From: Astropecten irregularis | Lineage: Eukaryota; Echinodermata; Asteroidea; Paxillosida; Astropectinidae | Direction of reading: 5' to 3' | DNA length: 64,000 nt | Assembly: GCA_963971285.1 (NCBI GenBank) | Contig: OZ020251.1 | Location: 2,356,001-2,420,000, forward strand | In this document: positions 1 to 64,000 of the stretch, piece by piece | Layout of the letters: every line of letters begins with the position of its first letter | Numbering within the stretch: position 1 is the stretch's first letter | Program-made: the position numbers and the translations under genes | The notes under the pieces: model-generated | The model's database searches: none | What the model was told of the DNA's origin: nothing | The model's input: the letters and a program-made list of their open reading frames with translations, nothing else

Positions 1-977
1 CCAGTCTCAACTGGTTCCCCGTCAACCAGTACGTCATTAATTGGCTGGTGTCAGCGAGCAGGGTACCACATTGTCAGGTGTCCGACCCTCAGGGCGCAGT
101 ACGACCGTATCATTACAGTTCACATGATAAATGATACTTGTAATACGGGATGAACATGTACGTGCAGGATCGGGATGCATGGATGATGTATGCTCTTTCA
201 GTCCTTCTCGAGATGCACAGCCAAACGTATGACCATTTAAAGACACGAGTTCTCCTTCTAACTTTTCCAGATGTTTCACCCATGCAGGGAGGACACGTGA
301 CTGCGTCCTCCCTCTCAGTTAAAACCGCGCCCATTGTGGCAATGTATGTGAGATGGTCGTCTTTATGAACGTTTCACCCGCTTAAATTTTGGAACATTTG
401 CCACTCGTATTCAAACAGTTTTAACGCATGCTCAGTTTCATATGGTCGTTTGTGTTCGAAAATGTTCCCAAAAAATTCCAAAGACCAACATTTGCCATAC
501 TTCATCCTCAAAGACAAGACATAAATTGTATTCCAAGATTGCACAAAATAGTACAGTTTATGAAGAATTTTCGTCATTTTTAACGACTGCCAAAGCCATG
601 ACGACCTAATGAATATCAGTCGGAGTCAATGCACATGCCTGATCCTTCTATCAAATCCCCCGATTACAAAGCTCTGAACCATACGGTCATTTTTCCTAAT
701 GACACCGGGGCTGGCCTAAGGTTGTCACATGGCGTATTTGGAAGAAACTCGATACTGCTATGTATATTAAAACGGTGTTGCATTACATATTGACCTTTCT
801 GTGAATCATCTCCAAATTGGAGATTCATTGCATGCACGCGTGGTGATCCAGTACGTACATGTACGCCATCAGAATACGTATACAGATAATGCAGGGACTA
901 TACCTGATAGGTATACCAAACAGGACAGGCAACGCCAATGTGAACTCACGAATTAAAGCCACCTTTACGAGATTAAA
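1..977. other. No gene recognised
   Basis: Only short chance open frames are present, with no recognisable protein motif, tRNA or strong repeat. Confidence 0.5.
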
Positions 978-1346
978 GGCTTGAGACTATAGGCTTGAGA
1001 CTATAGGCTTGGGACTATAGGCTTGAGACTATAGGCTTGAGACTATAGTCTTGAGACTATAGGCTTGAGACTTTAGGCTTGAGACTATAGGCTTGAGACT
1101 ATGCTTGAGACTATAGGCTTGAGACTATGCTTGAGACTATAGGCTTGAGACTATAGGCTTGAGACTATAGGCTTGAGACTACAGGCTTGAGACTATAGGC
1201 TTGAGACTATTGGCTTGAGACTATGCTTGAGACTATAGGCTTGAGACTATAGGCTTGAGACTATAGGCTTGGGATTATAGGCTTGGGACTATAGGCTTGG
1301 GACTATAGGCTTGAGACTATAGGCTTGAGACTATAGGCTTGGGACT
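978..1346 (+). repeat. 12-14 bp minisatellite (GGCTTGAGACTATA)n
   Basis: About 27 tandem copies of a 14-bp unit, some shortened to 12 bp (ATGCTTGAGACT). Point variants (GGGACT, TTTAGG, ACAGG) are clustered, as expected from unequal exchange or slippage. Confidence 0.95.
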
Positions 1347-2263
1347 TATTTCGCTACCGCCATTTGAAGCCCACAAAACGAAACGATGGGTTTAGGCCAC
1401 ATGACGAAGCCGAAGAAAGACTCCAGATTCGCCATGTATCTCAAGCCCTTCATTTCATTTAGGACACAAAATGGCAGAGCAAAATAAATCCCAAGCCTGG
1501 CCTCAAGCCTCATTTTGCAAAGGCCTTGGATTCAAGAATTGTTCAAACACGACCCGCCCCTATTCTTATTCTTTTCCTGACGCTTGGTGGCGCTCCCCAA
1601 ATCAACCTGACAGTAGAATGTACGGTAGACCAATGTCTCCATCCGGCCCCAAAAAAGGTTTAAATTCCTTAACACGGTGGCCTAACAATCTTACACTGTA
1701 CGTTCAAGCCATGCGTGTTGAAACTCTAAAGCAGTATTGCGTGAATTTCCCATAGGTCAGTTTCATTATTAAACGTAATTACTAAATTAATGGGAATGGG
1801 TCATTAGGGAGACTTTCTCATCGGGTCGTGCACAAACTTTACTTACCTATTTCTAAACAGCCCCCAAACCAATGAACTTGAAATTGACATACATGTATAT
1901 TCATATTGAGAGCATTCTCTGTCTTCTATTAAAATATGGACAATAAAAATATGTCTTCAAAATAAAAGGTAGCTGGTATAATAGGGAGACACCAAAAAGT
2001 CTCCCTATATTTGCAAATGTCTCCCAAATGTTCACTTTTAGACGCTTAAGTGTCTCCATATAATAATGTATGCAATTTAGATTAATTTGACAGCACGTGG
2101 AAGAAAGCAGGAACATTTCCATTGATTGAATGATACATTAAACATTAAAGAACTCGAAAGCTTAGCAATAAACACAGTGTGTGCATCTCCCGTTGTAGTA
2201 TTATAATGTTATAGTCTGGCATGGTAGGCTATACTGGTGAGCAGATCGGCTGTTTGCATATTT
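1347..2263. other. No gene recognised; small GGGAGAC inverted repeats
   Basis: A 94-codon open frame at 1471-1755 has no recognisable domain and no splice or promoter support. Near 1985-2035 an AGGGAGAC / GTCTCCCT motif recurs in inverted form, suggesting a decayed palindromic element. Nothing else is clear. Confidence 0.4.
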
Positions 2264-4199
2264 AGGTGTTCGGGTTCAAGCCGAACACCTATTGTTATTG
2301 TTCGAGTTTTTTTTTTTTTTTAGGTGTTCGGGTTCAAGCCGAACACCTATTGTTATTGTTCGAGTTTTTTTTTTTTTTTTTTTTTTTAGGTGTTCGGGTT
2401 CAAGCCGAACACCTATTGTTATTGTTCGAGTTTTTTTTTTTTTTTTTTTTTTTTTTCTCCTTCCACCCAAACTTGTCAGCAGGACTTCTATATCACAGTT
2501 ACAAGATATTGACTTGAAACTTGGTGGGAACTTCGGTCATGATCCCAAGTTGTATTTAGAAGATTGACGTCATGATGACGTCATCGGGTATCAAATTACA
2601 CACGTTTTTAGGAAAAACTTTGGTGCTTTATAACTTGAGAACCACATGACCTATGATTTTGATATTGACATATGTTACTCACCTTATGAATCTGAACAAT
2701 TAATATATTCAATGTTGTGTACAAATGACCTTCACTTCCGGTGTTACCGGAAGTTGAAGTTTGACTCAAAATAACTCAAAATCAGAAAGGTTTTGGGCAC
2801 ATACAATTGCTTGGCAAAAAGATAGAATAGGTCTTAGGCTTTCAGAAAATATAAACGATGACGTCATACGGGCTGTATAGCGCCCTCTACGGTGGATTAA
2901 AGATATACAGTGATTACGTAATCCAAAAGTAAACAACGTATTCCCGCCAAATTTAGTGAGTTTGAAGCACTATCGCACCTTGACATATGTGTGAAGTTTG
3001 AAATCTGTGACTTCATTCAACCGGAAGTTATGCGTTTTTAAAGGAAATATTATGTAATTATTCAAATACTGTTTATTCAGTAATTACATGACGTACATCA
3101 GTGCAAATTGCAAATTGTTAAAATTGTACGCATTCGATGATTTCTGCAAATTCACTCATTATGTGCCTAAAAACTCACAACCCTGCCAACTTTCCAAGCC
3201 CTTACCTTGCTGACATCAAAACAGATATCAAACAAACAGTTAGTGGAGTTTTGATAACAGTAAAGTGTAATTCTGGACCGGCTTGCTATTGTTAACCAGT
3301 GGCCATTATTCTTTCCTCAATGCCGTGTACTTCACCGTGTCATAGTGCTGTACATTCAGTCAGCGTGTATGAATATAAGTGAATACGATCGTAATACACT
3401 AAAACTAAAATTCGCTTGAGGTGCTGTGCCACATACACAGGGATTTATATTGTGTTGCTAATATTAACCATTTTCCACGCACAAATTTCCAAGCTAGCTA
3501 ACGTGAACTTTTGAACACATAGGCCTTATTAGTTTGTGGACAGATTTCTCACATGTCACGTTTTATAATTAAAGTGCGACAGTTCCATGGACTCGTGCAC
3601 TAAAATAAACCCTCTTAGTATTTGCTTGTCTGAATCGAACTTCGTATACAAATCGTTCAGGCAACGAGTATGAAAAATAGCCTACTTTCAGCACTTTGAA
3701 ACCCAACTGTCGCCCTACTGTGGAGTACGCTTTTCAGGGGTCAAATACTGTCGCCTTATTCTAGAATAAAACATTTTATTTCAATGATGACACGCATTTG
3801 GTATTAAAGGTACAATACAGGATTGGTAACATACCCATACAGAAATGTTCACAGATATACGTATAACTTTCAGGGTATGAAGAGAAACATACCATTAAAA
3901 TATTTCCGCATGAAATGCGTGTATTGTCAGTTGTTTGTGATTAACTAAACGGAAGTTATCGTTCGGGCAATTTTACATTATTTAAAGGTGACACGATTTC
4001 CTATACGCTATCAGTCAGTGTACATGTGCGAATACACTGTGCAATCAGCATGATCAGTACTTGCTCAGTCACACAGTCAACTTAAGTGTATTTCAATAAT
4101 TATGCCATACACGCGTTACATCAAACATTCTCTTAACAGTTCCAGTACGAAATGTGACCCCGAACACCTAGTGGTTGTTCCCACAACCACAATGTCTAG
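2264..4199 (+). mobile_element. HINE-like unit 1 (B-type core, interrupted)
   Basis: Three 5' modules (starts 2264, 2322, 2388) separated by T tracts, then a B-type core. About 774 bp (3153-3926) interrupts the core; it is absent from the other twelve units. Confidence 0.85.
3153..3926. mobile_element. Insertion inside HINE-like unit 1, with MITE fragment
   Basis: The other units read straight from GCAAATT into TTCAGTTG; here 774 bp intervene. No inverted ends are visible. Bases 3805-3905 match, inverted, the TTAAAGG-type MITE at 40640-40865. The rest is not recognised. Confidence 0.7.
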
Positions 4200-5287
4200 T
4201 TTTTTTTTTTAGGTGTTCGGGTTCAAGCCGAACACCTATTGTTATTGTTAGAGTTTTTTAGGTGTTCGGGTTCAAGCCGAACACCTATTGTTATTGTTCG
4301 AGTTTTTTTTTTTTTTTTTTTTTTTCTCCTTCCGCTCAAACTTGTCAGCAGGACTTCTTGGTGACAGGTACAAGATATTGACCTGAAACTTGGTGGGAAC
4401 TTCGGTAGTGATGCCAAGTTGTGGCTAGAAGATTGACGTCATGATGACGTCATCAGGTATCAAATTACGCGCGTTTTTATGAAAAACTTTGGTGCTTTAT
4501 AACTTGAGAACCACATGACCTACGATTTTGATATTGACATATGTTACTCACCACATGAATCTCAACAATTAATATATTCAATGTTGTGTACAAATGACCT
4601 CCACTTCCGGTGTTACCGGAAGTTGACGTTTGACTCAAAATAACTCGAAAACGGAAGGATTTGGGCACATAAAACCTCGCGGGGTAAAAGATAGAGTAGG
4701 TCTTAAGCTTTCAGAAAATATAAACGATGACGTCATACGGGCTGTATAGCGCCCTCTATGGTGGATTAAAGATATACAGTGATTACGTAATCCAAAAGTA
4801 AACAACGGATATCCGCCAAATTTGGTGAGTGTGAAGCATTGATGCACCTCAACATATGTGTGAAGTTTGACATCTGTGACGTCATTCAACCGGAAGTTAT
4901 GCGTTTTTAAAGGAAACATGATGTAATTATTCAAATACTCTTTATTCGGTAACTACATGACGTACATCAGTGCAAATTGCAAATTGTTTACATCGTACGC
5001 ATTCGATGATTTCTGCAAATTTTCAGTTGTTTGTGATTAACTAAACGGAAGTTATCGCCCGGACAATTTTACATTTTTTAAAGGTGACACGATTTTCTAT
5101 ACGCTATCAGTCAGTGTACATGTACGAATACACTGTGCAATCAGCATGATCAGTATTTGCTCAGTCATACAGTTAAATTGTATTTCAATATGCCATACAT
5201 GCGTTCCATTAAACATTCTCATAACAGTTCCAGTACAAAATGAGACACCGAACACCTAGTGGTTGTTCCCACAACCACAATGTCTAG
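4200..5287 (+). mobile_element. HINE-like unit 2 (A-type)
   Basis: Two 5' modules at 4211 and 4260, a long T tract, A-type core and a complete 3' hairpin/CTAG end. Confidence 0.85.
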
Positions 5288-6282
5288 TTTAATTTTTTTA
5301 TTTGTCTTCTTCCCAAACTTGTCAGCAGGACTTCTATATGACAGTTACAAGATATTGACTTGAAACTAAGTGGGAACTTCGGTCATGATGCCAAGTTGTA
5401 TTTAGAAGATTGACGTCATGATGACGTCATCGGGTATCAAATTACACGCGTTTTTAGGAAAAACTTTGGTGCTTTATAACTTGAGAACCACATGACCTAT
5501 GATTTTGATATTGACATATGTTACTCAACGAGTGAATGTCAACAATTAACATATTCAGTGCTGTGTACAAATGACCTCCACTTCCGGTGTTACCGGAAGT
5601 TGAAGTTTGACTCAAAATAACTCGAAAACGGAAGGATTTGGGCACAAAAAACCTCAATGGGTCAACGATAGAAAAGGTCTTGGGCTTTCAGAAAACATAA
5701 ACGATGACGTCATACGGGCTATATACCGCCCTCTACGGTTGATTAAAGATATACAGTGATTACGTAATCCAAAAGTGAACAATGAATTCCCACCAAATTT
5801 GGTATGTGTGAAGCTCTATTGCATCTTGACATGTTTGTGAAGTTGCAAATCTGTGACGTCATTCAACCGGAAGTTATGCTCATTTAAAGGGAAAATTATG
5901 TAATTATTCAAATACTGTTTACTCAGTAATTACATGACGTACATCGGTGAAAATTGTAAAATATATACATCGTATGCATTCAATGACTTCTGTAAATGTT
6001 CAGTTAGCTGTGATGAACTGACCGGAAGTTATTGTCCAGCCAATGTTTTGTATATTTAAAGGTGACACCATTTTCTATACTCTATCAGTCAGTGAACGAA
6101 TACAGCAATCAGTATGATCAGTATTTTTGTTCAGTCACGCAGTTTAAGTGTACATGTATTTCGATATGCCATTACATCAGGGACGATTGATCAAAATACG
6201 TTCCAATATGTTCACATAACAGTTCCACTACGAAATAAGACCCCGAACACCTAGTGGTTGTTCCCACAACCACAATGTCTAG
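5288..6282 (+). mobile_element. HINE-like unit 3 (A-type, CTCAATGGG variant)
   Basis: No 5' module; starts in a T-rich tract. The 3' half is a distinct lineage (ATGCTCATTTAAAGG, TATACTCTATCAG) shared with unit 9 and the 3' half of unit 8. Confidence 0.85.
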
Positions 6283-7315
6283 TTAGGTGTTCGGGTTCAA
6301 GCCGAACACCTATTGTAATTGTTCGAGTTTTTTTTTTTTTTTTTTTTTTTCTCCTTCCGCTCAAACTTGTCAGCAGGACTTCTATATCACAGTTACAAGA
6401 TATTGACTTGTAACTTGGTGGGAACTTCGGTCATGATCCCAAGTTGTATTTAGAAGATTGACGTCATGATGACGTCATCGGGTATCAAATTACACGCGTT
6501 TTTAGGAAAAACTTTGGTGCTTTATAACTTGAGAACCAAATGACCTACGATTTTGATATTGACAAATGTTACTCACCACATGAATCTCAACAATTAATAT
6601 ATTCAATGTTGTGTACAAATGACCTTCACTTCCGGTGTTACCGGAAGTTGACGTTTGACTCAAAATAACTCGAAAACGGAAGGATTTGGGCACATAAAAC
6701 CTCGCGGGGTAAAAGATAGAGTAGGTCTTAAGCTTTCAGAAAATATAAACGATGACGTCATACGGGCTGTATAGCGCCCTCTATGGTGGATTAAAGATAT
6801 ACAGTGATTACGTAATCCAAAAGTAAACAACGGATTTCCGCCAAATTTGGTGAGTGTGAAGCATTGATGCACTTCGACATACGTGTGAAGTTTGAAATCT
6901 GTGACGTCATTCAACCGGAAGTTATGCATTTTTAAAGGAAACATGATGTTATTATTCAAATACTGTTTATTCGGTAACTACATGACGTACATCGGTGCAA
7001 ATTGCAAATTGTTTACATCGTACGCATTCGATAATTTCTGCAAATTTTCAGTTGTTTGTGATTAACTAAACGGAAGTTATCGCCCTGACAATTTTACATT
7101 TTTTAAAGGTGACACGATTTTCTATACGCTATCAGTCAGTGTACTTGTACGAATACACTGTGCAATCAGCATGATCAGTATTTGCTCAGTCACACAATTT
7201 AAGTGTATTTCAATATGCCATACATGCGTTCCATCAAACATTCTCATAACAACAGTTCCAGTACGAAATGAGACCCCGAACACCTAGTGGTTGTTCCCAC
7301 AACCACAATGTCTAG
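6283..7315 (+). mobile_element. HINE-like unit 4 (A-type)
   Basis: One 5' module at 6285, directly after the preceding CTAGTT. Its 3' half is nearly identical to unit 5. Confidence 0.85.
6463..7080. promoter_or_regulatory. CRE/ETS/bZIP motif cluster (unit 4 as the example)
   Basis: Within this one unit TGACGTCA occurs four times: two 11 bp apart near 6471, one near 6754 and one near 6903. ACCGGAAGT-type ETS sites occur near 6640 (paired with an inverted ACTTCCGG), near 6915 and, as ACGGAAG, near 6675 and 7070. The PAR-bZIP palindrome TTACGTAA lies near 6810. A TTTAAAGG TATA-like box follows at about 7102. Most other units keep the same pattern. Motif identity is seen; function is inferred. 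Confidence 0.5.
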
Positions 7316-8291
7316 TTACTTTTTATTTTTCTTTCCCCAAACTTGTCAGCAGGACTTCTTGGTCACAGGTACAAGATATTGACATGAAACTTGGTGGGAA
7401 CTTTGGTCATGATGCCAAGTTGTATTTAGAAGATTGTCGTCATGATGACGTCATCGGGTATCAAATTACACGCGTTTTTAGGAAAAACTTTGGTGCTTTA
7501 TAACTTGAGAACCACATGACCTATGATTTTTAGATTGACAAATGTTACTCACCACATGAATCTTAACAATTAATATATTCAATGTTGTGTACAAATGACC
7601 TTCACTTCCGGTGTTACCGGAGGTTGAACTTTGACTCAAAATAACTCAAAATCGGAAAGGTTTTGGGCACATACAATTGCTTTGCAAAAAGATAGAGTAG
7701 GTCTTAGGCTTTCAGAAAATATAAACGATGACGTCATAGGGGCTGTATAGCGCCCTCTACGGTGGATTAAAGATATACAGTAATTACGTAATCCAAAAGT
7801 AAACAACGGATTTTCGCCAAATTTAGTGAGTGTGAAGCATTGATGCACCTTGACATACGTGTGAAGTTTGAAATCTGTGACGTCATTCAACCGGAAGTTA
7901 TGCATTTTTAAAGGAAACATGATGTAATTATTCAAATACTGTTTATTCGGTAACTACATGACGTACATCGGTGCAAATTGCAAATTGTTTACATCGTACG
8001 CATTCGATAATTTCTGCAAATTTTCAGTTGTTTGTGATTAACTAAACGGAAGTTATCGCCCTGACAATTTTACATTTTTTAAAGGTGACACGATTTTCTA
8101 TACGCTATCAGTCAGTGTACTTGTACGAATACACTGTGCAATCAGCATGATCAGTATTTGCTCAGTCACACAATTTAAGTGTATTTCAATATGCCATACA
8201 TGCGTTCCATCAAACATTCTCATAACAACAGTTCCAGTACGAAATGAGACCCCGAACACCTAGTGGTTGTTCCCACAACCACAATGTCTAG
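7316..8291 (+). mobile_element. HINE-like unit 5 (B-type 5' half)
   Basis: No 5' module. B-type sequence (CACATACAATTGC) in the first half, while the second half matches unit 4 almost base for base, including a duplicated ACA in CATAACAACAG. Confidence 0.85.
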
Positions 8292-9302
8292 TTTTTTTAG
8301 GTGTTCGGGTTCAAGCCGAACACCTATTGTTATTGTTCGAAATCTTTTTTTTTTCCATTTTTTTCTTCCCAAACTTGTCAGCAGGACTTCTATATGACAG
8401 TTACAAGATATTTACTTGAAACTTGGTGGGAACTTTGGTAGTGATACCAAGTTGTGTTTAGAAGAATGACGTCATGATGACGTCATCGGGTATCAAATTA
8501 CACGCGTTTTTAGGAAAAACTTTGGTGCTTTATAACTTGAGAACCAAATGACCTACGATTTTGATATTGACATATGTTACTAAACACGTGAATCTCAACA
8601 ATTAATAAATTTAGTGTTGTGTACAAATGACCTTCGCTTCCGGTGTTACCGGAAGTTGAAGTTTGACTCAAAATAACTCGAAAACGGAAGGATTTGAGCA
8701 CATAAAACCCCTCTGGGTAAAAGATAGAGTAGGTCTTGGGCTTTCAGAAAATATAAACCATGACGTCATACTCGCTGTATAGCGCCCTCTACGGTGGATT
8801 AAAGATATACAGTGATTACGTAATCCAAAAGTAAACAACGGATTTCCGCCAAATTTGGTTAGTGTAAAGCACTAATGCACCTTGACATATGTGTGAAGTT
8901 TGAAATCTGTGACGTCATTCAACCAGAAGTTATGCGTTTTTAAAGGAAACATGATGCAATTATTCAAATACTGTTTATTCGGTAATTACATGACGTACAT
9001 CAGTGCAAATTGCAAATTGTTTACATCGTACGCATACAATAATTTTTGCACATTTTCAGTTGTTTGTGATGAACTAACCGGAAGTTATCGTCCGGGCAGT
9101 TTTACATTATTTAAAGGTGACACCATTTTCTATACGCTATGCTATCAGTTAGTGTACATGTACGAATACACTGTGCAACACAGTTTAAGTGTATTTCAAT
9201 AATTATGCCATACATGCGTTCCATCAAACATTCTCATAACAGTTCCAGTACGAAATGAGACCCCGAACACCTAGTGGTTGTTCCCACAACCACAATGTCT
9301 AG
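8292..9302 (+). mobile_element. HINE-like unit 6 (A-type)
   Basis: One 5' module at 8299, A-type core, intact 3' end. Confidence 0.85.
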
Positions 9303-10391
9303 TTTTTTAGGTGTTCGGGTTCAAGCCGAACACCTATTGTTATTGTTCGAGTTTTTAGGTGTTCGGGTTCAAGCCGAACACCTATTGTTATTGTTCGAGT
9401 TTTTTTTTTTTTTTTTTTTTTTTTTCTCCTTCCACCCAAACTTGTCAGCAGGACTTCTTGATGACAGGTACAAGATATTGAGTTGAAACTTAGTGGGAAC
9501 TTTGGACATGATGTCAAGTTGTATTTAGAAGATTGACGTCATGATGACGTCATCGGGTATCAAATTACACGCGTTTTTAGGAAAAACTTTGGTGCTTTAT
9601 AACTTGAGAACCACATGACCTACGATTTTGATACTGACATATGTTACTTACCACATGAATCTGAACAATTAATATATTCAATGTTGTGTAAAAATGACCT
9701 TCACTTCCGGTGTTACCGGAAGTTGAACTTTGACTCAAAATAACTCAAAATTGGAAAGGTTTTGAGCACATACAATTGTTTGGCAAAAAGATAGAGTAGG
9801 TCTTAGGCTTTCAGAAGATATAAACGATGACGTCATACGGGCTGTTTAGCGCCCTCTACGGTGGATTAAAGATATACAGTGATTACGTAATCCAAAAGTA
9901 AACCACGGATTTCCGCCAAATTTGGTAAGTTCGAAGCACTATTGCACTTAAAAAAAAGTGTGAAGTTTGAAATCTGTGACATCATTCAACCGGAAGTTAT
10001 GAGTTTTTAAAGGAAACATGATGTAATTATTCAAATACTGTTTATTCAGTAATAACATGACGTACATCAGTGCAAATTGCAAATTGTTTACATTGTACGC
10101 ATTTGATGATTTCTGCAAATTTTCAGTTGTTTGTGATTAACTAAACGGAAGTTATTGTCCGGGCAGTTTAACATTATTTAAAGGTGACACCATTTTCTAT
10201 ACGCTATCAGTCAGTGTACATGTACGAATACACTGTGCAATCAGCATGATCAGTACCTGCTCAGTAACACAGTTAAAGTGTTTTTCAATAATTATGCCAT
10301 ACACGCGTTCCATCAAACATTCTCTTAACAGTTCCAGTACGAAATGAGACCCCGAACACCTAGTGGTTGTTCCCACAACCACAATGTCTAG
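9303..10391 (+). mobile_element. HINE-like unit 7 (B-type)
   Basis: Two 5' modules at 9309 and 9357, long T tract, B-type core, intact 3' end. Confidence 0.85.
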
Positions 10392-11453
10392 TTTTTTTTC
10401 TTTTTTAGGTGTTCGGGTTCAAGCCGAACACCTATTGTTATTGTTCGAGTTTTTTTTTTTTTTTTTTTTTTTTTTCTTTTTCTTCTTCCGCTCAAACTTG
10501 TCAGCAGGACTTCTTGGTGACAGGTACAAGATATTGACCTGAAACTTGGTGGGAACTTGGGTAGTGATGTCAAGTTGTATTTAGAAGATTGACGTCATGA
10601 TGACGTCATCGGGTATCAAATTACAAGCGTTTTTAGGAAAAACTTTGGTGCTTTATAACTTTAGAACCACATGACCTACGATTTTGATATTGACATATGT
10701 TACTCAACACGTGAATCTCAACAATTAACATATTTAGTTTTGTGTACAAATGACCTTCACTTCCGGTGTTACCGGAAGTTGATGTTTGACTCAAAATAAC
10801 TCGAAAACGGAAGGATTTGGGCACATAAAACCTCTCTGGGTAAAAGATAGAGTAGGTCTTGGGCTTTCAGAAAATATAAACGATGACGTCATACACGCTG
10901 TATAGCGCCCTCTACGGTGGATTAAAGATATACAGTGATTACGTAATCCAAAAGTAAACAACGGATTTCCGCCAAATTTGGTGAGTGTGAAGCACTAATG
11001 CACCTTGACAGGTTTGCGAAGTTTGAAATCAGTGACGTCATTCAACCGGAAGTGATGCGTTTTTAAAGGGAAAATGATGTAATAATTCAAATACTGTTTA
11101 CTCTTTAAGTACATGACGTACATCAGTGAAAATGGCAAAATATTTACATCGTATGCATTCAATGACTTTTATAAATGTTCAGTTAGCTGTGATGAACTGA
11201 CCGGAAGTTATTGTCCAGCCAATGTTATGTATATTTAAAGGTGACGCAATTTTCTATACTCTAGCAGTCAGTGTACGAATACAGCAATCAGAATGATCAG
11301 TATTTGTTCAGTCACGCAGTTTAAGTGTACATGTATTTCGATATGCCATTAACTGAGGGACGATTGATCACTTCCAACATGTTCACATAACAGTTCCACT
11401 ACGAAATAACCCCCCGAACACCTAGTGGTTGTTCCCACAACCACAATGTCTAG
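10392..11453 (+). mobile_element. HINE-like unit 8 (chimeric)
   Basis: One 5' module at 10407. The 5' half is A-type; the 3' half belongs to the unit 3/9 lineage. Confidence 0.85.
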
Positions 11454-12437
11454 TTTTTTGTTTTTTTTTCCATTTTTTTTCTTCCCAAACTTGTCAGCAG
11501 GACTTCTATATGACGGTTACAAGATATTGACTTGAAACTTGGTGGGAACTTCGGACATGATGCCAAGTTGTATTTAGAAGATTGACGTCATGATGACGTC
11601 ATCGGGTATCAAATTACACGCGTTTTTAGGAAAAACTTTGGTGCTCCATAACGTCAGAACCAAATGACGTACGATTTTGATATTGACATATGTTACTCAA
11701 CACGTAAATCTTAACAATTAATATATTCAGTGTTGTGTACAAATGACCTCCACTTCCGGTGTTACCGGAAGTTGAAGTTTGACTCAAAATAACTCGAAAA
11801 CGGAAGGATTTGGGCACAAAAAACCTCAATGGGTAAAAGATAGAGAAGGACTTGGGCTTTCAGAAAACATAAACCATGACGTCATACGGGCTATATAGCG
11901 CCCTCTACGGTTGATTAAAGATATACAGTGATTACGTAATCCGAAATTGAACAATGAATTTCCGCCAAATTTAGTAAGTGTGGAGCTCTATTGCACCTTG
12001 ACATGTTTGAGAAGTTTCAAATCTGTGACGTCATTCAACCGGAAGTTATGCTCATTTAAAGGGGAAAATATGTAATTATTCAAATACTGTTTACTCATTA
12101 ATTACATGACGTACATCGGTGAAAATTGTAAAATCTATACATCGTATGCATTCAATGACTTCTGTATATGTTCCCCTAGTTGTGATTAACTGACCGGAAG
12201 TTATTGTCCAGCCAATGTTATGTATATTTAAAGGTGACGCCATTTCTATACTGTATCAGTCAGTGTACGAATACAGCAATCAGCATGATCAGTATTAATT
12301 TTTGTTCAGTCACGCAGTATATGTATTTCAATATGCCATTAATTGATCACATACGTTCCAACATGTTCACATAACAGTTCAACTACGAAATCAGACCCCG
12401 AACACCTAGTGGTTGTTCCCACAACCACAATGTCTAG
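11454..12437 (+). mobile_element. HINE-like unit 9 (A-type, CTCAATGGG variant)
   Basis: No 5' module; same lineage as unit 3 across the whole core; intact 3' hairpin and CTAG. Confidence 0.85.
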
Positions 12438-13413
12438 TTTTTTTTTTTTTTTTTCTCCTTCCACCCAAACTTGTCAGCAGGACTTCTATGTCACAGTTAC
12501 AAGATATTGACTTGAAACTTGGTGGGAACTTCGGTCATGATCCCAAGTTGTATTTAGAAGATTGACGTCATGATGACGTCATCGGGTATCAAATTACACA
12601 CGTTTTTAGGAAAAACTTTGGTGCTCTATAACTTGAGAACCACATGACCTATGATTTTGATATTGACATATGTTACTCACCTCATGAATCTAAACAATTA
12701 ATATATTCAATATTGTGTACAAATGACCTTCACTTCCGGTGTTACCGGAAGTTGAACTTTGACTCAAAATAACTCAAAATCGGAAAGGTTTTGGGCACAT
12801 ACAATTGCTTGGCAAAAAGATAGAATAGGTCTCAGGCTTACAGAAAATATAAACGATGACGTCATACGGGCTGTATAGCGCCCTCTACGGTGGATTAAAG
12901 ATATACATCGATTACGTAATCCAAAAGTAAACAACGGATTTCCGCCAAATTTGGTGAGTTTAAAGCACTATTGCACCTTGACATATGTGTGAAGTTTGAA
13001 ATCTGTGACGTCATTCAACCGGAAGTTATGCGTTTTTAAAGGAAACATTATGTAATTATTCAAATAATTCAGTAATTACATGACGTACATCAGTGCAAAT
13101 TGCAAATTGTTTACATTGTACGCATTCGATGATTTCTGCAAATTTTCAGTTGTTTGTGATTAACTAAACGGAAGTTATCGTCCGGGCAATTTTACATTAT
13201 TTAAAGGTGACACCATTTTCTATACGCTATCAGTCAGTGTACATGTACGAATACACTGTGCAATCAGCATGATCAGTATTTGCTCAGTCACACAGTTTAA
13301 GTGTATTTCAATATTTAAGCATACACGCGTTCCATCAAACATTCTCTTAACAGTTCCAGTACGAAATGAGACCCCGAACACCTAGTGGTTGTTCCCACAA
13401 CCACAATGTCTAG
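12438..13413 (+). mobile_element. HINE-like unit 10 (B-type)
   Basis: No 5' module, T tract start, B-type core close to unit 1, intact 3' end. Confidence 0.85.
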
Positions 13414-14378
13414 TTTTATTTTTCTTCTTCCCAAACTTGTCAGCAGGACTTCTATATGACAGTTACAAGATATCGACATGAAACTTGGTGGGAACTTCGG
13501 TCATGATGTCAAGTTGTATTTAGAAGATTGACGTCATGATGACGTCATCGGGTATCAAATTACAAGCGTTTTTAGGAAAAACTTTGGTGCTTTATAACTT
13601 TAGAACCACATGACCTACGATTTTGATATTGACATATGTTACTCAACACGTGAATCTCAACAATTAACATATTTAGTGTTGTGTACAAATGACCTTCACT
13701 TCCGGTGTTACCGGAAGTTGAAGTTTGACTCAAAATAACTCGAAAACGGAAGGATTTGGGCACATAAAACCTCTCTGGGTAAAAGATAGAGTAGGTCTTG
13801 GGCTTTCAGAAAATATAAACGATGACGTCATACACGCTGTATAGCGCCCTCTACGGTGGATTAAAGATTTACAGTGATTACGTAATCCAAAAGTAAACAA
13901 CGGATTTCTGCCAAATTTGGTGAGTGTTAAGCACTAATGCACCTTGACATGTGTGTGAAGTTTAAAATCTGTGACGTCATTCAACCAGAAGTTATGTGTC
14001 TTTAAAGGAAACGTGATGTAATTATTCAAATGCTGTTAATTCGGTAATTACATGACGTACATCAGTGCAAATTGCAAATTGTTTACATCGTACGCATACG
14101 ATGATTTTTGCAAATCTTCAGTTGTTTGTGATGAACTAACCGGAAGTTATCGTCCGGGCAATTTTACATTATTTAAAGGTGACGCCATTTTCTATACGCT
14201 ATCAGTCAGTGTACATAATACGAATACACTGCACTCAGCATGATCATTTGCTCCGTCACACAGTTTAAGTGTATTTCAATATGCCACACATGCGTTCCAA
14301 CAGACATTCTCATAACAGTTCCAGAACGAAATGAGACCCCGAACACCTAGTGGTTGTTCCCACAACCACAATGTCTAG
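13414..14378 (+). mobile_element. HINE-like unit 11 (A-type)
   Basis: No 5' module; shortest unit (965 bp); the first half is close to unit 8. Confidence 0.85.
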
Positions 14379-15355
14379 TTTTTTTTGTTATTTTCCTTCT
14401 TCCCAAACTTGTCAGCAGGACTTCTTGATGAAGGTTACAAGATATTGACTTGAAACTTGGTGGGAACTTAGGTAGTGATGCCAAGTTGGGCCTAGAAGAT
14501 TGACGTCATGATGACGTCATCGGGTATCAAATTACGCGCGTTTTTAGGAAAAACTTCCGTGCTCTGTAACTTGAGAACCACATGACCTATGATATTGATA
14601 TTGACATATGTTACTCAACACGTAAATCTCAACAATTAACATATTTAGTGTTGTGTACAAATGACCTTCACTTCCGGTGTTACCGGAAGTTGAAGTTTGA
14701 CTCAAAAAAACTCGAAAACGGAAGGATTTGGGCACATAAAACCCCGCGGGGTAAAAGATAGAGTAGGTCTTAAGCTTTCAGAAAATATATATGATGATGT
14801 CATGCGGGCTGTATATCGCCCTCTACGGTGGATTAAAGATTTACAGTGATTACGTAATCCAAAAGTAAACAATGGATTTCCGCCAAATTTAGTGAGTGTG
14901 AAGCACTAATGCACCTTGACATATGTGTGAAGTTTGAAATCTGTGACGTCATCCTACCGGAAGTTATGCGTTTTTAAAGGAAACATGATGTAATTACATG
15001 TATTCAAATACTGTTTATTTGGTAATTACATGACGTACATCATTGTAAATTGCAAATTGTTTACATCGTACGCATTCGATGATTTCAGTTGTTTGTGATG
15101 AACTAAACGGAAGTTATCGCCCGGGCAATTTGACATTGTTTAAAGGTGACACGATTTTCTATACGCTATCAGTCAGTGTACATGTACGAATACACTGTGC
15201 AATCAGCATGATCAGTATTTGCTCAGTCACACAGTTTAAGTGTATTTCAGTATGCCATACAAAGTCATGCGTTCCATCAAACATTCTCATAATAGTTCCA
15301 GTACGAAATGAGACCCCGAACACCTAGTGGTTGTTCCCACAACCACAATGTCTAG
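14379..15355 (+). mobile_element. HINE-like unit 12 (A-type)
   Basis: No 5' module; one CRE is degraded (GATGATGTCATG); intact 3' end. Confidence 0.85.
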
Positions 15356-16336
15356 TTTTTTCTTTTTCTCCTTCCGCTCAAACTTGTCAGCAGGACTTCT
15401 TGGTGACAGGTACAAGATATTGACCTGAAACTTGGTGGGAACTTCGGTAGTGATGCCAAGTTGTGCCTAGAAGATTGACGTCATGATGACGTCATTGGGT
15501 ATCAAATTACGCGCGTTTTTAGGAAAAACTTTGGTGCTTTATAACTTCAGAACCACATGACCTACGATTTTGATATTGACATATGTTACTCACCACATGA
15601 ATCTCAACAATCAATGTATGCAGTGTTGTGTACAAACGACCTTCACTTCCGGTGATACCGGAAGTTGAAGTTTGACTCAAAATAACTCGAAAACGGAAGG
15701 ATTTGGGCACAAAAAACCGAGAGGGCTAAAAGATAGAGTAGGTCTTGGGCTTTCAGAAAATATCAACAATGACGTCATACGGGCTGTATAGCGCCCTCTA
15801 CGGTTGCTTAAAGATATACAGTGATTACGTAATCCGAAAGTAAACAACGGATTTCCGCCAAATTTGGTGAGTGTAAAGCACTAGTGCACCTTGACATGTT
15901 TGCAAAGTTTAAAATCAGTGACGTTATTCAACCGGAAGTTATGCGTTTTTAAAGGGAAAATGATGTCATTATTCAAATACTGTTTACTCGTTAAGTACAT
16001 GACGTACATCAGTGAAAGTTGCAAATTGTTAACATCCTATGCATTGAATGATTTTTGCAAAGTTTCAGTTGTTTGTGATTAACTAACCGGAAGTTATCGT
16101 CCGGGCAATTTTACATTATTTAAAGGTGACACCATTTTCTATACGCTATCAGTCAGTGTACATATAATACGAATACACTACACTCAGCATGATCAGTATT
16201 TGCTCAGTCACACAGTTTAAGTGTATTTCATAATGCCACACATATGTTCCAACAGACATTCTCATAACAGTTCCAGTACAACTACAAAATGAGACCCCGA
16301 ACACCTAGTGGTTGTTCCCACAACCACAATGTCTAG
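15356..16336 (+). mobile_element. HINE-like unit 13 (A-type, terminal copy)
   Basis: No 5' module. Its CTAG at 16333-16336 abuts non-repeat DNA (TTCAATATT), which fixes the right edge of the array. Confidence 0.85.
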
Positions 16337-16845
16337 TTCAATATTATTTTCCAAAAGTGAAAGCATAAAGAATATTATTGTCTCCGTTAATATTTTTGCT
16401 TGGAAGGCTCTGTCACTCTGTCAATTTTTCCCAGGGTAGCGAAATCATGATACCTTGAATAAAAACAGAATTGAGGGTCCGTGACATGGCGTAAACCATG
16501 GACCGTGTATCAAAATGATCGCATTTCTTACCAGCCACGATGTCAAATATTACCTGCCATCTTTATGGATTGCAGTCAGAAGTGAATCGTGAATAATTCA
16601 TTTCCTATATTGCTATGAATCCAATACGTTGACATATCATTTTGGTCGTCCGGACACAATGTTTTTGTATTGGTTTATAATCGTGTTGAATTATGGAGGT
16701 GTATTTGAGTGCGAAATGTAATTCTGTTGTAAGATGGGATGTGAATTATTGAAGTGGTGCATTTTGTCTTTTTGCTATGTTTGTTCTTTGCAGTTATATC
16801 GTGGATTTGTATTTTGTTTGTTGTTTTAGTTGGTTTGGTTTTGTC
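16337..16845. other. No gene recognised
   Basis: Ordinary AT-rich sequence between the HINE-like array and the first GGTT-type array. Confidence 0.5.
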
Positions 16846-17322
16846 TCATGCTGGCTGGATGGCTTCACACTTGTTTGGTTGGTTGGTGTCTTGGCTGGCT
16901 GGTTGGCTGGTTAGTTGGTGGCTGGCAGGTTGGCTGGTTGCTGGTTGCCTGTTTCCACCTGACTGGTTTGTTAGTTGGCTGGTTTGCTGGCACTTTGGCT
17001 GGTGACCGGCTGGTTGACTGGCTGGTTGGCTTGTGGCTTGCTGGCTGGTCGGTCGGTTGGCTAGTTGGTTGGCTGGGAGGCTGGCTTGTGGCTTGTTGGA
17101 TGGTTGGTTGACTGATGGCTGGTTGGCTTGTGGCTGCCTGGTCGGTCGATTGGCTAGTTGATTGCCTGGCAGGCTGGTGGCTGGCTGGTTGGTCGGTTGG
17201 CTGGCTGGTCGGTCGGTTGGCTAGTTGATTGGCTGGCTGGTGGCTAGTTGGATGGCTGGTTGGCTGATGGCTGGCTGGTTGGTGGAAGTTGGCTGGCTGG
17301 TCGATGGGTTGGCTGGCTCCAA
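16846..17322 (+). repeat. Degenerate (GGCT/GGTT)n tetranucleotide array
   Basis: Almost 480 bp of GGCT, GGTT and GGTC tetramers. The reverse strand reads open as a Pro/Ser/Gln/Thr-rich frame, which is a property of the repeat. Confidence 0.93.
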
Positions 17323-18062
17323 GTCTTATGGCTAATAAAAGCTGGCCATTTAGCAGATGAGTCATTGTTCACAATCACAATACATTAATGAAAATAACAG
17401 AGACGACTGAACACACAGCTATAAAATGAAAGTGACTCCCTTCCACCCTTGTTTATGAGATTGAAAAAGAGAATTGACATCTGCAGGGGCGCAGGGCTAG
17501 GGGCGCACTGAAGATGATTCAACCACTGAGATAGAAAGAACTCTATGATTCAACGATCCAACCCATTCATTTATTCATACAGACTACGACCATTCCATGT
17601 ACATGTATGTACCACTGGGGATTCAAGACCAGATAGAGAGAGGGGAAAGTATAAAGGTGGATCATTATTAAAATCCCCACATCACTTGAGCTGAAATTGG
17701 ACTCTGACTTCATCGCCCTTCTGACACCAAATTGGGATATTGTCCTGTTAGAATCGGAGGCCGCTTGTACTTTGCGTACTTGGGATGGTGTTAATGCATT
17801 TTTTATAGTGGAGTTGGGAGGACGGAGCGTGTGTTATCAGTCATTAGTGCGGCGTTGTCGTCTAGTTCTGGTCAGAAGTTGCCTGGAGGCTTGAGGTTGG
17901 GCTTGATTTGAGACTTAAAGGAGCAGTCCAGTGCTGTTGCGACTTGCGAGTTGTGTTTGTGTGAACCTTTGGCCATATGGTATGGGCTGATATAAAATCA
18001 GGTTGTTGGTATGAGCACCCCTTTAAGTTCCAGCGCCATTTTGACTTTAACATCTGTTGTTT
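17323..18062. other. No gene recognised
   Basis: Short open frames only; no splice-supported exon or known family seen. Confidence 0.45.
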
Positions 18063-18195
18063 TAATCCAAGTAATGAACTGCTGCAAACTGCTCATAAGC
18101 CAACATAATGACCTGAAATTAATACTTGGAGTTGGGAGGGCCTGACGCGTTCAGGATCCTAGCATGATCTTTGTCGAAGGCTCTTTTGTTTTAAA
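18063..18195. repeat. GGGCCTGACGCGTT / TCCTAGCAGGATC repeat copy
   Basis: Contains CTGCTGCAAACTGCTCAT, a GGAGTTGGGAGGGCCTGA block and TCCTAGCATGATCTTTGTCGAAGG. Related copies lie at 27590-27715, 34931-35085 and 57082-57258. Confidence 0.75.
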
Positions 18196-18867
18196 TTGCA
18201 AAGGGAAGCTTCTTTTTGCGAACGACTTCGATCTCATTTCTCAAGACGGAGAACTGTTTGTGGTACCAATATGGTCTTCCGTCGTAGTTTTTATCATTAC
18301 AGCGACCCCGTAGTCACCTCATCATGTGCTGCGGCTTTTACCATCAGGCATGAACGGCTGATTTAAGACGAAAATGTACAACTAAAGAAGCATCAAATGT
18401 AATTTTTCTAAGTGCCCTTCGGGTTTTATATTCCTATGGGATTATCCTTGTGTCACTGTACATGTTTTCTATACTCGGTGGCCGAGGAATATAATTAGAT
18501 AAAACGCAAGGGCCAGCCATTCAATTTCAAGGACGAATGTCATAAACATGTGCATCTACCGGTTCGGCCCTCGTTGGTCGTGGGTAATTTTGCCAGAAGC
18601 GCCGGCGTTTATCCATTTAAAGACACGGTGAATTTTTTATCTCGTGCCCGTGGAATCATCTCATATTGGAAAAATGCGCCGTTAGCTATACACATTGTGC
18701 ACGGGCTCTTGTCATGGGAAGAGCACTTTATTATAATGAAAATTTTTGTGATTAGAGGCACTCCATGACTGGGATTAGTTATGCATCTTTGGAATTGATG
18801 TCGGATGGTCTGTGTGTGATTTATTGGTATGGGTTTGTCAGCCTGCAGGCCGGCAGGGTTGTTCGGT

Positions 18868-19636
18868 GAGTCAGTTGGTTGGTTGGTTGGTGGGTCTGTT
18901 GGTTGGTGAGTCGGTTGGTTGGTGAGATGGTTGGTTGGTGAGTTGATTGGTTGGTTAGTCTGTTGCTTGGTGAGTCGATTGGTTGGTGAGATAGTTGATA
19001 GTTGGTTGGTGAGTCGATTGGTTGGTGAGTTGATTGGTTGGTGAGTCGATTGGTTGGTGAGAACCGTGAGTTGGTTGATAGTTTGTTGGTGAGTTGGTTG
19101 ATAGTTGGTTGGTGTGAGTCGATTGGTTGGTGAGAACCGTGAGTTGGTTGATAGTTTGTTGGTGAGTCGGTTGGTTGGTGAGTTGGTTGATAGTTGGTTG
19201 GTGTGAGTCGATTGGTTGGTGAGAACCGTGAGTTGGTTGATAGTTTGTTGGTGATTCGGTTGGTTGGTGAGTTGGTTGATAGTTGGTTGGTGTGAGTCGA
19301 TTGGTTGGTGAGAACCGTGAGTTGGTTGATATTTGGTTGGTGAGTCGGTTGGTTGGTGAGTTGGTTGATAGTTGGTTGGTGAGTCGATTGGTTGGTGAGT
19401 TGATTGATAGTTGGTTGGTGAGTCGATTGGTTGGTGAGTTGATTGATAGTTGGTTGGTGAGTCGGTTGGTTGGTGAGTTGGTTGATAGTTGGTTGGTGTG
19501 AGTCGATTGGTTGGTGAGTCTGTTGGTTGGTGAGTTGGTTGATAGTTGGTTGGTGAGTTGGTTGATAGTTGGTTGTTGAGTCGATTGGTTGATGAGTAGA
19601 TTGGTTGGTGAGTTGGTTGATGGTTGGTTGATGAGT
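18868..19636 (+). repeat. GGTTGGTTGGTGAGT minisatellite
   Basis: About 770 bp built from GGTTGGTGAGT and GGTTGATAGTTGGTT blocks arranged in higher-order units of about 75-125 bp that include GAGAACCGTGAGTT. The reverse strand stays open for hundreds of codons as an Asn/Gln/Pro/Thr repeat; I regard this as non-coding. Confidence 0.93.
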
Positions 19637-20098
19637 TGTTATTATTATTATTATTATTATTTATTCGGCCAAATTCAAGAGAACAAGAGACAAAAAAATG
19701 TACAATCACAGATAACTAAAAGGGCAATAACAATAAGCAATAACAAAAAGCAAGGGGTGTCAAAAAGGGGGGGGTGGGGAGGGGTGGAGAGAGTAGGGGA
19801 TGGATGGAGTGGGGTGGAGTGGGATAGGGAGGGGTGGAGTGGGTTGGGGTGGGGTTGAGTGGGTTGGGGTGGGGTTGAGTGGGTTGGGGAGGAGTGGGTT
19901 GGGGAGGGGTGGAGTGGGTTGGGGTGGGGTGGAGTGGGTTTGGGGAGGGTGGAGTGGGTGATGGGATTGGGAAGAACAAATGCACATAAGAAGAGAAAAG
20001 CCAAACTTAGGACGGCCAGGATGAGCAAAAGTGAAGACACTGTGACTCGAAAGCCTGCTCATCCAATCCAAAGATGGTACACATATCTTAATAAATAA
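19637..20098 (-). mobile_element. Possible retroposon 3' end with (ATA)n tail, split by a G-rich array
   Basis: A (TTA)n tract at 19639-19664 is followed by TTCGGCCAAATTCAAGAGAAC. Read on the minus strand this is unique sequence ending in an (ATA)n tail, a common 3' end of non-LTR elements and SINEs. A G-run minisatellite at 19768-19965 lies inside it. No coding domain is left to name the family. Confidence 0.35.
19768..19965 (+). repeat. G-rich minisatellite (GGAGTGGGTTGGGGTGGGG)n
   Basis: About 200 bp almost lacking C on the + strand, with repeated GGG/GGGG runs 2-6 bases apart, so many potential G-quadruplexes. Reverse-strand Pro/His/Ser-rich frames are repeat translations. Confidence 0.92.
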
Positions 20099-20101
20099 AA
20101 A

Positions 20102-20325
20102 TGTTTGGTTGATGAGTCGGTTAGTGAATGAGTTGGTTGCCTGGTGAGTTACTTGATGGTTGGTTGGTTAGCCGATATGGTTGGTTGATGAGTCTGTTGG
20201 TTGATGATTTGGTTGGTTGAGTCTGTTGGTTGATAAGTCGGTTCGCTGATGAGTTGGTTGATAAGTCGGTTGGTTTGTGAGTTGGTTGATGAGTCGGTTG
20301 GTGAAATGCTTGGTGGATGAGTCGT
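20102..20325 (+). repeat. GGTTGATGAGTCGGTTGGTTG array
   Basis: Third GGTT-based array, degenerate, in the same strand sense as the arrays at 16.8 and 18.9 kb. Confidence 0.85.
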
Positions 20326-20921
20326 TCATTGAAGGTTGATCCAGATATCAGTCTTGTGCCTCATGGAGCTATAAAACATACCTCCAAGGTTGTATGGTCG
20401 AGTTGGGTGTGTTTTGTATCGCTGGTTTAGGTAACATTCCATGGTTGATTGTTGTTGTTTTCTGTGTGTTTACAAGTCTTTATAAGGTTGTTTATTTCTT
20501 ACTTTTGGTCGGCTGTTTGTTATAGGTCTATTGATTCGTTTGTTTACTGCTCAAGACATGCATTGCTTTTGTTTCCTGGGAGGTGAGTGGCTTGCTTGCA
20601 ACATGAATAATTCTTTTGGGATTAGCTTTTGCCTTAGGGGAATAAACAATGTTCTTACAGGGCTGGGGGAATTTTATTCCATGGAGAACTACATACACAT
20701 TCCTCCATATTTATTCAAAAGCCTTCATTTCCAAAAACAGAAATTTACTCTGTGCACCATTAACCATATTGCTCAGGAAAGCTTTAAGTGGCATAAAATG
20801 TAGACGTCCTTGAAATGGAAAGTTCAAGATACAATTTCGAATGACAATTAATAGTCAATTGCAGAAATTGCCCCTCCCCCTTCTCCCTCAGTTAATTACT
20901 CTGATTGGCTGAATCATCAGC

Positions 20922-20938
20922 CAGCCCTGCGCATGCGC
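20922..20938. promoter_or_regulatory. NRF1-like palindrome
   Basis: CTGCGCATGCGCC matches the NRF1 consensus TGCGCATGCGC, in a locally CpG-richer stretch. A CRE (TGACGTCA) follows near 21237. This could mark a CpG-type promoter, for example for an unseen 5' UTR exon of tetraspanin A; no transcript evidence is available. Confidence 0.35.
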
Positions 20939-22475
20939 CGTGGCGTGTCGCCATACTGACGACGATAATTTCATTATTTCACGGTGACGCATGCATTGTT
21001 TCGCGTCTAATTAAACTTCGGAGAAGAAAATTGAGAAATGAGACGCCAGTTTCGTCAATTCTACTCGATAATTGGTTTGCAGCAGTTTATGATTTTGTAC
21101 CAGTTTCCACAGAATAATGAGTCGGTGTTGTTTTGTTGTTTTACTGCTCGAAGGACTCTTCATTAAAATCGCGATCGTGCTGGACAACATAATTATAAAC
21201 AAGGCACGATGAAGGAAAACAGCTTACCCTCGACTGTGACGTCACGTCCATGGCTGCCGAAATGATTCATGCCGCAAAAGATCGATGCTTAAAGTGACTC
21301 TGTGGTGTTTTTTCTCAATTTAGTAATTTCTTGATGATAAGATGACAACATCACTGAACGAATGGCAGCCTAAATTGTGGTGTCATTCCGTCCAATATGA
21401 GGTCATATGTGTTTTGTTGAAGTAGTAGGGTATAGGCTATTTCGTGCATGATATTTTAAGAAAAACTAACTCGCATTGAAAAAGAAGATGGAAATTCAAT
21501 ATTTGATTTCGCAAACAAGATTTCTTGAGCTACGCTTTGCTCAATAAGTGCTCTACCAACTGTAAGGAACGTATTCAGTACAAATGAAATAGGTCTACCA
21601 GAAAAGCATAACTCAAACTGCTCTTTAAAATTGTTCTTTACCTTCAGTTGGTATTATTGGTGACGTCACAATTTTTTTGATCATGAATATTAATGTCCTA
21701 ATTTGCATAGAAACGGGAAACCTCTGAAGTACATCCGTGTGAAATACTTATAGAATTGGCATTGGTAAAACTACAAGCACACTCGAACTACTGAACTACT
21801 GAACAGCTGTATTTCTTTGCAGACTGAAAAGTAATAATATCCCATTGCACGTTTCCCATAGTGGTTATTGCCCTACAAATTACGTTGAGGAAAAAACATC
21901 AACTGAGTACCAGTCAGAGTCACTGACACGATTTACACATCACATTCATCTTGGCTGGTAACCAGTATTTTCTCAGGAAATCTTGTGGGCGCTTAGCCAA
22001 GCTGGCTTATAGTCCAATGGCGGCTGTTCGTGGTGAAAGATTTAACGGGATAAAGTTCACCATTGCACAGTTGGTCAACAACTTGCCCTCAAAACATAAA
22101 CTTGCCCAAAGTCCTCGAGTTTTAATATATAAATGGATAACGGTATTCTTATATAAACTCACAGATGAAAGAAAGGCATGGAACATTTCTTGTTGCCGTT
22201 TTATTTGGAAATTGTCGACGGAAAATACGTGAAGAAGTGGACAAACATGTTGTCGATCCGTAAGAAAAATATTTCTGTTGTGGTTTTCCACACTTATAAA
22301 GCCCAACCATAATTATTTATTTCAGCTTCAAAATCGTTGGCAGGAAAAATCAAATTTATTCGTACATCGCATTGTGCATCATGCATATTCAAGCCAGTTC
22401 TGAATCGTGCCGGAGGCTCAGATAACGCCCTCTGTCGATGGTTTTGCGCCAGTTAGGCATGCGCCTTTCCATTTG

Positions 22476-22487
22476 GCGGGAAACGTA
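22476..22487. promoter_or_regulatory. E2F-like site TTTGGCGGGAAA
   Basis: Exact match to the E2F consensus core, 1.1 kb upstream of the tetraspanin A start codon, close to GCATGCGCC. Candidate promoter element only. Confidence 0.35.
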
Positions 22488-23550
22488 AAAGTTCAGCAAA
22501 AACAAAATTGAGTTTGTCTTTTGTTTAAAAATAATAACTTGAAGTTGGCTCCAAGTTGGATTTAGAAACGCTCCAAGTTGGATTTAACTTACAGTGCTCA
22601 CTTCTCACCCTATAATTAATTTTGTTAAGGCTACTTCGCCAAGTCTAGGTTGGTTGTTCGTTAAATGATCTGTTTCAATATGTTTGATTTGTTTTTGTTA
22701 CATCATCTTCTTGTCTGCAAAAGCTTTTTTAACATTTTGAAACTTTCGTTTCTGGTCCGGTCAAACAAGAAGAAGATAAAACCAAAAAAATATATCATTG
22801 ATTTATGGAAAATCAGTTAGGAAAACGAAGCCTATGCGTTAGGAAAGCCTAAATGTTTTTTCAAGTAAGTATTACAGTAACGCCTTTCGACAAACACATT
22901 TATAAAAGTTAAAGGACAATACAATAAATACAGATTACAAAGTGTGCATGCCAATCACATAAATTTTGTTGACAAATTTTGTTCATTAGGCCGGCTTCAA
23001 ATGACGTCCGGCGTGGAAAATGCAATCACCTTTAGGCTTTTGGACGAAGAAAGACTTTAGTAAATACATACTGTCGGTTCCGTATTTTTTGGCTCATCAT
23101 TATAAAGCAACACTGAAGTAGATTGTTATAAATAGACATTGGGATTTTCCTGTAGTGGTTTTTGTTGGTTGTTTGTTCCGTAATATTGTGGTTGTAGCTT
23201 GAACCTAAACCGATTCGTAGGCGGTCCCTAAACATCCTTGACGTCCACATCCTGTAGATTGATGAGGGGTGTTTGGTTTATCGGTATACCAGTGCGCCTT
23301 TGTAGCCCAACAAGTTGGTCTACTGTTTATGTGGCTGTTGTTTTATCACGCCCAACTTTGGCCTTTGGGCGTTAAATTGGGCTACAAGTGATAAACTCGC
23401 ATTGTCTATAAACTACAATCAGGTGCAATTATAATCTTGGCACACATTTTCTGGGGAAGTCGATCTTGTTGCCAGACGTGAAAGTAAAGGATTCTGTACA
23501 GTGTTTTTAACCATAGTTCAACTTGTGAAGCGAAAAAGACGGTAGAAATC

Positions 23551-23616
23551 ATGGCTGTGTCGGGGTGTGTGGCCTGCATCAAATACCTGATGTTTGCATT
23601 CAACTTTTTGTTCTGG
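23551..23616 (+). CDS. Tetraspanin A coding exon 1
   Basis: Encodes residues 1-22: a short cytosolic N-terminus and the first part of TM1, ending in FNFLFW just before a GTAAGT donor (phase 0). This cut inside TM1 after Phe-Trp is the classic tetraspanin first intron position. The following intron is about 9.6 kb. Confidence 0.93.
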
Positions 23617-24281
23617 GTAAGTTCAGAAACTTTTGGTCTTGTTCGCCTGTGGAGGGACACTTGTTGCTGAGAGCTCACGAACTTCTTGGGTTCTTCATAC
23701 CTCCATGTTTATCGGCTACCGTACTATAATCTTGCAGAATGTTTACACATTTTCCGAATAGTTTAGTGCGGCAGATGTTTATATAACTTGGCTTGCCTAG
23801 CCTGGCCACTGCACTTACATTTTATCATTGCTTACTTTTAATACTTTCTGTCCTATCTTGTTGTTTTTTATGGAACATTAGCAGGTTAGTGTGATGTAGA
23901 TGGGTAACATAAATTTAGATGGGGGTTTCAGGTCAACTCGGTCCGTAACCAACTCGGTCCGAGTCAACTCGGTCCGTGACCAACTCGGTCCGTAACTAAC
24001 TCGGTCCATGCCCAACTCGGTCCGTAACCAACTCGGTCCGAGGCCAACTCGGTCCGTGACCAACTCGGTCCGTGACCAACTCGGTCCGTGACCAACTCGG
24101 TCCCTATGGGAAAATGCACGCAAAAACGTCTGGTAATTTTGTTGCAGCAAAACGAGTACGTAGTCTCGCAAATTGCGTGAATTTAACTATTTATTTAGGT
24201 CTATTTATTTATTTATTCATTTATTATCTTAATAACATTAAAAGAATGAAAAATACATTGGTCCATGGGCCTGACATGACA

Positions 24282-24323
<42 letters not shown>

Positions 24324-27300
24324 TCTTCAAAAGACGTGCCTTTAAAACACCTGCCAATTATAAATATTATATTAAATTATGTTATATGTTTATACACAGA
24401 TTAATTAAAACAAAGCTCAAAAACAAAAACACAAAACAATCATCATTATTATTCATTAATTGATTTATTAATTTTAAACATAAAAAGCACGTTTTCATAA
24501 GGCATTTGACTTCGTGTATAATTTAATTAATATTTTAATAAAAATTGTATTGTGCCATTTTATCTAATAATTATGGTATCAACATAATTTATTTCTTCAC
24601 GGTTTCAGCCACAAGCAAACATATTATGTTATGATGACATTAAAAAACATTAATGCAAGTAGCCTACATGTTGTACACTGCTGCATGCTGCAAACTGCAT
24701 GGATTCTTGTTTGTGTACGTTTTCCCATAGGGACCGAGTTGGTCACGGACCGAGTTGGTCACGGACCGAGTTGGTCATGGACCGAGTTGGCCTCGGACCG
24801 AGTTGGCCACGGACCGATTTGGTCACGGACCGAGTTGGCTTCGGACCGAGTTGGTCTCAGACCGAGTTGGTCACGGACCGAGTTGACTCGGACCGAGTTG
24901 GTTACGGACCGAGTTGACTGGCACCCTAGATGGGTGGGGCTGTCTTGTAATTTCCCAAAACTGTTAAAATGTTATGATTGTTCTTTTGAAAGGCCTATTT
25001 ACTTAGTGGTATACAAAACTATAAAAATGGTTGGTCGTAGAGAATTTCACATTGCAAACATGACCAGTTTGAAAATTGAAAAAAAAAAAAGTTTTAATTT
25101 TAGCATTGGATTGTGTATTATGCATAGTTAGTATTCTCCACTGACTAGATCATAATTTTTTCATAAAACCTTTGAAAAACATCTATTTGAGTTTTTCAGT
25201 ATTTTTTCACCTTTGATCAAAATTTTGCAATTTTTGATATAAATCCATTAATTTTAGACCAGAAAAGTTGAAGTTGCGATCCTGTTGTCCTTTTAAGATG
25301 TTCTGCATTGTTTCAATTCTTATCTCTGAATCAGCATTGTGAGTACACACACCATTGCTCTACTGTTGTCTTGTGGGCCCTTTTACATGTACGTAGTTTC
25401 CAAACTAACACCTTTGCGTTGTCCGGTTATGAATATGTGTTGTGGTTATGCACATTTCCTCTCATTTCCTTGTTATCTTATCTCTGCCACATGCAAAGTT
25501 GCATACCTCATTCTGGTTTTTGTCCGATGATGTCAAAGGGATATAATTATGTTCCTGGTCATGCAGCAAATATTGAACCTTTTGAGAAATTACATAGGGC
25601 CTACATCTACCATCATCTACATAATAGCAGTATTGATAAAAGAAATTGAATAGACTTTACACCACATCTTCCAATGACATTAATTTGGTTTTAAATGTCC
25701 ACTTGATCGATGTAAGTAGACAATCCTTATGCATAGAAATTGTCATTGAAAAATAAACAAGGAAGAATTGACTGGGATTCGAACCAGCAACCCCCCACCA
25801 GTGAATTTTTCTTGGTTCAATTTTTCAATGACTTAAAATGAATCCAGTCAGTTTCCCTTGTGGTTTGTATTTGATGATTAGAATTAGATAAGGCTTTGCA
25901 GAAATTACACATTTACTGCATATTTATCACATTGAAAGCCAGGGAAAGTACTGTAAAAAGGGACAGAAGATGAAAGTTCCTAACACAGACCTGGGCTTTT
26001 GGTTCCTGAAAAGGCCATAAGTTCCTTTGCAGGGGGCACTGCCATTACAAATCTAAATGTCATTTGGGACGCAGGGAAGGTTATTGAGGTACCAATGTCA
26101 AAACCAGAGCACCATCAAACATTTATCATAGTCAGACATGGTCTGCAATCATATTTTTATTGCCATCATGTTGACTGCAGACTATGGACTTAGCTACTTC
26201 TGCCAAGAATTGTTTATTGCCCTAATGCCCTTTTTATTGTGTATGTTGCAAGAAAATGGGAACTCCCTTGGCAATACTGCAGTTTGTTTAATATCCCGGA
26301 AAAGGAGTTGGCAAACAGTTTCAAAAGAGCCAATTTTATTTTCAGTTTCTGTTTTAGTACGGTACCTACAGGCCTACTATGCACATAAGCTTTTTGAATT
26401 TCTTTATTTAATGACATGCAAAAAATCACCCTCGGATTTTCCCAGAAGAAAGATTGCAGCAATAATTGAGAAGTCAAAGGTCATAGCCTAGGTGCTGTAG
26501 TACTTGCTGAAACACATTGTAAACAATCTGTCAATGTATCCATTGTTTTCTTGGGATGAGCAGTATGTGCATGGTTTCATGGCTTCTGACTGCCAAACAA
26601 ACAAAGATAATTGACTATTGGGGACACGTAAGGCTGGATGGCTTAGTTGGTAGAGCACCTGTACGGTATTCAGGAGGTCGCTGGTTCGAATCCGGCTCCA
26701 GTCAATTTTTCTTTGTTCACCTTTCCATGAGAAGCTTTGATGTATTATTCAGTCCAATTCCTCCAGTTTTATTAAAACTGTTTTTCAGGCTTTCATTCAC
26801 AATAGATATTAATTAACTTGGAGTTGAACCCGAGACCTCTGGTTTAATGTTTAGGACCTCTTTAACGGCTGCTAGTCCAGTCTTAACTTTTGTCTATGTT
26901 GACTTCCTTCTATGTAACAAGTCCTAATTCTGCATTTTATAAGATTTAGTGGACCCTACTCAGAAATGTTTTTATTTGCCAGCAAAACTCAAATTTACCT
27001 CACCCACAGAGAATGACTTTATAACCTTCTGTATCATTCATGACGAGGTCTGTGCATCATAAATCATTCCTAGGCTGGAGTCTGGATTGTTTTATGTGAT
27101 GTAGGCCTCTTATCACAGAGAGCGAGGAAATGATTTTTTATCAAGCCAGTGAACCCACTAGGGATATTTATCTAGCCTTGTAAGTCAGATTCAATGTGAT
27201 AATACATGTATCTGTCTGGGTCCAACATTAGGTCACTAAATGCCTGTGTATGGTTCACACTTGTAAGCAGGGGTCAATTTTATAGAGGATTAGAGCTGCT

Positions 27301-30300
27301 TAAGCACAGAAATTTGCTTGAGCAAAAAAAAGTTTTCCTTGATCAAACATAATGAATAAAATTTAATACCAACGAAATGTTCATGTGATTTTGACTACTT
27401 TTGACTTGTTGTAGGCCTATTCGAACAATGTTTGCTGAGCATTCATATTTCATAACATTCACAAGAAGTTTGGGCTGGCATACTGATTTGAATTATACCA
27501 AGCAAATTTTGGTGCTTAAGCAGCTGTATGAAGTATGAAATTGGCCCCCTGATTTTTGCAACCTGGCAACACTGATGCAGCTTTCACTAGTGTTTCAGGC
27601 CCTCCCAACTCTAAGCATTTTATAAATGTCAGGTCATTATTTTGGTTGATGAGCAGTTTGCAGCAGTTTATTACTTGTATTGAGAAGTTAAATACTTAAA
27701 GGAGAGTAGTAGAGAAGTAGATCTGTCAGTAATTTTTAAGTAGTGTTTATTAATTTGAAAATGTGTGTTAGTGTTTACCACAATCAAAATAATTGCCATT
27801 TAGCCCTATATGCATTATGCATATTGTGGCAATTATTTGTGTAGGGTCAAGTGGCTATATAGGCCTAGGTCTTTAAGGTGAAGCCACTTGCAATCTTGAA
27901 CTGAAGTTGAACATGTATTAACATTAAGGAGGAAGTTAGTACCATGTTGGAGGCTTGGAGTTGGAGTACTTAGGAATGAAAGTGAAACCCGAAACGAATT
28001 GTTGCAATGGGCCTGGGACTGTCAGACTTCGCTGTGGAGTGTGGAGACACACAAGTTCACATTTCACAAATGGCCCTGTGCCCACGCCAATACAATAAGT
28101 AATGTAGGCCTACATGTATGCCAATACACATTTATGTAAACCATTTCCTGGATCACACAGCACATGACCCAAATGATAGGACATTTAATACATACTAGGG
28201 CCTACACATACTGTAGTCTGGAATTTCTGGATCAATAATGAGAACTTAATTTTGCCATGCCCATGGGAAATGTCAAACCAGCCCAAAATCCAAATATGAC
28301 CCTGGAATTGTCCCTCTGGTTAGTTTTGATCAACTTAGCCTTTGACCTGGGGCCAATTTCATAGAGCTGCTAAGCCCAAAAATCCGCTAAGCATGACATT
28401 TCTGTCTCAATAAAAACAGGATTAATAACCAAATGTCCATGTGTTGTTTATCTTTTGCAATTGTTCTTTGGCTGTTGTTCGCTGACCATGAATATCAAAT
28501 CGAATTTTCAATTGTGGTTTGTTTTATTGGGCAAGCCATTTTTGTGCTAAGCAATTTTTTGTGCTAAGCAGCTCTATGAAATTGGTCCCAGTCCTGTTTA
28601 CAAAAATGTGAAGAGATTAAAACAATTACAATAGTTCAATGCCAGTTCTGGTCAAAGTGTTGAACTATGTGCACTATGCAAACAGGATATGATGAAAATA
28701 CAGTGTAGGCCTACAAGGATTTATTTTTATGGTTGTGAAAGGTTGGCACATTGCTAAACCAGGTTTGGATTTGGACGAAGCGGAAGTGGGCATGGCATTG
28801 CAACATTTCCTATTGATTTGAGTCTTGCAGTTTTGGTTTGTAATTGCTTTGTTTGTGATGCTGTTGAACGGACAGTCCCGAGTTATCTGTAGAATTATGA
28901 GTGTGTTTAGCCCTTGGATGTGCCACCACAACCATTAAGCATTGTTGCTATGAAGATAGGGAACCATATAGGCCCAAGGCCTAGTATTAATTTATTTCCA
29001 AGGATGTGCATTTAAGCCTACTCCATGGTAAATTGGTATAGCAGTTATACCGTGAATATCCTTGATCATCAGTTTTGGTCACCTTTGATCACTTTTTCTT
29101 AAATATGGACATCCTTATACTAATTAGTTCAATTTCATGTGCAATACTAATTAGCTATTGTGGCACTCTGTGGTAAACTGTTGTAGCTATGGAGCACTGT
29201 GGTATAGCTATGGAGATCTATGGTTCAGCTATGGACATCTATGGTATAGCTATGGAAATCCATGGTATAGCTATGGACATCTATGGAGATCCATATTATT
29301 GCTTATAGATATCACCATAGAGCTATATCACGAAGCCCTAGCATACATGTTTTAATAGTAAGTAGTATCATTGCCATTTCATTGGTATAGCCATTGTATA
29401 GTAATTTTGCATGCTATAGCCCATGGTACAATATATAAACCATTGCATGGTATACCCCATCCACACATTGTGTGGTCTTGCACATACCAAAACCATTAGC
29501 ATCAAATAGCCACAACTCTAATGCCAATTCATCCTCAGCAAGTTTTGCTGTGCATTATTGCTGCCTAGGGCTACAGGGCCAGCTGGGAATTTTTTTCAGT
29601 TTATAGTTACCAAGTCTGCATTGCATTTGCAGTGTGTCTGTTCATAGAACCACATGTTAGGAAGAGTAGAACCATGAAGGAGTTCTTATTCCTCCATGAT
29701 AGAACTAGAAATTCTGTGGTCTGTTATATTTTATCTGTGGTACAAGATGGAAGCCAAGATACATCCACCAAAAGCTGGTAGCCAATAATTCCCACATTTC
29801 TACCTCCATGTTTTACCTAAGCATGACCTAAGCGTATAAACCAGCCTGTAGATTTGTTAAATATTATGTTATGATTTGAAAGAATTCCAAATTTGGTGTC
29901 TTGGTCTGTTTATGTGGCACTTGGGGAGGTGCTTGTCAGTGATGATCGATGACAAGATTAGACTGGTGTGGCTGCCTGATGTTTGAATGTCTTATCATGA
30001 CTGACAAGTGCCATCTGGTGCTGAGAGTGGGACCACAGTGGGACCAGACCCTTACATTATTTCATATATCATTAATCAGCAGACATGTACAAGTCTAGTT
30101 GAACTTTGGGAATCAAGATTACATACAGCGAATCAATGGGCGTGCTTAGATGTTCGTGAGTTGATATTTGTTTCGCTTTGGTCATCTGCAAGTTTCCATA
30201 TGGGACGGTAGTCATGGTACCAGTTTCACTAGGGGACTTGGACAAGTCTAGTTGCTCTCGGAGGTATGGCACTTAGTTTAGCTATGTTTTAATTTCACAG

Positions 30301-33300
30301 TTCACTAGCAGACCCTGCACAGATCCATTCATCATCTTGATAGAAGGATACCTTCAAGTCCTGAAGAGTGATGTGATTTACAATGTCCATGCGATGGTAC
30401 TGATTTCACTGGTGGACTTGAACAAGTCTATTCTCCATCTGATGAATAATTTAGGGGGTCATTTTAATAGGGGGACTTGTGCGAGTCTAGTTGTCCCTCC
30501 AGCATCATCAGTGTTATACCAGCTAGCCAGGGTCATTCAGGGTCGTTGGATGCCCAGATTGGGCCCATTCCATTGGCTGACTTAGGAGCCTCATCAGGGA
30601 TCATCTTATAAAAACCAGGAAAAATCGGCATCACTGGCAGTTAAACTTCAGACTGCCTCTTGCTCGGTGATGACAAGTTAATTCTCCTCTCGTCTCCAGC
30701 CTGAGAACATTCAGAGCCTAGCCTGGGTGGGTGTGTGCTTGATGAAGACATGAACTTGTTGTGAACCTGTTGGCTGCGATGATGCCTGTTTGTCTTCTAT
30801 TTTCAGGCTGGCTCAGCCTGCCAAGCAAAGGGGAAGTTGCTGTCAGATATCTCTAGTAATATTTGGAGGACAAACAATTAACCTCTGCAAGCTGCTTACC
30901 AACCAATATCACTGATCAACTTCAAACTGTGGTTAATGGCAGTAAAGAAGCCAGTTTTGGGCATGTGGGTGTGTTGCCTGTTGGGAAGGGGGCACAGTAC
31001 CAAAGGAAGGGGCACAACACTGACACTTGTACATAAGTAGTTTTAGTTTTTGTTGATGGGAGAGGGCAGCCTCTTGCTACTGCTAGGGTAGGGGCTAGAA
31101 GACCCCCCTCCCCTTTGTGGCCTGCCTGGCACAACCTTATCGAAACATAAGCCCCGTTAGGACAGGACTCTTTTTTGGTAAAACTCACAGAGACAATGGT
31201 TACTTTACCCATTTTAAGTCCAGTCCGAACGACCAGAAAACTTTCCTCTCAGTTACTTTAATCAAGTCCAGTGGTTACTTTTACCGGCTGGATTAATCCA
31301 GTGCGAACGTGCGACTCGGGAAAACGTGACTTGGTAAAGCCCAACATCTGGTCACATGATAGCATATAGGCTGTTGTTTTTGGTTTGGAGACAGAAAAAC
31401 TGAAAGAGAAAAACACACAAATTCTTGGTGGAACAGCACAGTGCAAAATATTCTGCAAGTTACTGAATACTGATCAACAACTTTTGATCTTCATGAATAC
31501 AATTCATCCATCCCCTACCCTTCCACTCACCAAAGTCCCCTCCACTCCACAGTTCAAACCCCTCCCTCTCTAGTCTGAACCTCTTCCCCCTTTCCATTTC
31601 CAAAATGAAAGTGCTTAACCTTCCCCAAGTTGTCCTTCAAAAATAGCCCTAAAATTATGTGATACCCAAAACTTGTGGCTCAGAAAAATTGATGACAGTT
31701 GCATATGTGTGTGCGTTCGCCTTACCTGACTACACATCCTATGTCCACAGTCACAGAACTAATCAACTTATTTCAAATATCACCCAGAAAAAAAAGAAGA
31801 GAAGAAAACAGCTGTAGCTTGTTATCAGGGTCAAAGTTGAACAAGAATGAGAGAATTATGAGGCTCATTCAGGTCAGTTTTCCCAGAGTGAACTTCTGAC
31901 AGACTGTTCTAGGATCAGTGGAAATATGGTGGATAGTTTTTTAGAAGATATAGGCCTACTGGGTGAGTCCAAAAGAACTTGACTGGAATTGGTGATGCTT
32001 TTCAAAACAAATGACACACACTTAAAAGTTCAATAAAGCATATATTTAACAAGTATTCTCTCCTGCTTTTTATAGAAAAGAAGAATGAAAAAAATTGATC
32101 ATTCTTAAGAGGAGTTATGTCTATTTGAATAAAGGTACATGTACTCATTTTACAAGCTGTCCATAGAATGTTAATGCTTGACTGAATCTAAACATATGAA
32201 AGGATATTAAAGATTCTTTTTAGCTATGCACACAGCTAAAATGCGTACTTTACATTGGTTTTGTGAAGTATTCCATGGACAGCTTGCAAAATGAGTACCT
32301 TCATTAAAATAGACATAAGTCCTCTCTTAGGAATGATCAATTTATTTCATTCTTTTTTTCTAATAAGCAGGAGAGAATGCTTGTTAAATGTATGTTTTTC
32401 TGAGCTTTTGAGTGTCATTTGTTTCTTCTGAGAAGCATGACCAATCCCGGTCAAGTTCTTTTTGACTCACCCTGTAGAACATGGTTGAGGTACAATAAAC
32501 TGCTTCATCTCATTGAAACAGGACAACAAGCACTTACAACAAGCACTCTACAGATAATGTAGCAGAGTGATTTAAGACAGTGATGATGCATGACTCATAT
32601 ATGAATCCTGGCAGCTGGACAAAGAACCCGGTCCCTTCGTTCAATCATAGTCTCTTTCACAGTGTAATGTACATTATTTGGATTGATATGGGGATGTTGG
32701 AAGATTTATTGAAGGAGATACGCAGTCAATGTCTTTGGTGAAAGCACCAGCATGTTCATTTTAAAACTTGATAATTTTGAAAAAGCAATGACTAAGGACA
32801 GGAAGGCAATGACCTGGGCACCGAGGCAATGACCAGGGGCAGCAAGGCAATGACCAGGGGCAGCAAGGCAATGACCAGGGGCTCCAAGGCAATGACCAGG
32901 GGCAGCAAGGCAATGACCAGGGACACCAAGGCAATGACCAGGGGCACCAAGGCAGTGACCGGGGGCAAGGCAATGACCAGGGGCACCAGGGCAATGGCCA
33001 TGGGCACCAACTTACCAAGGCAATGACCAGGGGCCGCAATGATATAGGGGACCAGTGGCAAGAATCCAGAATACGTCAAGTTAGCTAGTGATGGAAGGGA
33101 AGGTGGTGGGTTACCAAGGAAGCAATTAAGGCAATGGCCAAGGACACCGAGCCAACAACCAACAGCCTAATCAAGAACTAGACTGTTGACCCTTGAAGAT
33201 TTACAATTCATGCTCAATTTTGTTGTTTTTACTTTTTGATTGCTGTAGCTCTGTGGCTGTGCCCTCCTTGGAGTCGGACTATGGCTGTGTTTTGAGCCCA

Positions 33301-36300
33301 ACATCCAGCAGTATGCCACAGCATCAGGGGACCTCCAAGAGTACTACATCGCCGTCTACGTCATCATCGGCATTGGAGGACTCATGATGCTGGTGGGATT
33401 CCTCGGATGCTGCGGGGCCTGCATGGAGAACACTGTCCTCCTTGGCATGGTAAGTGCATCATCATCATCACCATGGGGACACAGTAGGGCGCCCTCTAGA
33501 TTAGTCTCTACTTATGCCTCCATCCATTTCTAGGGTCTTTCTCAGGCTCAGGCTCAGGCTTCTGTCATACATATGGTGAAAATAACAGGTTGTGGTTTTT
33601 CATTGAAGCTGAAGCTCTGTTACCTCTTTCAAACGAGAGAATCTACTTCCAAAGTGCAGCCAAAAGCCTCTATTTTGATACCCGTAATTAATAAAATGGT
33701 GCGGGAGCTGGAGCCCAGCTTTGAGGAAGGTTTCAACTTTCAAGTATTCCTGGACCTTTGAAAGACCTGGGGCCGATTTCATAAAGCTCTGCGACGCGTC
33801 GCAACTCGATTTGCGACGCGTCGCATCTATGCGGTGAGTCCATAGAGAAAGGATGCGTCTTAACTCTGCGATGCGTCGTAAGTTTTATGAAATCGGCCCC
33901 AGGACTGCAAAGGTCAGATGTTCTAGGTTCATATGGGTCTTGATGGTCCAATCTGAGCAAAGTCAGAAGAGTAGGTTAAGGTAACCTCTAGGTTTCCTGT
34001 CCCCAAAATCTGCCCAAGTTCTATGTCCCTGCCACATGAATTTAAAGACACAGGACTGTAGAGCCCAGGCACTGGAACTTCATATTGGGCTTGATGGCCC
34101 AACTTGGTCCAAGTCCAAAGAATGTGCCATATGGATATTGTGTTTGTGTATGAAGCACACATGACTGTAGGGTCCAGGAACTTTAACATTTTAGTGAGCT
34201 TGATAGTTGGTCCAAGACTCCAATTTCAAAGAATGTACAATAGGGGAACTTGAAGGGTCTAAGAGAAAGATTTTGTGGGGGAAGTTGGAGGCAGTTTGGG
34301 TCAAGGATTAGGCTGAATTGTCTTGCCATTCATCATCATGTTCTCATGACAATCTTAACCCGCTTTTTCGTTGCAGTTCTTCACATTCTTGCTGCTGATC
34401 TGTGTGGCTGAGGTGGGTGGCGGCATCTGGAGTTACCTCAACAGAGATCAGCTGAAGACGATTGTCGAGAAAGGTACTTGTTCGATCTGAGGCCCTGGGG
34501 GGCTGGGGTTGCACTTCCACGGTTGAGACAGGAACACACAAGCTAACACCACAAAGGTTTAACTAGTCTGTCCAGCTATTCAAAGGCAACAAAGGCCCTT
34601 GAAATATTCCTTCAATCATCTCAGCTCCCTGTGGAAGTATTCAATTCCTGATTCTGCTGTTAAGCCCAAGTGGGTTGATTGAAACACAACAACCAACAGG
34701 TGTTCAATTACTCTTGGGTTGTTTGAAACAAAGTATCATGCTTATGGACACAAGCATGATCCTGTGGCTGGATTCGAACCCAGCCATACAACCTGTGGAA
34801 TCTACCGAAGAAAAAATTTACCACGCCAGACCACTTGGCCCAGCTGCTCTGCATACTCCACTGATCTTTCTGTCGATGACAACTTTATAGCCAATTAAGC
34901 TCTTCCGCACATTCCTCCTTTCTCTGTAGATGCTTGGGGTTCGGAGGGCCTGATGTTTCGATCCTAGCAGGATCTTTTTCAAAGGCTAGGATCTGACGTT
35001 AGGCCCTCCTAACTCCAAGCATATTTCTGGTCAATATTTTGGTTGAAAAGCAATTTGCAGCAGTCTATTAATTCTTGTATTGATCTCTGTTGATGTTTGT
35101 TTGTTGTTTGATGTTTGCTTGTTTGTTTATTGATAATTGTTTGTTTGTTTGTTCTGCAGGTATGCTGAGCACCATGACAGAGGCTTACTCCGGGGATGAC
35201 ACGGTCATCACATCGGCTGTTGATGATATGCAGCAAAAGGTATAGATATGGTTTCAGCTGTAGCATCATTCAGTTATTCACGAACATCCCAAATATGTCC
35301 TGGTATATTGAAGGATTTTGAGCCCCGGGGCCAATTTCATGAAACCCTGAGGCTGATCTGTAATGTGATTTGGTTGAATAAAGCAAAGTGTGATGTCACA
35401 ATTGAAATCACTATGGTGATACATTGTATTGAGAATTCTTCTTCAGATTGATCTTGGTGTTTTGTGAAATCCAGCCCTGGTCCAGCCTAAGATTTCAGGC
35501 CGGAAGGTCTGGGCCTGGTCAGGCTTTCCAACAGCCAGGCCTGAGCAGTGTCTATGTTTCTCACCTTTATCACACTTTTTTTCAATTCTTGAGAGACTTT
35601 TGGTGCATAAATGAATCTTTTCACACATTGGAGTACTTGTGTAAGATAATCAGGATAGACTACTGGTCAACAGACTTGATCAATTCAGTGACAGATCCAG
35701 GGAGGGAGAAAGACTCAAAGAGAGAAGAAAAAAGACGGGGGAAACAAAATTAATTGCGCAGTTCACGCTTTAACCTGCTAGCTTTGATTGTCCCATCGCT
35801 ATTGGTTCATTTTATTTCCACAACCCCCCACCACCCTTTAGGAAAATGATCCTGGATAAAAAGTGGATATACCCCTGTGCTCAAATGCTCAAAGATGATT
35901 TTATTTCAATACAAATGACGTTTTGAATTGACGATTGAACCATAAAGATTCATTTGTTTGTTTGTCTGTTTGTTGTTGATACAGCTCCAGTGCTGTGGAG
36001 CCAAGGGCCCAATGGACTGGGAGGGAAGAATTCCTGATTCTTGCTGCAAGGAGCAGAGTAAAGGCTGCGGGTTGCTACCATCTGATTCCATCTACTCACA
36101 AGTAAGCTCATTGTCTCTCCAGATTGATGGCAGAAACCCTGTCTTCACTAGATCCCCCTATTGGTGGTTCCAGATTCACCTTTTGCCAAATTGCCGGATC
36201 AGTGCCATTTGTGCGTTAAGTGTGAATATTAACTGGTAAAAGGCTTCTTTCATTGCATATAAACACCTCAGTTTGAATTTCCCAGACTAAAGACTCTGTT

Positions 36301-37767
36301 GCTATATCACATGAATCGGGGCAAGCTTTTGCATAGCGATACCCATCTCTGGAAAAGACTGGTTCCTTTGTGCAAATTCTTATCCATTATGAACAGTGCA
36401 TTGGTGCAAGACGTCTGTTATGTAACCAAGCAAAAGCTTGCCCCAAATCATGTGATATAGCAACAGTGTCTTTAGTCTGGAGAATTCGGGTTTTGATGTT
36501 TATGTACAGTGAAAGAATTCAGTGTACCAGATATTATTCAATTTTAACTCGCAAAAGGCTTATTACGCTTTCTGGTCAAGTGCTCTCTTATGGTTTGTCA
36601 AATTGTTGTTGCTATAAACAAAACTCAATACTTCTGCATTTACTTTTATTACAAGATTCTTTGACTGGATGTAGTGTTTCCAGGGATGAGATTTCTCAGA
36701 ATTTTTCCCATTTCAATATTTTTCGTTTTGGATTTGAATGTTGTTTTAGGCTGTGTATAAAAGTATAGGAGACTTTTTCAGGATTGTTCAGGATGTATTG
36801 AAAATATGTCTTGGTGTCTCTAGTCTCCACATATTTTTAATGGAGCGAAGACCTAGACCTAGCTCTGGACAACAGCTTGGAATTTTGGATGCAGCCTATC
36901 ATTGATCAATCTCTACCCTGCTGTTTTGTAGGGTTGCGCCACTGCTCTGTTTGACATGTTAGAAGACAACGCCGTTCTAGTAGCAGGACTTGCCATCGGA
37001 ATCGGTGCTGTACAGGTAAATAAAGTCAAACACAAGCTACATATTATGTCTTGAAACTATTTAAGAGAATAGCGCCGCACTTATGCTAAAAATAGCACCC
37101 CATCTCAGACAAACATTGCAACAATGCAAACGTGTGTGCGCGTGCATGTACACTACATGCATGAGACAATGTTTGTCTGACATCTGGGGATTTTGTGACG
37201 TCATTAGTGCAGAGCGCTACTGTAAACATGAAAAGAGATTCACTTTCAAATTTTGCGCATTGTTTTTTGTGGAAATTTTTTTGTTCACCATATATGATTG
37301 AAAATTATTGTCAACATTTGAATTCATATTGTTATCAAGAGTTTGGATATGCCATCATCAAGGATAAGATTTATCAGATTAAAATCTGATTTCAGATTTT
37401 TTTTGTTATGGATTTCAGATTTTTTTTTGTTATGGATTTCAGATTTTTTTCTTCACAGGTTGTGTACAAAAGTATAGGAGATTTTCAGATTTCAGACTAT
37501 AATATAATGCTCCCTGTCAGCTGTTTTCAGACATTTTTATCATTGGTCAATCTCATCCCTGCATCATGTAGCATTTTGCCATTCTTATACCAGTGGGTAG
37601 ACGACACACTGACACAAAGTTCTTGTGTATGCTGTTGAATATCCAGAGGGTTGCTTTGTACTAATAGAACACTCATTGTTTCCTTGCAGCTTCTTGGCAT
37701 GCTGTTCTCACTGTGTCTCTGCTGTGCAATCAGAATGGCAGACAGAGAGAAATCATATCCCATCTAA
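23551..37767 (+). CDS. Tetraspanin A (CD9-like), complete, 7 coding exons, 240 aa
   Basis: Four-pass membrane organiser of the tetraspanin family. Coding exons: 23551-23616, 33249-33449, 34377-34473, 35160-35239, 35985-36101, 36932-37015, 37690-37767. All introns are GT-AG and the frame stays open through all joins. TM1 is about residues 11-33, TM2 57-77, TM3 90-110 and TM4 203-227. TM2 runs into GFLGCCGAC, a family signature that is nearly the same in CD9. The large extracellular loop (about 111-202) has CCG at 151-153, PDSCC at 165-169, C176 and C189: six cysteines, enough for three disulfides. TM4 ends in LCLCCAIR, with juxtamembrane cysteines likely to be palmitoylated as in CD9. The start codon has A at -3 and G at +4. 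Family members build plasma-membrane microdomains with integrins and Ig proteins; partners cannot be read from sequence. CD9/CD81/TSPAN2-like is my best subgroup guess; CD151-like is possible. Confidence 0.95.
23923..24926. mobile_element. Foldback-type element with minisatellite arms
   Basis: The left arm (to 24116) is 11 copies of a 16-bp unit around CCAACTCGGTCCGTGA. The right arm (from 24724) is 12 copies of the inverse. The arms meet unique DNA at a shared GGTCCCTATGGGAAAA boundary, and the order of variant units is mirrored from the outside in. The central ~610 bp is AT-rich with a poly(A) tract at 24288-24319 and no clear coding sequence. TAGATGG flanks both ends (23916-23922 and 24927-24933), a probable 7-8 bp target duplication, although a similar word also occurs at 23896. 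It sits in intron 1 of tetraspanin A. Confidence 0.8.
24934..25734. other. Intron 1 of tetraspanin A, nothing recognised
   Basis: AT-rich intronic sequence without a clear repeat family or coding signal. Confidence 0.45.
25735..25875 (-). mobile_element. Two partial tRNA-derived SINE pieces, opposed
   Basis: On the minus strand GGTTCGAATCCCAGTCAATTC (B box, then body) occupies 25745-25790. A + strand tail (TTTTTCAATGACTTAAAATGAATCC) follows at 25800-25870. The same body is intact and reversed at 52320-52450, so these are two fragments head to head. Confidence 0.65.
26628..26735 (+). mobile_element. tRNA-derived SINE
   Basis: A-box-like TGGCTTAGTTGGTAGAGCA and B box GGTTCGAATCC are 50 bp apart, followed by GGCTCCAGTCAATTTTTCTTTG. 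The acceptor stem does not close and no clean anticodon arm is seen, so this is a Pol III-derived SINE head rather than a tRNA gene. Confidence 0.75.
27270..27548. mobile_element. Palindromic MITE, GGGGCCAATTTCATAGAGCTGCTTA family
   Basis: Starts GGGGTCAATTTTATAGA and ends with the inverse ...ATGAAATTGGCCCC; inner GCTTAAGCA motifs also mirror. Related to copies at 28349, 43543 and 51128. Intron 1 of tetraspanin A. Confidence 0.8.
27590..27715 (-). repeat. GGGCCTGA repeat copy
   Basis: Inverse of the 18063-18195 repeat: CAGGCCCTCCCAACTC, then GATGAGCAGTTTGCAGCAGT and TTACTTGTATTG. Confidence 0.75.
28349..28589. mobile_element. Palindromic MITE, GGGGCCAATTTCATAGAGCTGCTTA family
   Basis: GGGGCCAATTTCATAGAGC at the left, GCTCTATGAAATTGGTCCC at the right. 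The interior matches the 43543 copy (GCTAAGCATGACATTTCTGTCT). Intron 1 of tetraspanin A. Confidence 0.85.
29185..29296 (+). repeat. 21-bp minisatellite AGCTATGGACATCTATGGTAT
   Basis: About five copies, each with two internal CTATGG motifs, so a 9-12 bp sub-periodicity is visible. Confidence 0.85.
29297..31958. other. Intron 1 of tetraspanin A, nothing coding recognised
   Basis: No exon, tRNA-like head or tandem array is evident. Between 30050 and 30500 a GACAAGTCTAGTTG-type phrase recurs four times, suggesting an old, decayed ~170-180 bp tandem repeat. Confidence 0.4.
31959..32474. mobile_element. Mariner-type long palindromic MITE
   Basis: Arms of about 225 bp mirror each other at roughly 85% by eye, from CTGGGTGAGTCCAAAAGAAC at the left to GTTCTTTTTGACTCACCCTG at the right. 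TA sits at both edges (31957-31958, 32475-32476), as in Tc1/mariner insertions. No transposase. Transcribed in intron 1 of tetraspanin A it would fold into a long hairpin. Confidence 0.85.
32784..33040 (+). repeat. 21-bp minisatellite AAGGCAATGACCAGGGGCAGC
   Basis: About eleven copies, some shortened to 15-18 bp. It ends about 210 bp upstream of exon 2 of tetraspanin A. Long frames in both strands come from the 21-bp period and are not exons. Confidence 0.92.
33249..33449 (+). CDS. Tetraspanin A coding exon 2
   Basis: Encodes residues 23-89: the rest of TM1, the small extracellular loop, TM2 and the start of the intracellular loop. Acceptor GCTGTAG, donor ATG|GTAAGT, both phase 0. Contains MMLVGFLGCCGAC, which is diagnostic for the family. 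Confidence 0.95.
33530..33735 (+). mobile_element. Hexanucleotide-ended element, copy 1
   Basis: Left end CTCAGGCTCAGGCTCAGG, right end GGAGCTGGAGCCCAGC. The interior (CATTGAAGCTGAAGCTCTGTT, GAGAATCTACTTCC, AAAGCCTCTATTTTGAT) is shared with five other copies in the window. Intron 2 of tetraspanin A. Confidence 0.8.
33769..33900. mobile_element. Short palindromic MITE with GCGACGCGTCGC core
   Basis: GGGGCCGATTTCATAAAGCT at the left and its inverse ...TTTATGAAATCGGCCCC at the right. Inside, GCGACGCGTCGCA repeats as a CpG-rich palindrome, unusual for this AT-rich intron. Confidence 0.85.
33950..34250 (-). repeat. Diverged copies of the ~115-bp satellite
   Basis: CACAGGACTGTAGAGCCCAGGCACTG, GGCTTGATGGCCCAACTTGG and CCAAGTCCAAAGAATGTGCC match, in the same sense, the array at 56150-56800. 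About two and a half degraded copies lie in intron 2 of tetraspanin A. Confidence 0.85.
34377..34473 (+). CDS. Tetraspanin A coding exon 3
   Basis: Encodes residues 90-121: TM3 and the first helix of the large loop. It is 97 nt and ends in phase 1 (AAAG|GTACTT). The corresponding exon in tetraspanin B is 75 nt and phase 0, so this intron is displaced. Confidence 0.93.
34765..34850 (-). mobile_element. tRNA-derived element or tRNA pseudogene
   Basis: The minus strand reads GGCCAAGTGGTCTGGCG (A box), a long middle, and GGCTGGGTTCGAATCCAGCC (perfect T-arm with B box). The layout resembles a Ser/Leu-type tRNA but the acceptor stem is not closed. Intron 3 of tetraspanin A. Confidence 0.6.
34931..35085. 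repeat. GGGCCTGA / TCCTAGCAGGATC palindromic repeat
   Basis: Inverted halves GCTTGGGGTTCGGAGGGCC and GGCCCTCCTAACTCCAAGC surround TCCTAGCAGGATC. Same family as 18063, 27590 and 57082. Intron 3 of tetraspanin A, ending about 75 bp before exon 4. Confidence 0.75.
35160..35239 (+). CDS. Tetraspanin A coding exon 4
   Basis: Encodes residues 122-148 in the constant helical part of the large extracellular loop. Acceptor TTCTGCAG follows a TTTG-rich tract; donor AAAG|GTATAG. Exons 3 and 4 total 177 nt, exactly the sum of exons 3 and 4 in tetraspanin B. Confidence 0.9.
35985..36101 (+). CDS. Tetraspanin A coding exon 5 (CCG / PDSCC exon)
   Basis: Encodes residues 149-187, the variable half of the large loop. 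It carries LQCCG, PDSCC and a further cysteine (KGCG), the key loop cysteines of tetraspanins. Acceptor GATACAG, donor CAA|GTAAGC. Confidence 0.95.
36932..37015 (+). CDS. Tetraspanin A coding exon 6
   Basis: Encodes residues 188-215, starting with the last loop cysteine (GC) and ending in TM4 (LAIGIGAVQ). It is 84 nt, as in tetraspanin B. Acceptor TTTTGTAG, donor CAG|GTAAAT. Confidence 0.93.
37060..37212 (+). mobile_element. CRE-bearing MITE, copy 1
   Basis: Inverted CAGACAAACATTG / CAATGTTTGTCTG around GTGTGCGCGTGCATGTACA, followed by TTTTGTGACGTCATTAGTGC. The same unit occurs inverted at 61712-61885. Intron 6 of tetraspanin A. Confidence 0.8.
37459..37620 (+). pseudogene. Possible decayed duplicate of the exon 6 region
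   Basis: TGTACAAAAGTATAGGAGA and CATTGGTCAATCTC...CATGTAG resemble the intron stretch just upstream of exon 6 (TGTATAAAAGTATAGGAGA at 36755, CATTGATCAATCTC...TTTGTAG at 36901). What follows only faintly resembles exon 6 and does not keep its cysteine. Weak call from short matches. Confidence 0.3.
37690..37767 (+). CDS. Tetraspanin A coding exon 7 with stop
   Basis: Encodes residues 216-240: the end of TM4, the LCLCCAIR juxtamembrane cysteines and a short tail ending in YPI, then TAA. Acceptor CCTTGCAG. The C-terminus has no canonical YxxPhi sorting signal. Confidence 0.93.
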   Translation, partial: LLGMLFSLCLCCAIRMADREKSYPI

Positions 37768-38381
37768 GGCACACACCATCCATCTGCAGTTCCCTTGCCA
37801 GAGGGGGAGAGCTACAGTGCCATTACCACACCAGAGGGAAGCAGATTCTTCACACAGTAAAGAAGTTCTTTTTTTATCAAACCATTTTAAAATTTAGTAC
37901 TAAAAAGTACTAAAATCAGACTTCCTAGTTTATTTTCACGACACCCTTTCCCCTGAATATGAATAGAATAATAACCAAATTAATTTTTTACAATTTGGAA
38001 AAAAATTGCGGATTAAAAAGTCAAGTAAAGATAATAACATCGAATGTCTTAGAGATAATAATACCTTTTGTACATTAAAAAAAAGACCAGAAAAATTGTT
38101 GTAAACTGAATTTAATCCGAATTTGACCGGAAACTTTCACTAACTTATTAAACGTGATTGATAAGTGCTACTTCCAATGCACACAGTGTTCCTGCTGAGT
38201 TAGCAATGTGATATTTTAAACCTTTGATCGTAAAAATGTCAAATTTCTGAAATTGACAACGGCGCTTTAGCGGGAACCGAGCAAAAACAAAGCCACAGAA
38301 ATGCTCTAGGGCCTTTTAGAAAGCCCCTCCGAAAAACCAAACTTGCCCGAAGTTTATTTTTGTACTTTAGGTGTATATTAC

Positions 38382-38387
38382 AATAAA
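38382..38387 (+). terminator. Candidate poly(A) signal for tetraspanin A
   Basis: First canonical AATAAA that I find downstream of the stop codon, about 615 nt away. The interval is AT-rich. Only the hexamer supports this, so it is a weak call. Confidence 0.3.
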
Positions 38388-38854
38388 TATTCTTCAAATT
38401 CATTTGGTGACTTTGCTAACAGTAACCTTGAACTATGTGTCTCATCCAAAAAGTTTGAATAATTCTTAAAAGTTGTGATATCGTGACATCTACACATGTC
38501 CAGTCTTGATTAAGAAAATTACTTTATGGGTAAATTTCTGAAAGATTCTTTGTACCTTCGTGAGGAAATATGAAGGGGGAAATTTTTGAAAACAATTAAG
38601 AAAATGTTTAAAATGAAATGTTATCTCTTGATTTTCTATGTGAGTCAGAATGCAAAACTAAACAATGTTCTTCAGCTCAATGATTAGAATTAATTGTTTC
38701 TGTACCTTGTACTAATGTTTTTCACAATTATTATCGTTGAAGCAAATTCAAGAACGTGGATTTTTATTCAGACTTTTGAGTCTTGTAAATAGATTGTTAA
38801 ATATGCTACTTTTTCATCAATTGACTGTATGTTTTAACTCGTTTTCAAAATGGG

Positions 38855-38868
38855 GGGGGGGGGGGGTC
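38855..38868 (+). repeat. Poly(G) tract
   Basis: Uninterrupted run of G, about 14 long, 1.1 kb past the tetraspanin A stop. Confidence 0.9.
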
Positions 38869-38929
38869 ATGTTTGACAGGATTTTCAGAACTTGAAGCCT
38901 GGTTTTTGGCAGTTGGTGTCCTTTATCGT

Positions 38930-39210
38930 TGGCATGTGGGGGCATTTATTGCTGTGGACTAGGTATCCCTTCCAGTCCTATTTATACTGTGAAGAGACCA
39001 TCAGTCTTGTTTCAGTGTGAGGGACTGGTTTCTCCATACCATAGGGGTGGAGTCATTCATTGCTGCCTTGCTGTGGACTAGGTACCCCTTCCAGTCCTAT
39101 TTATACTGTGAAAAAACCATCAGTCTTGTTTCATTGTGAGGGAATGGATTCTCCACACCATAGGGGCAAAGGCATTCATTGCCGCCTTGCTGTGGACTTC
39201 ATCTTTGAAA
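38930..39210 (+). repeat. ~119-bp satellite, short array
   Basis: Two and a half copies of the unit containing CTGTGGACTAGGTACCCCTTCC and CCATCAGTCTTGTTTCAGTG. Same family and strand as 45265-46233. Confidence 0.9.
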
Positions 39211-40559
39211 GACCATAACTCAATAAGCCTAGTTCCACAGTGAGAGTTTCCTGGGCAGGCGAGACCAGCATATAAATAGGCACCGCGCAGACAAAACATC
39301 TTCAATCCAAAAATCCACCTGTAAAATCCTATTTATAAACACTACCATAAAAGACACCAAAAATAATACTCAAGAAATAGTTCACGAGTATTTCCCTTCA
39401 TTTTTAAAATGTCATTGATATCATCACACCTTTTCTTGTAAATTGTATGTGTACATGTATTTTAATGTATTTTACTAGAGATCTGTAGAATAAGTACTAT
39501 TCGTGTGTTAGCTATTAAGAGTATTTTTCCAGAGTACTGTTTAAGATATCACGTAGTATATGTAACGTACTCATTAACATATTCTATTTTTTGATGTGAA
39601 ACAATATCCGTGTATCAGACTTAATAATAATCAGTGTCCCATATTATCAACAGATTTAAGTCCTAAGAATTAGAAGTTCTATATATTTATACAGAGGAAC
39701 CTAAAATTATTGTTATTAATTTGTTGTTTCTCTGGCAGTAACTTGAATTGACATCATGGTTTAATGATGAAAAGTATAAGTGATCATTTTTTATTGATTA
39801 ATCAATTGGGATTATTGATTAATTGTTCTCAATCCTTGATCAAAGCAACAGTGATGCTAGAAGCCAAGTATACACTTGTGTTGAGAACTATTTGATTAAA
39901 ATTAAACTGTTGATCACTTCAAGATTCAGATATGTAATAAAGCTATGTCTTGCCTATCACCATGTAGAATTTAAGTAAAATCGGAATAACGTTGATTGAA
40001 AAAACTAAGACTGAATTACCCAACCTCAAAACCCGATTTTCATCTTTCTTGCATACACATTATGTGTATATTGACCACTATGCGTGTTATCCTTGCAAAT
40101 TTGTTTTTAAGGAGTATTCTTTCAATTGGTCATATTTTTGCCAATTTCAGCCCTAATAAGCTTAAATTTTACATAAAATAATAATAGCCAAGACATGGCT
40201 GTATCACATATCTGAATCTTGAAGTGATAAACAGTCTAATTGCATCATAATGGGTCCCGACACAGTGTTGCGTTTTTTCTGGGACACCCTCTATACTCTA
40301 AATGAACCAGTTTCCATTGTGCGTTCTACTAATCTACAACAAAAGCTTAAATTCTATCTTCCTAATTATTGTTTTGTTTCATTAAAATCAGCTAAAAATG
40401 GATTGCATGTATTATTAAAAAATCTACGTTTAGTATTTTTGTCTTTCAGAAAGATGTGTAATGATGTTTGTACTGTGTTTTGACCATTGCGTCTTCTTAT
40501 GTCAAATTGAGGGGCCATTTACATAGACTGGGTAAAGCACAGAGGTGGTACGGTTTAAC
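39211..40559. other. Intergenic, nothing recognised
   Basis: Very AT-rich, no supported gene. Between 39775 and 40240 a phrase around AACTGTTGATCACTTCAAGATTCAGATATG recurs inverted (CATATCTGAATCTTGAAGTGATAAACAGT at 40206), hinting at another palindromic element of about 450 bp. Confidence 0.4.
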
Positions 40560-40619
40560 TTTGGGCCTGTTTGATCTTTAAAAGATAAATAATTTTGGTC
40601 ACTGGTTTTACTCTTTTTC

Positions 40620-40870
40620 TGGATAAATATAGCATTTCAGGCAGAAATATGTTAACGGTATGTTTCTACCAGCACTATCTTCATACCCTGAAAGTTATAC
40701 ACGTACGTAAATCTGTGAACATTTCTGTTTGGGTATGTTACAATCCTGTACTGTACCTTTAACGGTATTATTTTTACCAGCACTATCTTCATACCCTGAA
40801 AGTTATACATGTACGTAAATCTGTGAACATTTCTGTTTGGTTATGTTACCAATCCTGTACATTTAAACCT
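40620..40870. mobile_element. TTAAAGG-type MITE, partial, duplicated end
   Basis: A stretch from CTACCAGCACTATCTTCATACCCTG to the GTACCTTTAACGG end is present twice in a row (40660-40765 and 40780-40870). Family members lie at 41190 and 59746, with fragments at 3805, 41622 and 62260. Confidence 0.75.
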
Positions 40871-41189
40871 CGCTTCTTTTCTGAACCACACATATCTATA
40901 GGCCAACATGGAGTTTTATACCGCAAAATAATGGTTTTCTTGCTATGTCGTAATTTGTTGATAAGAATTGGGTATGCATGTAACATTGTGGGACCAGAAG
41001 CAGAATAATTACAAATAAAGGAGAATTTGGACAATTTGAATGGAACTCAAGCTTTCGAATTGTATGCATTTGCTAATCTCACAGATAACTTGAATATTAA
41101 TAAAAGAACGTTTCATACAGGCCTACTTTTAAATTGATTGGTTGAGTACATGTACATGTATTGGTTTTATGTTCATCGTGGATATAATA

Positions 41190-41555
41190 TTAAAGGTAGT
41201 ATCATACTTTGGTTTTTATCAGAGACATACAGATTCATGGGCAAAAATATCAAGGATACAGTTACAGTCATCTGTGAAAATGTCAGTCCCATACGGTGCC
41301 CACTTTTTGAGAAAACAGTGAAAAACAGCCACAATATTTCTGAAGTCTTTTCTCTTTTATTTTTGATCTTTTAAAAGATCAAAAAGATTTCCGGTCATCG
41401 TTTTACTAATTTCTGGATAAATACACCATTTCAGGCAGAAACATTTTAACGGTATGTTTCTACCACCACCATCTTCATACCCTGTATAATTATATGTAAA
41501 TCTGTGAACATTTCTGTTTTGGTTTCTTAATACCAAAGTATGATACTACCTTTAA
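41190..41555. mobile_element. TTAAAGG-type MITE, full copy
   Basis: Ends TTAAAGGTAGTATCATACTT / AAGTATGATACTACCTTTAA, with a TCTTTTAAAAGATC palindrome near the centre. The TTAA edges may be a target duplication or part of the ends; superfamily not assigned. Confidence 0.85.
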
Positions 41556-41621
41556 GGACTGTGTCTAACCTACATGCCTCTGCAGATCAGCATGCTGAGG
41601 GTATTGGAACAAAATAATTGC

Positions 41622-41755
41622 CGTCAGGTTTACAGGTAGTATCATACTTTGGTAGCATACCGAAACAGAAATCTTCACAGATCGACCTATAACTTACAGG
41701 GTATGAAGATGGTGATGGTAGAAACATACCGTTAACATTGTGTGGCTGCCTGAAA
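41622..41755. mobile_element. TTAAAGG-type MITE, truncated
   Basis: Begins GGTAGTATCATACTTTGGTA and runs through ATACCGAAACAGAAATCTTCACAG to CATACCGTTAACA, then breaks off. Confidence 0.75.
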
Positions 41756-43542
41756 TGCTGTATTTATCAGTCAGAAGTCATGAAACCACACACAGACCAC
41801 TACATCACAGGGATCATTGAAATAAAATTGAGGAATCTCCACAAGGGTTGGTTGAAGTTGAAATCAAATTATTATTTTTTTTTTTATAAGAAGTGTCAAT
41901 GTCTGCGAAGAATTGTCCACTGTTTTAAGTACAATACACAAATTACACAAGCTATCTACACAACAATGAATCTCTGATAACAATAGCCTATTGTTTTCAC
42001 ATTTCTTTTGTTTACTATTGAAACCACATCATAGAATAATGTTTAGAATTGAAACTACCTCAAAAAGACTTCTTTTTTTTGCATTTCTACTAAGAACATT
42101 CTGTACAAGTATTTGCATGTCTAGTAATTTTGTTTTCCAAAAGTTTTACACTTTATCACGTTCAGCTTATAAAAAATTACAAGCTGTGTGAATTCTATTG
42201 TTTTTGTCCAGTCCTTTTTTAGTCAAAATCTTAAAATCTCAAAATTACAGAAACGGTGAAAAACATAATGAAATAATTCTCACACACACAAAAATGTTTA
42301 AAACCATGATCTAAAACAGACACAATTATTTCAGCACAAATGAACTTTTTGCTCTGAAAGTACAGAAGTGCAACAAATGAACAACATGCCAGTATTCAGA
42401 AATTTGAAAATATCCAAAAATCAATTATTTGGGGTAAAATGAGTAAACTACAAGTTAATTGGTAAAAGTAATTTCTGACACCGAGTTTATGGAAGTAAAA
42501 GATGCATTGTAATATACAAGCAACTAGTCAACATAGTAACAAATGATTTATTTATCCACCTAGTTATATATTTAAGCAGCAATATGTGCTTAAAGTATGA
42601 CAGCATGCATAACTTTCATTTATTGTTATTTTAAATTTATCCTAATACTTTAGATAGTGGTTTCATATTTTTTTTAAAAACAAGTTACAGGAGTTTTTGG
42701 AATTTATTTCACAGACTAAATACTGATTTCTATAATATTTCTGGACAAAAAAGCCATTTGATTTAATACTATTCAGGATTTTATATAAATTATCATTTTT
42801 AAAAACTTTTCTTTAAAACCGGCATAATACAATATACAAATGCTATTAACGTCACTTGTATTCATACATAATCTATATTACATGTTAGGCTATATCTAGG
42901 AATATCTAATAGTATTCTATACAATATTACATGAAATATTTTGCACAGCCTCTTTGTCAAGGAGTGCAACAGTCGACACAAAAATAATATTCAAGATATT
43001 GTTCAAATTAAATGCTCTCTCGCACCGTATGTAATATTTTCAGGACAAGAATGGCAGAAAAATGGAGTATAAGTTGGTTGGATTAAAATTACTATTCAAA
43101 CATTTTTGCCTGTCACCCCAAAAATATCCATGATATACTTCTGAGTGATTAGTGTATAGGCCTAAACTATAGGATTCGATTGCATAAAATTTACAAAATG
43201 GTACAAATTTTGGCAAGTTGGAGAACAAATAATGAATATTTATGACAATTTTGATGACACAGTTTTGGCCTTAAGAAAAAAAAAAGCCTGAACATTTTGA
43301 GAATGTTTCAGGTCAAAGGTTGACTTCAAAACTTCAGTCTGAAAGGTGGGAAAAGCTTGACACTGATATTTGTGTCTTCGTCTTTACTGAATACTGAATG
43401 AGTGGAAAGTTAAGAACTATTGCAAGCCTGTCCATGCAGCTACTCAGAGCACATTTTGTCACAAAAACCTCCAGAATTATCTCAGGTTTCTGACAGAGGA
43501 AGACTGTAACTAAGTTCTCTACCATCAAAGAACTCTTTTCCA
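41756..43542. other. Intergenic, nothing recognised
   Basis: AT-rich, with no exon, SINE or tandem array seen. Confidence 0.45.
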
Positions 43543-43781
43543 GGGCCAATTTCATAGAGCTGCTTAGCACAAAAATTCGCTAAGCATGACATTTCTGTCT
43601 TAGTAAAAACAGGATTAACATCAACATTTCCATGTGCTGTGTATCACTTGTGATTATTCTTTGGCTGTTGTTCGCTGACAATGAATATCAAATGGAATTT
43701 TCAATGAAGGTTTGTTTAATTGAGCAAGCTATTCTTGTGCTAAGCAATTTTTTTGCTAGGCAGCTCTATGAAATTTACCCC
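43543..43781. mobile_element. Palindromic MITE, GGGGCCAATTTCATAGAGCTGCTTA family
   Basis: GGGCCAATTTCATAGAGCTG at the left; CAGCTCTATGAAATTTACCCC at the right. The interior matches 28349-28589 closely. Confidence 0.85.
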
Positions 43782-44484
43782 AGCTCATTTTGAGGGTACA
43801 AACATCTCAATTTATGATTTTTTTTTTGCAATGCTTACCAATTTTGTGTTGTCAAACACTAAATCATGTTGAAGTTTGCATAATCAGATACGTATGTTTT
43901 CAATACAACATAGTAAGCTTATTTGCAATAATAAGCAAAATTTATAAGAGTTTTTCAGTTTCAAGTTCAATTGGTAAAAAGTGAGATTGGAGAATGGCAA
44001 GTTAAAAGGCCCATGTAAAAAAAGAATAAGAAATCTATACTCAAAGTGGTTAATTTCCATTAAAAAGTACATTATTCGTTATGAATCTTGATGAATAATT
44101 AACAATACTCGATGTGCATGAAAAAAAGAGTCGAAATACATTACAAAAAGACTTTTGAATTATGATTTAAGATGTCTGAATGATATTATTTTTAATACAA
44201 GAAAAAAAGGAAGCGTTAAAAAATTATATTACACTTGTTTAATATTTTGATATTGTGGCCATTTTCATATTATTTGGACTATGAGATATCAATGATCAAA
44301 ACTCCTACAAACGGAATCCTAAAAATCTTAGTTTACAAGTATAAAACAGTTCCACTGGAAACTCAGAATAAATAACTGGTTCTAAAATAAATAGCTTCGT
44401 TTGGTAACCTTCCGACAACCATGTAATCAAGCCAAATAAACCGTTTTGAGATTTCTTAATACTGCAAAGGTCAATCACATGCTG

Positions 44485-44865
44485 TTAAAGGGAGCATATA
44501 GGTTTGCAAAGATGTGCGTTTATGGCTGAATTTGGTACTTAAACAGAAGTGAAGGTCTTAAACTTCCTTACAGACGTTGTTTCATGTACACATTTACGCT
44601 TTGTTCATCTGGATAGCTGAAATACAGCCGAAATAATTTTGCCCCCTCCGAATCCTTCACGGTTACACCACGCTTTCGAAATGCTACTAAATCGTTTGGA
44701 CGAAAGATCTTTCTAAAGGACACTAAATCTTAATTTCCTTGAAAAACCCAGCATCTGATGAACCAAGATTTCCCATGGTGACTGTTTGCACTGTTTACGA
44801 ACTGTTGAGTCTTAAACTCAATAATTTGTTTTGGAGGCCTTGCAAATCCTGTACGCTGCCTTTAA
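44485..44865. mobile_element. MITE with TTAAAGG(C/G)AGC ends
   Basis: Left TTAAAGGGAGCATATAGG, right CCTGTACGCTGCCTTTAA. The right half (CTAAATCTTAATTTCC to the end) recurs at 62437-62588. Confidence 0.75.
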
Positions 44866-45264
44866 TGGATATTTCTGCAAATCTCCAAAGTTCCTCTCCG
44901 AGTGGCTACTGTAATTCCTTATTTTATAATTTCCAAAGTTCAGCAACAATGCAATTATTACCTTTGTAATATTTGAGTTACAGAAACACAAGTGCTGGTC
45001 GGCAAGATGATAAGCAAAGAGATACTATGGCAAGCGTTCTTAAAAAATTACACCTAAAGCTAAAATGTCGGAAGAGAATTTGGCGGTGGATTTTACAAAC
45101 TGGCAAGATGGAATAAATATTACAGATCTATTTGTGTATTTGAGGTATTGGTAGTTTGATCGTTAAAAAGTCGCATATGGAATTTTAAATTATTGGAAGG
45201 GCAACAAAACAGGTATAATGAATATGGCAAATGTTTTTTAAAAAATGGTATCGGTACAGAAATG

Positions 45265-46233
45265 TTCATTTATACTGTGAATAAACCATCAGTCTTGTTT
45301 CAGTGTGAGGGACTGGTTTCTCCACACCATAGGGGTGGAGGCATTCATTGCTGCCTTGCTGTGGACTAGGTACCCCTTCCAGTCCTATTTATACTGTGAA
45401 TAAACCATCAGTCTTGTTTCAGTGTAAGGGACTGGTTTCTCCACACCATAGGGGTGGAGGCATTCATTGCTGCCTTGCTGTGGACTAGGTACCCCTTCCA
45501 GTCCTATTTATACTGTGAAGAGACCATCAGTCTTGTTTCAGTGCGAGGGACTGGTTTCTCCACACCATAGAGGTGGAGGCATTCATTGCTGCCTTGCTGT
45601 GGACTAGGTACCCCTTCCAGTCCTATTTATACTGTGAAGAGACCATCAGTCTTGTTTCAGTGTAAGGGACTGGTTTCTCCACACCATGTGGGGTGAAGGC
45701 ATTCATTGCTGACTTGCTGTGGACTAGGTACCCCTTCCAGTCCTATTTACACTGTGAATAAACCATCAGTCTTGTTTCAGTGTGAGGGACTGGTTTCTCC
45801 ACACCATAGGGGTGGAGGCATTCATTGCTGCCTTGCTGTGGACTAGGTACCCCTTCCAGTCCTATTTATACTGTGAATAAACCATCAGTCTTGTTTCAGT
45901 GTAAGGGACTGGTTTCTCCACACCATAGGGGTGAAGGCATTCATTGCTGCCTTGCTGTGGACTAGGTACCCCTTCCAGTCCTATTTATACTGTGAATAAA
46001 CCATCAGTCTTGTTTCAGTGTAAGGGACTGGTTTCTCCACACCATAGGGGTGAAGGCATTCATTGCTGCCTTGCTGTGGACTAGGTACCCCTTCCAGTCC
46101 TATTTATACTGTGAAGAGACCATTAGTCTTTGTTTCAGTGCGAGGGACTGGTTTCTCCACACCATAGGGGTGGAGGCATTCATTGCTGCCTTGCTGTGGA
46201 CTAGGTACCCTTCCAGTCCTATTTGTACTGTAT
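45265..46233 (+). repeat. ~119-bp satellite, main array
   Basis: Eight near-identical copies with period 119-120 bp, each holding AGTCTTGTTTCAGTG, CTGGTTTCTCCACACCATAG and CTAGGTACCCCTTCC. Variants alternate (TGTGAATAAACC / TGTGAAGAGACC; GTGAGG / GTAAGG), implying higher-order duplication. It lies between the 3' ends of the two tetraspanins. Confidence 0.95.
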
Positions 46234-47069
46234 AAAATAGAGTTCTTTGTAGAAAGTTAAGAATATTTCATGAAAGTGACCAAAAGTTTGCAAAATTAAC
46301 TTCACTATTAAGCCACAAACACTCTGCTATGAATTATTTCTAAGTGCTAATTAATACTTTTGCCGTAATTTTGTAAAACCTTAATTGAAATGTTTCACCA
46401 ATCTTTGCAACGTCTCCGATTAGTTTATGATTAAAAAAAATCCAAGCAAAACAAATCCAGCCAATTAATCAGCCAATTAATCAGTGTTAAAAATAATAAC
46501 ACTGGGCTTGATGTTATAGCGCCCTCTGGAGTCAGCTCATGGGGCAGAATAGGGCTCCGCGCTTGAGCTATTTATAGAATACGCCCTTTATATTGACAGC
46601 TAGCTACAGTTAACCCGATGTTTGGACAAATTACACAATGTTTATGTGTAAGTTAATTGGGCAATATGTGACTTATTTGTCGGAACTTCTGAATGTGACG
46701 TCACGAGGGCGGAGCCCTATTGTTTCTACTATAATTATACTTCATATCTGTAAATACATTATAAATGACGTCATAATTTATACACTGTTTTCCGAACCAA
46801 GAAAACAAAAACATGATAAAAATTATTTTAATTTTTTTTGTTGTCAATTTTGTTTTTGGTTGAACATGATGAAAAACTGAGCTCTGGCTAACAACAAATA
46901 TTTAATAATGATCGAAACATCTGTACAAATTGTTTTTTGTTTTTGTTTTTTCGACTAATATCTACTCATAAAAATTTTCCGTACTTACATACAACACAAA
47001 GCTTTTAATAAAAGATGTACAATCTTACACGTTTTTTACCCCTGTCTTATTAAACAAGTTAACCTTAGG
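46234..47069. other. Intergenic; one GC-rich inverted pair
   Basis: AATAGGGCTCCGCGC near 46550 is mirrored by GGGCGGAGCCCTATT near 46712, with TGACGTCA between; probably a short MITE of about 200 bp. Otherwise nothing recognised. Confidence 0.5.
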
Positions 47070-47295
47070 GCGTTTATGAAATGGAGGCTCAGGCTCTGAC
47101 TCAGGCTCCATTTCGTGAATCAACTCTGAAATAACGGGTATCGAAATAGAGGCTTTTGGCGGCAGTTCGGAAGTGGATTCTCTTGTTTGAAAAGGAAAAC
47201 ATAGCTTCAGCTTCAGTGGAAAACCATAACCTATACTTTCAGATGGATGTCAGAGCTGGAGCCTGAGCTGCCATTTTGTAAACACCCTTAGTATT
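47070..47295 (-). mobile_element. Hexanucleotide-ended element, copy 2 (reversed)
   Basis: GGCTCAGGCTCTGACTCAGG at the left and GGAGCCTGAGCTGCC at the right; interior as in copy 1, inverted. Confidence 0.8.
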
Positions 47296-48129
47296 CACAG
47301 TTTCAAATGGCTACGGACCCCCCCCCCCCTAACTGCATGCTGGCTTAATTTGTTTTTCTATTGTACACGAATCAGACGTAATACATTAGGGAATGTGCAA
47401 ATTTTGAACTTTTGTGTCAATGATACGTCCACATGGCATCAAGAATTGTTTTTCTGTACAGTGGAAGTTGAGGTCAAAGGTCAAGGGTCGGGGGTTATGA
47501 GAGCTCGGTATTAAACACATCTACAAGATCATTAACTCTGATCTAAAATGCCATGAACGTGATTCTACGTCTATCTCCTTATCTATGCCTATTTTTTTGC
47601 ACTTCCACATAATTAATTTTCCCTAAAAGAAAAAAAAAATCGACAAAAATACCAAGCAAATTTTCCACCCACACGGATGCTTTTCACTGACACAAACAAT
47701 TGCATTTTAGTCAGAAAGGCCCAAGTTGCCACGGAAATATGAGACAACAAAAAGAACAAAAACTTTACATACTCATGCATATATCTTCAATACTGAGCTC
47801 CATGTTTTCAATTTAAAATTCGGATGACAAAAGTACTTTCACTACGACTACAATAACAATATTTAGATTTCGTTGTTTTTTTTGCACTACTGGACGCGTG
47901 TGGCACCACCATTTTTATCAATTTTTTTTGTCTTTGTTTTTTATGCTCGTCCGAGAACAATATACCCAAAACTTTATTGCAGCAGATTACCCACAATGCA
48001 CCATCCATTTTATGCACTCGAGCACTCGGTTCAAGGTTTTATCTGAAATCAAAATTTGGAAACAAATTTAAAAAAAAATTATCATGAAATTACTGAAGGA
48101 AATAAACACATTATTTACAAGAAGTTGAG
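47296..48129. other. Region 3' of tetraspanin B, nothing recognised
   Basis: Contains a poly(C) run near 47318 and AT-rich sequence; no supported gene. Confidence 0.45.
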
Positions 48130-48740
48130 CATAAGCCCCATATAAAGTTACAGTGTCTGGGCTCTACAGTTCTGTGTCCTTCAAAATACCACACTGTGCA
48201 GTATCCCTATGGTACATTCTTTGGACTTGGACCAAGTTGGGCCATCAAGCCCCATATAAAGTTACAGTGCCTGGGCTCTACAGTCCTGTGTCCTTCAAAA
48301 TACCACACTGTGCAGTATCCCTATGGCACATTCTTTGGACTTGGACCAAGTTGGACCATCAAGCCCCATATAAAGTTACAGTGCCTGGGCTCTACAGTCC
48401 TGTATCCTTCAAAATCATTACCACACTGTGCAGTATCCCTATGGCACATTCTTTGGGCTTGAACCAAGTTGGACCATCAAGCCCCATATAAAGTTTACAG
48501 TGCCTGGGCTCTACAGTCCTGTGTCCTTCAAAATACCACACTGTGCAGTATCCCTATGGCACATTCTTTGGACTTGGACCAAGTTGGGCCATCAAGCCCC
48601 CATACAAAGTTACAGTGCCTGGGCTCTACAGTCCTGTGTCCTTCAAAATACCACACTGTGCAGTATCCCTATGGCACATTCTTTGGACTTGGACCAAGTT
48701 GGGCCATCAAGCCCGCATATATAGTTATAATGCATACTAT
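48130..48740 (+). repeat. ~115-bp satellite, array 1
   Basis: Five copies spaced 114-118 bp, holding CCATATAAAGTTACAGTG, TGGGCTCTACAGTCCTGTGT and CCTATGGCACATTCTTTGGA. It ends about 110 bp short of the tetraspanin B stop codon, so the 3' UTR may enter it. Open frames up to 112 codons are repeat translations. Confidence 0.95.
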
Positions 48741-48814
48741 GTCCATCAAAATCCTATGGTAAATGTGGGATTTGGATGGATATTGGATGGTCAGTGTCCA
48801 TTGTGACCTACCTG

Positions 48815-48820
48815 TTTATT
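48815..48820 (-). terminator. Candidate poly(A) signal for tetraspanin B
   Basis: AATAAA on the minus strand, 28 nt past the TGA. If used it would give an extremely short 3' UTR; longer forms running into the 115-bp satellite downstream are equally possible. Confidence 0.35.
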
Positions 48821-48847
48821 TCAGCCTGTGCATAACTGAAGTCACCA

Positions 48848-61498
<12,651 letters not shown>

Positions 61499-61711
61499 GG
61501 TGAGCTAGTTTGACCCCGCCTCCAGTTGCTACGGAAACTGTTGCTAAGGGATGGGGGTGGGGAATCTCAAAGGTTCCCCCAAAGGGCTTTGGATGGTGCT
61601 GCACTTTGCCACGTCAAAACTGCAACAGAAAATGAAAATGATTGGGAAAATCCTCATTAACAAAAAAATCTTTCTCAATCCTGTTGACAGATGACAGTGT
61701 TGAAAAGGAAG

Positions 61712-61885
61712 ATCGCAACAGCGCTCCGCACTAATGACGTCACAAAATCCCTGGATGTCAGACAAACATTGACTCACACACATAGTGTACATCACGCACA
61801 CACGTTTGCATGGTTGCAATGTTTGTCTGAGATCCGGTGCTATTTTTAGCGCAAGTGCAGAGGGTGCGGAGGCTGCGGAGCGCTA
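61712..61885 (-). mobile_element. CRE-bearing MITE, copy 2, upstream of tetraspanin B
   Basis: Inverse of 37060-37212: GCTCCGCACTAATGACGTCAC, CAGACAAACATTG / CAATGTTTGTCTG, then GCTATTTTTAGCGC and a mirrored TGCGGAGCGC end. It lies 215-390 bp upstream of the tetraspanin B start codon, in the same sense relative to its gene as copy 1. Confidence 0.8.
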
Positions 61886-62436
61886 TTTGCATTAGATCAC
61901 GCAAGATTTTATCAAATTTCAGCGTCAATTTTTAATAATTTGCATTTGCATTTCCAAGTTATTTGACTCATGAAAATGAGAGCAGTTCAGCAAAAGTAAT
62001 CTCCAAATCCACTAGCCTTATAAAATTATATTTCTTTTTAACTGCTCTACCAATTTAACATGTCTAGGGCCTTTAAAGGTATAATTAATACATGATTGGT
62101 AAAGGTCATAGGACAGCACTCACACTTTGCCTGATCAAACATGTACATGAAATCATAAACCTGTGAAAATTTGAGCTCAATCGGACACCTGAGTCACGGG
62201 AAATTAGCGAAAACCCGACTCAATTTTTCTTTTAAAACATGAAAAATGGTTTTGATCTTATACCCCGAAATCAAAACTGTTTAACTAATTTCTGGATACA
62301 TGTAAATATAGCATTTCAGGTGAAAATATTTGAACGGTATGTTTCTATACCAGCACCATTTTCATACCTTGAGTGACAAGGGATAACTAAAACAACTCAA
62401 GTGAGGGTGTCCTTTATTTTCTTTGGAAAAGACACT

Positions 62437-62588
62437 AAATCTTGATTTCCTTAAAAAAAAACAGCATCTGATGAACCAAGATTTCCCATGGTGACTGTTT
62501 GCACTGTTTACGAACTGTTGAGTCCATTTTCTGTCTCAAACTCAATACATTTTTTGTGAGACCTTGAAAATCCTATATGCTGCCTTTA
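62437..62588. mobile_element. Half copy of the 44485-44865 MITE
   Basis: CACTAAATCTTGATTTCC through GATGAACCAAGATTTCCCAT to TGCTGCCTTTAA; one end only. A TTAAAGG-type MITE fragment (CATTTCAGG, GGTATGTTTCTA) precedes it at 62260-62370. Confidence 0.75.
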
Positions 62589-62864
62589 AAAGCCAGGTAC
62601 GCCCCTTGAGATTCAAGGAACTGTGATTCGAGAATCATTCAAGAAGTAATGACTAGAGACCGATAGGCAGCTGGCTCCCATTATAAATACATTATTGAAA
62701 CATAAATGGAGTCCAGCTCTATCTCGGAGATGCGATGTGTTTTTCCATCAATGCATCATTAAAGCTCCCCTACCCCCAAGGGTAATTTGAGCTAGCACAA
62801 ATGAGATGATTTTTTTTCTTCTGCAAAAATAGTTTGAAATCAGTGATCCTGAACCAGGTCTCCT

Positions 62865-63110
62865 GTTCCAGGGGCCTTTCTCAAACCTTGGCTCCGGCTC
62901 AGGCTCCATTTCGTGAATCCATTTTAAAATAATGAGTTTCAAAATGGAGGCTTTTGGCTGCAGTTTGGAAGTAAATTCTCTGACCAGTTTGAAAAGGAAA
63001 CAGAGCTTCAGCTTCGATGAAAAATCAGCATATTCGTGGATGACAGAGGTGAAGCCAGAGCCAGAGCCAGAGCCAGAGCCTGAGCCTTTTTAGAAATGAC
63101 CCCAGGACTA
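62865..63110 (-). mobile_element. Hexanucleotide-ended element, copy 6 (reversed)
   Basis: TTGGCTCCGGCTCAGGCTCC at the left, GCCAGAGCCAGAGCC...GAGCC at the right, with GGGGCC-type outer edges; interior inverted relative to copies 1 and 3-5. Confidence 0.8.
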
Positions 63111-64000
63111 CAGTTATCTCCATAGGGCTGCAGTGATACAAGCACTTATATTAATTTGCCAGGCTATGTTACCAGCTACAATTTCATAAAATACATTGTG
63201 GTTGCAGCTGATTGGATAGATGTTTGCTGACTTATGAATAAGCATGGATATGACTTTTTAGTCACGTTCCACTGTTATGTTCATATAAATATCAACTAAT
63301 GGGCGTGGCATGATACAACATCAAATCTAAGCCACACACCATTGACAAATGTATATGATACTCAGACTTGATAGAAGACAAGTTGTGTGAGAAAAAAATT
63401 GTACACCAACAACAAAAATTCATCTATTGATAATAAATTCTGTCAAACTACACCTATGCAAGGTTTGATTTACATTACCATGAGGAAATGCTGTAAGGAA
63501 GTAGATCTTTGTTTATATTATAACCTCAGCTCAGGATTTATAGTACATCTGGTTTCATGTCTGACACAACATGAAATGTCTCACATTATGAGGATCTTTT
63601 ACAATAGGGCAAAGCTTGAAATGTACCATTACAAGCAATGCAGCTCTATTATTAAATTGGCCCCAGGCAACAGAACTCCAAAACATGCATACATGTACCA
63701 AGATAAATCTAGTTTACTGTTCCTATAGTCAAGGAGCAAAGTTCTGAAAACCCTCTTATTCATGTGTTAGCTCAACACCCACTACATCTATGGTCTGACT
63801 TCATAAAATGGAAGTTTATACCATTAACAGCTTTGCTAGGTAGCTTCAAATTGTGGTATCACATTCGAGAAAATGTGGTATCATTTGAGGAGCAACAGAA
63901 AACAAGAATAACTTTCCCACAGCGCAACTGAAAAAGGGGCGTGGTCGTATTTTCTCTCCCCCCCCCCAAGTCCTTGATATGTATTTTGGTGAATGATTAC
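63111..64000. other. No gene recognised
   Basis: AT-rich sequence with a 113-codon open frame at 63387-63728 lacking any recognisable domain, and a poly(C) tract near 63957. Confidence 0.45.

Follow-up and report, generated by a model that had tools for sequence, protein, structure and literature searches.

Tandem arrays of a Helentron-like element in Astropecten irregularis and their probable growth by nested self-insertion

A 64-kb stretch of the Astropecten irregularis genome, the window of this analysis, holds thirteen units of a transposon-like sequence in head-to-tail order. How does a mobile element come to stand thirteen times in a row at one locus? A preliminary description attributed the array to rolling-circle replication that missed its termination signal. 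Our analysis points to a different answer: arrays of this element very probably grow mainly by serial self-insertion, in which independently mobile copies enter the T-rich leaders of resident ones.

Structure of the array and class of the element

The 40-nt 3' end CCGAACACCTAGTGGTTGTTCCCACAACCACAATGTCTAG, a hairpin plus CTAG, occurs 13 times in the 64-kb window, with 0 mismatches and always on the + strand. The copies stop at 4199, 5287, 6282, 7315, 8291, 9302, 10391, 11453, 12437, 13413, 14378, 15355 and 16336, that is, 965 to 1089 bases apart, as expected from the series of thirteen like-oriented 3' ends at nearly 1-kb spacing that had been described. TT directly follows each of them. The outer edges, also described as clean, are so: TT precedes AGGTG on the left and follows CTAG on the right. 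In an alignment of the 13 units, 0/520 positions differ from the consensus in the last 40 columns, compared with 721/11,686 (6.2%) in the rest of the body, and every 40-column window outside the last 40 has at least four differences. Hence, the conservation of the 3' end is not due to chance.

The notion of a 13-copy array holds for the 3' ends but not for complete elements. The 27-nt 5' hairpin is present in 10 copies, which are confined to six of the 13 units (three copies in unit 1, two each in units 2 and 7, one each in units 4, 6 and 8); the other seven (units 3, 5 and 9 to 13) have none and start with a T-rich tract. Likewise, the earlier statement that no unrelated DNA lies between units is correct except for intervening T-rich tracts. 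Each junction runs from CTAG through T-rich bases into a hairpin or a body, and there is no direct CTAG-AGGTG contact between units in the window array. Unit 1 (1936 bases) includes about 770 bases that none of the remaining 12 shares.

2264..16336 (+): HINE-like array of 13 units at a TT target, with TT on both sides
2264..2456 (+): left edge, where the 5' hairpin cassette (AGGTGTTCGGGTTCAAGCCGAACACCT + ATTGTTATTGTTCGAG + T-tract) occurs three times, at 2264, 2322 and 2388
2472..4199 (+): body of unit 1, including the extra bases at 3153-3922, and its 3' end
4200..5287 (+): unit 2, made up of a T-tract, a pair of 5' hairpins (4211, 4260), body and 3' end
5288..6282 (+): unit 3, headless (without 5' hairpin)
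6283..7315 (+): unit 4, one 5' hairpin (6285)
7316..8291 (+): unit 5, headless
8292..9302 (+): unit 6, one 5' hairpin (8299)
9303..10391 (+): unit 7, two 5' hairpins (9309, 9357)
10392..11453 (+): unit 8, one 5' hairpin (10407)
11454..12437 (+): unit 9, headless
12438..13413 (+): unit 10, headless
13414..14378 (+): unit 11, headless
14379..15355 (+): unit 12, headless
15356..16336 (+): unit 13, headless, ending in CTAG followed by TTCAATATT
16297..16336 (+): representative 40-nt 3' end with the subterminal repeat CCGAACACCT, 8-bp stem and CTAG, identical in 13/13 units

Canonical Helitrons have a 5' TC and a 3' CTRR and insert between A and T. The 3' CTAG of the window unit fits CTRR, but its target is TT and its 5' end AGGTG, and we rejected this class. 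The unit looks like a non-autonomous Helentron-type (HINE-like) element, and the Helentron features named in the preliminary description (TT target, asymmetric inverted repeats and 3' hairpin) are all present. A 10-bp inverted repeat lies at the 5' end (AGGTGTTCGG), and its 10-nt subterminal 3' partner opens the 40-nt 3' end, an arrangement expected of HINEs. The 5' hairpin folds as DNA with -11.5 kcal/mol (z -6.77). The 3' palindrome has an 8-bp stem 9 nt from the terminus, within the HINE range of 5-10 bp and 8-35 bp from the 3' terminus, and the TT or T-rich target with T's on both sides is also that of HINEs. With the HINE/DINE-1-like elements in the available part of PMC4067079, the unit shares this target, the paired inverted repeats (one at the 5' end, the other subterminal at the 3' end), the 3' palindrome near the terminus and the many dispersed copies. 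The inverted repeat of those HINEs is longer (12-15 bp) and its 3' copy ends 38-60 nt from the terminus, compared with 30 nt here; the CTAG terminus is given there for a proto-Helentron. Unlike the HINEs in that part of the paper, our element has a long T-rich leader that serves as its own target.

The host genome has Helentron-type Rep/helicase genes. All 3/3 Rep loci examined encode EFQQRGSPHTH, which is Rep motif 2 with an S between G and P, a Helentron signature according to the part of PMC4067079 available to us. Presumably, a Helentron Rep/helicase moves the element. An autonomous copy with both termini, as previously envisaged, was not found: none of nine C1 Rep loci with frames of 3,000+ codons was followed by the exact 3' end over the next 15 kb. 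One candidate, C85, first looked promising because one of its 3' ends lies on the same strand as a Rep frame. However, the 1,650 bases downstream of its Rep frame contain no exact 3' end, and its 3' end is followed by four more hairpins and a body and thus lies inside an array.

Insertion sites and independence of the units

The exact 40-nt 3' end is present in 671 copies in the genome, and most of the C1 loci were located via such ends. The solo copies with the same ends that the preliminary description anticipated do occur elsewhere: C1:6703734 has one hairpin and one 3' end, as has L074, the right flank of which is just 60 bases long. The TT target is seen directly, at 16/16 chosen clean left edges and 16/16 right edges; outside the chosen set, 13722001 is without TT on the left and 7589001 has TA on the right. 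Paralogous empty sites were recovered at 4/14 loci searched and fix the boundaries of the element. Each lacks one TT at the joint, and one lacks a further T. HINEs are expected to leave the target site unmodified; the extra TT of the filled sites could be either a 2-bp TT duplication or the terminal T's of the element. For the window array, a genome search for an empty site matched just the two array flanks themselves. Per available TT, leaders received insertions about 86 times as often as bodies (74 versus 3).

The units are independent of their neighbours. Neighbouring units are 90.3% identical (n=92) and units of different arrays 89.8% (n=7784), and we therefore rejected homogenisation by unequal exchange, as in satellite DNA, as the main origin. 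For 12/13 window units the best sampled match lies outside the window, with one tied; the first 620 bases of the unit 4 body, for example, are 99.5% identical to a unit of block C1:7589001. Conversion and tandem duplication act as well, since units 4 and 5 are identical over their last third (about 350 alignment columns) and a 3.9-kb block is repeated three times in C1:13722001. By terminal branch length, inner units came out no younger than outer ones (9 pairs each way, P 0.58) in nine arrays, 27013201 included.

Hairpins, 3' ends and split leaders

Among the 38 blocks in all, 13 are complete multi-unit arrays, and the others hold a single unit or have at least one unclean edge. All scoring of arrays was manual. 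A first set of 19 arrays (12 balanced) was withdrawn, and six were dropped for an unclean edge: 6349254, 6852645 and 35415901, each adjoining sister element X; 11598201, with a truncated left hairpin; 13722001, without a right 3' end; and 27013201, with a right flank of just 33 bases. Three of the dropped arrays were balanced (27013201 and, when body starts are used for scoring, 6349254 and 6852645), and three were not (35415901 and 13722001, -1 each; 11598201, -3).

The 13 complete arrays directly display a nesting signature: the surplus hairpins stand in the left part and the headless units in the right part. The number of hairpins equals the number of units in 9/13 (null mean 4.0, P=0.0015), the summed imbalance is 6 (P=0.00004; 0.0001 on rerun), and in 12/13 the rightmost unit is without and the leftmost with a hairpin (null 5.2, P=0.0002). 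Array 4602001 is balanced only when two bodies without 3' ends are left out; counted by bodies it is two hairpins short, and the total is then 8/13 (P=0.008). Apart from the window array, three complete arrays are each one hairpin short. The window array itself counts 10 hairpins against 13 units, and the order of its units, taken alone, is unremarkable (P=0.50). Being three hairpins short, it is insufficient alone as proof of nested self-insertion; it may later have lost three hairpin cassettes. With the window array excluded, 9/12 arrays are balanced (P=0.002). One surplus hairpin each is found in C1:9707784 and C1:7204127, which have a single 3' end, and 7618001, which belonged to neither array set, combines 9 hairpins with at least 8 bodies and has a right half-leader with no left half seen.

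The leaders carry a matching record. Their lengths are 26.1 (hairpin to hairpin), 31.3 (3' end to body) and 54.3 (intact, hairpin to body); the two part-leaders together exceed the intact leader by 3.0 (95% CI 0.06-6.4), and the expectation is +2. The halves of split leaders are complementary in length (paired r=-0.67, n=14), and shuffled pairings match the observed variance in 0.4%. These 14 pairs were read by hand in ten arrays and include two pairs from the dropped 27013201, without which r=-0.68 (n=12, shuffle 0.8%). In C1:25338801, 35116001 and 13722001 the leader is cut within its non-T part and both halves are present. Insertion into a sibling body that resumes afterwards was observed directly in C1:8241281 and C1:35116001.

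Growth of the arrays and its meaning

In the model that we consider very probable, a new copy would enter the T-rich leader of a resident at a TT, 12-42 nt downstream from the 5' hairpin, and split the resident into a left part of hairpin plus T(a) and a right part of T(b), body and 3' end. Each insertion would contribute a hairpin in front and a 3' end behind, leaving the older copy headless at the right; orientation would be kept, being set by the T-rich strand. With further rounds, ((B)B) would become (((B)B)B) and then deeper nests, at times with sibling insertions. The 5' hairpin itself may guide insertion. A more tentative extension, which we hold to be possible but doubtful, is that transposition complexes recognise the resident hairpin as a landing pad and place the new copy at the TT just downstream, so that arrays grow by hairpin-guided self-targeting and the bracket structure gives the order of insertion. 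If this were true, satellite-like arrays would arise without replication-based amplification.

Could the hairpin surplus be carried rather than locally made? An element that has once received a self-insertion might move whole, nicked at its leftmost hairpin and stopping at the first 3' end. Such composite transposition, put forward for Fusarium Helitrons in the part of PMC5148889 available to us, fits C1:9707784, with its two hairpins and one 3' end, but leaves the equality of hairpins and units and the complementary leader halves unexplained. It is unlikely as the main source of the arrays and is probably a minor accompanying process.

If leader and post-CTAG T-tracts underwent unequal exchange, headless units could be duplicated, and hairpins could be duplicated by exchange around the hairpin, likewise placing hairpins left and headless units right; the segmental repeats in C1:13722001 and the shared last third of units 4 and 5 agree with it. 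However, it predicts neighbours that are clearly more alike, and the difference is just 0.5 point; ends that have diverged like the bodies, in conflict with 0/520 versus 721/11,686; and no leader-half complementarity, in conflict with r=-0.67. We regard it as quite improbable.

Rolling-circle read-through, in which replication passes the 3' terminator and a concatemer is inserted in one event, would account for the head-to-tail order and full 3' ends in the window and is the explanation for tandem Helitrons in the available parts of PMC4067079 (as bypassed termination) and PMC12628747, but it is highly improbable here, since it predicts near-identical complete units joined directly, and we find same-array units about as different as those of different arrays, 7/13 window units without a 5' hairpin, at least 2 bases between 3' end and hairpin in all 26 such junctions measured, and nested hairpins with a left surplus and headless units at the right.

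Related systems are known. Self-insertion was also proposed for Fusarium oxysporum Helitrons with several 5' termini and one 3' terminus, and is one option for a three-copy tandem in Metarhizium (PMC5148889); the Fusarium cases are isolated, whereas the element described here shows hairpin/3'-end balance and complementary leader halves at many loci. McGurk and Barbash (cited in PMC12628747) likewise derived tandem copies from site preference and repeated insertion rather than replication, for Drosophila dimers; here the preferred site is inside the element and nesting involves many copies. Plant centromeric Helitrons (Xiong et al., cited in PMC12628747) are also tandem with several 5' ends, but consist of truncated copies, often in single-3'-end arrays, under a concatemer model, unlike the window array with its independent units and a 3' end on every one. 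Pacific oyster Cg_HINE (PMC7492417) similarly combines a HINE with satellite-like repeats and a TT target, with no target-site duplication found; its tandem repeats lie inside the element, unlike here. Inner tandem copies are often 3'-truncated according to the introduction of that paper, whereas here it is the 5' end that is missing. Our literature searches, on which this statement rests, found no published report of this element family.

In summary, nested self-insertion is a testable alternative to missed termination that accounts for arrays at many loci within a single genome. It leaves a readable record, with hairpins as opening brackets, 3' ends as closing brackets and complementary leader halves, and hence offers a simple way of separating insertion-built from replication-built arrays. 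It also provides a concrete path from transposon to satellite and suggests that a transposable element can spare host sites through self-targeting.

The element and the window array

We propose that arrays of a non-autonomous, HINE-like Helentron-type transposon arise by serial self-insertion: a new copy would land in a resident copy's leader, the T-rich strip between 5' hairpin and body (a unit's internal part), split it and leave the older copy headless, that is, without its 5' hairpin. The 27-nt hairpin has a 10-bp outer stem (single-strand fold -11.5 kcal/mol as DNA, z -6.77); the 3' end folds into an 8-bp stem that leaves 9 nt before the terminus (z -3.70). The 5' end carries AGGTGTTCGG, whose reverse complement, CCGAACACCT, has a subterminal position at the 3' end. 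Of the edges selected as clean, window included, TT preceded the hairpin in 16/16 and followed CTAG in 16/16; outside that set, 13722001 lacks TT on the left and 7589001 has TA on the right. This target and the end layout agree with the HINEs in the excerpted text of PMC4067079, with slightly different metrics, and uphold the Helentron/HINE assignment of the preliminary description.

Features of the window
2264..16336 (+), array of thirteen units, U1 to U13
6366-8291, U4 and U5, which match exactly across roughly the final third of the alignment but differ before it
23934-24103 and 24731-24916, mutually inverted 16-bp repeat arrays with ~600 bases between, perhaps a foldback element
45268-46231, 48122-48727 and 56264-56751, tandem arrays of 119-bp and 114/115-bp units, the latter type in both orientations ~8 kb apart
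35958-36239 (+) and 60619-61119 (-), open frames resembling tetraspanins (Pfam PF00335), with the match of the former just below the curated cut-off

The thirteen 3' ends described earlier in one orientation are confirmed as 13 identical 40-nt ends spaced 965-1089 bases apart. An array of whole units holds for the 13 bodies and 13 3' ends but not for the 5' hairpin, found in only 6 units (10 copies, all within U1-U8); the headless units U3, U5 and U9-U13 each begin in a T-rich tract. U1 carries ~770 additional bases. The last 40 alignment columns show 0/520 differences and the remaining columns 721/11,686; such conserved ends and drifted bodies would be expected if the copies were, as is plausible, working mobile elements up to joining the array.

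Nested order and split leaders

Arrays were scored by hand; the set comprises 13 complete multi-unit arrays with clean edges, and replaces a looser one (19 arrays, 12 balanced) used until the sister element X was recognised at some edges.

Scored arrays ('(' hairpin, ')' 3' end, B body; balanced, equal counts; numbers are C1 loci)
((B)B): 6603973, 13969501, 16090901, 25338801, 25474801, 35338301
(((B)B)B): 35312401
((((B)B)B)B): 12659401
4/4, two extra bodies without 3' ends left aside: 4602001
One hairpin short: 14646501; 35116001 outer array; 35116001 inner array
Three hairpins short: window array

Balance occurred in 9/13 arrays against 4.0 expected with counts dealt anew (P=0.0015), or 8/13 with 4602001 scored by bodies (P=0.008); without the window the values are 9/12 (P=0.002) and 8/12 (P=0.008). 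The leftmost unit had a hairpin and the rightmost none in 12/13 arrays (null 5.2, P=0.0002). The window array's unit order is by itself not unusual (P=0.50), and its missing hairpins were presumably lost later. At loci with a single 3' end, 6703734 and the fetched locus L074 have one hairpin, 9707784 and 7204127 two. An age test gave no signal that inner copies are younger than outer ones.

In a leader split by an incoming copy, the hairpin-to-hairpin (a) and 3'-end-to-body (b) lengths would together equal the intact leader (n) plus an extra TT. Mean lengths were 26.1 (67 cases), 31.3 (74) and 54.3 (57), respectively, giving a+b-n = 3.0 (95% CI 0.06-6.4). In the 14 bracket-defined pairs, b fell as a rose (r=-0.67, P=0.008; Spearman -0.53, P=0.051), as in the six two-unit arrays (r=-0.91), and 0.4% of shuffled pairings reached the observed variance of a+b; leaving out array 27013201, which was dropped from the scored set, gives r=-0.68 (n=12, shuffle 0.8%). 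The mean paired sum, 62.8, exceeds 54.3+2. Three arrays (25338801, 35116001, 13722001) are cut in the leader's non-T part with both halves visible, the left as ATTGTTATTGTT or GTTGTTATTGTT ahead of the next hairpin and the right as CTAG-TTC(G/T)A; 7618001 shows the right half alone.

Independence, target preference and empty sites

Identity was computed from the first 620 bases of each of 128 units in 38 stitched blocks (268 kb: 31 on C1, among them C1:7600001 with no copy; 6 on other contigs; and 20 kb of window). The C1 blocks either were reached via exact 3' ends or adjoin these, which biases the C1 sample towards intact ends; the 6 on other contigs were reached via DNA match. Mean identity was 90.3% between adjacent units (n=92), 90.5% between non-adjacent units of the same array (n=252) and 89.8% between arrays (n=7784), and 12/13 window units, one tied, had their best match beyond the window; most units are thus independent insertions. 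On C1, 24/92 spacings between same-strand exact 3' ends are <1.3 kb (chance expectation 0.15). Local conversion or duplication is also at work: the U4/U5 identity suggests it, and the 3.9-kb three-unit block ((B)B)B) at C1:13722001-13742000 (fetched loci L045/L046), with three near-identical occurrences and a partial copy, is a higher-order repeat inside the array.

In the 128 units, 74 headless leaders stand against 3 hand-counted body insertions, ~86-fold per TT dinucleotide. T-tract length may account for much of this preference, because the longest T run in the consensus body is 5; the hairpin might itself also guide insertion. A sibling body is interrupted at the same body site and resumes past the insert at C1:8241281 and within 35116001; the body at 6852645 is interrupted without resuming. 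X, also HINE-like, differs in its repeats but shares the plan and a CTAG end (5' GGCTTTTTCGATTTCAATCGG, 3' CGGAAAAGCC...CTAG|TT); it contains internal tandem repeats of ~130 bp and inserts in the same T-rich leaders.

Loci of X
C1:6845779-6848818 (block 1551-2655)
C1:7204127-7209500
C27:3454735-3458118, several X 5' hairpins consecutively

Joined flanks of 14 loci served as empty-site queries, and 40 of 3,938 candidates were scored. Paralogous copies spanned the joint at at least 4/14 loci: 7204127 (at least 21 rows), 16090901 (at least 5), 6603973 (at least 13) and 13969501 (at least 1). In one aligned copy per locus at these four, each empty copy lacks one TT at the joint, and that of 6603973 another T. 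For the window array, the empty site proposed earlier was not found, its own two flanks being the sole matches.

Helentron machinery and known work

The host assembly searched (475.7 Mb, 168 contigs) holds 671 exact 3' ends (reversed control pattern, 0) and 149 matches to PF14214 (Helitron-like Rep), ~94 by eye within open frames of >=3,000 codons. PIF1 helicase matches lie ~2 kb downstream of many Rep matches with equal frame lengths; two fetched fragments carry DUF6570 with Rep, one of them also an OTU protease. Rep motif EFQQRGSPHTH, in 3/3 fetched loci, is of the Helentron form in the excerpted PMC4067079; Helentron machinery with many open frames therefore exists in the host. The exact 3' end lay <=15 kb downstream of Rep at 0/9 C1 loci with frames >=3,000 codons, so the autonomous Rep/helicase partner with the same termini anticipated earlier was not identified. 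Long-frame Helentron-type Rep matches form clusters in which they lie ~20-50 kb from one another, several with identical frame lengths (C14:10485187-10650730, C20:6831088-6905268, C11:16209717-16385913), as if autonomous elements too formed arrays or were duplicated.

Several 5' termini in Fusarium Helitrons are proposed, in the part of PMC5148889 consulted, to stem from self-insertion, and a passage of PMC12628747 attributes tandem TEs via repeated insertion at a preferred site to McGurk and Barbash; the mechanism class is therefore already known. As far as the literature searched shows, its extent and quantitative signature in a Helentron-type family are new here.
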